A DNA stretch of 64,000 nt from assembly GCA_015660965.1 (NCBI GenBank), contig JACTVG010000003.1, positions 1 through 64,000 of the forward strand, read 5' to 3'. The notes under the pieces were generated by a model that had not been told where the DNA came from, did not search any database, and saw nothing but the letters and a program-made list of their open reading frames with translations. The stretch is from Methanoregulaceae archaeon (GTDB lineage: Archaea > Halobacteriota > Methanomicrobia > Methanomicrobiales > Methanospirillaceae). Position numbers and translations under genes: made by a program. Shown here in pieces: positions 1-64,000 of the stretch (the stretch's first letter is position 1; every line of letters begins with the position of its first letter).

Positions 1-309
1 GGCAGAAAACGATGTTGAATTACCCACATTTGGCGGGAAGCCACCAGCAGGATTAGTTAAAAAGAGAACACCGTTGATAGAAACATTATAACTGGTAACT
101 GCCCCATTATCCTGTCCTCCTTTCCAGGTTACCTGGATATTAGTTCCTATATGTGATGCAGTTGCTGCAACAACTCTCGTCTTCTGGATATTCCCCGCCA
201 TACCAAATACAAATGCAGCAATGACTGCTGCAAGGATCACAGTAATGGCGACCATCAGTATAACGCCGATTACAGGGGATACCGCTTCTTCATTTTTAGT
301 AAACGCCAT
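1..309 (-). CDS. Archaeal type IV pilin (N-terminal part; gene runs off the left edge)
   Basis: The reverse-strand translation starts at an ATG (307-309) and shows the class III signal of archaeal pilins: a short charged leader with the motif EEAVSPVIGVILMVAITVIL, followed by one hydrophobic helix (about residues 12-37). The helix drives membrane insertion and fibre assembly; the rest would be the globular head. The leader would be cut by the archaeal prepilin peptidase just before the hydrophobic stretch. About 103 codons are visible and the 3' end is outside the window. Archaeal pilin/flagellin-type N-termini (Pilin_N) are the family basis. No neighbouring assembly ATPase or platform gene is visible, so adhesion versus another surface role cannot be decided. 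Confidence 0.85.
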   Translation of the reverse strand, partial: MAFTKNEEAVSPVIGVILMVAITVILAAVIAAFVFGMAGNIQKTRVVAATASHIGTNIQVTWKGGQDNGAVTSYNVSINGVLFLTNPAGGFPPNVGNSTSFSA

Positions 310-426
310 AATTTCAAACACCTTTCATAGAATGCCCCCAAGCGGGGCAAGACAATATATATAGAGGGATTATGTTGTATGTAGATAAATATTTCGTTTT
401 GATTAAATGCATTTTTAAGCGTTAAA
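310..426. promoter_or_regulatory. Pilin upstream region, AT-rich
   Basis: This AT-rich stretch separates the pilin start from the decayed gene at 427. It contains runs such as TATATATAGAGG (355-366) that could be the pilin TATA element on the reverse strand. Nothing else is recognisable. Confidence 0.3.
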
Positions 427-712
427 ATGAATTTCATTCAAGAAAACTCCGAATAATCTTATCACCCCAAGTACTTTATCTTAGAACTTCGACCGACTGG
501 ATGGAATCTCTTGTTAATTGTGCGTTACAGGAACGGTACAAGCAAGTATAAGATCTCGGAGACCGGTTTGGGAAAATTGCCAACGCAAATTGAATGGAAA
601 CCATTTCAAGAGACAGGAGTGCCGGTGCACGGAAGATGAAGTGGAAGAGGGCAAACCGATGGAAGAAGAAGTCGGGGATGTTGATGGTACCCTGCTAGAA
701 GAGGAAGAATAG
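427..712 (+). pseudogene. Decayed small acidic-tailed protein gene
   Basis: No single frame is open, but two simple repairs restore a 95-codon gene from an ATG at 427. The first lesion is an in-frame TAA at 454-456. After it the frame reads as normal protein (YFILELRPTGWNLLLIVRY and onward) up to about 630. The second lesion is one surplus G in the GG before GAAGATGAA (about 631). Removing it joins this frame to a strongly acidic tail rich in Glu and Asp that ends at TAG 710-712. The product is not recognised. The alternative is that only the acidic frame from 518 is a small gene. I infer decay from the protein-like composition on both sides of the lesions. Confidence 0.4.
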
Positions 713-940
713 GTACCCGGATATGCTTTAAAACAAGGCGTCTTTTATCATCTATAAAAACCGCATATTCTTTATTATACCGCAATAGAAAAACCAGAAA
801 TGCCCGAATGCTCACGGTCACATACGGATCCTATGGTGCAAGCTTCACATTGATGGAAAGTAGACATGGGCAAAAATCGGATTGCAGTATTGCCACACTT
901 TCGGGTTGCTGATTCCTGATGAAAAGAGGTTATGTTCTGA
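713..940. other. Intergenic stretch, nothing recognised
   Basis: No convincing gene on either strand. A reverse ORF (606-821) overlaps the decayed gene and has no supporting features. Confidence 0.4.
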
Positions 941-1253
941 ATGGTCTCTAAAGGAACCCACAGGAAAATGAGTGAGGCACGGAAAAAGAGGTATGGGACA
1001 GATCCGAATACACCAGCGGGAAGAGAAAGTGCGTGCGTAATATTAAAAAATCACTACGAAACATTGAAAGAAGATCCAGAACATCTATCAACAAAGTTTA
1101 TTCAAAAACTTATTGGAATAGATCGTGCTGGGTTATAAACGAGTTAATATTGTTTATGCGTTACCACCAGAGGATGTTATGACCGTGTTTGGTTGTTCAA
1201 AACGAACAGCCATAGATTATATCGAAACGCTAAAATTTATAGTTCCATGGTAA
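941..1253 (+). pseudogene. Small helix-turn-helix protein, single-base frameshift
   Basis: The first frame starts at ATG 941, 10 bases after a GAGG, and begins with a basic segment (MVSKGTHRKMSEARKKRYG). It ends prematurely at 1138. Removing one G from the GGG at 1130-1132 continues the protein as GYKRVNIVYALPPEDVMTVF and then a helix-turn-helix-like stretch (GCSKRTAIDYIETLKFIV), ending at TAA 1251-1253. The repaired gene has 104 codons. It is likely a small DNA-binding protein of the mobile element to its right. A short second gene starting at the GTG in the second frame, overlapping the first, is possible but less natural. The frameshift may be real or a sequencing error. Confidence 0.6.
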
Positions 1254-1266
1254 ATGCATCCCATAA

Positions 1267-1308
1267 CAGTTAACAGCAAAATCCATCCCTCAACAAGTTA
1301 ACAGAACC
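1267..1308 (+). repeat. 42-bp repeat, copy A (inverted relative to copy B at 29074-29115)
   Basis: It contains two copies of AGTTAACAG exactly 28 bases apart (1268-1276 and 1296-1304). Its reverse complement matches 29074-29115 at 39 of 42 positions, including both internal motifs and their spacing. It lies directly downstream of the helix-turn-helix gene and upstream of the recombinase end. Function unknown; it could be a protein-binding site, an element end or a relic of a coding segment. Confidence 0.8.
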
Positions 1309-1414
1309 TTGTCTCTGGTGGCTTCGACTGGGGGAGATAAAACTTGTGACTGGGTAAACGGGGCTTGAGGAATGGACAAAAAACACAATCAACACTGTAT
1401 TTATTTAAAAAACA

Positions 1415-2395
1415 TCACACCAGTGAAAGCCCCGCACTCGTTTGCGATACGTTCAACCCGTTTGTTCTCGTTATTTCTCTGGGTATCTCTTTCTCTAATA
1501 GATGCACTGAACCCCAGTACTGCATGTAGTTTGCATAAACGTATTCTGGGAGAGGGTGTTTGTAGTGCGACCAATCAATGCCACTCACGCCGTGTGTTAA
1601 AATGTATGCCCGATTACTCTGACCCCATTCAATTATGTCACCGTGTTGTTCTACAAACTTTCTCAAGTCTGAAGGGGCGAATTGCAGGGGAACTCGACAC
1701 AGTAAAATTTTATGACGACTAATCCACGTTTGATATCCTCCTGTTTCAAACATCTTATCTCCGTCTTTTTTGCCTACTATTATGTGCGTCAGTAGTTGAA
1801 TGATATCGGGATGGATGGGAACGTAATGTTCCATTCGGATTTTATCCTGTCGTGGAATCACATGAAGAACAGGGGGGTTCGATTGCATTGCGTCCTTAAA
1901 TTGACTAGCAGCGAGTTGACTGATTGTAGATTCAATGCGTTGACCGGTATAAGCGCCGAACACGGTAATTCCAACGTAATTCACCATTGACTCGTAACTC
2001 AATCGTTGTTCAATGTAGGCATCGAATAGAGAGTCAAGAACGTGGGTAATATCCTCCTTGGTGACGATCCGTGAGGTAACTGTCTTCCGATCTTTTCTCG
2101 TTTTCGGCATTTCGAGGAAGAGCGCGAAATTTTGGTACCGTGTGTCAAAATGCAACTTCGATAGGTACTTGAGGAAGGATTTCGCGAAGTTCAAGAATTT
2201 ACCCCACGAATCGCGACTTGAATAATGAGTCATAACGTAATCATAAAATGTGTTCATAGTGGTTTGACTTTTTGCGCCGCGCGATGTATTCCAAAATATG
2301 TCAGAAGATTTAGTCATCCAATGGAGTGATTTTTTGGAGATCTCTCGACAACCCCTTTCTGTATAACTATCTATTTCGTTCTTTGAAAACTGCAA
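1415..2395 (-). CDS. Tyrosine recombinase / integrase
   Basis: The 326-residue protein has an N-terminal helical DNA-binding region (about 1-115) and a catalytic half. Visible catalytic elements are the first Arg in AYTGQRIES (about residue 153), a Lys in the following hairpin region, the box II His in ILTHGVSGIDWSHYKHP, and a candidate nucleophile Tyr in the cluster PEYVYANYMQYWG. The pattern is that of archaeal chromosomal and plasmid/virus integrases of the tyrosine recombinase family. The start lies about 90 bases from a tRNA-Val 3' fragment at 2486-2527, as expected for an integrase next to its attachment site. It would catalyse site-specific integration or excision. Whether it is active is unknown. 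Confidence 0.85.
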   Translation of the reverse strand: MQFSKNEIDSYTERGCREISKKSLHWMTKSSDIFWNTSRGAKSQTTMNTFYDYVMTHYSSRDSWGKFLNFAKSFLKYLSKLHFDTRYQNFALFLEMPKTRKDRKTVTSRIVTKEDITHVLDSLFDAYIEQRLSYESMVNYVGITVFGAYTGQRIESTISQLAASQFKDAMQSNPPVLHVIPRQDKIRMEHYVPIHPDIIQLLTHIIVGKKDGDKMFETGGYQTWISRHKILLCRVPLQFAPSDLRKFVEQHGDIIEWGQSNRAYILTHGVSGIDWSHYKHPLPEYVYANYMQYWGSVHLLEKEIPREITRTNGLNVSQTSAGLSLV

Positions 2396-2485
2396 AATAA
2401 GGTCGGTTAAGTTTGATCCATTATCACAACCATTATGGTTAGTGATGGAATGAGCCTCATGGACTATTTGTCTAAGACTTCGAGG

Positions 2486-2527
2486 TTCACACGGCGAAGA
2501 TCTCGTGTTCGAATCACGACGAGCCCA
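2486..2527 (+). other. 3' fragment of tRNA-Val(CAC): candidate attachment site
   Basis: From the anticodon loop onward the sequence follows a tRNA-Val: loop TTCACAC with anticodon CAC (2488-2490), 3' anticodon-stem strand GGCGA, variable loop AGATC, and a perfect T arm (TCGTG, loop TTCGAAT, CACGA; 2503-2519). It ends with acceptor strand CGAGCCC and discriminator A. The 5' half has no GGGCTCG acceptor strand, although 2447-2485 looks vaguely like a degenerate D arm. A 3' tRNA fragment beside an integrase gene is the usual footprint of integration into a tRNA gene. On this reading the element extends leftwards and the intact tRNA would lie left of the window. Confidence 0.75.
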
Positions 2528-2640
2528 TGACGTTTTTGGTTGGTCCCTTATACGAATTTTACTATGTTTTATTTTCGCGATTCGCGAGCCTCGCTTTAAT
2601 ACTCCAAAATGTAGAGAATGAGAATGTTCCTAATATTCAT

Positions 2641-2826
2641 TTAAAAGGCATAAAATAAAGACACAAGAATCAAACCAACAATACAAACGAAAAGGTAAGG
2701 CAAATAGTCTAATCCTAAATAAATTACTGACAATATTTCAATTAGTATCGCTATCCCAATTCCGATTAAGAGTACAGCTCCTATTGCATGTTTAAAGATT
2801 GAAATGTCTCTATGAACATCGTTCAT
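2641..2826 (-). CDS. Small two-helix membrane protein
   Basis: A 61-residue protein with two strongly hydrophobic segments (about residues 14-36 and 41-61) and a short polar N-terminus (MNDVHRDISIFKH). The family is not recognised. It stands alone between the tRNA fragment and the repeat protein gene. The regular two-helix pattern supports a real gene, but there is no functional clue. Confidence 0.5.
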   Translation of the reverse strand: MNDVHRDISIFKHAIGAVLLIGIGIAILIEILSVIYLGLDYLPYLFVCIVGLILVSLFYAF

Positions 2827-3121
2827 GTTTTACACTATATCTGGCCACGTTACAAACAAATTGATATACATTGAATTTTTGAACCCTGTTTGACAATCTA
2901 TAAGATATTTACTCATTTATTATATCAATTATCCATTTTATATCAACTAATTGTAATATTGTCATGGATATTCAGTCCATTGTTAATTACACGTTCATAA
3001 ATGGCAAGTGAATATCTATAAAAATAAGATTCAAAATCTGTAGTAATTGTGATTTTTATTCTATTTACAAAAAGCACATGACAGAGTTTATCAAAGATTG
3101 ATTTCAAAAGAGTAAAAAAAT

Positions 3122-3337
3122 TTAGGCGTTCTTCATCTTCGCCTTTGCGACGTAACCGTCCTTTCCAATATAATACATATAGCCGGCTTCTTTTGCTATC
3201 TTCTCTGAGCCGACTTTCTTCTTCCTGCCACCTGGGTTTGACTTCATGGGTGCTGCCCAGACGTAGCCATCCTTTCCAACAAAGTATAGATAGCCTTTCT
3301 CACGGCTGATCTTTTCCTTTCCAACTTTCTGTCCCAT
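3122..3337 (-). CDS. Small protein with two tandem KDGYV repeats
   Basis: The 71-residue protein consists almost entirely of two copies of a ~30-residue unit: KVGKEKISREKGYLYFVGKD and KVGSEKIAKEAGYMYYIGKD, each followed by GYV and a basic Ala/Met/Lys tail, joined by a Gly/Arg/Lys linker. It is very basic and rich in aromatic residues, so a nucleic-acid- or surface-binding role is conceivable, but none is established from the sequence. On the reverse strand a good ribosome binding site (GAGGTG) lies 5 bases before the ATG. That site directly abuts a long perfect palindrome (3347-3371), which suggests translational or transcriptional control. Confidence 0.8.
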   Translation of the reverse strand: MGQKVGKEKISREKGYLYFVGKDGYVWAAPMKSNPGGRKKKVGSEKIAKEAGYMYYIGKDGYVAKAKMKNA

Positions 3338-3346
3338 TGAAACACC

Positions 3347-3371
3347 TCAAAACTCTCGTCGAGAGTTTTGA
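3347..3371 (-). promoter_or_regulatory. Perfect 12-bp inverted repeat at the ribosome binding site of the repeat protein
   Basis: TCAAAACTCTCG (3347-3358) and its exact complement CGAGAGTTTTGA (3360-3371) are separated by one base. On the transcript it would form a hairpin ending at the GGTG of the ribosome binding site, 9 bases before the ATG (3337). A TATA-like TTTTATAG lies about 30 bases further upstream on the reverse strand (around 3396-3403). It can be a dimeric repressor operator or a leader hairpin. Confidence 0.6.
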
Positions 3372-4020
3372 TAAAGAGTTGTTCCGTCTGAAACTATAAA
3401 AGGTTTCTCGTCGGTAGCCGTCGTAAGGTTCAATTTAGACAGAATAAAATGGACATTTTTGACAAATGACCGCACAAAACGTGCCATTTCAAAATCGATT
3501 AAAATTGCCCAAAATCTCTTTTAGAGATTAAATCATACTTTTCATTATACTTTAAACAAACACTTTTTACTGGAAATTCAATCACCGCGCTTTTTACAAC
3601 CATTTTAATATGAATGTTATCGTGGTATAGAGGATACAATTCAGAAACAAATTTTTTTCTTATAATTAGTGATTGATTTTTGAATTTGATGGTAATAAAT
3701 CTGCTACTATAGGTGAGGTTTCAATAAGGGGTGATATCCATTGGGTCGCTAGTGGTGATCCAGATATTGATTGACCTGAAAATAATATTGGATATTCACT
3801 CAGTAATGCAAAAAAATTAAAATTAAAGATATAAAAGTTTTATCAAACTTCACAAATTGTTACTTATTGTTAAACTTCAATAAGCTTTCGTCGATGACCT
3901 TAATTGATATTATTCGTACGTTTCTGATAAATTATTTTACTCAATTGATTGAAAGGTTTAAGCAAGTAAGTTTGAACCGGATATTTATCGGGTTTCAAAA
4001 CCTAGTATAGTGGGATTTCT
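3372..4020. other. Long AT-rich intergenic region; possible decayed ORF at 3673-3834
   Basis: No clear gene. On the + strand, 3673-3774 encodes a protein-like 33-residue stretch (GNKSATIGEVSIRGDIHWV within it). It stops at TGA and continues in the same frame with plausible protein to TAA at 3834. No good start codon is visible. No Cys-rich short precursor peptide for the downstream radical SAM enzyme was found here on either strand. Confidence 0.3.
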
Positions 4021-5142
4021 CTGTACTATCACCTTATTCTCACAGATAACTGTAACCTCTGTTGTTCCTACTGCAGGGCGAAGTCGTTTGAAGATAATAT
4101 TGTTGCCAAAGGATGTAATCTTGAAATTGATGAGAATTTACCTTTAGAATTGGAGTATGATCTGGATACTCTCTATAGTTTTTTGAGACTTGATCCATAT
4201 TCGACAGTCACATTTTATGGTGGTGAACCACTTCTAAAGAGAGATATTATTCGTAAGATAATGGACGAAGCGCCAGCACAACGGTATATGCTTCAGACTA
4301 ATGGCCTATTGCTCGACCATCTCGAACCGGAATATATTAATCGATTTGCTACGATCCTAGTTTCGTTAGATGGACGGGAGGCACTTACTGATAATCATCG
4401 GGGGCATGGAACTTACCGAAAAGTGATGGAAAATGTTCGAAAGACAGTCCGTAATGGATTTTCTGGAGAAATTATCGCCAGAATGACTGTTACTGAAAGT
4501 TCAGACATCTTTGATGCTGTCACATATCTTTCCAACAATCCTGATTATTCATTCTCATCCATTCACTGGCAGTTAGATGCCAATTTTTCTAATGATTTTT
4601 CCCAACGAGCGTTTGCGTCATGGGTAACTGAAAAATATAACATTGGAATCCGTTCACTCATTCAACATTGGGTGGATATAATGCACAAAGAAAGTCGAGT
4701 TCCCCGATGGTACCCATTTCTTGATACTATGGAGGACTTGTTACTTAAGCGGACAAGCCTTTTACGTTGCGGATCAGGATACGCCAATTATAGTATCATG
4801 ACTGATGGAAACATCGCTCCTTGTCCAATTATGATTGGTATGAAGGATTACTACCTCGGGCACATCCAATCTACCAGTCCATACGATCTTGCCTCAATTA
4901 GTATAGGAGCAGAGTGTGCCGGGTGCAAAATTCTTAATTTCTGTGGAGGTAGGTGCCTTTATGCTAATATAATTCAGCCATGGAATTTGAAGGAGAGAAG
5001 ACTTGTTTGCAGTACTATAGAGAACTTATACATTTCCCTCACTAACGCAATCCCAGAAATAAGATCTCTTCTTGATGAAGGTAAAATAACATTGAATGAT
5101 TTTGCTCATGAAAAGTTCAACGGTTGCGAGATTATTCCATGA
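4021..5142 (+). CDS. Radical SAM/SPASM protein, putative peptide-modifying enzyme (Mhun_1560-like)
   Basis: The protein begins with YYHLILTDNCNLCCSYCR, containing the CxxxCxxC cluster that binds the radical SAM [4Fe-4S] centre. It then shows TFYGGEP (SAM-binding GGE motif) and LVSLDG. The C-terminus is a SPASM-type region with Cys in RCGSGYANY, APCPIMIG, CAGC and FCGGRC, which would hold auxiliary clusters. The ending KFNGCEIIP is typical of the methanogen 'putative peptide-modifying radical SAM, Mhun_1560' group as I recall it. An in-frame TAG lies at 4003-4005 and no ATG or GTG precedes the Cys motif. The expected Met position is occupied by CTG (4021), so the start is non-canonical or mutated. 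The next alternative start (TTG at 4150) would delete the cluster. No substrate peptide is visible nearby. Confidence 0.8.
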   Translation: MYYHLILTDNCNLCCSYCRAKSFEDNIVAKGCNLEIDENLPLELEYDLDTLYSFLRLDPYSTVTFYGGEPLLKRDIIRKIMDEAPAQRYMLQTNGLLLDHLEPEYINRFATILVSLDGREALTDNHRGHGTYRKVMENVRKTVRNGFSGEIIARMTVTESSDIFDAVTYLSNNPDYSFSSIHWQLDANFSNDFSQRAFASWVTEKYNIGIRSLIQHWVDIMHKESRVPRWYPFLDTMEDLLLKRTSLLRCGSGYANYSIMTDGNIAPCPIMIGMKDYYLGHIQSTSPYDLASISIGAECAGCKILNFCGGRCLYANIIQPWNLKERRLVCSTIENLYISLTNAIPEIRSLLDEGKITLNDFAHEKFNGCEIIP

Positions 5143-5217
5143 CGAAAAGTGGGTATATTCCCATGGAGATGTATTTATACCTAGCGGATGGATATATATG
5201 CGCAGCGTCAAACCTGC

Positions 5218-5397
5218 ATGAGTAAAACAATGGAAAGAAAAGGTTTTGGCGGTCCGAGAAACTTCGGCCCCCGTGAAATGACTAAGACAGTCTGTTCAGA
5301 CTGCGGTAAAGAGTGTGAAGTCCCCTTCAAACCCACAGAGGGAAGACCAGTTTATTGTCGGGATTGCCTTCCGAAACACCGGAAACCCCGATTCTAA
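5218..5397 (+). CDS. CxxC-x17-CxxC zinc-ribbon protein
   Basis: A short basic protein whose core is KTVCSDCGKECEVPFKP, then about ten residues, then YCRDC: two CxxC pairs exactly 17 residues apart. This spacing defines the small CxxC-x17-CxxC domain found in bacteria and archaea, presumably a zinc or iron site. The N-terminus is rich in Gly, Arg and Phe. A TATA-like TATTTATACC (5171-5180) predicts transcription starting near 5202, so the ATG at 5188 is upstream of it. The ATG at 5218 or the one at 5230 is the more likely start. It follows the radical SAM gene by 75 bases on the same strand, but its own promoter argues against a single operon. Confidence 0.7.
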   Translation: MSKTMERKGFGGPRNFGPREMTKTVCSDCGKECEVPFKPTEGRPVYCRDCLPKHRKPRF

Positions 5398-5439
5398 TTA
5401 CCACAAACTCTAAAAAATTTTTCTTATTTTTTGCTCGGT

Positions 5440-6414
5440 TTACACTTTGTTTAGTGCTTTTTCAATTGCCCATCGACCGCGACCGAATTCCTCACATAAA
5501 ATCTTGATGATTTCCTTTTTAGATCGCTTCTGTGTTCTTAATGACTCGTACCGACATGCAAGAGCTAAACGTTCCTGTGGGATCCAAGCACGTCCTTGAT
5601 TTTTAATAATAGTAACAACTGGATTTCTCAGAGTATCGATTAGATATCCCCGTTCTAATAATTGAAGTTCATATACCTTTGCATGAAATATTTCCTCTGA
5701 TACTTCAAAACCGATCAATCTTCGGTTGAGCCCAATCGCCACTTTTACGGTTGAAAAACCTCCTAAAAAGAGGTCGCAAACCAAATCTCCCCCATTACTG
5801 CTGAATTGAAACATTTTCACTAAAAGTTCAATTGGTAACTCGTTTTTATTCTTTTGTTGGCGAGGCTTGTACTCACGGTTAATCACCCATACATCTTCGC
5901 GATCGCGAGTATTAGGTGATCGTCCATTATCTGTTTTTTCAGAAAATCCATACCTTGATTCGGCGTTGAAAGTTCGAATCCCTCCGGGTTTTTCATAAAA
6001 CAAAATGTGATAATGGGATGAGACATACTTCCGTTTCGTAAAGACACCGAAATTATACTTCCAAATGATATGGTTAATTTCTTTAAGCGATGTCTGTTTT
6101 AAAGCATGTAAAATGTGATAGAGGTTTGTATAACCAGAGACAATATAGATCGAGCCGCCTGGTCGTAAAACCCGCTCCGCTTCCTTAACCCAAGATAAAG
6201 AGAAAGCAGCATATTCATTCTCATCGATTTCAACATATCCTGGTATAACGTGATGTTCTTGCCGGTTATAATGTTGGTGAAGGGTGTCGCCACGGATACC
6301 GTATGGAGGGTCAGTTATGATGAGATCAACTGAATTGTCTTGCAGGTGTGACTGCGCACCGGTGATACAATCTTCGTTATACAATACACAATCTTGAATA
6401 ATCACCGGTTTCAT
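5440..6414 (-). CDS. Orphan site-specific DNA methyltransferase (N4-cytosine/N6-adenine type)
   Basis: The 324-residue protein has the catalytic motif DPPY at residues 35-38 (within IITDPPYGI) and the SAM-binding motif late in the chain (VCDLFLGGFSTVKVAI, about residues 213-228). DPPY before the SAM site is the beta-class order of amino-methyltransferases. A ~50-residue C-terminal extension ends in a helical RSKKEIIKILCEEFGRGRW region that may bind DNA. No restriction endonuclease gene is adjacent; the upstream gene (6462-7109) encodes a membrane protein. It is therefore either an orphan regulatory or defence methyltransferase, or part of a system split elsewhere. The recognition sequence cannot be read from the protein. 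Confidence 0.85.
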   Translation of the reverse strand: MKPVIIQDCVLYNEDCITGAQSHLQDNSVDLIITDPPYGIRGDTLHQHYNRQEHHVIPGYVEIDENEYAAFSLSWVKEAERVLRPGGSIYIVSGYTNLYHILHALKQTSLKEINHIIWKYNFGVFTKRKYVSSHYHILFYEKPGGIRTFNAESRYGFSEKTDNGRSPNTRDREDVWVINREYKPRQQKNKNELPIELLVKMFQFSSNGGDLVCDLFLGGFSTVKVAIGLNRRLIGFEVSEEIFHAKVYELQLLERGYLIDTLRNPVVTIIKNQGRAWIPQERLALACRYESLRTQKRSKKEIIKILCEEFGRGRWAIEKALNKV

Positions 6415-6461
6415 GACAATTTCATATACCCGTCATCTGACAACTAAAAAATCCTTACCAA

Positions 6462-7109
6462 TCACTTCACGTCTTTATGAATCTCCTCCCGGATACGATG
6501 GAGAAGGTCATAGACCATCATCCTAAATTCAATTCCGACGTCCTCCCATGACTTGATGTTGTCGTTGCGGGAGGATTGCCGGGGGGTGCCGATCGTTGGG
6601 TCAGGTGATACGGTTTTGGTGCCGTTCGCTCTCCCTGACCAGAGAATCCCTCGAATGATTTCGTAATAACCAGTGATGAGAATGAGAATAAAGACAATCG
6701 GAACAATTAGGAATGAGAGTATTTGGAATAATTGATTTATCTGATCATTAATGTTTAACCATTGAACAAAATTGAGCAAGAAAGCAATAATAAACACACT
6801 ACCAAATGCCTTGATTATAGGAGCTGGTAAATCGAGAGGAAATTGAAATGCGGAAAACATGTCTGCGATAAACATAATTATTGCAATGAAAAGAAGTAAC
6901 CAAAAATTAGCAAATAAAAAATCAACAACACCGATATAGTTCTTATTTGTTATATAATAGGTCAAAATCTTTGCAAGTACCATAAAAATTAGCAATGTGA
7001 GGATACCGATCATCCTTGTAACAAAAACCCAACCGAGTGAACGCTCCTCAAACCAACGCATATTATTCTCCAACTCTTCATATCTATTGATCAAGTGGGT
7101 ATAAATCAA
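6462..7109 (-). CDS. Polytopic membrane protein of unknown function
   Basis: This 215-residue protein has four to five hydrophobic segments (about residues 27-50, 62-85, 98-118 and 133-155) and a polar C-terminal tail of about 55 residues with Ser, Thr and Pro (SPDPTIGTPRQSSRND). The family is not recognised. It lies 47 bases upstream of the methyltransferase on the same strand, so the two could be cotranscribed. There is no sign of an enzymatic motif. Confidence 0.6.
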   Translation of the reverse strand: MIYTHLINRYEELENNMRWFEERSLGWVFVTRMIGILTLLIFMVLAKILTYYITNKNYIGVVDFLFANFWLLLFIAIIMFIADMFSAFQFPLDLPAPIIKAFGSVFIIAFLLNFVQWLNINDQINQLFQILSFLIVPIVFILILITGYYEIIRGILWSGRANGTKTVSPDPTIGTPRQSSRNDNIKSWEDVGIEFRMMVYDLLHRIREEIHKDVK

Positions 7110-7269
7110 TCCCGCAAGACCACAACGCTTTTATTAGAAACACTGATTTCCAGCTTTATCATTGATTATTAAAAACTACGTTGATCAATCAATGAAACCA
7201 AAAAGAAGAATAAGGATATTCCCTCATTCTTTATCCCATTATTATTCAAAAAAAATATTTACTGTTATC
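7110..7269. other. Intergenic, nothing recognised
   Basis: AT-rich spacer between two reverse-strand genes; no structured element noticed. Confidence 0.3.
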
Positions 7270-8250
7270 TCATTTCTTCCCGACACCATAGTATTTTCGT
7301 AAAAATTCTTGAATTTTCTCTGATTCAATATACCCAAAATCAAGTTTTTGTACAATATCATTGATCATCCAAGAGAGTTTGATGATTTTCTCTGAAAATT
7401 TGTTTTGCATTAGATCAGCAATTCCAATGATACCCTGAAGGGGGTTCCGAATTTGGTCATTGAGTATTGCAAACTGTTGCATGTTCTTTTCAATCTGCTC
7501 AAAGGCCTCCATTTTAAGATGATCAATCTCTCGTCGTTCAGTTATATCCCTAGCAATAGCAAGAACCGCCTTCTGCCCATACTGATCAAAGATACGGGCA
7601 TTGATTTCAACGAGTATAATCTTTCCTTTTTTTGTCCGGTAACCAGTCTCAAACAGCACGAACCCATCGGACCTTAAGCGCCCTACCAAAGGAGAAATAC
7701 CATCGCCTTCTTCCGCCATTATGATCGATGCCGGAGACATCATTACTAGCTCTTCTCGTGAATATCCTAATACTATGACTGCAGCATCATTTGCTTCAAT
7801 AATTTTTCCGGAAAGATTCCCTTCATTAAACCTATATATAAGCACTGGATCGATAATGCTGTTAAAGAATAAGCGATAATTTTCCTCACTTTGAACAAGG
7901 GGACTTTTAAGCTGCAGTTGGGATGACTCCAGTTCCACGATCACCGCATTCACACCCACACCCACACCGAGACTGGAGATTTCATCGTTACCCTTTACAG
8001 GAACTCGTTCAGAGAAAACTCGAGCTACTCCAATGGCGTTCACACGTGAACTCAAATGCGACAGTCGTGAAATTACAGATTCATCAAGAAGTATAAGAAT
8101 AATAACGCCGAAAGCGATCCCAGAAATGATCAGAAGAGAAATGAAATAAACGATGGTTGACTTTCCAAGGTCAGATGCTATTAAGTATACTGCAAAAAGG
8201 ACTATTAGAGTAGCACCAAGAGTTATGATAGTTTTAGTTCGTATTTTCAC
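7270..8250 (-). CDS. Membrane sensor with HAMP-like and PAS domains and a His-less kinase-like tail
   Basis: Two transmembrane helices lie close together at the N-terminus (about residues 8-26 and 32-55), leaving almost no outside sensor domain. A HAMP-like segment follows (about 57-110), then a PAS domain with EENYRLFFNSIIDPVLIYR and DITERRE (about 120-240). The last 80 residues resemble the dimerisation helices of methanogen PAS kinases (QFAILNDQIRNPLQGIIG), but the phospho-acceptor His position is Gln and there is no ATPase domain. Archaeal proteins of this style are common in Methanomicrobiales. It cannot autophosphorylate by the usual route. It may form dimers with other kinases or act as a sensor-only protein. 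Confidence 0.75.
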   Translation of the reverse strand: MKIRTKTIITLGATLIVLFAVYLIASDLGKSTIVYFISLLIISGIAFGVIILILLDESVISRLSHLSSRVNAIGVARVFSERVPVKGNDEISSLGVGVGVNAVIVELESSQLQLKSPLVQSEENYRLFFNSIIDPVLIYRFNEGNLSGKIIEANDAAVIVLGYSREELVMMSPASIIMAEEGDGISPLVGRLRSDGFVLFETGYRTKKGKIILVEINARIFDQYGQKAVLAIARDITERREIDHLKMEAFEQIEKNMQQFAILNDQIRNPLQGIIGIADLMQNKFSEKIIKLSWMINDIVQKLDFGYIESEKIQEFLRKYYGVGKK

Positions 8251-8604
8251 AGAACATCAAGTACCGTATCGTGCATCGAAGTCCAAACCAGATATTACAT
8301 TGATTCATTGAAGAGTTTATCGCTCTATATGTAGAAAATTGAGACTAAAAGTTTCAAGAGTTAATGGAATAATTCAAACATTCTCACTGCCCAAACAAAG
8401 CAAAGGCTTACACTTGTAAGAAATACAAAATCACCTACCTGTATTCGATTTCATTTGCTCTTTTCTTATCTTTCGCCAAAAGAATTAAAGATTCGTCAAT
8501 TTCTGGGAGGAAAAATAGTTTAACTAAAATTGGATGCAGCTGGGAGATTGCTATGAAATATTGACAAAAAATAATTTCTGAATAATAAGTAACAATGAGG
8601 ATGT
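8251..8604. other. Intergenic region, AT-rich, nothing recognised
   Basis: About 350 bases without a credible ORF on either strand. The promoter of the 78-residue gene should lie in its right part. A GAGG (8594-8597) precedes the ATG at 8605. Confidence 0.35.
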
Positions 8605-8841
8605 ATGGATCACCGTGATCGGAAACCTAGCTGTGCCGCAGAAGCACTTTGGGGCATCCGAACTATCATTGTCAATGGCAAATCGATTGGTATTTCTGGA
8701 CTTTGTGATGCAATCATAGATGTTCAAGACCTAAATCTTATTGCTAAAGAAGACATTAAATCCGCACTCCTTGAAAGGGTATCATGTCACAACTATATTC
8801 CAGAAACCCTTAGAACAGCTTATGCAGATGCGTTCTTTTAG
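8605..8841 (+). CDS. Small conserved methanogen-type protein (paralogue of the 15840-16124 product)
   Basis: A 78-residue soluble protein without a recognised family name. The core IIVNGKSIGISGLCDAIID, followed by LNLIAKEDIKSALLERV and NYIPE, aligns end to end with the 94-residue protein at 15840-16124 (MIDDKETGIDQLDWIINEV, KLNLKDDDTIQDELIKRT, NYVPS). The paralogue carries an extra N-terminal CSICGG; here only one Cys (SCAAEA) is in that position. It precedes an arsenate reductase-like gene in the same direction, and its paralogue lies beside a cupin and rubrerythrin. A link to thiol or oxidative chemistry is plausible but only inferred. Confidence 0.65.
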   Translation: MDHRDRKPSCAAEALWGIRTIIVNGKSIGISGLCDAIIDVQDLNLIAKEDIKSALLERVSCHNYIPETLRTAYADAFF

Positions 8842-8870
8842 AATATAAATCTTTAAAGGAGAGATATAAC

Positions 8871-8894
8871 GTGAAAAAATTACAAAATGATTAA
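8871..8894 (+). other. Seven-codon ORF behind a strong ribosome binding site
   Basis: AAAGGAGAG (8855-8863) is followed by GTG at 8871 and a seven-codon frame (MKKLQND) ending at TAA 8892-8894. It may be the remaining start of a deleted gene or a leader ORF for the downstream arsenate reductase-like gene. A chance occurrence is possible. Confidence 0.25.
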
Positions 8895-8920
8895 TTGTAG
8901 TTAGACAATAGGGTGGACTG

Positions 8921-9343
8921 ATGATACGGAAAAAGAAAGTGCTTTTCATTTGTACCGCGAACGCTGCCCGTTCTCAGATGGCAGAAGGATACCTACGATC
9001 GAAATATGGTAACAAATATGACGTTTTCAGCGCTGGTACAAGGAAATCACGAATCAGCGAACGTGCAATCATGGTAATGCGAGAGATTGGCATTGATATC
9101 TCGAATAAAAATTCAAAAACACTTGACGAAGTCGCAGGAATGAAGTATGATATTGCTGTGACATTGTGTGACCGAGCACATCAGGTCTGTCCAATTGTTC
9201 CTTTTGCTGAAAAGACAATCCATCGGGGATTTGATGATCCGCACTTAACTCCAGGAACTGATGAAGAGGTACTTATTGGGTACCGAAAAGTAAGAGACGA
9301 GATTATTCAATGGATCGATAAAGAGTTCATAAAAATTCAATAA
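8921..9343 (+). CDS. arsC: Arsenate reductase, low-molecular-weight phosphatase type
   Basis: The 140-residue protein starts with VLFICTANAARSQMAEGYL, the phosphatase-fold P-loop CX5R(S/T) with Cys and Arg in CTANAARSQ. It also has the downstream Cys in TLCDRAHQVCPIVP, which thioredoxin-coupled ArsC enzymes use for disulfide relay, and the acidic FDDPH loop (general acid). It would reduce arsenate to arsenite using thioredoxin-type electrons in the cytoplasm. No arsR or arsenite efflux gene is adjacent; the partner upstream is the 78-residue protein. A GGGTGG ribosome binding site precedes the ATG. A low-molecular-weight protein tyrosine phosphatase role is the alternative. Confidence 0.85.
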   Translation: MIRKKKVLFICTANAARSQMAEGYLRSKYGNKYDVFSAGTRKSRISERAIMVMREIGIDISNKNSKTLDEVAGMKYDIAVTLCDRAHQVCPIVPFAEKTIHRGFDDPHLTPGTDEEVLIGYRKVRDEIIQWIDKEFIKIQ

Positions 9344-9366
9344 TGGATACCCCCATCAATCTCGCT

Positions 9367-9999
9367 TTATTTATTTTCTTCACTTTGTTTGGCCGGGCAG
9401 AAATTACAGATAGAATAACAGACTTCCTTTTCCTTGTCACGAATCAGACAATAAAATTGGTAATTTCTTTTTTCAACTGTAAATCCCCCAGGAAAAGGCA
9501 TCCCAACGGGATGACCGGGTTCATCAAGAACAAACATTGTGTATGCGGCAATCAAGTAGTAGAAGAGCCGGTTTCTTGGGTGCCGAAAATACGGGTTCCG
9601 TTCTGAACCCCAATCATCCCATGCAAAACATCCAGAAGGTAACATATCACAGAAAGCATCAAAAGTAGGACGGTCCTGAAATTCTATTCCCATTTGACTA
9701 AATACTCCGGCATGGAAATCAGCGAGAAGCTTGTGGTGCTTACCGAAAAGCTGGTCTATGAAAAAGGGACGTATTCTTTCACGGTACGGTGAAGGGAGTT
9801 TCTCAATTTCATTATTGAGTCTTCCACCAATAACTTGCAGTTCAAAAAGTGAGAAGGTGCGTACTTCCTTTGCAATGATAGTTCCGAGCTCCCCTTTGGT
9901 ACTTGCGTCTCGGAGTCGAGTAGCAATTACTCGAATTCCAGCAGCATCCTCAGAGAACTCTTCCATAAGTGCTACTGTAATAGGCTCACTAGTTGTCAA
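9367..9999 (-). CDS. DUF2115 (UPF0305) family protein
   Basis: A 210-residue soluble protein that matches the DUF2115 family of methanogens as I know it: an N-terminal helical region, then GRLNNEIEKLPSPYRERIRP, FFIDQLFGKHHKLLADFHAG, and a C-terminus with four Cys (YCLIRD, VCYSICNFCPA) that could bind metal or a cluster. No function is established for the family. It is convergent with arsC (23 bases between the stops) and divergent from the malic enzyme gene. Confidence 0.8.
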   Translation of the reverse strand: MTTSEPITVALMEEFSEDAAGIRVIATRLRDASTKGELGTIIAKEVRTFSLFELQVIGGRLNNEIEKLPSPYRERIRPFFIDQLFGKHHKLLADFHAGVFSQMGIEFQDRPTFDAFCDMLPSGCFAWDDWGSERNPYFRHPRNRLFYYLIAAYTMFVLDEPGHPVGMPFPGGFTVEKRNYQFYCLIRDKEKEVCYSICNFCPAKQSEENK

Positions 10000-10174
10000 T
10001 GTTGGTCCTTCTTAGTTACATAATATATCGAGCTACACAAAGGTATTGATCAGGACTAGGAGTGGTATCATCCCAAGATTGTTGTTTTAATTGTAAGATT
10101 TGACGTCGTGGATTTAAACAACAAGATTCAAGGCTTTTCATTACGTTCATTGAATTAACAGATACACGAAAAGC

Positions 10175-11392
10175 ATGAAACGCAGGCAGCAGAAAAAACG
10201 GGATGTTTTTTCGGAATCGCTCGAACTTCATGAAAAATTTCATGGTAAGATCGAAGTCCATTCCAAAGTCCCCTTAACAAACCGACGGGAACTCTCTCTA
10301 GCTTATACCCCAGGCGTTGGGGCGGTCTGCAAAGCAATCTATCAGAACCAAAACCTCGCATACAAGTATACTCTGAAAGCCAACACCATTGCGATTGTAA
10401 CGGATGGTTCGCGTGTTCTGTCGTTAGGAAACATTGGAGGATATGCTGCAATCCCCGTTATGGAAGGAAAAGCTCTCCTCTTCAAGAAGCTCGCAGATAT
10501 CGATGCGTTTCCTATCTGTTTTGAGAATTACCATACAGAATTTGCCGATGAGATTAAGAATATCGCACCAGTTTTTGGAGGGATCGCTCTTGAAGACATC
10601 GCAGCACCGAAATGCTTTGAAATTGAGGAAGCCCTTCAGGATATCGGAATCCCTGTCATGCATGATGACCAACATGGAACTGCTGTTGTGGTTCTCGCTG
10701 CTCTACTTAATGCGTGTAAGGTCACAAAGCGAAAGTTTGAAGATTTGAACATCGTTGTTTGTGGTTCAGGAGCTGCAGGGTTTGCTATTATCCGAATGCT
10801 AAAGTCAATTGGATACGATCCGAATCTTTTCCCACCTGTAAATGATATTATAGTCTGTGATTCGAAAGGAATCATACACCGGCATCGCGAAGGGTTGTAC
10901 GGTAATAAATATAAGTTCATCATGAGCGAGGAGACAAACAAGGACGGTAAGACTGGAACACTTGCTGATGCAATGCAAGGAGCGGATGTGTGTATTGGTG
11001 TCTCGGTACCAGATATTATCACTCCAAAAATGGTCCGGTCAATGAAGAAAGATCCGATTATTTTTGCACTTGCAAACCCATCTCCGGAAATTCATCCCCA
11101 TGACGCGTTACTTGCCGGGGCAGCAGTCGTTGGCACAGGACGTAGTGAATTCCCTAACCAGATCAATTACGCCCTTGCATTTCCCGGGATATTCCGTGGA
11201 GCTCTTGATGTCTGTGCCAAACGAATCTCTGACGAGATGAAGTTTGCAGCGGCACATGCTCTTGCAAACTATGTTAAAAGACCACGAAAGGATCGGATCC
11301 TACCCCGAGTACTCAACCGTGATGTTGTAAAAGCCGTTGCACAGGCAGTACGAGAAGCTGCTATTTCAAGCGGGTGCGCACGAACGATTTGA
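10175..11392 (+). CDS. NAD(P)-dependent malic enzyme
   Basis: The 405-residue protein has the malic enzyme signatures: YTPGVGAVCKAI near the N-terminus, the metal-binding and catalytic segment IALEDIAAPKCFEIEE followed by VMHDDQHGTAVV, and an NAD-binding Rossmann domain with GSGAAGFAI. Later motifs are FALANPSPEIHP and GTGRSEFPNQINYALAFPG. It is the short form without the phosphotransacetylase-like extension. It oxidatively decarboxylates malate to pyruvate and CO2, so in a methanogen it would supply pyruvate and reducing power. It stands alone with its own promoter region; the next gene follows by 75 bases. Confidence 0.95.
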   Translation: MKRRQQKKRDVFSESLELHEKFHGKIEVHSKVPLTNRRELSLAYTPGVGAVCKAIYQNQNLAYKYTLKANTIAIVTDGSRVLSLGNIGGYAAIPVMEGKALLFKKLADIDAFPICFENYHTEFADEIKNIAPVFGGIALEDIAAPKCFEIEEALQDIGIPVMHDDQHGTAVVVLAALLNACKVTKRKFEDLNIVVCGSGAAGFAIIRMLKSIGYDPNLFPPVNDIIVCDSKGIIHRHREGLYGNKYKFIMSEETNKDGKTGTLADAMQGADVCIGVSVPDIITPKMVRSMKKDPIIFALANPSPEIHPHDALLAGAAVVGTGRSEFPNQINYALAFPGIFRGALDVCAKRISDEMKFAAAHALANYVKRPRKDRILPRVLNRDVVKAVAQAVREAAISSGCARTI

Positions 11393-11467
11393 AAGCAATT
11401 TTATTAAATTCACTTCATGTTTTTTTATCGTAACGATTATGTATTTCGACATACAGAGCACCTTCTG

Positions 11468-12157
11468 ATGGGGGTGATAATTGAAAATCCCAAATTAAGG
11501 GATCGACATTTTGTTTTCACTAGTCGACATAATGCCGGCCGGCAACTTGGGGAATTTCTTAAAAAACGTCCGGGTATCACGGTACCAATTGTATGCGCAA
11601 TTCCTGCCGGGGGAGTTCCAGTTGGTATTGAAATCGCTCATACGCTTCGTGCTCCCCTTACACTAATTATCGTCCGCAAAGTTCAGATACCAGGGAATAC
11701 CGAAGCGGGGTTCGGTGCAGTGACGTGGGATGGACAAGTAGTTCTTAATGAGAGGCTGCTTACCTTGCTCAACCTCTCAGATAGCGAGGTTCAGGAAGCA
11801 ATTGCAACTACTCAAAAGAATGTCACGAATAGGATCAACCGATTTTTAAGTGGTCGTAATTTTCCCGATCTTGCAGGAGCAACTGTAATCCTGACCGATG
11901 ATGGACTCGCTTCAGGATTCACAATGTTGGCAGCGATCAAGAGTGTTCGAAATAAGCGTCCTGCCAAAATTATAGTTGCTGTCCCAACAGCCCCAGTATC
12001 ATCTGCATCTCTAATCGCAAAACAGGTCGACGAATTGATCTGTCTAAATATTTGCACTGGATTCCGGTTCGCTGTCGCAGAAGCTTACCAACACTGGTAT
12101 GATCTTAGTGACAAAGAAGTACTAGATGAACTAGCGACAGTTCAAAACAAATTATGA
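11468..12157 (+). CDS. Phosphoribosyltransferase-domain protein
   Basis: The core has the phosphoribosyltransferase fold with AIPAGGVPVGIEIAHTL near the N-terminus and the PRPP-binding-like loop ATVILTDDGLASGFTMLAAI. These are typical of the stand-alone 'phosphoribosyltransferase' proteins related to bacterial putative PRTases, not of purine or pyrimidine salvage enzymes. The substrate is unknown. The frame is open from 11417, but residues before ATG 11468 (MGVIIENPKLRDRHFVF) do not look conserved, so that ATG is chosen. It lies downstream of the malic enzyme gene in the same direction. Confidence 0.8.
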   Translation: MGVIIENPKLRDRHFVFTSRHNAGRQLGEFLKKRPGITVPIVCAIPAGGVPVGIEIAHTLRAPLTLIIVRKVQIPGNTEAGFGAVTWDGQVVLNERLLTLLNLSDSEVQEAIATTQKNVTNRINRFLSGRNFPDLAGATVILTDDGLASGFTMLAAIKSVRNKRPAKIIVAVPTAPVSSASLIAKQVDELICLNICTGFRFAVAEAYQHWYDLSDKEVLDELATVQNKL

Positions 12158-12187
12158 AAAAAGTAGTCCCAAAAAATGTTCGTAAAT

Positions 12188-13037
12188 TTAGATTAAACCA
12201 GAACCCGATTGTTTTTTCGGAATAAAGGCATTTTTAATTAGATCGCTCGAATATACAGTCGGGATAGAACCGGTTTTCGCATAGATATAGAGCGCGACCA
12301 CGAAGATTCCATTCATCACCGATGCGACAATGGCGAGGATTATAATTAGAAGGATAAAGAAGGGGAGTGCGATCAGTAAACCTGCGAAACCGGCAACAAA
12401 CATAGCTCCTATAAGAAAGATTACTCCAACAAATGCGATTGCTGCAAATACGACTCCAATAGAGATGTTTCCTACTACAGCCTCACCCCATGTTTTCTTG
12501 AAGAGGGTAAGAGATTCTTTCATCGATGTAAAAACACCCTTTTCTTCAAAGATCATCACAGGGACAACAAACATTGTGACAAGACTCCAAACACCTCCAG
12601 CTAATGCGGCAGCAATCTTACCAAGCAACCCCGACCGTTCTTCAATCATCCGTAGAATAAGACCTACAGTAGCAGCAATAATAGCCCATGCCAAGATTCG
12701 AATTGATATGACGCACAGCATTCTCAAGCCCTTCCCAGAGGGTTATATTCCGACCCTGTAAGTGAGCATTGACACAAGTTATCAATCCGGTATTGAAGAA
12801 TATGACAACAAAATAGCTGATGACGTAGAGAACAAAGAGAAGAAGCAGTGAACCAACTCCTTTTGTAGTCATGAACATTACATTCCCGCTAATCAATAAC
12901 GGGATGAAGAAGGATATAATGACCAGCAATGTAAAAAAGCCAGAGAGAATCGGGAATGCAAGAAGTTTTTTATCTTGCATAAGGATTTCCCAGCTTGCTT
13001 TGACAAGTTCAAAACTCCGTGAAATACTGTCAAACAT
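12188..13037 (-). pseudogene. DUF6159-like polytopic membrane protein, single-base frameshift
   Basis: Two overlapping reverse frames together make one 283-codon membrane protein. The first (from ATG 13037) begins FDSISRSFELVKASWEILMQ and has three hydrophobic segments. The second continues with ILAWAIIAATVGLILRMIEE and several further helices to a stop at 12188. Removing one base from the CC at 12691-12692 (GG on the coding strand) joins HINSN-L to AWAIIAATV seamlessly, and the total length becomes divisible by three. The family (DUF6159 as I recall) consists of 6-7-helix membrane proteins of unknown function. The frameshift may be a sequencing error or a genuine inactivation. Confidence 0.7.
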
Positions 13038-13140
13038 GTAACAGATATTTTACGGATAACTCGATGAAGATATTTTAGGAATCAATGACTCTATAATAAT
13101 CCCCTTATTTTAAATTAATTTGAAAGGTCTTTAGAAAATT

Positions 13141-13941
13141 TCAACTCACATATTTCCAGAAGGTAGTGAGGGCTTGCCAGATTTGTTCCCGCAGTGATTC
13201 AATCCGTTTGCGATTTACTTCGCCGCCCCCTCCTTCAGGTTCATATAGCGCCCTATTTACCTCTATTTGTATCCACGGGATACCCTTACGCCAGTAATGA
13301 GCGTTCGAGATAAAACCACCCGAAAATGGATTGTTGATTGCCACTTCACTCTCAAGAGAGAATTGTTCTTGGAATGCTTTGACAAGATAGTGGATCCACA
13401 CCACTGAGCAGGTTGCAACATTTCCTTTTTTAGCTCTTCCATAACGATCACCATTATTTCCTAAACAAATCAGAGGACGGTGTTTTCCGACATCTTTCTG
13501 TTTAGAAGATCCATATGGAAGCATAGAATGGCAATCGAACGCAACTTTGACGGGGTGTTGATCTATTAGTTCGTCCACTTCCTGATGGTAGGGAAAATAA
13601 TATTTTACAAGTAGTTGGTGAATGTGCTGCATATCGGGCAGCTTTCCCAGTTGATATACTTCCTTACCATCAATGGTACGGACTTTTATAATCCCATCGG
13701 AATCCTTTGGAGGTAAAGGTAACGGAGGACGGTTGAGATCGATTACCATACGAGAAACTGGTGCATCAATAAACGCGATGACACGATCCCGAAAATTAAA
13801 GAGCGTTCGTGTTTCAGGATCGCAATAATAGAGTAGTTCATCTTCGTTGAGAGCGAGGAGATTCCTGACTTCAAGAGGGACTTCTATACCTCCGTGAGGA
13901 ATTGAGATCAAGAAAGGATATCGCTGCACGATTAATATCAC
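13141..13941 (-). CDS. N-formylglutamate amidohydrolase family protein
   Basis: The 266-residue protein has family motifs: an early SIPHGGIEVP, then VSRMVIDLNRPP, the metal-type motif VAFDCHSMLP, NPFSGGFISNAHYWRKGIPWIQIEVNR, and a C-terminal helix. Members hydrolyse N-formylglutamate to glutamate and formate, the last step of one histidine degradation route, through a zinc-dependent carboxypeptidase-like fold. No other hut gene is nearby, so the substrate in this organism is uncertain. The gene is isolated, on the reverse strand. Confidence 0.85.
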   Translation of the reverse strand: MILIVQRYPFLISIPHGGIEVPLEVRNLLALNEDELLYYCDPETRTLFNFRDRVIAFIDAPVSRMVIDLNRPPLPLPPKDSDGIIKVRTIDGKEVYQLGKLPDMQHIHQLLVKYYFPYHQEVDELIDQHPVKVAFDCHSMLPYGSSKQKDVGKHRPLICLGNNGDRYGRAKKGNVATCSVVWIHYLVKAFQEQFSLESEVAINNPFSGGFISNAHYWRKGIPWIQIEVNRALYEPEGGGGEVNRKRIESLREQIWQALTTFWKYVS

Positions 13942-14085
13942 CTTCTATAATGTCTTATAAGGGTAATATATCGCATTTAACAATTTGACAATAAAATCAT
14001 CACACGTCTTCTTTGCATTGTTGCCAAACGTGAAGCACAATAATCGATAGTAACAATTTCACCTAGAATTGAGTGTCAGAAAAAA

Positions 14086-14283
14086 TTAAGGTTTTTTCAC
14101 AGTCAATTTGTGTCCTTCCACATCGATGCTATACCATGTGGGATTTGATAGCAAATCCAAGGCATTGATTTTCATATCGATGATTTCAGAATAATTAAAA
14201 GAGTCATATTTTTTCTCATTTTTCTCCATCCAGAAAACGACAATACCATTCTCCATTTTTTTACTGCTTACAATTTTTTGCAT
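14086..14283 (-). CDS. Small hypothetical protein
   Basis: A 65-residue protein, mixed charged and aromatic (KKMENGIVVFWMEKNEKKYD), ending in a short Lys-Lys-Pro tail. No family recognised. The regular alternation of strand-like segments suggests a small beta-rich domain. It may be cotranscribed with nothing else; 142 bases separate it from the next reverse gene upstream. Confidence 0.5.
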   Translation of the reverse strand: MQKIVSSKKMENGIVVFWMEKNEKKYDSFNYSEIIDMKINALDLLSNPTWYSIDVEGHKLTVKKP

Positions 14284-14424
14284 AATATTCGATCTTCTGT
14301 GAGGGATATGATACTATCTGATCTGGAAAAAATAAGGGGTTACATAAAATCGTTGAAGAATCATCTTGTACAATTTGTCAAACCTGTATCCATTTTGAAG
14401 ATAAATACTTCAAACGGCCCGTCT

Positions 14425-15030
14425 TTATTTTGTTTCGATTATCTCACTTCGAACATCAATGACTTTTACTCGATCTTCAGGTTTTGCGTCCATATCAATA
14501 ATATCGTCAACAAACGTCGTAAGCTGTGTCATTAGAAAGGGATCAAGACTTTTTTCTACCGCAAGGAAAATCCCAGGAGACTCTAAAAGCCTCAATTTAC
14601 TTGTTACAAAATGAATGAATTTTGAAATGTTAAGCGATGGGATATAGATGAGCATTGTACTAATAGAATCAAAAAGAATACAGGGTTTTTCATTAGGAAA
14701 TTTATTCAGAACCTCAGTAATAGCAATCCCGAGATCGGTAATGTTGGCAGGATTATTTACGAACTTACAGTTTTTTACATCTGAAGGCACTTTTCCAATT
14801 GCATATTTCGTAATCGCATCAACGAACTGGATTTGTGAAATGTCGAGTCCATTGCTATCATAGTTTTTCAGAAGAGTTGCATATGGTTGGTTAGTCGTGA
14901 CGATAATCACAGGATGTTTAGCGGAAAGGAGTTGTCTGATAATCTCAATATTGTTGGTTTTCAATTTATCTGCTGCTGACATTATAAGATACAGCTTTTT
15001 TTCACCCGTCAGACTAATTGCAAAAGCCAT
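14425..15030 (-). CDS. KaiC/RecA-like (DUF835-like) protein without a P-loop
   Basis: The 201-residue protein has the alternating strand/helix pattern of the archaeal DUF835/KaiC-like domain: VIIVTTNQPYATLLK, IQFVDAIT, the Walker-B-like strand CILFDSISTMLIYIP, and IFLAVEKSLDP. A canonical Walker A P-loop is absent, so ATP hydrolysis is unlikely. Archaeal proteins of this type are often fused to or paired with signalling proteins. Here the start lies 12 bases downstream of the stop of the membrane protein gene 15043-15672, so the two form an operon and probably one signalling unit. Confidence 0.65.
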   Translation of the reverse strand: MAFAISLTGEKKLYLIMSAADKLKTNNIEIIRQLLSAKHPVIIVTTNQPYATLLKNYDSNGLDISQIQFVDAITKYAIGKVPSDVKNCKFVNNPANITDLGIAITEVLNKFPNEKPCILFDSISTMLIYIPSLNISKFIHFVTSKLRLLESPGIFLAVEKSLDPFLMTQLTTFVDDIIDMDAKPEDRVKVIDVRSEIIETK

Positions 15031-15042
15031 ATAATGCTCACA

Positions 15043-15672
15043 TCACCGTTTTAAAAATTCGCGGAACGCATTAGGAATATCGTCACGTTCCTCGGCAACA
15101 GCTTTGTTTATAGTTTTGAGGTTCGCAAGGATTTGTTCGGTATTTTTAATCTGGATCAATATTGAATCCAATACGTCCTGAGTAGCGAGACCTGATTTTT
15201 GAGAAAGTGCGTCGTAAATTGCCCGAAAATTATCAAGTACGAGTTCAACTGGGAGTTTCAAACGGAGGCTGTATTCCGTCATATAACCAATGAGAGCCGC
15301 ATGTTTCTTTTCAATCTCATTTTTTGATGTGAGAAGCTGTTTCTGGAACATTTCTTTCTCTTCAGAAAGCAATCCAACAAGTATAGCAGCACACATAAAC
15401 ATTGAGGCACTTACAACGGAATTCCAAGTGAGAGTGCTTAAGAGTGCATATGTTACTGAAAGATGCAAAACAGCGAGAAAGAATGCAATCCAAATTGTTT
15501 TTCTTTGATACCAGATTCCCGCAATGATAATTAATATGTAATAAAATTGTGTATACCCGGTATCAAGATTCGTCCAGTAATGTATGACAATTTCACAAAA
15601 CACACAGACCGCAGCAAGCATCGCCAGGATTGCCAATCTCACAATATTCTCAGAAAAGTCTCGCTCGCTCAT
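15043..15672 (-). CDS. Membrane protein with a kinase-dimerisation-like tail
   Basis: The N-terminal 110 residues contain four hydrophobic helices (about 10-30, 38-58, 60-78 and 85-100) resembling a membrane-embedded sensor. They are followed by a coiled-coil region and a helical segment YSLRLKLPVELVLDNFRAIY, which resembles the helical hairpin of histidine kinases without a His phospho-acceptor. No ATPase domain follows. It is the first gene of a pair with the KaiC-like protein 14425-15030. I infer a sensor/partner signalling module; no experimental family function is known to me. Confidence 0.6.
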   Translation of the reverse strand: MSERDFSENIVRLAILAMLAAVCVFCEIVIHYWTNLDTGYTQFYYILIIIAGIWYQRKTIWIAFFLAVLHLSVTYALLSTLTWNSVVSASMFMCAAILVGLLSEEKEMFQKQLLTSKNEIEKKHAALIGYMTEYSLRLKLPVELVLDNFRAIYDALSQKSGLATQDVLDSILIQIKNTEQILANLKTINKAVAEERDDIPNAFREFLKR

Positions 15673-15839
15673 TAATTACTCCTTTTAAATTGTCTATAAA
15701 CATGCTTATTTTAAAAATATATCGCAAAAATTGAGTTAAAACAACAATATACCCATTAAAACACGCTTTAAAGAATTTTACATCATTGGCGGCGTTTTTA
15801 ATTATAAAATACGTGATATTAAAGGGTAGGAAAATATAT

Positions 15840-16124
15840 TTATTGGTATAACTTTGATTTTCGATATTCTTTAAGTAAAGCAAATTTATATTCCTTGATT
15901 TTTTTTGAAGGTACGTAATTCAGTTGCTGTGTGCGTTTGATTAACTCATCTTGAATCGTATCGTCATCCTTCAAATTAAGTTTTGCAACCTCGTTAATTA
16001 TCCAGTCCAACTGATCGATGCCCGTTTCTTTATCATCAATCATAATTTTTTTTGTTTTAATTTTATCTGGAGGAATTCCACCACAAATTGAACAGTAGTA
16101 ACCTTCCTTATCATCACTATCCAT
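15840..16124 (-). CDS. Small CxxC protein, paralogue of the 8605-8841 product
   Basis: A 94-residue protein starting with an acidic segment and CSICGG (a CxxC, possibly metal- or thiol-active). It then follows the same core as the 78-residue protein beside arsC: KKIMIDDKETGIDQLDWIIN, LNLKDDDTIQDELIKRTQQL, NYVPSKK and a basic C-terminal helix. It starts 3 bases after the stop of the cupin gene on the reverse strand, so it is the second gene of that operon. Across the divergent promoter lies rubrerythrin. This context suggests a redox or stress role, which is inference. Confidence 0.7.
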   Translation of the reverse strand: MDSDDKEGYYCSICGGIPPDKIKTKKIMIDDKETGIDQLDWIINEVAKLNLKDDDTIQDELIKRTQQLNYVPSKKIKEYKFALLKEYRKSKLYQ

Positions 16125-16127
16125 GGA

Positions 16128-16502
16128 TCACTCCCGGATCATTGTCAGCACCATCTTGAATTTCGTTATTGCACTTAATGCATGAGAAACATTCGCTGGA
16201 AAAATGATTGTTTCACCCTCGTTCATATGGAATGTCTGTCCATCTACCCAAACCTCGCATTCACCATCAAGAATCGTTACAACCGCATCATAGGGAGCGG
16301 TGTGCTCAGACAATCCTTCATTTTCATCAAATGAGAATAAAGTAATATTGCCGGTCTTACGGGAAATGATCATACGGCTTGCGACAGTCCCGTCTTGATA
16401 GTTCACAAGGTCTTTTAATCGAAGTACCTTTCCTTTAATTTCTTCGCGTTTTTTATCGGGTTTTTCATTCTGATCAAGATTGTCTAACTTAAATTCTGCC
16501 AT
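16128..16502 (-). CDS. Cupin-domain protein
   Basis: A 124-residue protein whose C-terminal 80 residues form a conserved cupin barrel: SEHTAPYDAVVTILDGECEV and FHMNEGETIIFPANVSHAL, with the usual metal-site His/Glu positions partly present. The N-terminal 40 residues are charged and extended. It is the first gene of a reverse-strand operon with the CxxC protein. It shares a 120-base promoter region with the divergent rubrerythrin gene, in which an inverted repeat lies at 16535-16554. Such small cupins act as ligand sensors or isomerase-like proteins; the substrate is not known. Confidence 0.85.
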   Translation of the reverse strand: MAEFKLDNLDQNEKPDKKREEIKGKVLRLKDLVNYQDGTVASRMIISRKTGNITLFSFDENEGLSEHTAPYDAVVTILDGECEVWVDGQTFHMNEGETIIFPANVSHALSAITKFKMVLTMIRE

Positions 16503-16534
16503 AAAGCATATCCACTAACGATCTCCACTCCAAA

Positions 16535-16554
16535 TCAATAGCTAACTCTATTGA
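16535..16554. promoter_or_regulatory. Inverted repeat in the divergent cupin/rubrerythrin promoter
   Basis: TCAATAG (16535-16541) and CTATTGA (16548-16554) are perfect complements separated by six bases. The repeat lies between the start of the cupin gene (16502) and the start of rubrerythrin (16623), so it could control both directions. Candidate operator; the binding protein is unknown. Confidence 0.5.
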
Positions 16555-16622
16555 CTAAGAATATCTAAATCATTGGTTTGGTCCACATTAGACCGATAAA
16601 AGTGAGCGGAGGAGTGAAACGA

Positions 16623-17195
16623 ATGGAATTAAAAGGAAGTCAAACTGAGAAGAATGTCTTGGCAGCATTCGCAGGGGAATCCCAAGCTCGGACAAGATAC
16701 GGTTTCTTTGCGAGCGTTGCGAAAAAGGAAGGATATGAGCAAATTGCAGCGATTTTTCAAGAGACGTCAGATAATGAAAAGGAACACGCGAAATTATTCT
16801 TTAAACACCTTAAAGGTGGCCCTGTTGAATTGACCGCGTCATATCCTGCAGGAATAATTGGATCAACTAATGAGAACCTGAAATCTGCAGCAGACGGTGA
16901 AAAACATGAATGGGGCTCACTCTACCCAAATTTTGGTGAAGTAGCGAAAAAGGAGGGATTTAAAGAAATAGCCAATACATTCAACCAGATTGCAAAAGTT
17001 GAGGCTTACCATGAACGCCGATATCGAAAACTACTGTCAAATTTAGACAAGAACGTAGTTTTCAAAAAAGATAAACCGGTAAAATGGATCTGCAGAAATT
17101 GTGGTTATGTTTATGAAGGAGATGAAGCCATGTTGAAATGCCCTGTTTGCAATCATCCGAAAAGTTATTTTGAGATCTATTCAGAAAACTTCTAA
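16623..17195 (+). CDS. Rubrerythrin
   Basis: The 190-residue protein contains an N-terminal ferritin-like di-iron four-helix domain (LAAFAGESQARTRYGFFASV, then ETSDNEKEHAKLFF and KVEAYHERRY, giving Glu and His ligands). A C-terminal rubredoxin domain follows, with WICRNCGYVYEG and CPVCNHPKSYFEI holding one iron with four Cys. It reduces hydrogen peroxide to water with electrons from rubredoxin or a flavoprotein, protecting anaerobes from oxygen stress. A ribosome binding site (GGAGGAG) lies 7-13 bases before the ATG at 16623, which is preferred over the upstream in-frame start. It is divergent from the cupin operon and shares its operator. Confidence 0.95.
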   Translation: MELKGSQTEKNVLAAFAGESQARTRYGFFASVAKKEGYEQIAAIFQETSDNEKEHAKLFFKHLKGGPVELTASYPAGIIGSTNENLKSAADGEKHEWGSLYPNFGEVAKKEGFKEIANTFNQIAKVEAYHERRYRKLLSNLDKNVVFKKDKPVKWICRNCGYVYEGDEAMLKCPVCNHPKSYFEIYSENF

Positions 17196-17329
17196 CCTCA
17201 CTTTTTCGTTCAATCTAAATAAATTATTTTATTTCTATATTGAAATCGATTGATTTGAGCTATTTTTTCTACCAGATTCAATATCAAAGGGAATTTTTAT
17301 ATCTATTAACCTCGGATTTCTACTATGCC

Positions 17330-17346
17330 ATGCTATAACATAGCAT
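17330..17346 (+). promoter_or_regulatory. Inverted repeat in the leader of the ABC transporter
   Basis: ATGCTAT (17330-17336) and ATAGCAT (17340-17346) are perfect complements around AAC. The repeat lies between a TATA-like TTTTTATATCTA (17293-17304) and the ribosome binding site AGGAGA just before the ATG at 17360. It is close to the predicted transcription start (near 17325), so it may be a repressor operator or a leader hairpin. Confidence 0.5.
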
Positions 17347-17359
17347 ACAGGAGATTACA

Positions 17360-18688
17360 ATGAAACTTCCAGAAAAATATACTGTTCTATTAATTGCAAT
17401 CGTGATTATCGTGGCACTCTGCGCAGGCTGCACGCAGCAGACGCCAGCGTCTGCCCAACCGACGGAGGTCAAAGTCGGCGTGATTGCATCGCTGACCGGC
17501 CCGGCCAGCAATGTCGGCACTAACATATGGCAGTCCGCGCAGGTTGCAGCGAACGAGATCAATGCGAATGGCGGTGTGCTGCTCAGGGGATCCACAACGA
17601 AGGTCCCGATCAGGCTCATCGTTGGCGACGACGAGTCCACCCAGCAGGGGGGACAGAAGGCAGCGACCAAGCTGATCACCGATGACAAGGTAGACATCCT
17701 TGTTGGAGGTTACTCGAGCGCTGTCACGTCAGCATACGAACAGACCATCGCGGAGTACAAGATTCCATATATCGTGACCGGCGCATCGAGCCCGATCATC
17801 ACCCACCGCACTGACATCGATACCAGTTACATCTTCCACCAATGCCCGACAACGGATACCTATGGCCAGTATACCACAACATTTATTGATCAAGTAATCC
17901 GTCCAGCCGCCAATAAGAAATTCAACTTCTCATCCACCCGTCCGTTCCGACTTGCCCTCCTCTACCAAGACACAGCCTTTGGCAAAGGGGTGCAGGCAGC
18001 GGTAAACAACACGATAACTAAGAACAATCTCAACATTGTCCTTGTCTCCCAGCAAAGCTTCAAGATGGGGGAGAGCGATTTCAGGACGCCGCTGACCGCC
18101 ATCAAAGCAGCACAACCCGATGCGGTCTACCTTGCTGCATTCCCGAACGAGGGGGCTCCGGCCATCACGCAGGCACGGAGAGATATCGGGCTGGACACGA
18201 TCTTCCTGAATGTCGAGAACAATGACAACGCCCAGTTCTACAAGGATCTCGGGCAGTACGGGGAAGGTGCCATCATCGAGAGCCGGTTCTCACCATACAC
18301 TGCACCGGTTGGTACTCTAGCCGACGCCCAGACCAAGTTCAAGACCAGCTACAGTACAAAGTGGGGCACGGTCCCGGACATGATGGGCGCATCCACCTAC
18401 GAAGGCATCTACATTGCAGCGCAGGCAATTGGCAACGCCGGGACAACCGACAAGGCAGCGGTGAAGCAGGCGCTTGTTGACCTGAATATGCCGCAGTTGA
18501 TTGAGGCTATGAAAGGTGGCACGATATCATTCACAAAAGACTTCCGGGAGTCGCAGTTCGACCTCTGGATGGAGCAACTGGCATTCAACCAGACAATCGG
18601 CGAATGCAGACCGAATATTGTCTGGCCTGACAACCTGAAGGTCACGGATTTCGTGTTCCCGTCGTGGTATAAACCCAGCAGCACATAA
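17360..18688 (+). CDS. livK: Branched-chain amino acid-type ABC transporter, substrate-binding lipoprotein
   Basis: The 442-residue protein starts with a basic/hydrophobic signal ending in a lipobox (ALCAGCTQQ, Cys 24), so it is anchored outside the membrane. It then has the periplasmic-binding-protein type I fold: KVGVIASLTGPASNVGTNI, AANEINANGG, VDILVGGYSS and so on to the C-terminal lobe. Substrate is inferred as branched-chain or other hydrophobic amino acids, amides or urea from the LivK/HAAT family. It is followed by livH and livM in the same direction. It is visibly GC-richer than its surroundings, with mostly G or C at third codon positions. AGGAGA precedes the ATG by 8 bases. Confidence 0.9.
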   Translation: MKLPEKYTVLLIAIVIIVALCAGCTQQTPASAQPTEVKVGVIASLTGPASNVGTNIWQSAQVAANEINANGGVLLRGSTTKVPIRLIVGDDESTQQGGQKAATKLITDDKVDILVGGYSSAVTSAYEQTIAEYKIPYIVTGASSPIITHRTDIDTSYIFHQCPTTDTYGQYTTTFIDQVIRPAANKKFNFSSTRPFRLALLYQDTAFGKGVQAAVNNTITKNNLNIVLVSQQSFKMGESDFRTPLTAIKAAQPDAVYLAAFPNEGAPAITQARRDIGLDTIFLNVENNDNAQFYKDLGQYGEGAIIESRFSPYTAPVGTLADAQTKFKTSYSTKWGTVPDMMGASTYEGIYIAAQAIGNAGTTDKAAVKQALVDLNMPQLIEAMKGGTISFTKDFRESQFDLWMEQLAFNQTIGECRPNIVWPDNLKVTDFVFPSWYKPSST

Positions 18689-18745
18689 AAATCCATCCAA
18701 GTCCTTTTTATTTTTGGCGACAGATTAGGTATGGAGGAAGATACG

Positions 18746-19621
18746 GTGGACGTCGGGATCCTTCTACAAGTACTCTTCTGGGGGATCTATGCAGGGTGCA
18801 TCTACATCCTTCTTGCCACCGGCCTGAACCTTATCTTCGGGGTCATGAAGATCGTGAACTTCGCCCACGGTGAGTTCCTCATGATCGGCGCATATGTCAC
18901 GGCAACGGTCTTTTTTTTCACCGGCATTAACCCGTACTTAATCATCCTCTTCTCCATGCTTGCCTTGATTGCGATCGGCGCCGTTGTTGAACGGCTCTGT
19001 TTCCGTCCTATCCTTGGCACCGGCAAGCTCAACGAGATCTTCCTTTCCATCGGGCTCATCTACATCATCCAGAACGGCGCGGCTGTGATCTGGGGGGACA
19101 AGTGGCAGAGCGTCAAAAGTCCGTACGAAGGCATCACCGTCCCGGTCGGCCCGCTCGCCATACCGCTGGATTACATCATAATCATGGTTGTTACCGCCGG
19201 AATCCTATGCGGATTATATGTCTTTCTAAAAAAGACAAAAATTGGAAGGGAAATGCGAGCGACCAGTCAGAACCGGAAGGGTGCAATGCTCGTTGGTATT
19301 AATGTTGAGCGAATGGATATCCTAAGTTTTGGTATTGGATGCGCTCTTGCGGCTGCAGCAGGGACACTTTGGGTAGTTAGTGGACAAGTGTTCAATCCGT
19401 ATATGGGTTCTATTCCGGCTATAAAAGCATTCGCCATCATTATACTAGGTGGGTTGGGGAGTCTTCCAGGGGCAATTGTTGGTGGACTGCTGTATGGAAT
19501 TGCAGAGAACGGCGCTGCATACTTCTTTGGCGGTATCTGGAAAGATGCAATTTCGTTTATCATCCTAATTATTGTGCTTATCATCAGGCCAACAGGACTG
19601 TTTGGTGAATCTGGAGAATAA
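18746..19621 (+). CDS. livH: Branched-chain amino acid-type ABC permease LivH
   Basis: The protein has eight or so hydrophobic helices and the LivH signature (NLIFGVMKIVNFAHGEFLMI near the N-terminus; IVGGLLYGIAENGAAYF near the C-terminus). It forms half of the membrane pore with LivM. The start is chosen at GTG 18746, because GGAGGA (18733-18738) is correctly spaced from it; the ATG at 18731 is an alternative. A sharp change occurs inside the gene near 19200: the left part is GC-rich with G/C-ending codons like livK, the right part is markedly AT-richer like livM. This suggests a recombination joint within the gene. The next gene follows after 5 bases. Confidence 0.9.
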   Translation: MDVGILLQVLFWGIYAGCIYILLATGLNLIFGVMKIVNFAHGEFLMIGAYVTATVFFFTGINPYLIILFSMLALIAIGAVVERLCFRPILGTGKLNEIFLSIGLIYIIQNGAAVIWGDKWQSVKSPYEGITVPVGPLAIPLDYIIIMVVTAGILCGLYVFLKKTKIGREMRATSQNRKGAMLVGINVERMDILSFGIGCALAAAAGTLWVVSGQVFNPYMGSIPAIKAFAIIILGGLGSLPGAIVGGLLYGIAENGAAYFFGGIWKDAISFIILIIVLIIRPTGLFGESGE

Positions 19622-19626
19622 TTGAG

Positions 19627-20586
19627 ATGAACCTGAAAGGTGATGGTTGGGCTCGGATGAGCATTTTTGGCGTGATTGCGGTTGCTATGGTTGCACCATT
19701 TCTTTCAGGGAACCTCTACCTCCTCAATATCTTAACACTTATGCTGATCTTTATCATCTTCGCCTCCGCATGGAACTTGTTAGCCTATTCTGGGCAAGGA
19801 TCACTAGGGCATGCAGCTTTCTTTGGTATCGGTGCATATGCATCGACACTTATCGCAGCAAAGAGTGGACTTTCACCGTATTTCACGATTTTTCTTGGAG
19901 CTGCAGTTGCGGCCTTTATAGGTATACTTATTGGACTTACTTGTGTTCGTCTAAAGGAATGGTTCCTTGCGATGGTCACATTTGGATTTGCCATCATTGT
20001 TCAAACCATTACCGTGAGTCTAATCACCCCAATTACTGGGGGGTGGGATGGTATCGCATCTCCACGGCTATTGAGTCCTGAAATTCCTGGATATCAATTA
20101 TTAGAATACTATTCAATTCTAATCATCACTATTGCAAGCATCTTGATTATTTATAGCATAATGAAGTCAAAAATTGGCCTTGCTCTGTCTGCAATCCGGG
20201 AAAATGAACTTGAGGCAAGGGCAGCAGGGATTGATCCGGTAAAATTCCGACTACTTGCCTTCGCCCTTAGCGCTTATATCGCCGGTATTGCTGGGGCGCT
20301 CGAAATCCACCATATCGGTTATATTACTCCTGAAATCTTTGGCGTTGATTTATCGTTCTGGCCGGTGATCTATGTAATTTTTGGCGGTCTCGGTACTCTT
20401 GCAGGACCTGTTATTGGGACGATTGTACTTACGATTATTTGGGAGGGACTCAAGCTTTTAGGCCTAACATTCGGCCGTTATATTATCATTGGTGTTTTGC
20501 TAATAATTGTGATAATATTCTTACCAAAAGGGCTTGTAGATCTCCCCTACGAAATCCGGAAACGGTTGGAGCGTAAGAGTCATTGA
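19627..20586 (+). CDS. livM: Branched-chain amino acid-type ABC permease LivM
   Basis: A 319-residue membrane protein with about eight helices and the family motif NLLAYSGQGSLGHAAFFGIG, followed by SAIRENELEARAAGIDPVKF and YVIFGGLGTLAGPVIGT. It is the second permease subunit, paired with LivH. It is translated directly after livH (5-base gap). The two ATPase genes livG and livF are on the opposite strand, converging 225 bases downstream. Confidence 0.95.
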   Translation: MNLKGDGWARMSIFGVIAVAMVAPFLSGNLYLLNILTLMLIFIIFASAWNLLAYSGQGSLGHAAFFGIGAYASTLIAAKSGLSPYFTIFLGAAVAAFIGILIGLTCVRLKEWFLAMVTFGFAIIVQTITVSLITPITGGWDGIASPRLLSPEIPGYQLLEYYSILIITIASILIIYSIMKSKIGLALSAIRENELEARAAGIDPVKFRLLAFALSAYIAGIAGALEIHHIGYITPEIFGVDLSFWPVIYVIFGGLGTLAGPVIGTIVLTIIWEGLKLLGLTFGRYIIIGVLLIIVIIFLPKGLVDLPYEIRKRLERKSH

Positions 20587-20810
20587 TGAGAAGTATATGA
20601 GATGCATCTCTCCTATTTCTCCATCCATCTTCTCCCATGAATCCCCCTCTTCTTTTCCCTATTTCGTACTTATAGAGAAATAATCAATTGGTGAAATCGG
20701 GGTTGACCTTCTAACCAAATGTTTTTTGATAGAAGACTTTTGCACGCTGTGGATTATCAGCAGGTATTTCAAAATAAGTTATGAGTTTTGACCTATTATA
20801 AGGAATTTTT
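20587..20810. other. Convergent intergenic between livM and livF
   Basis: Contains runs of C and T (20620-20670) but no clear hairpin terminator. Nothing else recognised. Confidence 0.3.
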
Positions 20811-21506
20811 TTATATTCCTAGATAGGCTTTTTGAATGTGCTTTTCGTGCATGAGTTCTTTTGCTTTTCCCTCAAGCACAATCTTTCCATTTTCAAGGAC
20901 ATATCCCCTCAGGCACATTGAAAGTGCCAATCGAACATTCTGTTCCAAAAGAAGAATTGTCATCCCCTCCCTTCCAAGGTTTTCTAGGGATCGGAAAACC
21001 TCAGCGACAAGAATTGGTGAGAGACCTGAGGAAGGTTCATCGAGAATGAGAAGTTTTGGTTTAGACATAAGTGCACGACCGATTGCAACCATCTGTTGTT
21101 CCCCGCCGCTCAGGGTTCCTGCTATCTGCTGTTCACGTTCTTGAAGGATAGGGAATAGAGCATAAACGTGTTTTAAACTCGATTCGGATTCATTTTGGTT
21201 TGATGCGCCAAGAAGAAGGTTCTCGATTACAGGCATTTTCGGGAATATTTCCCTTTTTTCAGGGACGAGAACGAGACCTTTTTTGAAAATATCGTATGGC
21301 TGCATTCCGAGAATGTTTTCCCTACCAAATGAGATGGAGCCTGATGCGTTTCTGTTCAAACCGATAATTGTCTCAACAGTCGTAGTTTTTCCCGCACCAT
21401 TCGGTCCGATGAGAGTCACCATCTCTCCCTCATCTACTTTTAAACAAAGATCCCAGACTACTTGGATATTCCCGTGAAATATATTGAGGTTGGAAATCTC
21501 AAGCAA
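20811..21506 (-). CDS. livF: Branched-chain amino acid-type ABC ATPase LivF
   Basis: The 231-residue protein has Walker A GPNGAGKTTTVE, the signature TLSGGEQQMVAIGRALM, Walker B LLILDEPSSGLS and the LivF-typical MTILLLEQNVRLALSMC. It hydrolyses ATP to drive LivH/LivM. The start is TTG (21504-21506) behind GAGGG, 12 bases after the stop of livG, so it is the second gene of a livG-livF pair. The pair is transcribed towards livKHM. Confidence 0.95.
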   Translation of the reverse strand: MLEISNLNIFHGNIQVVWDLCLKVDEGEMVTLIGPNGAGKTTTVETIIGLNRNASGSISFGRENILGMQPYDIFKKGLVLVPEKREIFPKMPVIENLLLGASNQNESESSLKHVYALFPILQEREQQIAGTLSGGEQQMVAIGRALMSKPKLLILDEPSSGLSPILVAEVFRSLENLGREGMTILLLEQNVRLALSMCLRGYVLENGKIVLEGKAKELMHEKHIQKAYLGI

Positions 21507-21518
21507 TGGAATGCCCTC

Positions 21519-22274
21519 TTAAAAAGCATCTATGTCGCCCAGGTAAGTATCGATTACCCGCTGATTGTTCACAACTTCATACGGTCTTCCATCTGCGATT
21601 TTTTCGCCTCGATCCAATACAACGATTCTATCTGATACACCCATGATAACGCTCATTACGTGTTCGATAATCAAAATTGAGGTACCTTCATCCCTGATCT
21701 TTTTAATCAGGCCAACAGCGTCACTGCTCTCTTTTGGGTTTAAACCTGTTGTGAGTTCATCTAGGAGGAGAAGTTTTGGAGTTGAGGCAAGTGCTCGTGC
21801 AAGTTGAATTCGTTTGAGCTCAATGACGTTTAAATTTTTAATCGGGGTACTAATTTTCTCTTGTGATAATCCTACATAATCTAAGATCTCGATTGCTCGT
21901 TGTTGTGCCGCTCTCATTCCAAGTGAATGGTTGTTACCAAAGAGCACACCCACCATAACACACTCTTTAGCAGTAAGATTCGGGAATGATTCGGCAATCT
22001 GGAATGTTTTGGCAATCCCTTTTCTACAAATCCGGTCAGCTTTGAGACCTGTGATATCCTCCCCACAAAAAAAAACGTTCCCTGAAGTAGGTGAGGTGAT
22101 CCCAGAAATAATATTTAATAAAGTCGTTTTCCCAGCGCCATTAGGACCAACCAAACCAACGATTTCATCCTTTGCTACGGTAAGATCAACACCATTAACC
22201 GCTAGAAGTCCGCCAATCTGTTTAGTTACGCTTTTGAGAGTGAGGATTGGGATCACCGTGTTAAGGTTTAACAT
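21519..22274 (-). CDS. livG: Branched-chain amino acid-type ABC ATPase LivG
   Basis: The protein has Walker A GPNGAGKTTLLN, a LivG-like long insertion (ITGLKADRICRKGIAKTFQ), a divergent signature region (NVIELKRIQLARALASTPKL) and Walker B LLLLDELTTGLN. The family's usual signature LSGG is replaced by NLNVIELKR. The ATG at 22274 is preferred; an upstream TTG (22289) also fits. First gene of the livG-livF operon. Confidence 0.9.
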   Translation of the reverse strand: MLNLNTVIPILTLKSVTKQIGGLLAVNGVDLTVAKDEIVGLVGPNGAGKTTLLNIISGITSPTSGNVFFCGEDITGLKADRICRKGIAKTFQIAESFPNLTAKECVMVGVLFGNNHSLGMRAAQQRAIEILDYVGLSQEKISTPIKNLNVIELKRIQLARALASTPKLLLLDELTTGLNPKESSDAVGLIKKIRDEGTSILIIEHVMSVIMGVSDRIVVLDRGEKIADGRPYEVVNNQRVIDTYLGDIDAF

Positions 22275-22351
22275 GGTACACTTTAGCAATAAACGTTATT
22301 AAATTATGCAAATTACCGTCGTGTGAACCGCAATTACAAATCGACAAATGA

Positions 22352-24337
22352 TTACTTTGCGGCCCTATTGCATATAGCAGTATTTACGAGATTTATCCGT
22401 TCAAGGGCAAGCGCTGTCTGGTTTGCAAACGCCATTAGAATACGTGCTTCTTCATGGGTGATAATTCCATTCGGATCCATGGGCTTTATCCCCATGACTC
22501 CCAATACCCCCTGAGAACTATGAAGGGGAATATACCTTAATGGTGATCCGTGCAATGTGTCTGTATCGTATCCTGCAACGGCATTATGTTGGTATGCCCA
22601 TGTTGCTACCGCGATATCATCTGCATCAAGAGTAACCCCAAAATGTGCGGGATGAACAACGACCTTATTTTCATCTGGAAGGAGAAATGTACATTCCCAT
22701 TGGAAAATTTCATTAATGTGCTTTGAGACAGCTGTAAAAATCGAATCAACATCTACGGCAACCGCAAGATCCTGTGAGAGAGCGTAGAGTGTACCTGTTT
22801 CCTTCTCTCGTATTTGTGCTGCATCAGCATAGTCACGTGCCCGTGCGACAAGCAAACTGATCAAGCTACCGACAACAATCAACCCAATGAGTGTAATAAT
22901 ATACTCGATATCGCTGACCCTGAAATTCAGGTAGGGCTGGATAAAGAAATAATCGAATGCAACAAATCCAACAATAGCCGTAAAGATTGCGGGGCGTAAC
23001 CCCCTCCTCCACGCGACTGCGACTACTGCAAGCAGGTAGAACATGGCGAGGTTTGTTGTAGAGAGAACCGAATGAAGTAACCATCCAATAACAGTAATGA
23101 TTAAAAGAAGTACAAGACTAGCAATGTAATCCCTTGGAAGTGGCGCCGGGAGAAGGGGTTCCAGCTTCACAGGTTTCTGCTGAGTTTTATCCTCACCGCT
23201 GATAACATACACATCGATAGGACCGCTGTTATGGATGAGCTGATCAACCACTGAACCGAAGACAAATTCCTGCCATCTTGGGCGAAGTGTTTTACCAATA
23301 ATAATTCTGGAAGCATTCTGTTTACGTGCATAGTCAATTACAGTGTTGGCGACATTGAGTCCGAATAATGTTGATGTTTTAGCACCTAATTTCTCTGCAA
23401 GTTGCAATGTTCGCCACACTTGTTCTTTGGCCTCTTTCGAAAGACGGTGGTGCGATGGAGTTTCAACGTAAATTGCACTCCAATGGGCGGTCATCCTGTC
23501 TGCTTGACGCCGAGCGGTTCGTACTAGTCGTTCAGATAGCGGACCCGGACCAACGCAAACAAGCAATCGTTCAGAAGTTGCCCATGGTCCAGGAATGGCT
23601 CGAGTTTGCATGTAGGCAAGCATCTGATTATCTACCCGTTCCGCTGCTCGCCGAAGAGCAAGTTCACGCAACGCATAGAGATTCCCTTCGCTAAAAAATT
23701 GTTCAATTGCACGAGCCGCCATATCGGGAACATACACCTTTCCTTCTTTAAGCCGCTGGAGAAGTTCAGGTGGAGCGAGGTCTACGAGTTCAATCTCATT
23801 CGCTTCATCAATAACCCGATCTGGGATGGTTTCACGGACTAGCACGCCTGTAATTTGGGCGACAACATCATTGAGGCTCTCAACATGCTGGATATTTAAT
23901 GTGGTATAAACATCGATCCCAGCATCGAGAAGTTCCTCAACATCCTGATAGCGTTTTGGATGACGCGATCCCTCAACATTGGTATGAGCAAGCTCATCAA
24001 CGAGAACAAGTGATGGATGGAGCTCCAGAATTGCATCAAGGTCCATCTCCGAAATCATCACACCCCGATACTCTACCATTTTACGGGGAATGAGGTTTAG
24101 CCCTTCAAGTAGCGCCTCTGTCTCAGGTCTGCCGTGAGTTTCCACATATCCGACCCTAACGTCAATACCCTCTTTCATTCGGATATGCGCAGCCGTCAAC
24201 ATTTCATAGGTCTTTCCTACTCCTGCAATATATCCAAGAAAAATTTTTAGTTTACCCCGTTGCTTCTGTCGCTCTTCTGCTTTCACATGGGCGAGGAGGG
24301 TATCTGGATCAGGACGACTATCAGGAAAAAAGACCAT
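22352..24337 (-). CDS. kdpD: Short KdpD: potassium sensor lacking the kinase domains
   Basis: The 661-residue protein has the KdpD N-terminal domain with the P-loop-like GYIAGVGKTYEML and LVDELAHTNVEGSRH, followed by a universal-stress-like domain (about residues 250-375) and four transmembrane helices (about 395-500). A GAF-like domain follows (about 525-650). It then ends; the histidine kinase HisKA and ATPase domains of full-length KdpD (about 890 residues) are absent. No KdpE gene is adjacent. It starts 9 bases after kdpB and is in the same operon. It may regulate or bind the Kdp complex directly, or work with another kinase. Short KdpD proteins occur in some cyanobacteria and archaea. 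Confidence 0.9.
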   Translation of the reverse strand: MVFFPDSRPDPDTLLAHVKAEERQKQRGKLKIFLGYIAGVGKTYEMLTAAHIRMKEGIDVRVGYVETHGRPETEALLEGLNLIPRKMVEYRGVMISEMDLDAILELHPSLVLVDELAHTNVEGSRHPKRYQDVEELLDAGIDVYTTLNIQHVESLNDVVAQITGVLVRETIPDRVIDEANEIELVDLAPPELLQRLKEGKVYVPDMAARAIEQFFSEGNLYALRELALRRAAERVDNQMLAYMQTRAIPGPWATSERLLVCVGPGPLSERLVRTARRQADRMTAHWSAIYVETPSHHRLSKEAKEQVWRTLQLAEKLGAKTSTLFGLNVANTVIDYARKQNASRIIIGKTLRPRWQEFVFGSVVDQLIHNSGPIDVYVISGEDKTQQKPVKLEPLLPAPLPRDYIASLVLLLIITVIGWLLHSVLSTTNLAMFYLLAVVAVAWRRGLRPAIFTAIVGFVAFDYFFIQPYLNFRVSDIEYIITLIGLIVVGSLISLLVARARDYADAAQIREKETGTLYALSQDLAVAVDVDSIFTAVSKHINEIFQWECTFLLPDENKVVVHPAHFGVTLDADDIAVATWAYQHNAVAGYDTDTLHGSPLRYIPLHSSQGVLGVMGIKPMDPNGIITHEEARILMAFANQTALALERINLVNTAICNRAAK

Positions 24338-24346
24338 AGATAAACT

Positions 24347-26449
24347 TCACCCACACATGAAAATAAGTAGCATATCAATAATTTTTATTCCGATGAAGGG
24401 GGCGATGACGCCGCCTATCCCGTAAATGACGATGTTGTTTCTAAATGCATCATCCGCTGACATCGGGCGGTACTTCACGCCGTGGAGGGCAAGTGGGATA
24501 AGGGCCACGATGATGACCGCGTTGAAGATTACGGCGGAGAGGATGCCATGCTGGAGCTGAAGGATATTGAGCACTCCTAACGACGGGTACGTGGACGCGA
24601 ATGCGACCGGGATGATCGCGAAGTACTTGGCGATGTCGTTTGCGATCGAGAAGGTGGTGAGCGCCCCCCGGGTCATCAGCAGCTGTTTGCCGATCTCCAC
24701 GATCTCGAGCAGTTTTGTCGGGTTGGAATCGAGGTCGACCATGTTCGCCGCCTCCCGGGCTGGCTGTGTTCCGGTGTTCATCGCGACCGCAACGTCAGCC
24801 TGTGCAAGCGCCGGGGCGTCGTTTGTGCCGTCGCCGGTCATCGCGACCATCCGCCCCCCGCTCTGGTATTCGCGGATCAATTTGAGTTTGCTCTCGGGCG
24901 TCGCCTCTGCAAGGAAGTCATCCACCCCGGCCTCTGCCGCGATCGTCGCGGCCGTAAGCCGGTTGTCGCCCGTAATCATCACGGTTTTAATTCCCATTTT
25001 CCGGAGCTGGGCAAATCGCTCCCGGATCCCACCTTTCACGATGTCCTTGAGGTAGACAACCCCGAGTGCCTGCTCGTCCCGGGTGACGACAAGTGGCGTC
25101 CCGCCGGCCCGGGCAATCCGGTCGACCTCTCCTTTGAGCTGATCGGATATCGTGCCGCCGTGAGCCAGGATTGTGGCGAACATGACATCCGCGGCGCCCT
25201 TCCGGATCCGGACATCCCCTTGGTCGACCCCGCTCATCCGGGTATGGCTGGAGAAGGGGATGAACTGCATCTCCGGGGCGGTCTCTGTCCCGCCGACGCT
25301 TCTCCCCCGCAGGCCGTACTTCTCCTTTGCGAGCACCACGATGCTGCGCCCTTCCGGTGTTTCGTCCGCGAGCGACGCGAGCTGTGCCGTCTCGGCAAGG
25401 TTCATGATATCTGTCCCGTCGACCGGGATCAGTTCAACCGCCTGTCGATTACCGAGCGTAATGGTCCCTGTCTTGTCGAGCAGGAGGATATCAACGTCCC
25501 CCGCCGCCTCGATCGCCCGCCCGGATGTCGTGATCACGTTCCGCTGGATGAGCCGGTCCATCCCGGCAATACCGATCGCGGAAAGGAGCCCCCCAATGGT
25601 CGTTGGCGCAAGGCAGACAAAGAGCGAGATAAGCACGGTCACGGAGATGACGGTCCCAATCCCCGCAGCCGTCTGGACGCTGTACTGCGAGAAAGCCCAC
25701 AGGGTGGCCGAGACTACCACAAAGATAGCGGTGATCCCGATGAGAAGGAGAGAAAGCGCGATCTCGTTGGGGGTCTTCTGCCGCTTTGCACCCTCGACGA
25801 GGCTGATCATGTGGTCGAGGAACCCTTCACCGGGATTCGCGCTGACCCGCACGATCAGCCAGTCGGAGAGGATGACCGTCCCGCCGGTGACCGCACTCCG
25901 ATCGCCGCCCGATTCCCGGATGACCGGGGCGCTCTCCCCGGTAATCGCGCTCTCGTTGACCGATGCAATACCCTCAATGACTTCGCCGTCGACCGGGATC
26001 GTGTCATCGGCCTGCACGTAGAAGAGGTCGCCCTTGCGAAGTGTCGATGATGATACGTTCTGGTAATCCGTGGGTTCAGGCGACTTTCCTTTCTGGATCG
26101 CGTACCGGTTGTCCAGTCTCTTTGCTATCGTGTCCTGTCGCATCCTCCGGAGCGCCTCGGCCTGCGCCTTGCCCCGCCCTTCCGCGAGAGCCTCGGCAAA
26201 GTTCGCAAAGAGCACCGTGAACCAGAGCCATGCAGAGATGGCACCGATGAACCCAGCAGGCTCTTCGCTCTGACCGGTGAGCGCCCGCAGCCAGAGCAGC
26301 GTGGTGATCACGCTCCCGATCTCCACCGTAAACATGACGGGGTTGTGCACGAGAGTCCTCGGGTTGAGCTTCCAGAACGCGTCGATAAGTGCACGCCGGT
26401 AAAGACCCGGTACGGCATGGGGGTTCTTGGCTTGCCGGAGATCAGACAT
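24347..26449 (-). CDS. kdpB: Potassium-transporting ATPase subunit B
   Basis: The 700-residue P-type ATPase of the KdpFABC complex. Visible are the dephosphorylation motif TGES (170-173), phosphorylation site [10 protein letters not shown] (Asp 325), the nucleotide-binding region, and the hinge motif [20 protein letters not shown]. It powers K+ uptake by ATP hydrolysis. Its start overlaps the end of the KdpC-KdpA fusion gene by 8 bases, consistent with translational coupling. The gene is GC-rich with G/C-ending codons, unlike kdpD just downstream. The change occurs at its last ~30 codons. Confidence 0.95.
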
Positions 26450-28871
26450 GGATCAGCCCTCCTGCAACAATGTTCAGGTGCTCCACGATGGGCCCGAGCG
26501 CAAGGGCGGGAGCAAAACTGAGTGCGACGACAACGACAATCACAAAGACCAGCCAGATGATGAATAGCGGGCGGTGGTCTCGGAGGGTTCCTTCGCCCTC
26601 GGGGACGATCTTTTTTACCACAAAAGCACCGGCGAGGGCCAGTGTAATGACGATGATGACATAGCGCCCGATGAACATTGCTATTGCCGTGGAGATATTG
26701 TAGAACAGGCTGTTCGCTGACAGCCCGGCAAAAGCGCTGCCGTTATTCTGGGAGACCGAGCTGAATGCGTACAGGATCTCGGAGAACCCGTGTGGTCCGG
26801 GATTAAAGACAGCGGCTTTTCCCGGGTCGATTAAAACCGCGATGGCCGTGCCGATGAGGATCAGGAAGATGGGGATGATGATGTGGATGGTGGACAGCTT
26901 CATCTCGTACGGTTCGATCTTCTTGCCATACAGTTCCGGGGTTCTCCCGACCATCAGCCCGGCGATGAACATCGCTATAATGACGAAGACGAGCATGCAG
27001 TACAGACCTGAGCCGACACCGCCGTAGACCACCTCACCCAGCTGGATGTCGACCATCTGGACGAAGCCGCCAAGCGGCATAAATGAATCGTGCATTGAAT
27101 TGACCGCACCACAGGAGGTCACCGTCGTTACAACTGAGAAGAACGCTGACTGGACGGGGCCAAAGCGCACCTCTTTGCCCTCCATGTTCCCGCTCGGCTG
27201 GGAATAGATGGAGCTCTGGTTGATACCCAGGGGTGTGAATGCAGGGTTGCCACCCAGTTCCGACCAGATGGCAAGGCCAAGCAGTGGCACGAAGATCAGG
27301 GTCATTGCGATCAGGATTGCGATCCCCTTCCTCACTGACCCGATCATCTTCCCGAACGTGAAGCAGAGAGCGATCCCGATAAGAACAATCGCAAGCATCT
27401 CCACAAAGTTCGAAAACGGCGTCGGGTTTTCCAAGGGATGAGCTGAGTTCGCATTGAAGAACCCGCCGCCGTTTGTGCCGAGATGCTTAATGGCGATCTG
27501 CGATGCGGCGGGCCCAAGCGGGATAGTCTGCGTGGTCACAAGGTTGCCGGAAGAATCGTTGACTGGGTTGAGGAGCGGCACAGTCACGGGCCCCCCAAAC
27601 GTTTGGACGGTTCCCTGCGATACAAGGACGAGCGCTATGATGAAACTGATAGGCAGGAGGATCATGACACTGCGGACGAGCAGCACCCAGAAGTTCCCGA
27701 TGGTGGTTCCTGACCTGCGTGAGAAGCCGTAGATGAACGCGATAAGAACTGCCATCCCCACCGCTGCAGACATAAAGTTCTGCACGGCGAGGCCGACCAT
27801 CTGCGTCAGGTAACTGACCCCGGTTTCACCTGCGTATGCCTGCCAGTTGGTGTTGGTTGCAAAACTGATCGCGGTGTTGAGCGAGAGATCCCAGGAGACA
27901 GATCCGATGGCGGCAGGGTTGAGCGGGAGGAACTGCTGAACCTCCTGGAGGATGAACACGAAGGTGATCCCGATGAGAGAGAAGATCATTGTCGCGACAG
28001 CAAACATCTTCCAGTCCATCTCTTCATCAGCTGAAACGCCCGAAGTGGTGAGGAGCCACCGTTCAATGGGTTCTAGGACCGGTGAGAGGAACGTTCTCTC
28101 TCCCGTATACACCTTTACCATGAACCCCCCGACCGGGATGATGAGAGCCGCGATCACGACGGCAAAGAGGATCAGCTGGACCCAGTCCATAATCGGAATG
28201 CCAAAAAAGAGGGTAGTGTATTCCGGCGCCGGGGTAAAGGTGGACGCGAAGGGTGTGACAGTGATCCTGCCGGCGCTCAAGTCATCGATCGCGAGGTTGA
28301 GGGAGAGGACGTTTACGCGGGGCTCACCGAAGATCCCGAACTGGCGGTGCACGATCTGCTGGGCGACGAGCGCATCGATTACCTGCTCGCTCATGTTCCG
28401 CTCCCGGGCAACCCGCGGGACCTGATAATATGCGGCCGCGACACTGATATCCGGGTCAAGACCGCTTGCGGACGCAGTGACGAGATCCACCGGGATCGGC
28501 CGGGTATTAGTCGGATCGGCCGCATGGAGTGCCGTGACACGGGCCTTCACGGCATCTGCAAGCGCCGGGTTGGTCGGCCCGAGGTTCGAGCCGGTGGAAC
28601 TGCCGGCGTTATCGGGAAACGGCGTGGTGGCAGATGGCCGACCCCAGAAGTAGGCCGGTGAGGTAAACGGCTGGCCGATCAGCGCCGAGCCGGCGATTGC
28701 CCCGTCATGTACGATGAGGCTGCCGTTTGCCTGCGACGGGAAGACGAGCTGCGCGATACCGGTGATGAGAACGGGATAGAAAATCCCTGTAAGAAGTGTT
28801 ATCAGGAAAAAGATCACCAATGCAGGTTTTACCTGTTTCCGGATCATGGATCGGAGCGTCTCGGTGGTCAT
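26442..28871 (-). CDS. kdpCA: KdpC-KdpA fusion: potassium-transporting ATPase subunits C and A in one protein
   Basis: One 809-residue frame contains two complete subunits. Residues 1-198 are KdpC: an N-terminal helix ([20 protein letters not shown]), [19 protein letters not shown], and the late VPRVARERN. After a ~25-residue linker, KdpA occupies residues 228-809, starting MDWVQLILF. It includes the selectivity-filter segment [34 protein letters not shown] and about ten helices. Normally the order is kdpA-kdpB-kdpC as separate genes. No ribosome binding site lies before the internal Met 228, so a fused product is expected. GGAGATC precedes the start at 28871. No KdpF gene is seen. Confidence 0.9.
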
Positions 28872-29372
28872 GGGATCTCCGCGTGAATAGTTATCTGACT
28901 AGTCGTCGTGTACAGGTTCACTATACCAGCGTAACAATTGTAGGTATATACACTCTCCGGTGCTGGGCAGGATCCGGACTGGGTGCACAACCTCCAGCCA
29001 TTGAATCTGCAGGGCACCACTTATATGCCGAAAGAAATCTTCCATGTGTTACTATTAAATCTGTGTGGTTTTGGGTTCTGTTAACTTGTTGTGGAATGGA
29101 TTTTACTGTTAACTGGCGTGGGACAATGGAACTAAATAGGTTCTGTTGCATCTACGGTTGATGATCGAAAAGGCAATGGATATTGAATTGTGGTTGGTGG
29201 GGCGCAGATCGAAATGTGAGGATTTAATTTTGATATTGCTCAATGCTTCCCCAATAAGATGTGTTTTTTACAATTCTTTCCATAATATTCTCATCAAGAT
29301 TATTGTCATTATTCCAGGAATCCTGCTATTCCGGCAATTCAACCTAGTTCCCACGGGTATTGAAAATGCCCG
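28872..29372. other. kdp upstream region with the second copy of the 42-bp repeat
   Basis: The kdp promoter should lie here; a TATA-like segment is not certain. The 42-bp repeat lies at 29074-29115. A 76-residue reverse ORF (28921-29151) overlaps it but has no recognisable features. No other gene seen. Confidence 0.5.
29074..29115 (-). repeat. 42-bp repeat, copy B (inverted relative to 1267-1308)
   Basis: It contains CTGTTAACT twice, 28 bases apart (29078-29086 and 29106-29114), and matches the reverse complement of 1267-1308 at 39 of 42 positions. A short match (ATGGAACT) beyond the right end also follows in both copies, after gaps of different length. Function unknown. Confidence 0.8.
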
Positions 29373-29579
29373 TTATTTTCTGAGCGCAATGGCCGCATAC
29401 CAGCGGTGATCGGCATCCTTGGCTGCCGCAAGTGTGAGAACCAGGGGTTTTACTGCCCGGTCACCATGCTCCGCCAGTGCACGAACCGCATGGTGGCGGT
29501 TTTCGTTCTGGGGATCATCCAGCCGGGCGATCAGCGACGCGATCGTGTCCTTCTCTTTCGTTGTTGTTTTCTGGGTCAT
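29373..29579 (-). CDS. Short HEAT-repeat protein
   Basis: A 68-residue protein with one and a half HEAT-type repeats: DDPQNENRHHAVRALAEHGD, followed by RAVKPLVLTLAAAKDADHRW and YAAIALR. HEAT-repeat proteins are normally longer, so this may be a truncated end of a bigger protein or a stand-alone mini protein. The start (29579) is preceded by GGAGAG. An inverted repeat lies at 29597-29611 just upstream. Confidence 0.55.
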   Translation of the reverse strand: MTQKTTTKEKDTIASLIARLDDPQNENRHHAVRALAEHGDRAVKPLVLTLAAAKDADHRWYAAIALRK

Positions 29580-29596
29580 GGAGAGCTCCGTTCTAT

Positions 29597-29611
29597 TAAC
29601 GTTTCACGTTA
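29597..29611 (-). promoter_or_regulatory. Inverted repeat TAACGT-TTC-ACGTTA upstream of the HEAT-repeat gene
   Basis: Perfect 6-bp arms around three bases, 18 bases upstream of the ATG on the reverse strand. Possible operator; short enough to occur by chance. Confidence 0.35.
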
Positions 29612-29680
29612 TGACTGATTGTTGTTGCCATCGCACATCTGTTCTGCGGACCGGGACGATCTTCCTGCCCTCACCACCGA

Positions 29681-30811
29681 TCAAGCCATGCCGAGAGAGC
29701 GGGGGATAAAGAGGACGCCAAAGAATACAATCATCAGGACAATTCCAAGGGGAATACCAACTTTTGCCCATTCGCGGCTTGAAATTTTCATTTTCCCTGC
29801 TGCAATAATATTGGGGATGTTACCCGGGATGAGCATCCCACCTGAGATGAGGAGGGCCACGAGAGCGCCGGTGATCTGTTGCGATGACAACGGGGGACTG
29901 ATCTCTGCTGCTGCAAGCATTGCATTGTCAAGAACTGCAGAGACCATGTTCGCCCAGTAAAGGGCTTCCGGAGGGATGCGGATAACATAGTCCAGGATCA
30001 GGGGCTTGACCCCTTCCCCGATAAACACGAGCGCCATGATGAAGAGATACACCTTTCCTGCCCGGACCACCACGTCGCTGATCGTCTCGCGCTCGATAAC
30101 GCATTCCAGTCTCGTACTGCCGCTGTGCCGCCGCTTGAAGACAACCAGACCGACAAAGCCGAGAAGAAGAATCGCGGGGATGATATACAGCCCGAGTTTG
30201 TGGAGGAGAAACCAGAAATCCGCATGGTACGGTACACCGGAGAGTCTTGTGACGACAATAGAGGAAAGCGGTCCTCCGAGAGGGGTAAGTCCGGATCCAA
30301 GGCCGATAGCGAAAGATGCGACAACAGTAATTTCAATTTTTGCCTCTTTGACGAGGGGGAGGGAATTGATGATCTCGATCAGAATGATCGCCGCAAGGAT
30401 AACGGAGATAATGCTGGAAATAAAACCAAGCGCGATGATCAGCGCCGGCACGATCACGGTGAGGGGGACCTTATCCACCAGATGGTTAATAGCCTGTTCG
30501 AGCTGGTGATGAAGATAGTATATAAGGAGCCCAACAAGGAGAACCACCTGGACAATCCCGACGGGCACCCCACCAACCCTTACGATGTCCAGTGGACTTG
30601 TGAGCGCCTCTGCAATGATCGCCCAGCTCCATCCCGTTGATTCATTAGGAAGAGCAATAAAACCGGAAATTGTTAGTGCAAGGACACCGCAAATGAAGAG
30701 GAAAAACTCTAAATTGCGTTCGATACTTTTTATTTTAAAAGGGAGCATTAGGACAGCTATGAATATGATGATGAGACCAAGATTCACATAGAATGGGTCC
30801 ATTTTCTTCAC
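29681..30811 (-). CDS. DUF1646 family membrane transporter
   Basis: The 376-residue protein has about ten hydrophobic helices and the DUF1646-like pattern I know from methanogens: LGSGLTPLGGPLSSIVVTRL in the middle and LDNAMLAAAEISPPLSSQQI plus GGMLIPGNIPNIIAAGKMKI near the end. Related proteins are annotated as putative cation/Na+:H+ antiporter-like permeases; the substrate is not established. Its 3' two thirds are GC-rich like the kdp genes, while its N-terminal codons (about 30640-30811) are AT-richer. This again suggests a recombination joint within a gene. Confidence 0.8.
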   Translation of the reverse strand: MKKMDPFYVNLGLIIIFIAVLMLPFKIKSIERNLEFFLFICGVLALTISGFIALPNESTGWSWAIIAEALTSPLDIVRVGGVPVGIVQVVLLVGLLIYYLHHQLEQAINHLVDKVPLTVIVPALIIALGFISSIISVILAAIILIEIINSLPLVKEAKIEITVVASFAIGLGSGLTPLGGPLSSIVVTRLSGVPYHADFWFLLHKLGLYIIPAILLLGFVGLVVFKRRHSGSTRLECVIERETISDVVVRAGKVYLFIMALVFIGEGVKPLILDYVIRIPPEALYWANMVSAVLDNAMLAAAEISPPLSSQQITGALVALLISGGMLIPGNIPNIIAAGKMKISSREWAKVGIPLGIVLMIVFFGVLFIPRSLGMA

Positions 30812-30997
30812 CTTCGAATGAGTAGAGTAACTATGATATATTATCTCTGTGTTAAACCCATAGCAACCTTAAACATTGCCTGAATATTCGTATAAAAAAA
30901 ATTATTGAGTTATTTCAAAATTAGGCCTACCTGTAGTGTAAAGTGACATCGTATCCTTATCCATCCCCTTCATACTTACTAATCTCAAAATCAGATT
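30812..30997. other. Intergenic, nothing recognised
   Basis: AT-rich spacer containing the promoter of the DUF1646 gene; no structured element noticed. Confidence 0.3.
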
Positions 30998-31664
30998 TTA
31001 TTGTATAGCCAAAAAGAGGAAATAAACACCTATTATTATAATCATAACACCAATTATTCTGTCGAAAACTTCCCCACCCAATGTTGTAACGTTTTTTATT
31101 TTTTTACCAATAGTTCCGCCAATCGAACTTATTACGATTAGAGGGATGCTCAACCCAATAGCGTAGATCAGCATCGTAAAAACCCCCTGTACTGCAATCT
31201 GATAAAGGGCAATGTATGTCAACACAATAATTAGCATTGGTGCTCCTCGTCCCACTGTAATAGCACCGAATGAAAGTCCCAATAAAAATGCCCCTCACAC
31301 GGTGTAGGAAGTAGGCACCTTGAAGAAATCGAATATACTACGTATTGGGGGTTTATACACTTGCAGGAGTTGCAAACCCATCAGGATCAATAGAACTCCG
31401 CCGATTGTCCATGCGATTGTGCTATTTAAAAAAAAGGAGATATTTTCCAACATATCCAGCAATCAAGCCTAGAGGCAATAATACAAGAACCGTGCCAATG
31501 CAGAAGGATATCGTGAGTTTTAAAATATTTGTCAGATTTAGTGAGGTGTCACCGCTCGTCAGATACCCTATCAAACCTAAGCACAATACACTGTTGCAAG
31601 GGCAGATACCCGCAATTAGCCCGAAGATAAAAATGCCAAGCAAAGAAGGGTCGAAAACCGCCAT
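30998..31664 (-). pseudogene. CcdA-like thiol-disulfide membrane protein, broken by a frameshift and an in-frame TGA
   Basis: Three frames together encode a CcdA/cytochrome-c-biogenesis-type membrane protein. The start is at ATG 31664 (MAVFDPSLLGIFIFGLIAG), with ICPCNSVLCLG as the redox-type Cys cluster. After YVGKYLLFF the frame ends. Removing one base from the A8 run (31429-31436) continues it as LNSTIAWTIGGVLLILMGLQ. An in-frame TGA (31295-31297) then precedes GAFLLGLSFGAITVGRGAPM, which runs to 30998. The repaired length is 222 codons including the TGA. Intact relatives transfer electrons across the membrane. The gene upstream encodes the Cys-rich DUF2769 protein. Confidence 0.75.
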
Positions 31665-31742
31665 ATAATAACTATCCTTTCTCAAGTGGTATGTATGAAA
31701 GTAATGGTAGCAGATCGGACCGTAACGTGTTGATGCCAATCT

Positions 31743-32033
31743 CTATTTTAGTTTTCTGAGTTCCCTTTCAGAACCATTGACACAGTAATAAGCGAACTTG
31801 AGCCCTATCATAGGTGTAAGAGGGCAAGTTGGGCAGATACATGCTTTTTTGGTGGTAGTACACGAGCTTTTTCCGGTTATACAGAAGAGAAACTCCGTCT
31901 TTCCCTTCATACAATCATTGTACGTTGGACATTTCCCACAGATGCACATACCCTTAGCCTTATTGATCATTTGTTTACGGTCTATATCGGTCATCTTCTG
32001 CATTTTCTGTAGCATTTCTTCAAATTTGTCCAT
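31743..32033 (-). CDS. DUF2769 family Cys-rich protein
   Basis: The 96-residue protein has a helical N-terminus and ten Cys in a distinctive arrangement: MCICGKCPTYNDC and KACICPTCPLTPMIG. This matches the small DUF2769 family of methanogens, which probably binds a metal or iron-sulfur cluster. Function unknown. It is upstream of the broken CcdA-like gene on the same strand and divergent from the flavoprotein gene at 32094, so all may belong to one redox locus. Confidence 0.8.
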   Translation of the reverse strand: MDKFEEMLQKMQKMTDIDRKQMINKAKGMCICGKCPTYNDCMKGKTEFLFCITGKSSCTTTKKACICPTCPLTPMIGLKFAYYCVNGSERELRKLK

Positions 32034-32093
32034 TAGACACCTACATTCATTCGGGGGGATAATTCCTTATTTCTAATGTTTGTATTATAAGCT

Positions 32094-32807
32094 ATGCCAG
32101 CACCCATTGTAGGAAGAAAATTTGGTGTCGGTGATATCGCTCTTCTCGACCCAGAAAAAATACGCGGTATAAAAGTTTTAGGGATCTCTGGATCAAGTCG
32201 TCAGGAACCAGGAATGTCAAAGTCAGAACGGCTCTTAATGCGTTCACTTGACAAATATAAAATACTGGGATGCGATACGACGTTTTTACGATTAAAAGAT
32301 CTCAAAATCTATGATTGTGAGGGGAATTACTCAGAAAACCCAGCTTATTGCACCTATCCCTGCCAATCAACCCTCAAGTATCCGGATGATGAAATGCAGA
32401 AAGTCTATGACGCAGTTCTTGCATCAGATATCCTTATTTTAGCGACACCGATCCGGTGGAACAATCATTCTGCACTTGTGCAGAAGTTTGTTGAGAGAAT
32501 GAACTGTATTGAGAACCAATACTCATGGTTCGGAAACCGCATGATCAATAACAAGGTTGTCGGATTGATTATCATTGGACATGTGGATGGGATGCAGCAT
32601 GTTGCCGGGAACCTCTTGAACTTTTTTGCCTGGCTTGGTTTCCACAGCCCAGAAGTATCCATTGCGTCTTGGGTTGGTGAAAATGATGAGGACACAACCA
32701 AGGATTGGGGGCAGATAGAGAGGAATAAATATACACAAGAGGATCTCGAAAACCTCGTCTCAAGTTCCCTCGTACTCGCCTACGGTTTGAAACATGCAGT
32801 CTGCTAA
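32094..32807 (+). CDS. Flavodoxin-like NAD(P)H-dependent FMN oxidoreductase / iron-sulfur flavoprotein
   Basis: The 237-residue protein begins with a short lead, then the FMN-binding flavodoxin-fold strand KVLGISGSSRQEPGMSKSER. Later come ILILATPIRWNNHSALVQKF and the flavin loop RMNCIENQYSWFGNRM. Two to three Cys (YCTYPCQ, CEGN) lie where iron-sulfur flavoproteins carry cluster ligands, but the full CX2CX2CX5C motif is not present. It would reduce FMN or use bound FMN for electron transfer. It is divergent from the DUF2769 gene and followed by the Cys-cluster protein. Confidence 0.8.
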   Translation: MPAPIVGRKFGVGDIALLDPEKIRGIKVLGISGSSRQEPGMSKSERLLMRSLDKYKILGCDTTFLRLKDLKIYDCEGNYSENPAYCTYPCQSTLKYPDDEMQKVYDAVLASDILILATPIRWNNHSALVQKFVERMNCIENQYSWFGNRMINNKVVGLIIIGHVDGMQHVAGNLLNFFAWLGFHSPEVSIASWVGENDEDTTKDWGQIERNKYTQEDLENLVSSSLVLAYGLKHAVC

Positions 32808-32910
32808 TATAAGGACTAGGGGGAAAACTGAACATTTGAACATTTACTATTTTTTACATAGATCAAATCGCATTTTTTATAAACCCTTACAGATAATTCC
32901 ATATACTGGT

Positions 32911-33501
32911 ATGGCGTCGTTTGACTGCAATTGGTGCGGCAAGTGTTGTATGAGTTTTGGGGAGTTCGTCGACATCGAAAGGCAACTGTCCGAACGCGAT
33001 TATTATTGTCGATACGGTATCACCAACGAACTGTTTCTTGTTCATATACAACCTGAATATGCCGATGAAATCGCAGAAGCGTTTGAAGACAAAGACCAAA
33101 CAAAATCTGAAGAGCATAAGAATAGGTGCATCTTCATGCAGAAGAATAAAAACGGTAAGGGGGTCGTGTGTGCCATCTATCCCACCCGTCCAACCATATG
33201 TAAGGAGTTCCGGTGTTATCGGATGCTAATCCATAATCCCAAAGGAGAACTAGTTGGGAAGGTTATTGGACATAACGAACTTAAAACTACTGATGAGGAA
33301 TTGAAAGAAATCTGGAAAGATCATATTGCACCGTTGCCTCACCCTATTCATTCTGAACATCATTTAGATCACCCCCATGCATTGCATCATGCAAACGAGT
33401 TACATGCTCCTGACTTTCACATTCAGGATAATGAATGGATGGACACTGTCGTTAAGGTTCTCGCAGATCACGGATTCCATGGCGATCCCGTTCATGACTG
33501 A
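32911..33501 (+). CDS. YkgJ-type Cys-cluster protein with a His-rich tail
   Basis: The 196-residue protein begins FDCNWCGKCCMSFGEF, the CxxCGxCC cluster of the YkgJ/Zn- or Fe-binding family, with further Cys in CIFMQ, CAIYPTRPTICKEFRC. The C-terminal ~60 residues are unusually rich in His (PLPHPIHSEHHLDHPHALHH), suggesting metal binding. Homologues are annotated only as Fe-S or zinc cluster proteins. The ATG at 32911 is chosen because the cluster follows immediately; the open frame from 32794 overlaps the flavoprotein's end. Confidence 0.75.
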   Translation: MASFDCNWCGKCCMSFGEFVDIERQLSERDYYCRYGITNELFLVHIQPEYADEIAEAFEDKDQTKSEEHKNRCIFMQKNKNGKGVVCAIYPTRPTICKEFRCYRMLIHNPKGELVGKVIGHNELKTTDEELKEIWKDHIAPLPHPIHSEHHLDHPHALHHANELHAPDFHIQDNEWMDTVVKVLADHGFHGDPVHD

Positions 33502-33727
33502 AGACAAATAATTAAGAATTTTTTTCGAATTCTTTGTATATAATAAAAAACCCCATAAGAATATTATTTCCACCGAATACCGTTTAACTTCATAATCATA
33601 ACATTCATGGAACAATGTAATATCTTATAAGAAATATTGATCTTTTGTTGAGAGAGCGATCAATCATCCAATTAAAAGTGGTATAATTTAATGCAGGTCT
33701 TCGATATTGAGTCTATTTCAGGTTAAT

Positions 33728-34540
33728 TTATCCTTTGATATCCTTGAGTAATCCTGTCGCTTTTTTCATGGTAGAGATATAACGTGAAACCTCGTCAATC
33801 ATGATCTTTTTATTATCAAGATGTTGCTCGATGAGGTGCACAATAGCACTGCCAACAATGACCCCATTAGCTCCCTCTGAAATAAGTGGTTTTATGTGTT
33901 CTGGTTTTGATATACCGAACCCAATGGAAAGAGGGAGATTGCTCTGTTTCCTAACAGAGTGGATGAGTTCAAACACACTATGTTCAAGTTCCTGACGAAC
34001 CCCTGTAACTCCTGTGGTAGAGATAAGATATAAAAAACCACTTGCGAGGGAAACGATCTTTTTCAGTCGTTTTGTTGATGTTGTTATCGATACGAGAAAG
34101 ATCTGATTCAAACCCACAGTTCTTGCGATCTCAACCACATCCTTGGATTCCTCATAAGGCATATCCACAATCAAGATGCCATCGATACCCGCATCACGTG
34201 CATGGCGGTAGAACTTCTCGATGCCACGCTTGAATACAATGTTATAGTATGTGAGGAGAACGATTGGAATATCAGTATCTTTTCTTAGCTCATGCACAAT
34301 GTCGAATAGGATATCTGGAGTCATTCCAGATTTGAGAGCTCGCTCGTTCGCCTTTTGGATGGTAGGGCCATCTGCAACAGGGTCTGAAAACGGCATGCCA
34401 ATTTCCAAGATATCGACTCCAGCCCGTATTACATGCTTTGCAAGTTGGATACTTGTCTCCAGATCGGGATCGCCAGCAACTAGAAACGCAATAAATGCCG
34501 GGGATTTTAAGTGTTGAAAGGTATCTGTAATCCGAGTCAT
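33728..34540 (-). CDS. trpA: Tryptophan synthase alpha chain
   Basis: The 270-residue TIM barrel has [20 protein letters not shown] (catalytic Glu and Asp region), [14 protein letters not shown], and STTGVTG. It cleaves indole-3-glycerol phosphate to indole and glyceraldehyde 3-phosphate, passing indole to TrpB. Last gene of the trp operon; its start overlaps the end of trpB by 4 bases. Confidence 0.97.
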
Positions 34541-35706
34541 ATGCTATCTCCAAGTTGAGCCACTTCCCCAACATCCTTGTCGCCACGTCCTGATAGGTTA
34601 ATCACCACGATATCGTCCTTGTCAAATTTGTCGGCCATTTTGACTACTTGTGCAATAGCATGAGCAGATTCTAGTGCGGGAATAATTCCCTCCTTTCGTG
34701 AGAGTAAATGAAATGCCTCAAGTACCTCATGATCTGTTACTGCGAAATATTCAACCCGTCCGATATCTTTCAACATACTGTGTTCGGGACCAACCCCAGG
34801 ATAATCGAGACCCGCTGAAATACTATGTGTGTTCATGATTTGCCCGTAATCATCCTGCAACACATATGACATCGCCCCGTGTAACACACCTTGGGAACCA
34901 ACACAAAGAGTTGCACCATGTTCTCCTGTTTCCAGCCCTTTACCACCTGCCTCTACCCCGATGAGCCGCACTTTGTCGTTAAGGAACGGATAAAACATAC
35001 CGATGGCGTTCGACCCTCCACCAACACAGGCAAGGATGACGTCAGGCAATCGCCCAGATACCTTTTTGATCTGTTCCCGCGTCTCTGACCCAATAACCGA
35101 TTGGAAGTCACGAACGATACGCGGATATGGATGCGGCCCTACCACCGATCCGATGAGGTAATAAGTCGATTCAACATTCGTTACCCAGTCACGGAATGCT
35201 TCGTTTATTGCGTCTTTGAGAGTACGGGTACCAGTGCGAACCGGAATAACTCGAGCACCGAGGAGTTCCATCCGAAATACATTTAATTTCTGGCGCTCGA
35301 TATCGACCTCCCCCATGTACACATCAACCGGTATGCCTAGTACTGCGCCGGCAATAGCAGTAGCAACCCCATGCTGACCGGCTCCAGTTTCTGCAATCAA
35401 CCTTTTTTTACCCATAAATTTTGCCAGAAGAGCTTGACCGAGGGTATTATTGATCTTATGAGCACCGCCATGGAGGAGATCCTCTCTTTTCAGAAATACA
35501 TTACACTTTAGCATTTCCGACAAATTCTCACAATAGGTAAGCTTCGTTGGTCGACCAGCATAGTCAGTTAGGTACCGGTTGAGAGTATCCATTGAAGTAT
35601 GGTCCTTACGGAACTGCCCGTAGGCATGTTCAAGCTCTTCAAGGGCACACATCAGTGTTTCCGGAACAAATTGTCCACCGTAGTCTCCATATCGACCCTT
35701 TTTCAT
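34537..35706 (-). CDS. trpB: Tryptophan synthase beta chain
   Basis: The 389-residue PLP enzyme has [11 protein letters not shown], the pyridoxal Lys in [12 protein letters not shown], the acid residue in [12 protein letters not shown] and a [10 protein letters not shown] loop. It condenses indole and serine to tryptophan. Its start overlaps trpF by 4 bases; it is the canonical TrpB1 form (about 390 residues), not the longer TrpB2. Confidence 0.97.
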
Positions 35707-36269
35707 AAAACAGCCTCTTTACAATTATGTAAAAACAACCTGATCTTTTCTTTATCCTTGATTCCCGGTTCGACCTCGACACCTGAAGAGACGTCGACTG
35801 CATCAGGTTGAACAATTTCAATTGCTTCCTTGACGTTCTCAGGATTCAGTCCTCCGGCAAGTATTACCGGAACCTTCGACAGTTTTACCACTTCAGAGGC
35901 GAATGTCGAGTTATATAGTTTACCGCTCCCGTAACTTTCATCAACAACAAAAGCATCCGAATCGGGTAATAGGTGATCTCCTCGCTTTACCATCCGAAAT
36001 ACTTTCACATTCCGATTCGATGGAAATGGAAATGGATGAGAAATCTGAACGGCGTCCGGCTTAAGTGCGAGGATTTCCTTAAGATCTTCTTCTGATTTAG
36101 TATGGGTCACAATAACTTTCATTGTAGACGAGGTGAGTGAAGAAAATATTTCTCGTACCCGGCTAGATTGAACCGAACGAGGAGAATCAGAGAACATAAC
36201 TATCCCGATGGCGTCCGCTCCACATCCCTCAGCATAGAGAGCATCTTCAACTGTCGTAATTCCGCACAT
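35703..36269 (-). CDS. trpF: Phosphoribosylanthranilate isomerase
   Basis: A 188-residue, short TIM-barrel protein starting [20 protein letters not shown] (catalytic Cys near the N-terminus) with a later [14 protein letters not shown] and DVSSGVE. It converts phosphoribosylanthranilate to CdRP. It starts 2 bases after trpC ends; it overlaps trpB by 4 bases. Confidence 0.93.
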
Positions 36270-36271
36270 CT

Positions 36272-37027
36272 TTACGCGAATACAAATTCCTCCAGTTTTC
36301 TTTGAGGATACTCATGGGACATGATTGAGGACCCTATTAAAAAGGCGTCGCAGTATGGTTTCATCTCACGTATATCGTCAGCTGATCTCATCCCGCTCTC
36401 GGATACGATTATTCTCCCTGCTAACCAAATACTTCCTGAAAGATTACGGGTTGTGGACCGATCTATGGTGAGTGTTGCTAGGTTGCGGTTATTGATCCCG
36501 ATGAGAGTGGCATCTGTTGCAAGTGCCAACTCCACGTCTGCCTGATTGTGAACTTCAACGAGAGGTTCAAGCCCGTAATCACCGGAACGATCGACAAAAT
36601 CCGAAAGCCTATCCTTGAGAATCGCAGCAATAAGGAGAACCGCGTCCGCCCCAAGTGCTCGGGATTCTGCAATCTGCCGTTCATCAATGATAAAATCTTT
36701 TCTTAGAACGGGTATACTAACCGCTTTTTTTACCTGTTTGATATCCTGTGCTGTACCACCAAAGAAATATGGTTCGGTCAAAATGGAGAGTGCAATACAC
36801 CCTGCCCTGACAAGCACTCCTGCCATCATCGCCATATCTACATTGCGGCGAAGGATGCCATGGCTCGGTGAGATGCATTTGATCTCGGCAATCACCGCGT
36901 TTTTACCGTTTTTGTTGCGGATTGCATCTGCAAGACTTACATGAGGATACAGGATATCATCTGGAAATGAAGTAGGTAGACGTTCGACTCGCTTTTGGGT
37001 TCGCCGTATAATCTCGTCGAGAATCAC
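36272..37027 (-). CDS. trpC: Indole-3-glycerol phosphate synthase
   Basis: The 251-residue TIM-barrel enzyme contains [20 protein letters not shown] (substrate-binding Lys/Ser), [13 protein letters not shown] (catalytic Lys), [23 protein letters not shown] and [13 protein letters not shown]. It closes the indole ring. Its start overlaps trpD by 4 bases. Confidence 0.97.
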
Positions 37028-38040
37028 AGTACACCACGTGTCTCTCTAATAAGATGGTCCAGAACTGTACTTGCTCTGCCAGAGTCAATTGATTCAGCTC
37101 CCATTGAAATCCCTTCTTTGAGTGTATCGGCTTTACCACCAAGATACACCGCAGCACCAGCATTCAAGAGCACGATATCGCGTGCTGGACCTTTCTTACC
37201 AGAAAAGATACTCTGAAGAATCCGTGCATTTGTTGCAGCATCTCCACCTTTTAAATCGTTCAGTGTCGCTGGGCTGAATCCAACATCTTGACAATTGAGT
37301 ACGTATGTCCTGATCTTTCCCGCTTCCAATTCGGAAATTTTTGTGGGACCTGTAGTTGAAATTTCATCGAGTCCACCACCATGCACAACCATTGCCCGTT
37401 CCACGCCAACAGAAGAAAGCACACAGGCGATTTTTTCAGTGAGAACCGGGGTATAGACACCTAGAAGCTGCGCTTTAGCACCGGCAGGGTTCGCGAGTGG
37501 TCCAAGTAAGTTAAAGACAGTTCTGATACCGAGTTCTTTTCGCGGTCCTGCAACATATTTCATGGCCGGGTGGTAGAGAGGAGCAAAGAGGAATGCAATA
37601 TGATACTTTTCAAGAATTTGAGAGACCCGGTCAGGTGAAATTCCAAAATTCACACCAAGTGCCTCTAAAACATCAGCAGATCCACACCTGCTGCTCACGC
37701 TCCTATTTCCATGTTTAACGACAGGAACTCCACATCCAGCTGCAACAAAAGCAGCGGCCGTACTAATATTGAAAGTTGATGCACTATCTCCCCCAGTTCC
37801 GCAGGTATCGACAAGTATTCCATTCACTGTGGGATTGATCGTAAGGGCACATTTCCGCATCACATTGGTAAAGGCTGCAATCTCTTCGACTGTTTCACCT
37901 TTCAACCGGAGAGCGGTAAGAAAGCTCCCCACTTGAGCATCTGTGGCCTCACCTTTCATGATCTCCATCATGGCCGATTTTGCTTCCATTTGGGTGAGGT
38001 TGCGTCCTTCAATGAGCTGTCCAATTGCTTCCCGTATCAT
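37024..38040 (-). CDS. trpD: Anthranilate phosphoribosyltransferase
   Basis: The 338-residue protein has [20 protein letters not shown] (PRPP loop) and [20 protein letters not shown] (anthranilate/Mg site). It transfers phosphoribose to anthranilate. Its start overlaps trpG by 4 bases, like every other junction but one in the operon. Confidence 0.97.
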
Positions 38041-38612
38041 GCTCCTACTCCAAACAGAAAGTTACGAACAACCTTTTCTCCTTCCTGCGAAAGGATGCTC
38101 TCAGGGTGAAACTGAATCCCGTATATTGGATATGTGCGATGTCTCAATCCCATAACATACCCATCATCACAGCTCTCTGCAGACACAACTAGATCATCTG
38201 GAAGTGTATTGCGATCCGCGACGAGTGAGTGATAGCGTGTAGCGGTGAACGGGTTTGATATACCAGAAAAAATACTCGTACCGTCGTGCTGTATTTGGGA
38301 AACCTTACCATGCATTAAGTGGCCTGCTCTGACGACATCTCCCCCATATGCAACACATATCGCTTGGTGACCAAGACATACACCGAGAGTTGGTATCCGT
38401 TTGCTTAACGTTAAGAGAACATCGTTGCAAACACCACAATCTTCTGGGCGACCTGGACCAGGAGAGAGAATTATCCGGTCACAGGGTATTTTCTGTACTT
38501 GGTCGAACGGCGTATCATTAGTAACAACGGTGGGTTCAGCCCCCAAGACTCCGACTTGCTGGACGAGATTATAGGTGAAGCTATCATAACAGTCAATAAT
38601 GAGGACCTTCAT
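38037..38612 (-). CDS. trpG: Anthranilate synthase glutamine amidotransferase subunit
   Basis: The 191-residue class I amidotransferase has the nucleophile in [23 protein letters not shown], and the His-Glu pair in [12 protein letters not shown]. It feeds ammonia from glutamine to TrpE. Overlaps trpE by 4 bases. Confidence 0.97.
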
Positions 38613-40108
38613 TGATATCTCCCTCCCAATTCGATTGCTTTCAACATTGCCTGAGCTTTGTTCTCTGTCTCATACCATTCCTTCTCAGGATCAGAGTCGG
38701 CAACAATCCCGGCCCCTACTTGAATAGACGCCTTCGATCCATGAACAATGATTGTTCGAATAGTGATTGCAAACTCAAGATTTCGATCGAATCCAATGTA
38801 TCCAACCGCTCCAGCATACAATCCTCTCCGATCAGGCTCTACTTCATCGATAATCTGCATGGCACGAATTTTCGGTGCTCCAGAAACAGTTCCAGCGGGA
38901 AAACAAGATTTAAAAGCTTCATAACCGTCCAAGTTATCTTGTAATATTCCTTTTACCGTCGAAACGATATGCTGCACATGGGAGAACTTCTCAACACCCA
39001 TGAAATCCTCCACCCGCACAGAACCGAATTTGCAGATTCTCCCAATATCATTTCTGGCAAGATCGACAAGCATCGTATGTTCTGCTCTCTCTTTCTCATC
39101 AGCGAGAAGCTGTTCTGCAAGATACTTATCTTCCTCAGGTGTCGCACCTCGCAATCGGGTGCCGGCAATTGGGACTGTGGTCACTTTCCGTTTCTCGATC
39201 CGAACAAGCATTTCAGGACTTGCTCCAATTACTTTCAGGTTACCGAAATCGAGATAGTACATATAGGGACTGGGATTGATCTCTCGGAGAGCTCGATAGA
39301 TTAAGAATGGATCTGAATTGATATCGACCTCAATCCTTCGTGACAGTACGGCTTGGAAAATATCGCCTGCTTTAATGTACTCCTTTACGCGTGTGACTGA
39401 CTGTTCAAAAGCGTCCTTTGAGAGATACTCGGTGTATTTGAGTGACCGTTCATCAGGCAAAGATTGGAGTGGTTTTTTATCTTTACTATATTCTAATCGC
39501 TCGATTTCTTCGGCACTTTCAAGTATCCTTTTCCTGCTCTTTTCGTATTCTTGAACTATGTCAGAGTCATATGTCAGTAGCGGGCTGCAAAAAATGTACA
39601 ATTTTTTATCCAGGTGGTCGAAAACAATACAATCCTTTGTAAGCATGAACTGGGTTATCGGTAGATTGGAAGATGGTTTTGAGCTTTTTAAGATATTTTT
39701 ATTCAAGGAATACACGAGATCATACGCAAAATAACCTACCATACCGCCAAAAAACCGTGGTGCTTTGATGTTGACAAAGTTGAAACGCTGCAGGATTGAT
39801 TTTATTTTATCAACAGGATTCTGACCATCTGGATTTTTCGCAATTGAAGTATACGGTTCTTCACCTTTCAGTTCGATAGATTCGTCAATGGTCACCATCA
39901 ATTCCGGATCTATGCCGATATAGGAATACCTCGCAATTTTTTCACTCCCTTCAATGGATTCGAGAAGATATCCATACGTTTTTCTTATGTTTGAAAACAA
40001 CTCAAGTGGTGAGAGGTTTGGTACCGGAATCTCAGCACAAAGTGGTATAACAAGAGGTTTTGCTTGATGCTCAACAACAGCAAGATATTCTTCAATACCC
40101 AAGTTCAA
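38609..40108 (-). CDS. trpE: Anthranilate synthase component I
   Basis: The 499-residue chorismate-binding enzyme has [34 protein letters not shown], the Mg site in [20 protein letters not shown] and [21 protein letters not shown] tryptophan-type feedback site ([18 protein letters not shown]) is present near the N-terminus. Start: an in-frame TAG closes the upstream frame at about 40180, and no ATG precedes the conserved N-terminus. TTG 40106-40108 behind AAGGGA is therefore used. The TTG overlaps the stop of a 26-codon leader ORF and lies within a hairpin. First structural gene of trpEGDCFBA. Confidence 0.95.
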
Positions 40109-40122
40109 GGATAATCCCTTGA
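40105..40122 (-). promoter_or_regulatory. Hairpin sequestering the trpE start codon and ribosome binding site
   Basis: On the transcript, TCAAGG (complement of 40117-40122) pairs perfectly with CCTTGA (complement of 40105-40110) across a 6-base loop. One arm contains the ribosome-binding AAGG, the other the TTG start of trpE. Translation of the leader ORF, which ends within the hairpin, would open it. Confidence 0.5.
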
Positions 40123-40185
40123 TACTAGGGTTTCTTCCCAGTCCAACGGCATCTGCCCCTTGGTTTTCAATGGACTAATATTCAT
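40105..40185 (-). CDS. Candidate trp leader ORF (26 residues, one Trp codon)
   Basis: It starts at ATG 40183-40185 and ends at TGA 40105-40107, overlapping the TTG of trpE as TTGA. The product (MNISPLKTKGQMPLDWEETL and six more residues) has one Trp. The ATG coincides with the transcription start predicted from the TATA box at 40207-40214, so it would be leaderless. No family is known. It may be translationally coupled to trpE; chance is possible because it is short. Confidence 0.35.
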   Translation of the reverse strand: MNISPLKTKGQMPLDWEETLVSRDYP

Positions 40186-40200
40186 ACACCTTGTGGGTTT

Positions 40201-40214
40201 TGTACACTTATATA
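40201..40214 (-). promoter_or_regulatory. trp promoter: TATA box with an adjoining TGTACA (TRP-box-like) site
   Basis: Read on the reverse strand, TATATAAG (40214-40207) is followed immediately by TGTACA (40206-40201). The predicted start is about 25 bases beyond the TATA centre, near 40185. In Methanothermobacter the repressor TrpY binds TGTACA sequences between TATA and start to block initiation. The same motif in the same place here suggests comparable control; no trpY gene is visible in the window. Confidence 0.55.
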
Positions 40215-40314
40215 CATTGTTGTTCATTTTTGTGTATTAATGTATAAAAATATCATGAATCGCGTATCCGCATCAAATTGATATCTTCTGCTAGGGTATC
40301 TTGGATAGGTTAAC

Positions 40315-41115
40315 GTGGACAATCGATGGACACTTCGAGATCTAAACGAAGTGGTGCAATGGTGTTCTTTGCGGAACACTCAAGGAATTCGTTGCACGAT
40401 AGCAACGCTGACAGAATATGCAAAGACTCCCGATCAAGCCCTTCAATCATTTGAGTTGAATATAGATTGTATCAAAACAATCGCAGAACACTCACTCAAC
40501 TCATCTTTATCGGTAAAACCAACATCGATCGGAATCCTTTTTGACCGTAACGAATACTTCCGAAACTTAAATTTGCTGTTCCATGAGGCACAAGACCATC
40601 ACGTAGGATTTGAGATCGATATGGAAGGTCGGAATTTCGTGGCTGATACCCTTTATTCTGCTCTAGAATTGGCCAAAGAGAAACAACCGGTAACAGTTGC
40701 TTTGCAGGCATATTTAGATCGCACATTCCAAGACATTGACTTATGCAAGATGAATGGAATTAGTGTGCGGTTAGTTAAAGGATCGTATTTTGGAGACCGC
40801 AATGATTTTGCAACGATCAAATCGAAAATGCAACAATACGTAGAGAAACTGTTGTCAAAACAGACACTGTTTTCAATTGGAACGCATGATCCAGAACTGA
40901 TTGAATGGCTCAAAAACCAGATTACAAAACAAAAAAATCTCGTTGAATTTGGGTTTTTAAAGGGACTTGCAGATCGCACAAAAATTGAAATGGTGTCGCA
41001 AGGTTATCAGATTGCCGAGTATGTACCATTCGGTCCGAAAGGAGATGCTTATATCTTGAGACGCGAACGGTACCTTGAAACCCTCAAGCAACTCAACCGA
41101 TCTCCAGTCCCATAA
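40315..41115 (+). CDS. Proline dehydrogenase-like protein
   Basis: The 266-residue barrel-type protein resembles FAD-dependent proline dehydrogenase: SVKPTSIGILFDRN, GFEIDMEGRNFVADTL, VTVALQAYLDRTFQDI, VRLVKGSYFGD, SIGTHDPELIEW and a C-terminal AEYVPFGPKGDAYILRRERY (the conserved substrate-binding RR/Y end). It oxidises proline to pyrroline-5-carboxylate with an electron acceptor. The start is GTG 40315. It shares the trp promoter region divergently; a P5C dehydrogenase gene lies 5.3 kb away (46416-47984). Confidence 0.8.
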   Translation: MDNRWTLRDLNEVVQWCSLRNTQGIRCTIATLTEYAKTPDQALQSFELNIDCIKTIAEHSLNSSLSVKPTSIGILFDRNEYFRNLNLLFHEAQDHHVGFEIDMEGRNFVADTLYSALELAKEKQPVTVALQAYLDRTFQDIDLCKMNGISVRLVKGSYFGDRNDFATIKSKMQQYVEKLLSKQTLFSIGTHDPELIEWLKNQITKQKNLVEFGFLKGLADRTKIEMVSQGYQIAEYVPFGPKGDAYILRRERYLETLKQLNRSPVP

Positions 41116-41121
41116 AATTTA

Positions 41122-44100
41122 TTATATTCGGTTTTTCCACCACCCAAAGTAAGCAACAACGGGAATAATTGCAATCACAATTGCCATCGCTATTGGATTT
41201 TCCAATATAATTCCGAAGAGCCATGTGAACATCCCCACATCGGTGATAATGGCTGGCTTCTGGAAGGGTGTTATTGGTGTTGGTGAAGAAATGGGTACAG
41301 GGCGGGACTCTTTAATTTTCGCTGTCCCAGGCTCGGAAGATTTTTGTTCGGTGGCCTTTTGTTCTGGGAAGTTGACTTGTTGAGATTCGCCTTGAACCTG
41401 GCCACCAGATCGACTTCCCCCGGAGCCACCTCCCCCACCACTAACTCCGTAAGTACCGGCATTACTAGATTGAGCAGTCCCCGCACTTTCAGTATTAGTT
41501 CCCGCAGAACCCGTGGTACCTCCTTGGTTACCCTGTGACGCAGCTTGCTGTGCAGCTAGTGAGACCAACCCAAAAATCGAAAGCCCATTCGGTGAGTCCG
41601 CTTCAAACACGTCATTTGCACCATCACGCCCTAAGAATCGGGTAGTGAGCATCTCTATTGTTGCCCCGTCATCTGAATATCGAATAATCTTGATTGCATC
41701 TGTTGTTGGGCCATGGCTTTGAACCCAAGCATCGCTGATGCTCATTGTAATTTTTGCGGCAATATGGCCAGTAATGGTTGTGAGATTAGTGTCTATCAAC
41801 TGTGCATTTTTCACTTCAAGTGAATAAGCGACATCCTTGACATCCTGTCCATTGGTATTAGCAACCAGCTGGAAACCGTTAAATACATCGCTACTTACTC
41901 CTTGGATGACGTTTGTTTCAACAGGGACATTTTCAACGTATTGTTTTAAGGATACATTTAAAGATGTTGAAACTGTCCCAACACTTGGGTCTAAAGCCAC
42001 AGTCTGAGGTTGACTTTCGACATTGACTTCCTGAACGTTATTCATAATAAGATTTCCAGATTGTGTAGCATCGACATTATTTGCAACAAATGTCATGGCT
42101 TTCCAGGCATTGTCGGGATTTTGGATCGTTACGGTTTGGCCTGTATAGCTAACAACTCCACCAGCATTGGCGACATTTGCGACATTTAAATCCAATATTG
42201 GTGTTGTTTCTGCGGCTTCTGAAGTATTATATGTCAAACCACTAACTGAAGTGGACGTTGTTGTAGTATTTGCTAAAATAGAGATGTCATGTGTGATGTC
42301 GTTTACTTGCCCACCATAATCTGTTACAGTAAGTTTCACATAATACACACCAGATTTTAAGAAACTATGATCGATACTAGCGGTAGTGCCTATAGTATTA
42401 TCACCAAAATCCCATTCGTATTCAGTAATTTGGCCTCCAGTACTTGTTGAAACGAAGTGAACTTGATTTTGTTGTCCTTCCATTTGTTCTGGTGGATCCC
42501 AAGTATATTGTGCTACAAGTTGGACTGGACTAACCGTGATGTAATTCATCTTGGATTCGGTATTGCTACCTCCGTCATTGGATACAGTCAGTTGCACAGT
42601 GTATGACCCAGTATTTGTATACTGATGCGATGGATTCTGTTCAGTAGATGTAAGGCCATCTCCAAACGTCCATAACCTTGATGTCACGGATTCAGTCGAT
42701 GTATCCGTGAACTGAACGGTTAGCGGACGCATTCCTGATGTGTAGTCACTAGTAAAACCTGCTACCGGTGGGACTATACTAACCGTAATATAATTGTTCT
42801 TGATTTTGGTATCATTGCCACCGGCATTGGATACCATCAAATTTACTGTATACGTCCCGACACTTGTGTAAGTATGAGATGGGCTCGCGAAGGAAGAGTC
42901 TGTCGTGTTGACCCATATTCCATCACCAAAACTCCAGTTCCACATCGTGGGTGACCCCCCTGTGGATCTATCTGTGAACTGAACAGTTAATGGAACAATT
43001 CCTGATGCAGGTACTCTAGTAAACCCAGCCACAGGCGGCGGTGGAAGAACAGTGATGTAGTCTGTTTTCGTATCACTGCCACCAGCATTTGATACTATAA
43101 GTGTCACCGTATATGTCTGAGGATTCGTGTATTGATGGGTTGGTGGATTTCTATTCCCAATCTCTGTTGTATTGTACCAAGGTGTCCCATCACCAAAACT
43201 CCAGTTCCACATTGTCGGAGTTCCAGTCGATGCATCCATAAATGCAACAGTTAACGGAACAGTGCCTGATGTAGGTACGTCAGTGAAACCCGCTACCGGG
43301 GGCGGTGGATTTACTGTAAACCCGCCACTTTTCGTCCCAGACTGTTCATCCGGGTTCGTGACCACTACGTCCCATGAACCAGCTGTTGCTCCAGACGGAA
43401 TCTCTATCGTACATGTGATCTTGTTCGATGAGACAACATTGACACCGGTTGCTGTGATATCAGTCTGACCCATATGCAGGTTGACGGTCGGAGTACCATA
43501 GAACCCAGTACCGGCAAGATTTGTAATACTAACAGAAGTTCCACTGGTACCCGTGCTCGGATCAATACTGCCAACCGTCGGTGCTGGTACGCTTGTGATG
43601 TACCCGAGTTTGGTCTCTGAATTGCTGCTGCCACCCGCATTTGTTGCCGTGAGACGGATGTCATAAGTGCCTGCCGGGAACGCGTATGAGGGGTTCTGTG
43701 TAATAGCAAATTGCGTCCAGTCTACCGTTACATTCTTGTACTCCCAGTTCCACGATGTCGGAGTGTTTGTGGACTGGTCAGTGAACGATACCGAGAGCGG
43801 GGCAATACCAGAACGTGGCGTCGTGTTGGTGAACGCTGCTACCGGGGGTTGTGAAAGAACCGTGATGTAACCATCCTCGGATTTGGTATTACTCCCGCCG
43901 GCATTGGATACCGTCAGATTCACCGTATATGTCTGCGGATTCGTGTATTGATGGAGTGGTGGATCTTTATTCAAAGATTCAGTCGTATTGTACCAAGTTC
44001 CATCACCAAAACTCCAGTTCCACATCGTGGGAGGTCCTCCTGTGGATCTATCCGTGAACTGAACACTAAGTGGAGTGATACCAGAACGTGGCGTCGTGTT

Positions 44101-45834
44101 GGTGAACGCTGCTACCGGGGGTTGTGGAAGTACCGTGATGTAATCTATTAACTTCGTAGTATTGGTAGCATACAGATTAGATGCTGTTTCGCTGATGGTA
44201 TATGTTCCTTGCTTTGAATAAATGTGGGAAGCGTTGAATGTGGGGAGTGATGATGTGTTGCTGAAAGTTCCATCCCCCCACGTCCAATTCACCCATGTAG
44301 CATTATTATTCATGTTCGTGAGGTTGAATTGGACTGTGAGTGGTGTCAAACCTGAAATCGGAGTTCCGGTAAAGCCGGTTGTTGTTATACCGTAAACGGT
44401 AATGTGGTTCTGGTTTGTTGCCGTTGAGGTATCATATTGATTTGACGCTGTTTCATTGACGGTATATGTTCCGGGAGTGATATAGATGTGGGTAGTGTTT
44501 GCTAACGTTACTGAAGAAATATTTGCAACAGAACCATCACCGAAACTCCAGTTCCACCATGTCGCATTATCATAGGGAAGAGTTCGGTTGTATTGGATAT
44601 TTAGGGGTGCTACTCCTGCGGTGGGCTTTCCATTGAAACCGCTTTGCGTGTGATTATTAACCTGAATATAATTGGTCAATGTCGTTGTGTTTCTTGCATA
44701 TGGGTTAGCGGTGATTAAAGTGACCGAATAAAGCCCGCCACTTGAGTAGGTATACGAGGCATTGGCGTTGGCAACGCTTGTGGTATTAAACCAAGTACCT
44801 GTCCCAAATGTCCAGTTCCACATCGTCGCATTATCATTTGGGATTGTCCTATAAAATTGGACTAATAATGGATAGAAACCTGGAGTCTGCGTTCCTCTAA
44901 ATCCACTTGCCGTCTGGCTATAAGCATTAATATAATTTGTCTGCGTTGTGGTATTTGTTGAATATCGATTCGCTGCGGTTTCTGATACAGTATATGTTCC
45001 TTGCTTTGTATAGATGTGGGAAGCGTTGAATGTGGGGACTGATGATGTGTTGCTGAAAGTTCCATCCCCCCACGTCCAATTCACCCATAAGGCATTATTA
45101 TTCATGTTCGTGAGGTTGAATTGGATTTTGAGTGGTGTTAAACCTGAAGTTGGGGTTCCAGTAAAGCCGGCTATTGGTAGTTGTGGAAGAACCGTTATCA
45201 CCGACACGTTATCAAGAAGCACTCCAATGGAATTTGGAACTCCCTGATCAGAAAATTCAAGTCTAGTTTGAGTGGCAGTGGCATTAGCGAGAAGGGGTTG
45301 GGTGGTGTGTGTTTCCCATTGTAGGATCTCATTAGTAACTGATGTGCTATTTAGAACAAAATGCCCGTCCCAAGAAAATGCAAGTTTGCAATCATTAACG
45401 TCACGGCAGGCTTGAGCATATGATACCACATAATAATTACCAGGAATTGTATCAATCATCTGCCAGATTCTCACATTTGCCGGCTCACCACTGAGGATAC
45501 CATGAGGACCATCCCAATCAGTATCTAGTTCCGCCCATTGCGATCCATTTTTCGCAATAAAGCCATTGAATACCCCATTTTTCTGCAATTCTAGGTTTGC
45601 AACACTTGGACGAGTATGTCCGTTAAAAGATTCTGAACCACCAATCCATTCAACATTCCATCCGAGATTCTGATAACCGCTGGGGAAAATGTCCCAATTA
45701 CTGGAATCTGTAACGTTCGGGGTTTCAAACCCGCCATTCACGACATTAGGAGGAGGTAATGGCGTCACGGATCCAACTCCTACACTCACAAGAATCATCA
45801 CAAAGATTATTCCAATGACCAGCGGTCGTTTCAT
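41122..45834 (-). CDS. Giant PKD-repeat surface protein with a C-terminal membrane anchor
   Basis: About 1570 residues after a signal peptide (MKRPLVIGIIFVMILVSVGV). The first ~200 residues start with VVNGGFETP, resembling a DUF642/carbohydrate-binding-like domain. Nine to ten PKD beta-sandwich repeats follow, recognised by WNWSFGDG/WTWGDG and YTVTLIVSNAGG. An IPT/TIG-like domain lies in the middle (GSIDPSTGTSGTSVSITNL). The C-terminal ~250 residues contain a PGF-pre-PGF-like domain, a Ser/Gly/Thr-rich linker and a final transmembrane helix with basic end (AYFGWWKNRI). The protein is cell-surface attached, probably adhesive or structural. The start is ATG 45834; the upstream frame has no signal peptide. 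Confidence 0.9.
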   Translation of the reverse strand: MKRPLVIGIIFVMILVSVGVGSVTPLPPPNVVNGGFETPNVTDSSNWDIFPSGYQNLGWNVEWIGGSESFNGHTRPSVANLELQKNGVFNGFIAKNGSQWAELDTDWDGPHGILSGEPANVRIWQMIDTIPGNYYVVSYAQACRDVNDCKLAFSWDGHFVLNSTSVTNEILQWETHTTQPLLANATATQTRLEFSDQGVPNSIGVLLDNVSVITVLPQLPIAGFTGTPTSGLTPLKIQFNLTNMNNNALWVNWTWGDGTFSNTSSVPTFNASHIYTKQGTYTVSETAANRYSTNTTTQTNYINAYSQTASGFRGTQTPGFYPLLVQFYRTIPNDNATMWNWTFGTGTWFNTTSVANANASYTYSSGGLYSVTLITANPYARNTTTLTNYIQVNNHTQSGFNGKPTAGVAPLNIQYNRTLPYDNATWWNWSFGDGSVANISSVTLANTTHIYITPGTYTVNETASNQYDTSTATNQNHITVYGITTTGFTGTPISGLTPLTVQFNLTNMNNNATWVNWTWGDGTFSNTSSLPTFNASHIYSKQGTYTISETASNLYATNTTKLIDYITVLPQPPVAAFTNTTPRSGITPLSVQFTDRSTGGPPTMWNWSFGDGTWYNTTESLNKDPPLHQYTNPQTYTVNLTVSNAGGSNTKSEDGYITVLSQPPVAAFTNTTPRSGIAPLSVSFTDQSTNTPTSWNWEYKNVTVDWTQFAITQNPSYAFPAGTYDIRLTATNAGGSSNSETKLGYITSVPAPTVGSIDPSTGTSGTSVSITNLAGTGFYGTPTVNLHMGQTDITATGVNVVSSNKITCTIEIPSGATAGSWDVVVTNPDEQSGTKSGGFTVNPPPPVAGFTDVPTSGTVPLTVAFMDASTGTPTMWNWSFGDGTPWYNTTEIGNRNPPTHQYTNPQTYTVTLIVSNAGGSDTKTDYITVLPPPPVAGFTRVPASGIVPLTVQFTDRSTGGSPTMWNWSFGDGIWVNTTDSSFASPSHTYTSVGTYTVNLMVSNAGGNDTKIKNNYITVSIVPPVAGFTSDYTSGMRPLTVQFTDTSTESVTSRLWTFGDGLTSTEQNPSHQYTNTGSYTVQLTVSNDGGSNTESKMNYITVSPVQLVAQYTWDPPEQMEGQQNQVHFVSTSTGGQITEYEWDFGDNTIGTTASIDHSFLKSGVYYVKLTVTDYGGQVNDITHDISILANTTTTSTSVSGLTYNTSEAAETTPILDLNVANVANAGGVVSYTGQTVTIQNPDNAWKAMTFVANNVDATQSGNLIMNNVQEVNVESQPQTVALDPSVGTVSTSLNVSLKQYVENVPVETNVIQGVSSDVFNGFQLVANTNGQDVKDVAYSLEVKNAQLIDTNLTTITGHIAAKITMSISDAWVQSHGPTTDAIKIIRYSDDGATIEMLTTRFLGRDGANDVFEADSPNGLSIFGLVSLAAQQAASQGNQGGTTGSAGTNTESAGTAQSSNAGTYGVSGGGGGSGGSRSGGQVQGESQQVNFPEQKATEQKSSEPGTAKIKESRPVPISSPTPITPFQKPAIITDVGMFTWLFGIILENPIAMAIVIAIIPVVAYFGWWKNRI

Positions 45835-46415
45835 ATCATTCAGTCCTTGCAAAAATAGAGGTACCCGAAGGAATCGATGAAATACTAACAAATGCAGTGT
45901 TTAGCAGCCTAAACTGTTGAACCATAAAACGAATTACAATAAGACGTAAAATTGAGTGTAAAATATTCGTTATTTTTCCTGGTTGCTGCTTCCTATCCAT
46001 TAGTCAATTCCTCCTGCTTATCAAACTCTTCCCTTGAATGATAGAGTGCGGAATGGCTGGAATTGCTGAGTGGCGGTAGTTTATAACGTAAATTGATAGT
46101 TTAGCAGATGATTGTTGAGTACTGGGTCTTCTGCTTAGATTTTTGGAAGAGAATACACTTTGTGTAGTTTTAGTTTAAAATCCTCCTATATGATACAAGA
46201 TACAAATATAATTTTTCTACTTTGCATTTTTATATAAATATCAACGTATGGAGATATTATTTTCAAATAAATAAATATACCGTATTAAATATGAGCTATA
46301 TATGACTATATCAGAATATATACCACATAACGCTAGGGATTTTGATTTTCAGAAGAGAATATTATCGTTAGATTGTTAACAATTCAGTAGCGGGCATACT
46401 TTATGATTTCAAATA
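45835..46415. other. Long AT-rich upstream region of the PKD protein gene
   Basis: About 580 bases without a credible gene. AT-rich segments (46200-46320) could hold promoters. Nothing else recognised. Confidence 0.4.
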
Positions 46416-47984
46416 TTATAATTTCGTCTGAGTTTGCTCTCTCATATACGAAAGTAAATAATAAGGTCCGCCAATTCCCTTACCGGACGAACTGCTACCT
46501 TTCCATCCAACAAATGATTGAGATCCAGGCCACGCCCCGGTTGTTGCACCACCACGCCTGTTTGCGTACGCGACACCAAACTGAATATTGTCAAAGAAAT
46601 AGTCAACCTCGTCTCTATCTTCAGAGAAAATACCCGCCGTAAGTCCGTACTCAGTATTATTTGCTTCAATCATGGCTTCTTGAAGGGTTGAAACCGTTTC
46701 AACAATAACAAATGGTATGAATAGTTCCCTCTTTTGCAATGGGTGTCCTCTTGTAAGTTGGGTTACAACAGTAGGTTGAACATAATTCCCATAGAAAAAA
46801 TTACCGTCGGCAATTACTTCTCCACCAATAACAATTTTTCCACCATCCTTTTTCACTTGATCGACAGCATCTCGGTACTTTTTCATTGCGTTTGCATCAA
46901 TCAACGGGCCAATGGAAGTGTCCTTATTCCGAGGATCACCAATAACAAGGGTCTTTATCTGATTAACAAGTACCTTAACAAATTGATCTGCAATTGATAT
47001 GTGAACATAGACTCGCGATGTTGCACTACATTTTTGGCCACTATAGCCATACGAAGATTTTACCACACCAGATACAGCTTTCTTGAGATCAGCTCGTTCA
47101 GTTACAATAACCGGGTTTTTGCTTCCAGTTTCAGTTATAACTGGTTTTGGGTACGGTTGTTTTGTTGTAAAAGCACGATGCAAGAACAAACCAACTTCAC
47201 GGGAACCCGTAAATGCAATGCCATCAATATTTGGGTTTCCCGTGATAATATTGCCAAATATCTCACCGGGGCCGGTAATGTATTGAATACCCGCAGGAGG
47301 AAAGCCGGCGGTAATGAGTGCCTTGTAGAGTTTTAATGCGGAGTATGGTGCGAGACTGGTCGGTTTCAGGACAACCGAATTACCTGTGATAAGGGCTGCT
47401 CCAACCATCCCTGCAGCAAGACTAAGGGAGAAATTAAACGGTGATATAACCGCCCATGCACCGTAAGGTCGCATGACGCTTCGGCACTTTGCTTTCGGTT
47501 TTTCGGGTTTCATCGGAACGATGAACCCCTTATTTTTCTTATAGATATCAACATGATATCGAAGCATATCGACTGCTTCACTCACTTCAGCGATCGCTTC
47601 GTATCGGTTCTTTCCGGTTTCATAGGTGATAAGTGCGGACAAGAGAAATTTTTGAGAGTCGATAATATCTGCAGATTTTTGTATGATTTTTACACGCTGA
47701 TTCCAATTCAAATCTTTCCATTCAAGAAATCCTTGTTTTGCGGTATTAATTGCCGTTCGGATTTGATTTGGTGTTGCGGTCTGGAATTTGCCGACAAGGA
47801 TCCTTTTATCAAACGGTGATCTCACCTCAAATTCTGGAGCAGAGTAAATTTCCTTTCCTCCTATAAAGAGTGGATGTGAGTTACCGAGTTCGGGTCCAAT
47901 TTTCTCGAGAGCTCTTTCATATTCCTTGTGTATGCTCTCATCAACGAGAAGATCGATATAGGTCACTTTTTTTCCTTTTTTCAT
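46416..47984 (-). CDS. 1-Pyrroline-5-carboxylate dehydrogenase (aldehyde dehydrogenase family)
   Basis: The 522-residue ALDH-fold protein has the nucleotide-binding region SVVLKPTSLAPYS and FTGSREVGLFLHRAF, the catalytic Glu in VITETGSKNP (Glu 285) and the catalytic Cys in GYSGQKCSATSR (Cys 319). The C-terminus (GPYYLLSYMREQT) matches P5C dehydrogenases. It oxidises glutamate semialdehyde/P5C to glutamate with NAD(P)+. Together with the proline dehydrogenase at 40315 it would degrade proline to glutamate, unusual for a methanogen; the giant PKD gene lies between them. Confidence 0.88.
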   Translation of the reverse strand: MKKGKKVTYIDLLVDESIHKEYERALEKIGPELGNSHPLFIGGKEIYSAPEFEVRSPFDKRILVGKFQTATPNQIRTAINTAKQGFLEWKDLNWNQRVKIIQKSADIIDSQKFLLSALITYETGKNRYEAIAEVSEAVDMLRYHVDIYKKNKGFIVPMKPEKPKAKCRSVMRPYGAWAVISPFNFSLSLAAGMVGAALITGNSVVLKPTSLAPYSALKLYKALITAGFPPAGIQYITGPGEIFGNIITGNPNIDGIAFTGSREVGLFLHRAFTTKQPYPKPVITETGSKNPVIVTERADLKKAVSGVVKSSYGYSGQKCSATSRVYVHISIADQFVKVLVNQIKTLVIGDPRNKDTSIGPLIDANAMKKYRDAVDQVKKDGGKIVIGGEVIADGNFFYGNYVQPTVVTQLTRGHPLQKRELFIPFVIVETVSTLQEAMIEANNTEYGLTAGIFSEDRDEVDYFFDNIQFGVAYANRRGGATTGAWPGSQSFVGWKGSSSSGKGIGGPYYLLSYMREQTQTKL

Positions 47985-48031
47985 ATCAATAACCCTCTAC
48001 TCTTTTTGGGTTCCCACACACCCTGAATTTT

Positions 48032-48745
48032 TCACTCTATTAGCGGTCGAACTTTAGCATTCCAAGAAGGAAAGCTCATCACGTAGTCAACACCACAGAC
48101 CGTCTTAACAGGACGTTCAATGAGGAGGGAGAGGAGTTTTTTCAGACCGGACCTAGTTTCATTCTCCGGACCATATGGATTGATACTCCATTTTCCGTGT
48201 TCCTTAATGACATAATCACAGATGAACAGAACATCTCCAAAGAAATAACATGTAAACCCGGGGGTATGACCACCAAGATGAACTGCAGAAAGATCGTTTT
48301 CGGTGAAACTACCGGAAAAAAGTGTATCGAACGGGAAACCCCGACACATATCATGATTGGAATCATCTTTATGGATTACAACCCGTGCAGGATATAGAGA
48401 ACGATACAGATTGCTTGCTCCAAGAAAATGGTGGTGAGTGAAAAAGATAGTATCGATCTGCGGTACTGATTGGTCATAGGTTGAAGGGCAATCGATCATG
48501 AAGACATTTTTTTCAGCCTCGACCCGGTATGCAGCGTGTTCATAGCCAAGTTCCGGAACCGAGTTCAATCTAGTTACTCGATCGTTTACTCGACTGCTAT
48601 TAACGCGTCTACGGGCAGAGTTCTCATCACAGGAATAAAATTTCTGCTTCGACGCTCCACAGAAAGGACAATTGTCGGGAAGGTATCCGACCATGTTATA
48701 CCCACAAACCTGGCAGACGTATTGTTCCTTGGTATCGGCGTCCAT
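48032..48745 (-). CDS. Rubredoxin-like plus metallo-beta-lactamase-fold protein with an incomplete metal motif
   Basis: The first ~40 residues have YVCQVCGYNMVGYLPDNCPF and CGAS, a rubredoxin-like four-Cys site. The rest has the metallo-beta-lactamase fold with TIFFTHHHFLGASNLY, HLGGHTPGFTCYFFGDVLF and DYV. In place of HxHxDH the sequence is HHHFLG: the first two His are kept, the Asp and last His are missing. Flavodiiron-like oxygen reduction is therefore doubtful; another hydrolase-like or sensory function is possible. Reverse strand, downstream of the redoxin gene. Confidence 0.75.
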   Translation of the reverse strand: MDADTKEQYVCQVCGYNMVGYLPDNCPFCGASKQKFYSCDENSARRRVNSSRVNDRVTRLNSVPELGYEHAAYRVEAEKNVFMIDCPSTYDQSVPQIDTIFFTHHHFLGASNLYRSLYPARVVIHKDDSNHDMCRGFPFDTLFSGSFTENDLSAVHLGGHTPGFTCYFFGDVLFICDYVIKEHGKWSINPYGPENETRSGLKKLLSLLIERPVKTVCGVDYVMSFPSWNAKVRPLIE

Positions 48746-48803
48746 ACACGATCTTATGGTGCAATCGGGGGTTTGATGTGAAAAATCTATCCTATACTAA
48801 TTT

Positions 48804-49340
48804 TCATTGGTCTGAAGATCTTTCGAGCTCTTTTGCACGATTAATCAAGTCCCAGACTTGTGAATCCGTTGAATAACCCTTCCCAGCCCATTGTATAGTT
48901 CCATTAGTATCGAGAAGAAAAACATATCCTAAGGATCGGTCATCCATACTAAGGAAGTGCCGAATATCCAATGAGTTCCCATAGTATGTCAGAACAAACG
49001 GATGTTTCTCTTCAGGGATGCTAAATCGCATACCTGAGTCGATGGTCGATAACATCAGCTCTCCCCATAGAGTATCAATCATCGAGACTTCATAGATCAC
49101 ATATCCACTATTTTTACCGAATGCTTGCCGAAACAGATTCGTCCATGAATCAAGCATCGCATGGGCAGAGCGTTCAAACGCAATCGATATAAGTGCAACT
49201 TTACCACGGGCAGCTGCTGGGAGAGTATCCTTAGAACCAACGAGTGAGTGGGCGTGGATTGTTGGAAATTCTTGTCCGATAATATTCAATCGTTCGGCTC
49301 CTAAGTTCGGTGCAGCCGTGTTGATCCATAACGCCTTCAT
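48804..49340 (-). CDS. ATP10-/redoxin-like protein
   Basis: A 178-residue protein resembling the thioredoxin-fold ATP10 family: KVALISIAFERSAHAMLDSW, VIYEVSMIDTLW, FVLTYYGNSLDIRHFLSMDD, GYVFLLDTNGTIQWAGKGY. There is no CxxC in the usual position, so redox activity is not assured. It lies 58 bases upstream of the rubredoxin/beta-lactamase-fold gene in the same direction. Confidence 0.6.
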   Translation of the reverse strand: MKALWINTAAPNLGAERLNIIGQEFPTIHAHSLVGSKDTLPAAARGKVALISIAFERSAHAMLDSWTNLFRQAFGKNSGYVIYEVSMIDTLWGELMLSTIDSGMRFSIPEEKHPFVLTYYGNSLDIRHFLSMDDRSLGYVFLLDTNGTIQWAGKGYSTDSQVWDLINRAKELERSSDQ

Positions 49341-49465
49341 CTACTTAATATCGTTTCTGATATCGTTGGGTGAAAGCTATACCTCAACTCTGAAGGAAAA
49401 ATGTGGTTTCCTAGGAGGAGGTACAATATGGAGATTCTTTAATCTTAAACATAGAATTACTGACT

Positions 49466-49771
49466 ATGTCACCAAGACGACTACCTGATTCTCATCGCAA
49501 TACAAAACCGCCCCATGCCGAAATATGGAAAAGCCAGGATAAGGTACGTCACAAAGAAGAAGAGAAGCACCACCCGTTCGCAAAACCACATCCACACCCC
49601 CCACATAAAGCCCAAAAAAAGCCAAAGTTAGCTCCTAAACACCACCCGCACCCAGAACCGTTGGGCAAAAATGTTGATGTGGGTCCACTCGCAGATCGTC
49701 CCAGACCAGGTAAGCTTACAAAAAAAGCGACTAAGCCCAGAAGTTCTCAACAAAAGAAAAAGTCACGCTAA
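49466..49771 (+). CDS. Low-complexity His/Pro/Lys-rich protein
   Basis: A 101-residue hydrophilic protein, strongly basic, with repeated His-Pro motifs (KEEEKHHPFAKPHPHPPH, KHHPHPEP). It probably binds metal or nucleic acid; no family is recognised. It is followed after 20 bases by the conserved small protein 49792-50031, so they may form an operon. Confidence 0.6.
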   Translation: MSPRRLPDSHRNTKPPHAEIWKSQDKVRHKEEEKHHPFAKPHPHPPHKAQKKPKLAPKHHPHPEPLGKNVDVGPLADRPRPGKLTKKATKPRSSQQKKKSR

Positions 49772-49791
49772 ACGATCAAGAGGTTAAACAA

Positions 49792-50031
49792 ATGGCGAAA
49801 GTCGATGGATTCATGGGTATGGTTTTATCATTTGTTGCTTCACCACAGGGTCAAGAAGCTGTTCACCAATATCTTTCTTCACCAGAAGGACAAGCTGCTC
49901 TCAATTCTTATCTTGCAACCCCAAAAGGTCAACAGAACGCAAAAATACTCCTCGGTCGGATGCTCGATAAACTTGATCTACCTACTGAAGTAAAGGAATC
50001 AATTCGGAAAGCCCTCTCCCAAAAGAAGTAA
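49792..50031 (+). CDS. Small protein with SPxGQ repeats
   Basis: The 79-residue protein has three short repeats (SPQGQEAVHQYL, SPEGQAALNSYL, TPKGQQNAKILL) in a helical context, ending in a basic helix. The family is not recognised, but the repeat structure and good spacing from the upstream gene support a real gene. Function unknown. Confidence 0.65.
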   Translation: MAKVDGFMGMVLSFVASPQGQEAVHQYLSSPEGQAALNSYLATPKGQQNAKILLGRMLDKLDLPTEVKESIRKALSQKK

Positions 50032-50041
50032 AAGATTTAGG

Positions 50042-50413
50042 TTATTTTGATCTGAAATATCCTCTGAGGATAAACCATACTCCAAGTAATATCAAGAAAA
50101 TTGCAGCAATGAATGGCCATAGATTGGGGGGTGCCCATACTATACCAATACCGATAATAATCATGAATATACCGAGGATAGTGTAAGTCAATTGTGAGCG
50201 ATGCATAAAATTTGGCGAAGTGGCGTCTTGAGATGTACTTTCTTCAGGTTTCTGAAATGCTGATCCAAGAAAACCAAGACCAAGACCAATTAATGCACCT
50301 GGCCCGGGATAGTTGAGAAGAATCCCTAGACCGAGACCGATGAGTACTCCGGCTGGTATCAGGAAATGTCGTCCTTTCCGTCTCCTATATTCTCTTCCTT
50401 CATCACTTACCAT
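50042..50413 (-). CDS. Small membrane protein
   Basis: A 123-residue protein with a basic N-terminus, a Gly-rich hydrophobic segment (IGLGLGILLNYPGPGALIGL) and two C-terminal helices (about 75-115). The family is not recognised. Convergent with the 49792 gene, with 10 bases between the stops. Confidence 0.6.
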   Translation of the reverse strand: MVSDEGREYRRRKGRHFLIPAGVLIGLGLGILLNYPGPGALIGLGLGFLGSAFQKPEESTSQDATSPNFMHRSQLTYTILGIFMIIIGIGIVWAPPNLWPFIAAIFLILLGVWFILRGYFRSK

Positions 50414-50569
50414 ATACCGCTATTTCTCTACAAATTGTAATAAACTTATGACAGATTTTATCGTGTGACGAATTGCATTCCAATAAATTCGAGAATTCCT
50501 TATGCACATTCCTCACGTAATATAAAAAGGAAAATTCATTAAGTTCGAGGCAATATTGATCCTCGTGGA

Positions 50570-51490
50570 TTGACCGTGAGTGGTAAGGCTGACATTTTTA
50601 TCGCCGATGCATCGAATCGGATGGATGGAATGCAAAAGATCCTTTCTCAGTTCGATTTATCCATATTTTCCAGTGCGAAGGTTGCCCTAAAGGCAAACTA
50701 TAACAGTGCTGATCCCTATCCAGCATCCACACATATCGATACCCTTCAGGTACTTGTAAGAACGCTTCAATTACAAAAACCCGAAAAACTTACACTTGCT
50801 GAACGGAGTGGAATGGGTAGTACACGAACAGTTCTCGAAGATCAAGGCGTTATAGCGTTGTCACGGCAACTTGGTTTCTCTGTAATTGTACTTGACGAAC
50901 TGGAACGCATTGGCTGGCAGGAAATCCAAGCACCAAACCTTCATTGGAAACGCGGTTTTTTCATAGCCAACTTATTCACCCGTTCGGATCGTATCGTCCA
51001 GACGTGCTGTCTCAAGACACACCGATTCGGGGGTCACTTTACCTTATCGCTGAAAAATTCTATGGGCTGTATCGCCCGCCGGGTTCCCGGAGTTATCCAT
51101 GATTTTATGGGCGAACTTCATATGTCACATTTCCAGCGCTCGATGATTGCAGAGATTAACAAATTTTACCGAAATGATCTCATTGTTATGGACGCCAGTG
51201 AAGGATTTTCGACCGGTGGACCGGATAAAGGAAAAATCATTAAACCCGGTGTAATTATTGCCGGTAATGACCGGATTGCAATCGATGCTGTTGGTGTGGC
51301 CCTGCTCCGTTCGTTTGGAACTATCCATGACATCATGGAACGGAGTGTCTTTTCCCAAGAACAAATAGCACGAGCGGTAGAACTTGAGGTGGGTGTGGGG
51401 TCTACTGCCGAAATCAAACTTGTACCACTTGACGCTCCCAGTGAAAAGGTAGCCGATACGGTTCAGACACAGTTTGATGCAGAAAAGTAG
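50570..51490 (+). CDS. DUF362 domain protein
   Basis: The 306-residue protein contains the DUF362-like core: VALKANYNSADPYPASTHID near the N-terminus, QTCCLKTHRFGGHFTLSLKN and SMGCIARRVPGVIHDFMGEL, then LIVMDASEGFSTGGPDKGKI and IAIDAVGVALLRSFG. These proteins often accompany iron-sulfur clusters; here only two to three Cys are present, without a ferredoxin domain. The start is TTG 50570 (or GTG 50576). Function unknown. Confidence 0.8.
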   Translation: MTVSGKADIFIADASNRMDGMQKILSQFDLSIFSSAKVALKANYNSADPYPASTHIDTLQVLVRTLQLQKPEKLTLAERSGMGSTRTVLEDQGVIALSRQLGFSVIVLDELERIGWQEIQAPNLHWKRGFFIANLFTRSDRIVQTCCLKTHRFGGHFTLSLKNSMGCIARRVPGVIHDFMGELHMSHFQRSMIAEINKFYRNDLIVMDASEGFSTGGPDKGKIIKPGVIIAGNDRIAIDAVGVALLRSFGTIHDIMERSVFSQEQIARAVELEVGVGSTAEIKLVPLDAPSEKVADTVQTQFDAEK

Positions 51491-51510
51491 ATAACAGTCA
51501 ATATTTTTTA

Positions 51511-51768
51511 TTAAAAGACCTTCGGGATTACACCGCAGTACCCATTCACGCACCCGTAGTGTCCAGCACCACAATCGTCATCCGATGTGCAGCTTTGAAA
51601 GTTATGCGAGGGTCGTGAGAAATCCGGAGTGTCTGTCGGTTTCACAATTATTGGTGGTGTTGTCACCTTGCCACCTGAAGGAAGTTTAGTAGAACACCCG
51701 GCAACTATTACAAGACCAATCACAAGGAACAGTAAAAGGAGAAGATACACAGGAATTCTTCGGAACAT
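51511..51768 (-). CDS. Small lipoprotein with a Cys-rich tail
   Basis: The 85-residue protein has a signal peptide with lipobox (LVIVAGCST, Cys ~25) and then a Thr/Pro-rich spacer. Its last 28 residues carry five Cys (SCTSDDDCGAGHYGCVNGYC), a pattern like small disulfide-rich (dickkopf/EGF-like) modules. It would be tethered outside the cell with two disulfides likely. Lies downstream of the PH-domain gene on the same strand. Confidence 0.7.
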   Translation of the reverse strand: MFRRIPVYLLLLLFLVIGLVIVAGCSTKLPSGGKVTTPPIIVKPTDTPDFSRPSHNFQSCTSDDDCGAGHYGCVNGYCGVIPKVF

Positions 51769-51872
51769 ATGTCCAAATATCCCTTACGACAAAATAAGGT
51801 TTATTTATCCATCGTACTGACACGGTGTGTATTTGTAAGTAAACTTTTAATCGGAAAAATTGGTGGGTAAAA

Positions 51873-53417
51873 TTACCCAGTAGTATTCGTTCGTCCCGTT
51901 TGGTTTGCTGTTTGGTTTACTATTGGAGTTGTTGTGGTCGGAATAACAATTGTGGGTTTTAAAGTAGGGGTCGGTGTTGGAGGTTGCAAAGCAACCTGGA
52001 AATAAACCTCACCATGTGGAGCTGTGGTTATATCCTGTTTGACGAGTGCCCCTTCCTTATAAACTGAGACGGTGAGAAGATCCCCTGATCCATCTTGCTT
52101 CGTGATCGATACCCCAACAGTACCGTTCACAGTCGGTATCTGATAGAACTGGTCACCGGTACCAGATACATCTTGGCTTTTCCCTACTTCACCAACGTCT
52201 CCTGCAAATTTTCCTGCATATTGCACCCTTGCCCAAACACCAGTCTGGGGAATAAGAACCTGGGGTGTTGGCGGGGGTGTTGATACGGTCACCGTTGGAA
52301 CAGGGTGTGGGGGAGTTGTAGAAATGGTTGTTACAATAGTTGTAATTATAGGTGTAGGACTGGGTTCAGGAGGTGTAACGGGTTTCCCATGCATAACTTG
52401 TGTGTAATAAAACGCTCCTCCTATAACTGCAAGGACTATTAGGATTAATGCTACAAGACCGATCATTTTCTTCCGGCGGTTGGGAGCTGGATATCCAGGA
52501 AGCGGGGGGAGGTCAGGATATGAAAGGCCTGCCAACCTGCCATGTTTTGCCACAATTTCCCCGGGTGTCGCTGTTCCAGGTACTTTATTGACTGCCGATT
52601 CCGCCGCCGCCCAAGCAACAGCAGAATCAGTTGGTTGATCGGCATTTTTGGGTGAGACAGCAGGTGCCGGTACTGTACGGGGCGTTGAGTCTGCGATCAG
52701 CGGTTCTATGGTTTGGATTTGTTTATCGATAGGTCGGTCCTTGGTCTCTGTAGGTGGAACATAAAGGGGGGACTCGGGAACTTGTACTGTTCCAAGAACG
52801 GGTTCCGGCACTGGAACCTCTTTTCCAAGTGGAACGATTGTTGCACCGCACTTGTTGCAAAATGTTGACTCTGGAGGAACGCGGTTCCCGCACCGCGTAC
52901 AAAACGAACCTTCGGGTAATGTTGTGGTCTCTACCGGTTTGGGCAGCGGTATGCTCACATCAATGCTCGGTTGGGTTGCTTTGACGATTTCGATCTTTGA
53001 AGGGGGTTCTACTTCAGCACGTATGACTGGCTCCTGAGCATATGAAGGGATACCAGAGAGGATTCCCTCGTTCTTTGGCTGTAAGACCCGCTCTTTGAGT
53101 TTACTCACCCAGTCATCACATTCCCGTTTTCTTTTTTCTCCCTGCTTCTGGGAGAAGGTGAGTGTCACTTGTTTTATTTCACCGGTGTCAGTGACAAAGG
53201 AGAGTTTTAAGATCGGAGCTCGAATGGCATTCTCGTCCGCTTCGACATGCCGTATGTTTGAAAGTAGAATCTCGTCCGCTTGGAGTCGGTTTTCTTTTCC
53301 TTCCACGAGGAGGATACGTTTGTTAGTCAGTATCGCTGCGACCGTTACAGATCTAACAACAATATTCTGTGTTGCCAGAATTATTGATTCATCTTGTGAT
53401 AGGTAAGGATTTGCCAT
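51873..53417 (-). CDS. PH-domain/zinc-ribbon membrane protein
   Basis: The ~514-residue protein has four parts. The N-terminal PH-like domain (about 1-110) includes AAILTNKRILLVEGKENRLQ and WVSKLKERV. After a Pro-rich linker comes a zinc ribbon (FCTRCGNRVPPESTFCNKCG), then one transmembrane helix (GLVALILIVLAVIGGAFYYT, about 320-345). An outside beta-rich domain follows (VWARVQYAGKFAGDVGE to VYFQVAL). The C-terminus is a Thr/Pro tail. It is a paralogue of the protein at 59033-60331. Divergent from mgtA. The ATG at 53417 is chosen because the PH domain starts there. Confidence 0.75.
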   Translation of the reverse strand: MANPYLSQDESIILATQNIVVRSVTVAAILTNKRILLVEGKENRLQADEILLSNIRHVEADENAIRAPILKLSFVTDTGEIKQVTLTFSQKQGEKRKRECDDWVSKLKERVLQPKNEGILSGIPSYAQEPVIRAEVEPPSKIEIVKATQPSIDVSIPLPKPVETTTLPEGSFCTRCGNRVPPESTFCNKCGATIVPLGKEVPVPEPVLGTVQVPESPLYVPPTETKDRPIDKQIQTIEPLIADSTPRTVPAPAVSPKNADQPTDSAVAWAAAESAVNKVPGTATPGEIVAKHGRLAGLSYPDLPPLPGYPAPNRRKKMIGLVALILIVLAVIGGAFYYTQVMHGKPVTPPEPSPTPIITTIVTTISTTPPHPVPTVTVSTPPPTPQVLIPQTGVWARVQYAGKFAGDVGEVGKSQDVSGTGDQFYQIPTVNGTVGVSITKQDGSGDLLTVSVYKEGALVKQDITTAPHGEVYFQVALQPPTPTPTLKPTIVIPTTTTPIVNQTANQTGRTNTTG

Positions 53418-53572
53418 ATTACCGCATTCTTTTGTCACTATGTGCGTTGTTTGGAACGATAAACTTTCTACCGATAAAGGGCAAAATGTTCCATATAATT
53501 TCAAAAGGCACGTACATATATGTCATTTATTATCGGATGATTGTTCATTCAATCAACGAAAGGATAGATACT

Positions 53573-56173
53573 ATGTGGAGTCGAAAGAATCGGACTAGTA
53601 AGGAAAATGATGGAAGTGCGGATAAACCGTTCCATACCCTTACTACAGAAAATCTTTTTTCTGTTCTCGATTCATCTGCCCAAGGACTTAGTTCTGAGAA
53701 AGTAAAGACACATCAAGAACTATTCGGTCTCAATGACATCTCACATATCAGGAAACGGCCAGTCATTATTCAGTTCCTAGAACATTTTAAAAATCTCCTT
53801 GTTATTATCCTGCTCATTGCTGCTAGCATTTCAATATTTGTCGGAGAAATTACGAGCGCAGCTATTATTTTCCTCATTATTGTTGCGAGTGTTACTCTGG
53901 ATTTCTTTCAGGAATACAAAGCGGAAAATGCAGCGAATCTACTCAAACAAAAAATTATTACCCGGGCATCTGTGTTCAGGGATGGAAATCAACAGGAAAT
54001 ATCTATCATTGAGCTAGTGCCGGGGGACCGCATCTCGCTAGTTGCTGGAGATATTGTACCGGCCGATGCTCGGGTTTTATCTGCAAAGGATTTTTATGTG
54101 AATCAATCTGCACTGACTGGCGAACCGTATCCCATCGAAAAGAATGCAAATCTAGCAGATCCCACGAAACCGCTAACAGAAGCAAATAACTACATATTTC
54201 TCGGCACGTCGGTTGTGAGCGGTACCGCCACCGCAATTATTACAAAAACTGGACCGACAACCGAGTTTGGTAAAATTGCAAAAACTCTTGTTGAACGACC
54301 ACCGGAAACGGAATTCGAACGTGGTCTGAAACAGTTCAGCTACCTCATGTCAAAATTTGTTTTCTTCCTTGTCATATTCGTATTTTTTGTTAATGCGCTG
54401 TTCAAGCACGGCATTTTGGAATCGCTTCTCTTTTCCGTCGCTCTCGCAGTTGGCATGACACCCGAACTTCTCCCAATGATTCTGTCTCTCAACCTGTCAA
54501 AGGGTTCCATCGCCATGTCAAACAAGGGTGCGATTGTCAAGCATCCAGAATCAATCCAGAATTTCGGGAGCATGGATGTACTCTGTACCGATAAAACAGG
54601 TACACTGACAGAGAATAAGATTGCGCTAGTTAAACACCTTGATACTGAAGGTAACGATAGCGATAAGGTTCTGTTATTCTCGTATATCAACAGCTACTTT
54701 GATACCGGGTTGAAAAGCCCCCTTGATGATGCAATTGTCAATTTTAAAAACATAGAAATCAATGAATACCGGAAAATTGACGAAATTCCGTTCGATTTTA
54801 TCCGCAAACGAGTTTCGATCGCTGTCTCTCGAGGATCCGAACGGATCCTGATATCAAAAGGTGCACCTGAGGAAATCCTTCGCATATGTTCATCCGTCGA
54901 AAGAGAAGGTATCGTTGTACCGCTCACCAATGACATTATCGAGCTGATAAATAACCTCTATCAAGCACAGAGTGCAGACGGGTTCAGGACACTCGCGGTT
55001 TGCAACCGATTCGTTTCAAGTGAAAAAACACAGTTTTCCGTTAGTGACGAGCAGAACATGATCTTTGTTGGGTTTGTAACATTTATCGATCCACCAAAAG
55101 AGAGTGCCCGCGAATCCGTGCAATTGTTAGCCCAGTCTGGGATCGAACTGAAGATCCTTACCGGGGATAACGAGCTTGTCACCAGAAAGACGTGTGAGTT
55201 AATCGGCCAAGAGATAAAAGGTGTGCTTACCGGCAACGAGATCGAGAATATGGACGGTGAAACACTTTCACGAGTGGTTGAAGACGTTACGATCTTCTCT
55301 CGTATGACTCCGGTGCAAAAGAACCGTATCATGAACGCCCTGAGACGGAACGGTCATGTGGTTGGGTTCATGGGCGATGGCATCAATGATGCACCTTCCA
55401 TCAGGGAAGCAGATGTCGGGATCTCTGTCGAGAATGCGGTGGATATTGCGAAAGAATCAGCAGATATTATTTTGCTGAAAAATGACCTGCGGATCCTGCA
55501 TGATGGAGTGCTAGAAGGGAGAAAAACATTCGGAAATACGATGAAGTATATCCTGATGGGTACAAGCTCCAATTTTGGTAATATGTTCAGTGTTGCCGGT
55601 GCTTCGCTATTTCTCCCGTTCCTCCCGATGTTACCAATCCAGATCTTGCTCAACAACCTCCTCTATGATGTCTCGGAATCGACAATTCCGACCGATAGTG
55701 TGGATTCGTCTTACATCAGCACTCCTAAAAAATGGGACATTGAATTCATCAGGAAGTTTATTTTTGTATTCGGTCCGATCAGCTCGGTCTTTGACTTCAT
55801 TACATTTTTTATCCTCTTGTTCATATTCAAAGCCGATGCGTCGTTCTTCCAGACTGCCTGGTTCATCGAATCGATCTGCACCCAGACATTGGTCATTTTC
55901 GTGATCAGAACACGGATCGTTCCGTTCTATAAGAGTAAACCGAGTAATCTCCTGGTGGCAAGCACGTTATTAATCATCGTGATTGCATGCATACTTCCAT
56001 TTACAGTTATCGGCAGCATATTCGGGTTTGTTCATTTGCCCATTTCCTTCTATACCGTGTTAGCTGGACTTGTTATAGGGTATGTTGTCCTTGTCGAATT
56101 CGTAAAAAGAAGGTTTTATCAGAAATATTCATCATTCATTGAAAGGAAAACTGCAAAACGCTCGATCGCATGA
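53573..56173 (+). CDS. mgtA: Mg2+-importing P-type ATPase (MgtA/MgtB type)
   Basis: The 866-residue P-type ATPase has an N-terminal regulatory region, TGEPYPIEK-type actuator (SALTGEPYPIEK), the phosphorylation motif CTDKTGTLTENKI, and the hinge region FMGDGINDAPSIREADVGIS. The C-terminal helices match Mg2+-importing type III ATPases (LLNNLLYDVSESTIPTDSVD). It imports Mg2+ using ATP. The start is ATG 53573 behind AAAGGA; the frame is open from 53369 but those residues overlap the divergent gene. Promoter region shared with the PH-domain protein. Confidence 0.92.
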   Translation: MWSRKNRTSKENDGSADKPFHTLTTENLFSVLDSSAQGLSSEKVKTHQELFGLNDISHIRKRPVIIQFLEHFKNLLVIILLIAASISIFVGEITSAAIIFLIIVASVTLDFFQEYKAENAANLLKQKIITRASVFRDGNQQEISIIELVPGDRISLVAGDIVPADARVLSAKDFYVNQSALTGEPYPIEKNANLADPTKPLTEANNYIFLGTSVVSGTATAIITKTGPTTEFGKIAKTLVERPPETEFERGLKQFSYLMSKFVFFLVIFVFFVNALFKHGILESLLFSVALAVGMTPELLPMILSLNLSKGSIAMSNKGAIVKHPESIQNFGSMDVLCTDKTGTLTENKIALVKHLDTEGNDSDKVLLFSYINSYFDTGLKSPLDDAIVNFKNIEINEYRKIDEIPFDFIRKRVSIAVSRGSERILISKGAPEEILRICSSVEREGIVVPLTNDIIELINNLYQAQSADGFRTLAVCNRFVSSEKTQFSVSDEQNMIFVGFVTFIDPPKESARESVQLLAQSGIELKILTGDNELVTRKTCELIGQEIKGVLTGNEIENMDGETLSRVVEDVTIFSRMTPVQKNRIMNALRRNGHVVGFMGDGINDAPSIREADVGISVENAVDIAKESADIILLKNDLRILHDGVLEGRKTFGNTMKYILMGTSSNFGNMFSVAGASLFLPFLPMLPIQILLNNLLYDVSESTIPTDSVDSSYISTPKKWDIEFIRKFIFVFGPISSVFDFITFFILLFIFKADASFFQTAWFIESICTQTLVIFVIRTRIVPFYKSKPSNLLVASTLLIIVIACILPFTVIGSIFGFVHLPISFYTVLAGLVIGYVVLVEFVKRRFYQKYSSFIERKTAKRSIA

Positions 56174-56176
56174 TTT

Positions 56177-56797
56177 TTATTGCGGTTTTCTCTGCATCGC
56201 GGTATGAATAATCGATGTCTCTGGTACCTTGATCTCATCAATAACACGAAAGCCAAAGTGTTCATAGAGACCGATATTTTTTTGATTCTGCGTATTCAGG
56301 TAGCACGGTTGTTTCCAGCGATCCAGCCAAGCAAGCATGGGTCTGAGTAACTTGCTTGTGAACCCTTTTTTCTGAGATACGGGATCAACACCAATAAAAA
56401 AGAGGTAGTAGTGAGGAGAGGGGGCGTGTTTTTTGTGGAGAGTATCAACAAAGGTTGAGAACGACATCAGACGTTTCATAATGTCTTTTCCTAGATGTTT
56501 TTGTAACGCTATCCCGCCAGCACGTGTCGCCCGCCAGAAGGTTATCTCGGATTTCGCAGATGATAACCAGACTGCTGCTCCTTCCAACGTAGGTGATGTC
56601 GCGTAGACATCACCATAAATCATCCCATACCGAAGTTCAAATTCAAACAGAAACCGTGCACGCTCTTTTCTTATTTCTGCATCAGGAATAAGATACGTCA
56701 ATTTCGGATCATCAAAAAATGCACGAGTGAACATTTCACTCGTTGCACAGATCTGATCTTTTGAAAGCCGTATTAGATCTCCAGTAAGCTCGGGCAT
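56177..56797 (-). CDS. GNAT-family N-acetyltransferase
   Basis: The 206-residue protein has the GNAT fold: SEMFTRAFFDDPKLTYLIPD in the N-terminal part, then YLFFIGVDPVSQKKGFTSKL (acetyl-CoA loop; usual Q/RxxGxG/A is QKKGFT) and LNTQNQKNIGLYEHFGFRVI. Substrate unknown. It ends 3 bases from the mgtA stop (convergent). Confidence 0.85.
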   Translation of the reverse strand: MPELTGDLIRLSKDQICATSEMFTRAFFDDPKLTYLIPDAEIRKERARFLFEFELRYGMIYGDVYATSPTLEGAAVWLSSAKSEITFWRATRAGGIALQKHLGKDIMKRLMSFSTFVDTLHKKHAPSPHYYLFFIGVDPVSQKKGFTSKLLRPMLAWLDRWKQPCYLNTQNQKNIGLYEHFGFRVIDEIKVPETSIIHTAMQRKPQ

Positions 56798-56846
56798 TTC
56801 CAGTCCCTAACGAGCCTCTGGGCACTATTCTTTAATTAAAGTATGC

Positions 56847-56960
56847 TTATAACCGCGGTTTCCACGATGCAAAGTAAACGATTGTTGCCATTACACCACG
56901 TGCAATTGCGATGATGGTTGGGTTCTTTGCGATATAATCCCTGGTTACCCTTGCAAACAT
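56847..56960 (-). pseudogene. C-terminal anchor fragment of a PKD-type surface protein
   Basis: A 37-residue frame from ATG 56960 (MFARVTRDYIAKNPTIIAIA) ends with SWKPRL. With the preceding in-frame residues (IPDIG) it matches the anchor of the giant PKD protein (ITDVGMFTWLFG, ENPIAMAI, YFGWWKNRI) in length, helix position and end. No upstream domains remain, and the frame enters the end of the mntP gene, so it is probably a relic of a deleted surface protein gene; a small membrane protein is the alternative. Confidence 0.5.
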
Positions 56961-56967
56961 ACCGATA

Positions 56968-57531
56968 TCAGGAATAAATATGCGATAATAAAATATTCAA
57001 TCCAATTACAATCAGAATTAATCCTCCAATTATCTCAATTTTTTTCCCAAAGATTTTTACAAGTTGTCTACTTAAAAAAACCCCACCAAGAGAGAAAAAG
57101 AAAGAGATAACACCAATTATCAGGCTAGGAATTAAGACCGCCACTCCAAGGAATGCAAAGCTTGTTCCTACAACGAAAGCATCTATGCTTGTTGCGATTG
57201 CAAGGAGAGCGATCGCAGTTATCTTATGTGTGTTTGATAGTTCACTCACGAATTTTTCATAACGGACTCCCTCAAAAATCATCTTCGCACCAACACCTGC
57301 AAGAAGTGCGAAGGCAATCCAATATGCGATAGAAGATACTTGCCGGCTAAATAATGACCCAAAACCCCACCCAACGAGTGTCATCCCGGTTTGAAATATA
57401 CCGAAAAAGACTGCAAATGTTAGTGCCGTTTGTAAATAGTCAACATCCTGCGTTGAACCAGCTGCAATAGAGACTGCTAAACAATCCAATGATAGAACAA
57501 TACCAATGAAAATCGGGGTAAAAATATCCAT
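56968..57531 (-). CDS. mntP: MntP-type manganese efflux pump
   Basis: A 187-residue protein with six helices matching the MntP/DUF204 family: FIGIVLSLDCLAVSIAAGST with the conserved Asp, and a second half with IATSIDAFVVGTSFAFLG (second conserved Asp). It exports Mn2+. Stand-alone gene; nearby mgtA may reflect a metal-ion theme. Confidence 0.88.
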   Translation of the reverse strand: MDIFTPIFIGIVLSLDCLAVSIAAGSTQDVDYLQTALTFAVFFGIFQTGMTLVGWGFGSLFSRQVSSIAYWIAFALLAGVGAKMIFEGVRYEKFVSELSNTHKITAIALLAIATSIDAFVVGTSFAFLGVAVLIPSLIIGVISFFFSLGGVFLSRQLVKIFGKKIEIIGGLILIVIGLNILLSHIYS

Positions 57532-57674
57532 TATATATCCGGGGTGGCTTATCTATCTCAGATGTATTTAATTTTCAGATAAATAAGGATACGATGTAAT
57601 TTGATCGGTCATTTAATTCTTTGAGAACGAAAAAGCGAGAGTTTGGTTAAAGATGATTCTACTCAGGACCCCGT

Positions 57675-57923
57675 TCATTCGACTTTGTATACGACATCTC
57701 CTGCATGAACGACTTGAGACACCTTCATGCCGAGGTCCTGGCCTTTTGTAGCGGTTTGAATGGTTTGGTGCTCGATTTGCATTGAAGTCACCGTTTGGTA
57801 GAAATCCGATTGCGTTCCTTTGACATGAATCCTGTCACCGTTATTGATAGTGTCCTCTAGCATAACCACCGCAACACCGACCTTCGGGAAATAGTGCGTT
57901 ATCTCTCCAACAACCTTTTCCAT
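57675..57923 (-). CDS. Translation elongation factor-like beta-barrel protein
   Basis: An 82-residue protein resembling domain 2 of translation GTPases: MEKVVGEITHYFPKVGVAVV, NNGDRIHVKG, VTSMQIEHQTIQTATKGQDL, VHAGDVVYKVE. Such stand-alone 'elongation factor-like' proteins occur in archaea without a GTPase domain; function unknown. The ATG at 57923 fits the domain start better than the open frame's 57989. Confidence 0.75.
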   Translation of the reverse strand: MEKVVGEITHYFPKVGVAVVMLEDTINNGDRIHVKGTQSDFYQTVTSMQIEHQTIQTATKGQDLGMKVSQVVHAGDVVYKVE

Positions 57924-58135
57924 TGTACTTCCCCAATTGAGAGTAATAACAACCGTGATATGAAAAATGTTATCATCAACAATGAACACATCACATCAAC
58001 GGATGCGAGGAAAAGGTTGGGCATAACTCAATCACGAATCATTATAGAAATGACACCCATCCAATCGATCGCCAAATTATTAATTGAGAGAATTAAAAAA
58101 CGTTTGAATACTATTAAAAAAAATCGGTAGTAAGT

Positions 58136-58303
58136 ATGAGTTTTGAGTTAATACCAAAGCCCAAGCTATTTGGAATAAGTATGGTAATTGCCGGGATCTT
58201 CTACCTTATTTTTGGTCAATTATTTGAAGAATTTTTCAATTATTTGGGTTATACCTTCATCTGTGGAGGAGTTATCATCTTTCTAATAAATCGAAATCAA
58301 TGA
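58136..58303 (+). CDS. Small two-helix membrane protein
   Basis: A 55-residue frame (MSFELIPKPKLFGISMVIAG and on) with two hydrophobic helices. Not assigned to any family. The regular pattern supports it. Confidence 0.45.
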   Translation: MSFELIPKPKLFGISMVIAGIFYLIFGQLFEEFFNYLGYTFICGGVIIFLINRNQ

Positions 58304-58409
58304 TTTTTTTTTAAAAGGGGGTTTTTTCACATTTATCCAAATCACATGTTGGATACAATAACTGCCAATTAAGGCCCCCCAATCAATCAAAATTTTATTG
58401 TCTGTCTAT

Positions 58410-58908
58410 TTATCCACGTTTATACCCAAACTTCCGGAGCAGTCCCGTTCGCCACGCAATCCCATCCGGACCCTCAACCCCTTTTGGTTTTAAACCATCT
58501 ATCACGCCCATTATTCCCCGGCCCTGCGAAGATTCAGCAATCACAACTTCTGCGGGATTTGCCGTTGCGCAATAGATAGTGCAAACCTCTTGGATGTTTT
58601 TTATCGCGTTCAAAACATTAATCGGAAAACAATCCCGTAAGATTACGATGAATGAGTGCCCAGCACCAATTGCAAGGGCATTTTCCCGTGCTATCGCTTT
58701 TAGTTCTTCATCGTTGCCATCTATTCGTACAAGACAGTCACCAGACGACTCACAAAAGGCAAGCCCGAACTTTGCGTTCGGGAACCGATCCCGCAACAGC
58801 CTCATAAATATCCTCCACGGTTTTGATGAAATGGGACTGCCCTAAGATGACGTTCACGTTCTCTGGCTTTTGAATTTTTACAACCTTGAACTCTACCAAT
58901 TTATCCAT
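58410..58908 (-). pseudogene. Adenosine-specific kinase, single-base frameshift
   Basis: Two frames together encode the ~165-residue adenosine-specific kinase (DUF355) family: MDKLVEFKVVKIQKPENVNV, ILGQSHFIKTVEDIYEAVAG, NAKFGLAFCESSGDCLVRID, GAGHSFIVILRDCFPINVL, IYCATANPAEVVIAESSQGR and GIMGVIDGLKP. Removing one base from the run at about 58782-58784 (CCC on the coding strand, in GTTCCCGAAC) joins GSVP to NAKFG and gives exactly 166 codons. Family members phosphorylate adenosine. The frameshift may be real or a sequencing error. Confidence 0.85.
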
Positions 58909-59032
58909 CATTTTTGCCATATCAGTGAAATGGATACGTCCGAAGATAAATGGGTTATTGTGCAACAGAGCTAATCCATCTAAAAAGCATATCACTCCAG
59001 CCAACGTAGAGATGAGATGGGACTGTGGTAGC

Positions 59033-60331
59033 ATGGTCGACACCTACGTAACCAGCGGTGAATCATTTATCCTCACTACCCACAGGATTAGTATCAACTT
59101 TATCTTTTACGATATGATGCTCACCACCCAGCGCCTCATTTTTATTAACAGTTTATATACCCAGTTCGAACCCAAGGTGATCTTACTTTCGAACATACAG
59201 TCAGTAAAGGGAGGGAAAATTGCAACCGGTGAATCGGTTATAACAATCTCTTTCATCGATACGAGCAGCACCGGCGATTTGCAACCGATAAACCTCATTT
59301 TCACCCAGCAATCCGGTGAACAAAGAAAGCAGGAACGTGATGAATGGCTAAAAATACTCATGGAACATGTCGTATCGGTACGCGAGCAGGCAATTCTCAG
59401 CGACATACTACCCGCTGAAAAGAGGTTAGAAACACGACCTTCAGGGGCAACTCAGCGCCCGATTGAAATGGCTATCCCCCACAAAACAATTAGTGAGAGC
59501 CCTCCAGAACCGGATAAATTTGTTGTACTTCCTGATGAACCTGAATTACCGGTTATTTCTGAGGAGAAACTAGGATCTCGAGCCATAGAGCCTCTTGTAA
59601 AACCTGTTGTTGAAACGCCACCGGATGCTCCTGAAAAAGATACAAAATTTCGGGATAAAAACACCGCCGTAACACCAGTAGTAGATGAGTCCCCCGTCGC
59701 TCTTGAACAAGAATCCCCGAATACAGTAACTATTCAAATACCGGAAATTGTAGGATCTGTAGAACCGTCTGCACCAGAGGCAGCGCCACAGGTCTCCGGG
59801 TCTCGTCCCCCACGTCGTGCACTCCGTTCTGGATTGCACACACTCGTTGCGGTCACTGCAATCATCATCGTTATTCTTGCAATAATTGGGGGGGTGTCGC
59901 TCTATTTGCATTACGTACCGGGAAAAAATGTAGAATCCCTTGCACCACCGGTCATCACCACACAACCCCTACCGTTGATACCCACACCTGCTCAAATTAC
60001 AATTCCTAAAAATGGTGTTTGGGTACGAGTTGAGTATAACGGCACCTTTACCGGAAGGTACGGAAATCCCGGGTCGCTGTTGCCGGTAGGAGGTTCTGGT
60101 GATCAGTTTTATATGGTACGGAATAGTGAAGGTTTGGTGCAGGCATCTTTCCAGAAGCAGGACAATTCAGGACAGACTCTCGCTGTTGGGATCTACAGAA
60201 ACGGTGAGCTGATTTACCGTCGAACGATTAGAACCCCGATGGGTACCATTGAATTTCTTATTGATCCAAAAACGGGAAATCCACCCGGAATCCCATTCAC
60301 ATCACAAATGCGGGTAATTGAATATAATTAA
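59033..60331 (+). CDS. PH-domain membrane protein, paralogue of 51873-53417
   Basis: The ~432-residue protein has a PH-like domain (MMLTTQRLIFINSLYTQFEP, KQERDEWLKILMEHV), a Pro/Glu-rich linker, one transmembrane helix (VTAIIIVILAIIGGVSLYLH) and an outside domain (GVWVRVEYNGTFTGRYGNPG, SGDQFYMVRN, LAVGIYRNGELIYRR) aligned with the outside domain of the other protein. The zinc ribbon is missing here. ATG 59033 is chosen because the PH domain starts there. Function unknown; both paralogues could be envelope sensors. Confidence 0.75.
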   Translation: MVDTYVTSGESFILTTHRISINFIFYDMMLTTQRLIFINSLYTQFEPKVILLSNIQSVKGGKIATGESVITISFIDTSSTGDLQPINLIFTQQSGEQRKQERDEWLKILMEHVVSVREQAILSDILPAEKRLETRPSGATQRPIEMAIPHKTISESPPEPDKFVVLPDEPELPVISEEKLGSRAIEPLVKPVVETPPDAPEKDTKFRDKNTAVTPVVDESPVALEQESPNTVTIQIPEIVGSVEPSAPEAAPQVSGSRPPRRALRSGLHTLVAVTAIIIVILAIIGGVSLYLHYVPGKNVESLAPPVITTQPLPLIPTPAQITIPKNGVWVRVEYNGTFTGRYGNPGSLLPVGGSGDQFYMVRNSEGLVQASFQKQDNSGQTLAVGIYRNGELIYRRTIRTPMGTIEFLIDPKTGNPPGIPFTSQMRVIEYN

Positions 60332-60413
60332 AGATTGCGCACGACCCGGCACTCCAGATACAATAACCCGACCGGTGGGTTTGCGTCAAAGCGAATACGA
60401 AGAAATTGAATTT

Positions 60414-60545
60414 TTAGGGATGAATAGATTCATTCGGCAGTATCGGTGGGGGTTGTTGAAGATGGCGTATGCCGATTATAACAACAACTATAATTAATAA
60501 AATAACTATAACGGCTTCCAATATTTCAAGCCAATTAACTTTCAT
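60414..60545 (-). CDS. Single-helix small membrane protein
   Basis: A 43-residue frame (MKVNWLEILEAVIVILLIIV and on) with one long hydrophobic helix and a Pro-rich tail. Unassigned; a reasonable small protein. Confidence 0.45.
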   Translation of the reverse strand: MKVNWLEILEAVIVILLIIVVVIIGIRHLQQPPPILPNESIHP

Positions 60546-60677
60546 ACACTCTGATTGCCGTCTTGGTTGATATAAGTTTAGAGTGTGTTATATAATTTTG
60601 TACTCCTAGTACCAACATTCGTGTACTGGATATGTGCGGTTCGAGACCAATATTGAGTATTTTATGTGAGTATTATA

Positions 60678-60818
60678 TTACCTGTTATCTCTCAATTGTA
60701 CTTTTTTTCCACATGTTGGACATTGATAAATCGAATTGCCACGACCATCTGTCCACACCCGTTCCATCGGTATCCCATCATGGTTGTTATCACAATACGG
60801 TGTTTGGAATTCCCCCAT
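60678..60818 (-). CDS. Mini zinc-finger-like protein
   Basis: A 46-residue frame (MGEFQTPYCDNNHDGIPMER and on), with a Cys/His cluster in YCDNNHDG and a CPTCGKK ending. The pattern looks like a small zinc-binding protein. No family recognised. Confidence 0.55.
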   Translation of the reverse strand: MGEFQTPYCDNNHDGIPMERVWTDGRGNSIYQCPTCGKKVQLRDNR

Positions 60819-61246
60819 ATTTTCATCCCTTAACTGAAAAAGATGTGTTATCTAAAAGAATTTATCATTATTGAATAATTTCGTGTATCCCGCACTCCAA
60901 GTACTTTCTCGTCATAACTTACTATAGGAAAGGAAGATTCGTTATCTTAAAATGGATTCTGCATATGCCATCACAAAAGTTTTGTCCATTAAACTAAGGA
61001 TTCCTCTTACAATCACTCATCTTCGGGTATATCGGGTATTTTTAGACGTATGGATTTTGTAAGACGATTTAACATTTTATTGTCCCCATTGCGATCAGAA
61101 ATACATCATGTATAATTTACAAATTGTAATGTATAAGTGATTAATAGAAATGTTTATATTACAAAATGTAAAATAAACTGTACAAGGTGTGAGTACATTC
61201 TTCCCATGCTTACACCTACAGGAACAACAACGAGGAGAATTTCAGT
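60819..61246. other. Upstream region of the tandem-repeat gene, operators at 61117-61171
   Basis: Mostly AT-rich with no gene; it holds the two palindromes described separately and a TATA-like element. Confidence 0.5.
61117..61171 (+). promoter_or_regulatory. Pair of palindromes flanking the TATA box of the tandem-repeat gene
   Basis: TTACAAATTGTAA (61117-61129) and TTACAAAATGTAA (61159-61171) are inverted repeats with their centres 42 bases apart, four helical turns. The second starts at the end of a TATA-like TTTATATT (61153-61160). GAGGAGA lies before the ATG at 61247. This layout fits a repressor binding two sites across the promoter. Confidence 0.6.
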
Positions 61247-61918
61247 ATGAACACCCCGAATACACGTGCCGGAGTTCTATCAGTATTCTCTATAGCATTG
61301 TCTTCCTTGGGACGAGTTAGTAGCCCAGTTGATACAGCGATAATGACGTCCCCCCCTTTTAATAGCAGCGTTCACTCCGGCACAGGATCGGGTCATCATC
61401 CATCAATTGAAGCAGTTATCAACTGCCTTGAACAAAAGGGAGTTAATGTCAGTCAAGTAAAAACAGCCCTTCAGAATGGCGATACCGTAGCAGTAAAAGC
61501 TTGGTTTGAGTCTTATCGTCAAGCACATCAAGGTGAGATTGTGGATTCTGCGAAGCAACAACAGAGACTTCAGACTTTCATCACACACCTTGAACAAAAG
61601 GGAGTCGATGTGAGTCAATTGAAGACCGCACTCCAAAATAGTGATGCGGCAGCTATGAAAGCTTGGTTTGAAGCTTCCCGTCAGGAACATATGAAGAAGA
61701 TAGTCAATCACCCCCAACAGTTAGATCCCCAGAAAATCATTACCCGACTTGAAGGGGAAGGCGTTGATGTGAGTCAAGTGAAAACTGCACTCCAATATGG
61801 AGATACTGCCACAGTAAACGCTTGGCTCAAGTCTTACTTTGAATCTCACAAAGGTGAAACAGCTACTCATCGACCATGTGGGCACACTCAAGCAACAAAG
61901 ATTAGCCAGCAATTATAA
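61247..61918 (+). CDS. Protein with three tandem ~50-residue repeats
   Basis: The 223-residue protein has a polar N-terminus followed by three repeats, each shaped as (LEQKGVNVSQVKTALQNGD)-(VKAWFESYRQAHQGEIV). The second has LEQKGVDVSQLKTALQNSD and the third LEGEGVDVSQVKTALQYGD. All are helical, with conserved W/F. Not recognised as a known family. A GAGGAG ribosome binding site precedes the ATG. Its double-operator promoter implies tight regulation; role unknown. Confidence 0.8.
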   Translation: MNTPNTRAGVLSVFSIALSSLGRVSSPVDTAIMTSPPFNSSVHSGTGSGHHPSIEAVINCLEQKGVNVSQVKTALQNGDTVAVKAWFESYRQAHQGEIVDSAKQQQRLQTFITHLEQKGVDVSQLKTALQNSDAAAMKAWFEASRQEHMKKIVNHPQQLDPQKIITRLEGEGVDVSQVKTALQYGDTATVNAWLKSYFESHKGETATHRPCGHTQATKISQQL

Positions 61919-62028
61919 AGGAAAAACACCTCATATACCACCTTATTTTTTTTGCAAAATGATGACGAAAAGTTGCATTGTCATAATGTAGACAAATCTT
62001 GCTTTTTAGATCTTTACACTTAGAACAG

Positions 62029-63303
62029 TTAGGACTTTTTGGGGGGGTAATGGTCTTTGCAATACGTTTTGCCATCGCTCCCAACAAATGGGGGTAGCTC
62101 TTTTTTTCCGCAAACAGAACAGGCATGTGACTCTGGGAAATCAGTATCGCTCAATCGGATTACACCAACCTCTTGCATTCTTGTAGATTTTTCTTCCATT
62201 GAATCTTTACTGACAGCAATATCCCGTTTATCATCACTTATATGGCTTTTCGCTATATCAGACGGTGTTGGAGAAATGACGTCGGAACCGCTTACCATAT
62301 TTCGACTCGCACTCATCTCGTAAATTTTTTTCAGGTAGGATAGCTGTTCCTCCTCAAGCTTTGCTGGTCGGGTTATAAATTGTTGAAAGAGAGATTGGGC
62401 ATTCTTCGGGTTCGGTATTCCATAAAGACAATCAAGGGGGTATCGTGATGCTTCCTCGCGACCTCGTGCATACCCAATCATCGCTCCCATACTATCCTTC
62501 TGTCCTGTTGCCCCAACTCCCCTAATCGATGTTTCTGCCCCCCAACGAGCGATAGTCTGTGGAATTACCGTTCCGTAGTTAAACATGGATCCAAAAAAAT
62601 CCTGCTCCATGACAATCCTGCCAATTTGGATGTGGGGGATCATATGCTCCTGTTTTTTCCAAACGCCACCTGACATCCACACGCCATCCTTTGTGATGGT
62701 GTATCGGATTGATCGCCGGAATTTTTCGGACCATGCGATAGCAATAATGGTTCCAATAACACTGAATGGCTGAACCAGGAACGCTATCCATTGGAGAAAT
62801 AGTATCAAGTAATTGCTTGACATTGCTGGAGGGTATCCCGTCACATTTGCCACCAATATTCCAATCACGGTGCTCATGCCCAAGGTTAGTGCTGTACCTG
62901 TCCACATTTCAGTGATTCGTAATACCCACCCGATACACGCGAAAAGAATGAATATTCCAATCGGGGCGACCATGAAGATCGTAATAGTCGTTGCATCAAT
63001 CATACCTGCAGAATATTGATTCATGAGGGATGTTGGATGAAGATTCATGAAACCCGGTACTCCAGAAGGAACTGACGGGATTGTCGTAGTTACTATCGAA
63101 GTAACTGTTGATGATGCTAAATGGAAGATACTATCCAGAAGCATTCTTGTAAAAAATGATACAATAACAAGGATTATCGGCGTGAAAGCCATCAGATATT
63201 TGTAAATAAAACTTTTGAAAACCGGACTGGTGGAAAGAAGAACCAGGTCATTACTCTCATCTGGATTGTGATTAGGATCGATATGTGTTACTTGACCTTC
63301 CAT
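62029..63303 (-). CDS. PH-domain membrane protein with an AN1-like zinc finger
   Basis: The 424-residue protein has four hydrophobic helices in the first ~210 residues, then a bacterial-PH-like domain (YTITKDGVWMSGGVWKKQEH, MIPHIQIGRIVMEQDFFG, YGTVIPQTI). A linker follows, then a C-terminal zinc finger with CSVCGKKELPPFVGSDGKTY and CKDHYPP, AN1-like spacing. Related to membrane PH proteins in methanogens. Function unknown. Confidence 0.75.
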   Translation of the reverse strand: MEGQVTHIDPNHNPDESNDLVLLSTSPVFKSFIYKYLMAFTPIILVIVSFFTRMLLDSIFHLASSTVTSIVTTTIPSVPSGVPGFMNLHPTSLMNQYSAGMIDATTITIFMVAPIGIFILFACIGWVLRITEMWTGTALTLGMSTVIGILVANVTGYPPAMSSNYLILFLQWIAFLVQPFSVIGTIIAIAWSEKFRRSIRYTITKDGVWMSGGVWKKQEHMIPHIQIGRIVMEQDFFGSMFNYGTVIPQTIARWGAETSIRGVGATGQKDSMGAMIGYARGREEASRYPLDCLYGIPNPKNAQSLFQQFITRPAKLEEEQLSYLKKIYEMSASRNMVSGSDVISPTPSDIAKSHISDDKRDIAVSKDSMEEKSTRMQEVGVIRLSDTDFPESHACSVCGKKELPPFVGSDGKTYCKDHYPPKKS

Positions 63304-63518
63304 TCTTCAACCCCAATGTGTAATTGAAAATATCTAATGAAATTTATTCCTATGTTGTTTTCAAAATATTGGACAATCTCTGGATCCATCAGCACTTCAA
63401 GTAATATTACCTGAACGCTTGTTACACTTCAATACCTCGCTGAAGGTAAGTTCAATTCGTGAATATTGTTATAACTGAGATAATAACCCAATGAGATCAA
63501 CCAGTGTAGTTAGAAACA

Positions 63519-64000
63519 ATGAGAAAACATCGTTCCTTACAGAAAGCCCATTCATCTCCATTATTGGAATTCGGGAATGTCACGGTCATAAAAGGTGACA
63601 AAAAAGTTCTGGATTCTGTATCGGTAACGATCTATGAGGGCGAGAATATCGCAATCCTCGGGCCCAATGGGTCGGGAAAATCATCGTTCATAAAAACAAT
63701 TACAAGAGAATACTATCCGCTTGTGCAGGACAATGATGTTACCTTTCGGATCTGGGGGCGGGATCAGTGGGACGTCTTTGATCTCCGACCTCTGCTCGGT
63801 ATTGTCTCAAATGAGTTACAGTATCGGTTTACCCAAGACATGTCCGGTATGGATGTGATCATATCAGGATTTTTCAGTAGCATCGGTCTCTTCCGGCAAG
63901 AAGTAACTGAGGAAATGGCAAGAAAAGCAGACGAGATCCTTGCGTTTCTGGAAATCGATCACCTCAAAGACCGACCAATGAATGAGATGTCATCCGGGGA
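63519..64000 (+). CDS. ABC transporter ATPase (partial, runs off the right edge)
   Basis: The frame starts at ATG 63519 and shows VLDSVSVTIYEGENIAILGP, Walker A GPNGSGKSSF and the beginning of the signature MNEMSSG at the window end. The spacing FRIWGRDQWDVFDLRPLLGI resembles ModF/metal-type ATPases of archaea. Substrate unknown; the rest of the gene and its partners lie outside. Confidence 0.8.
   Translation, partial: MRKHRSLQKAHSSPLLEFGNVTVIKGDKKVLDSVSVTIYEGENIAILGPNGSGKSSFIKTITREYYPLVQDNDVTFRIWGRDQWDVFDLRPLLGIVSNELQYRFTQDMSGMDVIISGFFSSIGLFRQEVTEEMARKADEILAFLEIDHLKDRPMNEMSSG

What the first reader, a model, noticed from the sequence alone, without database searches (positions are those of the whole stretch)
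2486..2527. tRNA-Val 3' fragment next to the integrase marks an element boundary
The fragment begins in the anticodon loop and ends with a perfect acceptor 3' strand, while its 5' half is degenerate. This is the expected scar at the distal end of an element integrated into a tRNA gene. The orientation predicts that the element extends left and that an intact tRNA-Val(CAC) lies beyond position 1.
Basis: partly seen in the sequence, partly recalled or inferred. Interest (0 to 1): 0.5.

Follow-up and report, generated by a model that had tools for sequence, protein, structure and literature searches.

The report
Split-integrase element scar at tRNA-Val
The partial tRNA gene is one end of a small, decayed mobile element in a methane-producing archaeon; the element's integrase gene carries the target tRNA sequence inside itself and was cut in two when the element inserted, a known archaeal arrangement seen here with an unusual recombinase.

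Summary
Window 2486-2528 is identical (43 bp) to the 3' half, from the first anticodon-loop base, of an intact tRNA-Val(CAC) on contig C5. C5 shares 112 identical bases with the window's left end, so intact gene and copy lie about 3.3 kb apart as assembled. In relatives, tRNA-Val is followed by the genes that lie right of the copy here: the empty site. The copy is not just beside the integrase but inside its reading frame; a tail of the N-terminal half (intN) reads into the intact tRNA in the same frame. This is an integrase gene split by integration ("suicidal", SSV-type). In six of six Methanomicrobiales loci with both ends on one stretch, intN and intC share one frame across the tRNA. The element here is probably dead: intN lacks its N-terminal domain and an inverted integrase relic lies beside it. 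The architecture is known. Less ordinary: the window's catalytic half does not match PF16795, the Pfam family given for suicidal integrases, yet its family shares the intN domain with PF16795 integrases of the same order; and intN occurs with tRNAs in either orientation.

The parts
2486..2528 (+). distal attachment site: exact copy of the 3' half of tRNA-Val(CAC), anticodon loop to acceptor end
   Evidence: 43 bp identical to G000:C5:883-959(-); only two places in the genome within 3 mismatches
2456..2485 (+). diverged tRNA-like 5' half, carried by the element
   Evidence: 2456-2482 scores as high as 0.08% of random 40-mers
1415..2629 (-). intC: catalytic half of a tyrosine recombinase (1415-2395) whose open frame runs on through the antisense tRNA copy
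   Evidence: frame without stop through WARRDSNTRSSPCEP; open frame of 404 aa; PHROG 216 integrase, E 5e-4 for this protein; fold matches to tyrosine recombinases
1..321 (-). first part of an archaellin/type IV pilin gene inside the insert; completed on contig C5
   Evidence: TIGR02537 E 2.4e-13; continuous joined frame
941..1138 (+). small ORF inside the insert, no PHROG match
2641..2826 (-). first conserved ORF of the old right flank (61 aa)
   Evidence: homologue 187 bp downstream of intact tRNA-Val in G001
3122..3337 (-). conserved right-flank ORF (71 aa)
   Evidence: homologue 0.45 kb (G011) and 0.63 kb (G032) downstream of intact tRNA-Val
4081..5142 (+). TIGR04084 radical SAM gene, conserved right flank
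   Evidence: TIGR04084 E 3e-82; downstream of tRNA-Val in 9 of 13 relatives read
5188..5397 (+). small CxxC-x17-CxxC protein, conserved right flank
   Evidence: follows the radical SAM gene in G005, G011, G025 and G032; TIGR04272 E 5e-20

Best explanation
2486-2528 is the distal attachment site of a decayed integrative element that entered the 3' half of tRNA-Val(CAC). The element's integrase gene carried the attachment site, a tRNA 3' half in antisense, within itself. Recombination at or near the anticodon loop rebuilt the tRNA on the left and cut the gene in two: a tail of intN now reads into the intact tRNA on contig C5, and intC, entered through the copy, is at window 2395-1415. Shown: the repeat, the overlap that joins the contigs, the empty site in relatives, the open frame through the copy, the same frame at both ends here, and the same arrangement with both ends in six related loci. 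Inferred: the recombination event and its exchange points, that the whole protein was active, and that this copy is dead because intN lacks its N-terminal domain, with an inverted integrase relic in its place.
For: Two copies of the core and no third. Contig join by a 112-bp exact overlap and a continuous pilin frame. Of 20 relatives with a core match I read the flanks of 13; all 13 have HtpX and tRNA-Gly on the left, and 9 of 13 have the TIGR04084 gene on the right within the stretch read. int frame open through the copy and an intN tail in the same frame entering the intact tRNA. In six of six loci with both ends (L132, L134, L136, L153, L078, L117), intN and intC use the same frame across the antisense tRNA, with exact repeats of 40-45 bp (intC frames). 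Over the order, 18 of 30 intN places end in an antisense tRNA.
Against: The join rests on a draft assembly of 170 contigs. The intN tail here is short (49 codons before the tRNA); it lacks the conserved domain, and neither the intN profile at E<=1 on the fetched loci nor at 1e-5 on the genome reports it, so its identity rests on frame, position and a coiled-coil-like resemblance judged by eye. An opposite-facing integrase relic sits in the same place. 7 of 30 intN places show no tRNA at the frame end and 4 of 30 face the tRNA the other way. Upstream of 17 intC starts only 7 have the antisense T-arm motif (4% of random stretches do).
Confidence: 0.9

Rival explanations
1. Ordinary unsplit integrase (pNOB8-like or bacterial-like) that merely sits beside its attachment site; the open frame through the copy is accidental.
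For: A TTG start exists at 2395, after the copy. Some relatives from bog and fen metagenomes have the integrase just downstream of a tRNA in the sense direction (L124, L126, L138, L149).
Against: Six of six loci with both ends have an intN frame at the far end in the matching frame; the shared intN domain is recovered at 30 places in the order; the window frame continues in phase beside the intact tRNA.
Confidence: 0.06
2. The boundary is right but the element is larger: the 112-bp overlap is a repeat and sequence is missing between the two contigs.
For: Contigs end exactly in the overlap; related elements with both ends span about 5.4 to 14.6 kb between int and tRNA.
Against: No third exact copy of the 112 bp in the genome (the only other match is 79% identical, C42); the joined pilin frame is complete.
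Confidence: 0.2
3. A tRNA pseudogene from plain duplication, unrelated to integration.
For: The 5' half still resembles a tRNA; in G050 the copy is nearly full length.
Against: Identity is perfect on one side of the anticodon loop and broken on the other; an integrase frame runs through it; the same layout recurs at Val, Asp and Glu tRNAs.
Confidence: 0.02

Closest known systems
Suicidal (SSV-type, type I) integrases of SSV1, pTN3 and pT26-2 (review PMC8371274: sections 17, 30, 31 and part 1 of section 9 read; otherwise outline and passages)
   Same: Attachment site inside the integrase gene; gene split into int(N) and int(C) on integration; att of 40-50 bp in a tRNA 3' half reaching the anticodon loop; in the review tRNA-Val(CAC) is named among the more often used targets in Thermococcales (passage).
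   Different: The review gives PF16795 as their domain and lists Sulfolobales, Desulfurococcales, Thermococcales, Archaeoglobales and Methanosarcinales as host orders in its table. The window protein has no PF16795 match at E<=10, and the host is of the Methanomicrobiales.
PF16795 integrases in Methanomicrobiales (G059, G037, G127; 18 of 232 genomes of the order)
   Same: Same intN domain nearby; in G059 and G037 intN and intC read the antisense tRNA in the same frame.
   Different: Catalytic half of another PHROG (5127, 8 of 8) than the window family (216, 5 of 5); profile comparison weak (probability 14%, E 0.0019). In G127 intN and intC lie side by side in different frames.
pNOB8-type (type II) integrases
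   Same: Tyrosine recombinases that use tRNA 3' ends.
   Different: Their gene stays whole after integration (review passage); here it does not.

Membership tests
suicidal integrase architecture | attachment site lies in the reading frame of the integrase | tested here: met
   open frame through the antisense tRNA copy, 404 aa
suicidal integrase architecture | int(N) and int(C) at opposite ends, in one frame | tested here: met
   6 of 6 complete related loci; in the window element the intN side is only a tail without its conserved domain
suicidal integrase architecture | tRNA gene rebuilt, direct repeat of about 40-50 bp | tested here: met
   43 bp; intact tRNA-Val(CAC) called by ARAGORN
suicidal integrase architecture | whole protein integrates and excises the element | not testable with these tools
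   needs an assay
SSV / pTN3 / pT26-2 protein families | PF16795 (Phage_integr_3) catalytic domain | tested here: not met
   no match for the window protein; 2 of 5 family members match PF16795 weakly (best E 0.003) and 2 of 5 match PF00589 (best E 3.1e-4)
SSV / pTN3 / pT26-2 protein families | catalytic pattern R...KxxR...Y | tested here: inconclusive
   R153, K185, R245 and Y290 invariant in 5 sequences, but the residue three before R245 varies (S, S, G, K, R)
pNOB8-type (unsplit) integrase | integrase gene remains whole after integration | tested here: not met
   intC here and intN tail on the other side
tyrosine recombinase superfamily | recombinase fold | tested here: met
   AlphaFold model pLDDT 77, pTM 0.59; the first 23 Foldseek rows are Cre, Tn1549, lambda, Flp and other integrases, but no E below 1e-3 and TM-scores only 0.23-0.39 by query

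The most novel reading that the evidence does not exclude
A second catalytic lineage of tyrosine recombinase, outside the PF16795 group, carries the self-disrupting architecture in Methanomicrobiales and shares its N-terminal module (intN plus att) with PF16795 integrases of the same order. The module would then have been swapped between catalytic cores, or the architecture arose twice, against the single origin proposed in the 2021 review. The att site inside this family of genes can face either way relative to the tRNA.
Probability: 0.35. Interest if true: 0.6.

Novelty: new variant of a known kind. Interest (0 to 1): 0.4.

Why it matters
It explains tRNA fragments beside integrases in these methanogens as halves of a self-cut gene, gives element ends to the base, and offers families in culturable mesophilic methanogens (Methanoculleus sediminis has a 14.6-kb example) in which to test how self-disrupting integrases persist and change target. 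If two catalytic groups do share one N-terminal module, exchange at the internal att site, which the review proposes between related elements, would reach across recombinase groups.

Tried and rejected
ARAGORN with lowered thresholds reported 205 and 120 tRNAs in the 64 kb, among them the fragment joined to distant 5' halves as intron-bearing genes; taken as noise. Pfam and NCBIfam at E<=1 and 0.1 and a PDB sequence search gave nothing for the integrase. Two scans of viral contigs found no relative, so no free form was found there. I first took the inverted int1 relic on C5 as evidence against a split gene; the antisense intN tail and the six complete loci changed that. In the gaps downstream of tRNA-Val in eight relatives (G001-G005, G011, G025, G032) no second att copy was found at E<=0.1, so the long gaps in G005 (about 11.5 kb to the 3122-3337 homologue) and G025 (about 2.2 kb) give no sign of the same kind of insertion.

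Six of the 20 relatives with a core match (G041, G045, G046, G048, G051, G058) were not read, and G060 was read only around its fragment.

Full report
Setting. The window is the start of contig C70 of a 2,428,622-base draft genome in 170 contigs. G026, of the same family, lies on a contig of the same length (62,017 bases) and with the same int stretch as the record titled Methanoregulaceae archaeon UXB-2016, and G050, of the same order, likewise on a 944,906-base contig of Methanoculleus sediminis S3Fa. The host is therefore most likely one of the Methanoregulaceae, order Methanomicrobiales (inference).

The observation. 2486-2528 is identical to the 3' half of the intact tRNA-Val(CAC) at C5:883-959(-), from the first anticodon-loop base. 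The 42-mer occurs at these two places only within 3 mismatches. The 5' half of the copy is diverged but tRNA-like. In G050 the matching copy is near full length: ARAGORN calls a 71-base tRNA-Val(cac) there, although the genome also has a 76-base copy 91% identical to ours about 14.7 kb away.

The join. C5 and the window begin with the same 112 bases in opposite direction; no other exact copy exists in the genome, only a 79% identical paralogue on C42. The joined frame gives one complete pilin gene, and the distance from the end of the intact core to the end of the copy is 3,299 bp. This rests on a draft assembly.

The empty site. Of 61 genomes (own plus 60 relatives), 21 have the core within 3 mismatches. 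Of the 20 relatives among them I read the flanks of 13 intact genes; all 13 have tRNA-Gly and HtpX on the left. On the right, 9 of 13 have the TIGR04084 radical SAM gene within the stretch read; the contigs of G001 and G006 end before it could appear, and G002 and G004 do not have it there (in G004 it is about 74 kb away). In G011 and G032 the homologue of window ORF 3122-3337 begins 0.45 and 0.63 kb after tRNA-Val, and in G001 the homologue of ORF 2641-2826 begins 187 bp after it. So what lies right of the copy is the old downstream flank of tRNA-Val. The integrase has no match at E<=0.001 in G011, G032 or G025, and in G001 only matches to its last 50 residues.

The split integrase. ORF 1415-2395(-) is a tyrosine recombinase by PHROG 216 (E 5e-4 for the window protein; 5 of 5 members of its family, best 2e-11) and by fold (23 leading rows are tyrosine recombinases, though no E is below 1e-3 and TM-scores are low). 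Its frame stays open through the copy, which it reads antisense as WARRDSNTRSSPCEP. On C5, antisense to the intact tRNA, a frame open for 49 codons before the tRNA reads into it in the same phase, as ...YEKRIIDLERRIGTIEERG...WARRDSNTRSSPCEG. The likeness of this tail to the coiled-coil tails of other intN frames is my judgement by eye; the intN profile does not report it.

Relatives. Six loci have both ends in one stretch (L132, L134, L136, L153, L078, L117). In six of six an intN frame of 98-137 codons enters the intact tRNA antisense in the frame that intC uses at the other end, and the exact repeat is 42, 45, 44, 42, 44 and at least 40 bp (intC frames). Targets are tRNA-Val(TAC) twice, Val(CAC), Asp(GTC) and Glu(CTC) twice. 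The frame differs between elements (for example WAQPDSN, GPVRIRTG, RPGRNSNP, CCYGDSNP), which fits the review's remark that the att translation varies (PMC8371274 section 31). The intN frames share a domain, PKxGYxYPxIRFP...LIGK...AFLIV. In 232 genomes of the order, its profile finds 30 places in 25 genomes. Of the 30, 18 end inside an antisense tRNA called by ARAGORN (L173 and L186 at one tRNA; six of the 18 are the loci above), 4 run into a tRNA in sense, 1 ends in an antisense T-arm without a tRNA call, and 7 show neither.

State of this element. The intN domain is missing; beside the tail lies an opposite-facing relic, 66% identical to residues 2-123 of the window integrase, with one stop. 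Two small ORFs of the insert had no PHROG match; no others were scanned besides pilin and integrase. It is most likely immobile unless a related integrase acts in trans, as the review reports for SSV2 and TKV4 (section 30).

Known and not known. Self-splitting integrases are known. The review names PF16795 as their domain and proposes a single origin (section 9). The window protein does not match PF16795 at E<=10, so I do not file it in those protein families; two of its five family members match PF16795 weakly (best 0.003) and two match PF00589 (3.1e-4). PF16795 integrases occur in 18 of 232 genomes of this order and not in the window's genome. Six of those 18 also have intN; in three (G059, G037, G127) the two are within 6 kb on one contig. 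In G059 and G037 they share the tRNA frame; in G127 they are side by side in different frames. L190 (G145) seems to hold intN-like sequence, an antisense tRNA peptide and the catalytic half in one 352-codon frame, by eye. So one N-terminal module serves two catalytic groups that hardly align. The review also has families without any Pfam domain (fam30-08, STSV/SMV), to which the window family might belong; I could not check. Searches: no held paper from 2019 on has both 'suicidal integrase' and 'Methanomicrobi' (listing ordered by number of terms); six hold any of five names for such integrases; six hold four of six terms on Methanoculleus, Methanoregula, integrase, tRNA, provirus, integrated plasmid. 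I saw listings only, apart from PMC8371274 and passages of PMC6972569.

Noticed in passing
L003 (G000:C5) 398-760, minus strand: A second integrase relic, 66% identical to residues 2-123 of the window integrase and facing away from tRNA-Val, head to head with the intN tail. Suggests layered insertions or an inversion.
   Followed up: partly
window about 1415-1565; L032-L035, L037-L040: The last 50 or so codons of the integrase recur at 8 other places (63-80% identical) in this genome (C4) and in G001, G002, G005 and G006, in frames broken by stops, with shared sequence upstream that is not integrase: a dispersed repeat.
   Followed up: partly
window 1259-1308 and 29074-29123; 1315-1368 and L077 14369-14421: Short repeats (88% over 50 bp; 82% over 55 bp) between the insert and other places of the genome.
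   Followed up: no
L164 / L077 14328-14816 (G000:C4): In the same genome an intN frame runs in the sense direction through a complete tRNA-Val(GAC); three more sense cases in L174, L175, L180. How a sense att with a whole tRNA works is unexplained.
   Followed up: partly
L003 about 840-880; L117 about 3740-3780: A perfect inverted repeat just after the intact tRNA 3' end in both G000 and M. sediminis, with different sequence: perhaps a terminator or an integrase arm site (seen by eye).
   Followed up: no
L072 3604-3661 (G060:C3): A 57-base, 98% identical piece of tRNA-Val without a complete tRNA gene: probably another such scar.
   Followed up: partly
L128 9166-12690: Bog metagenome contig with intN, sense tRNA-Val piece, intC and a second intN with a sense piece about 3.1 kb on: looks like a short element next to a remnant of another.
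   Followed up: partly
G000:C42 59747-59968: Second copy of the pilin gene, 84% identical over 74 residues, with a stop.
   Followed up: no
L117 4709-16957: The M. sediminis element carries a 1,276-aa and a 411-aa protein without a confident family, and a protein matching phrog_20667 (E 1.7e-73) that resembles AbiJ_NTD4 below the Pfam cut-off (E 6.7e-7).
   Followed up: no
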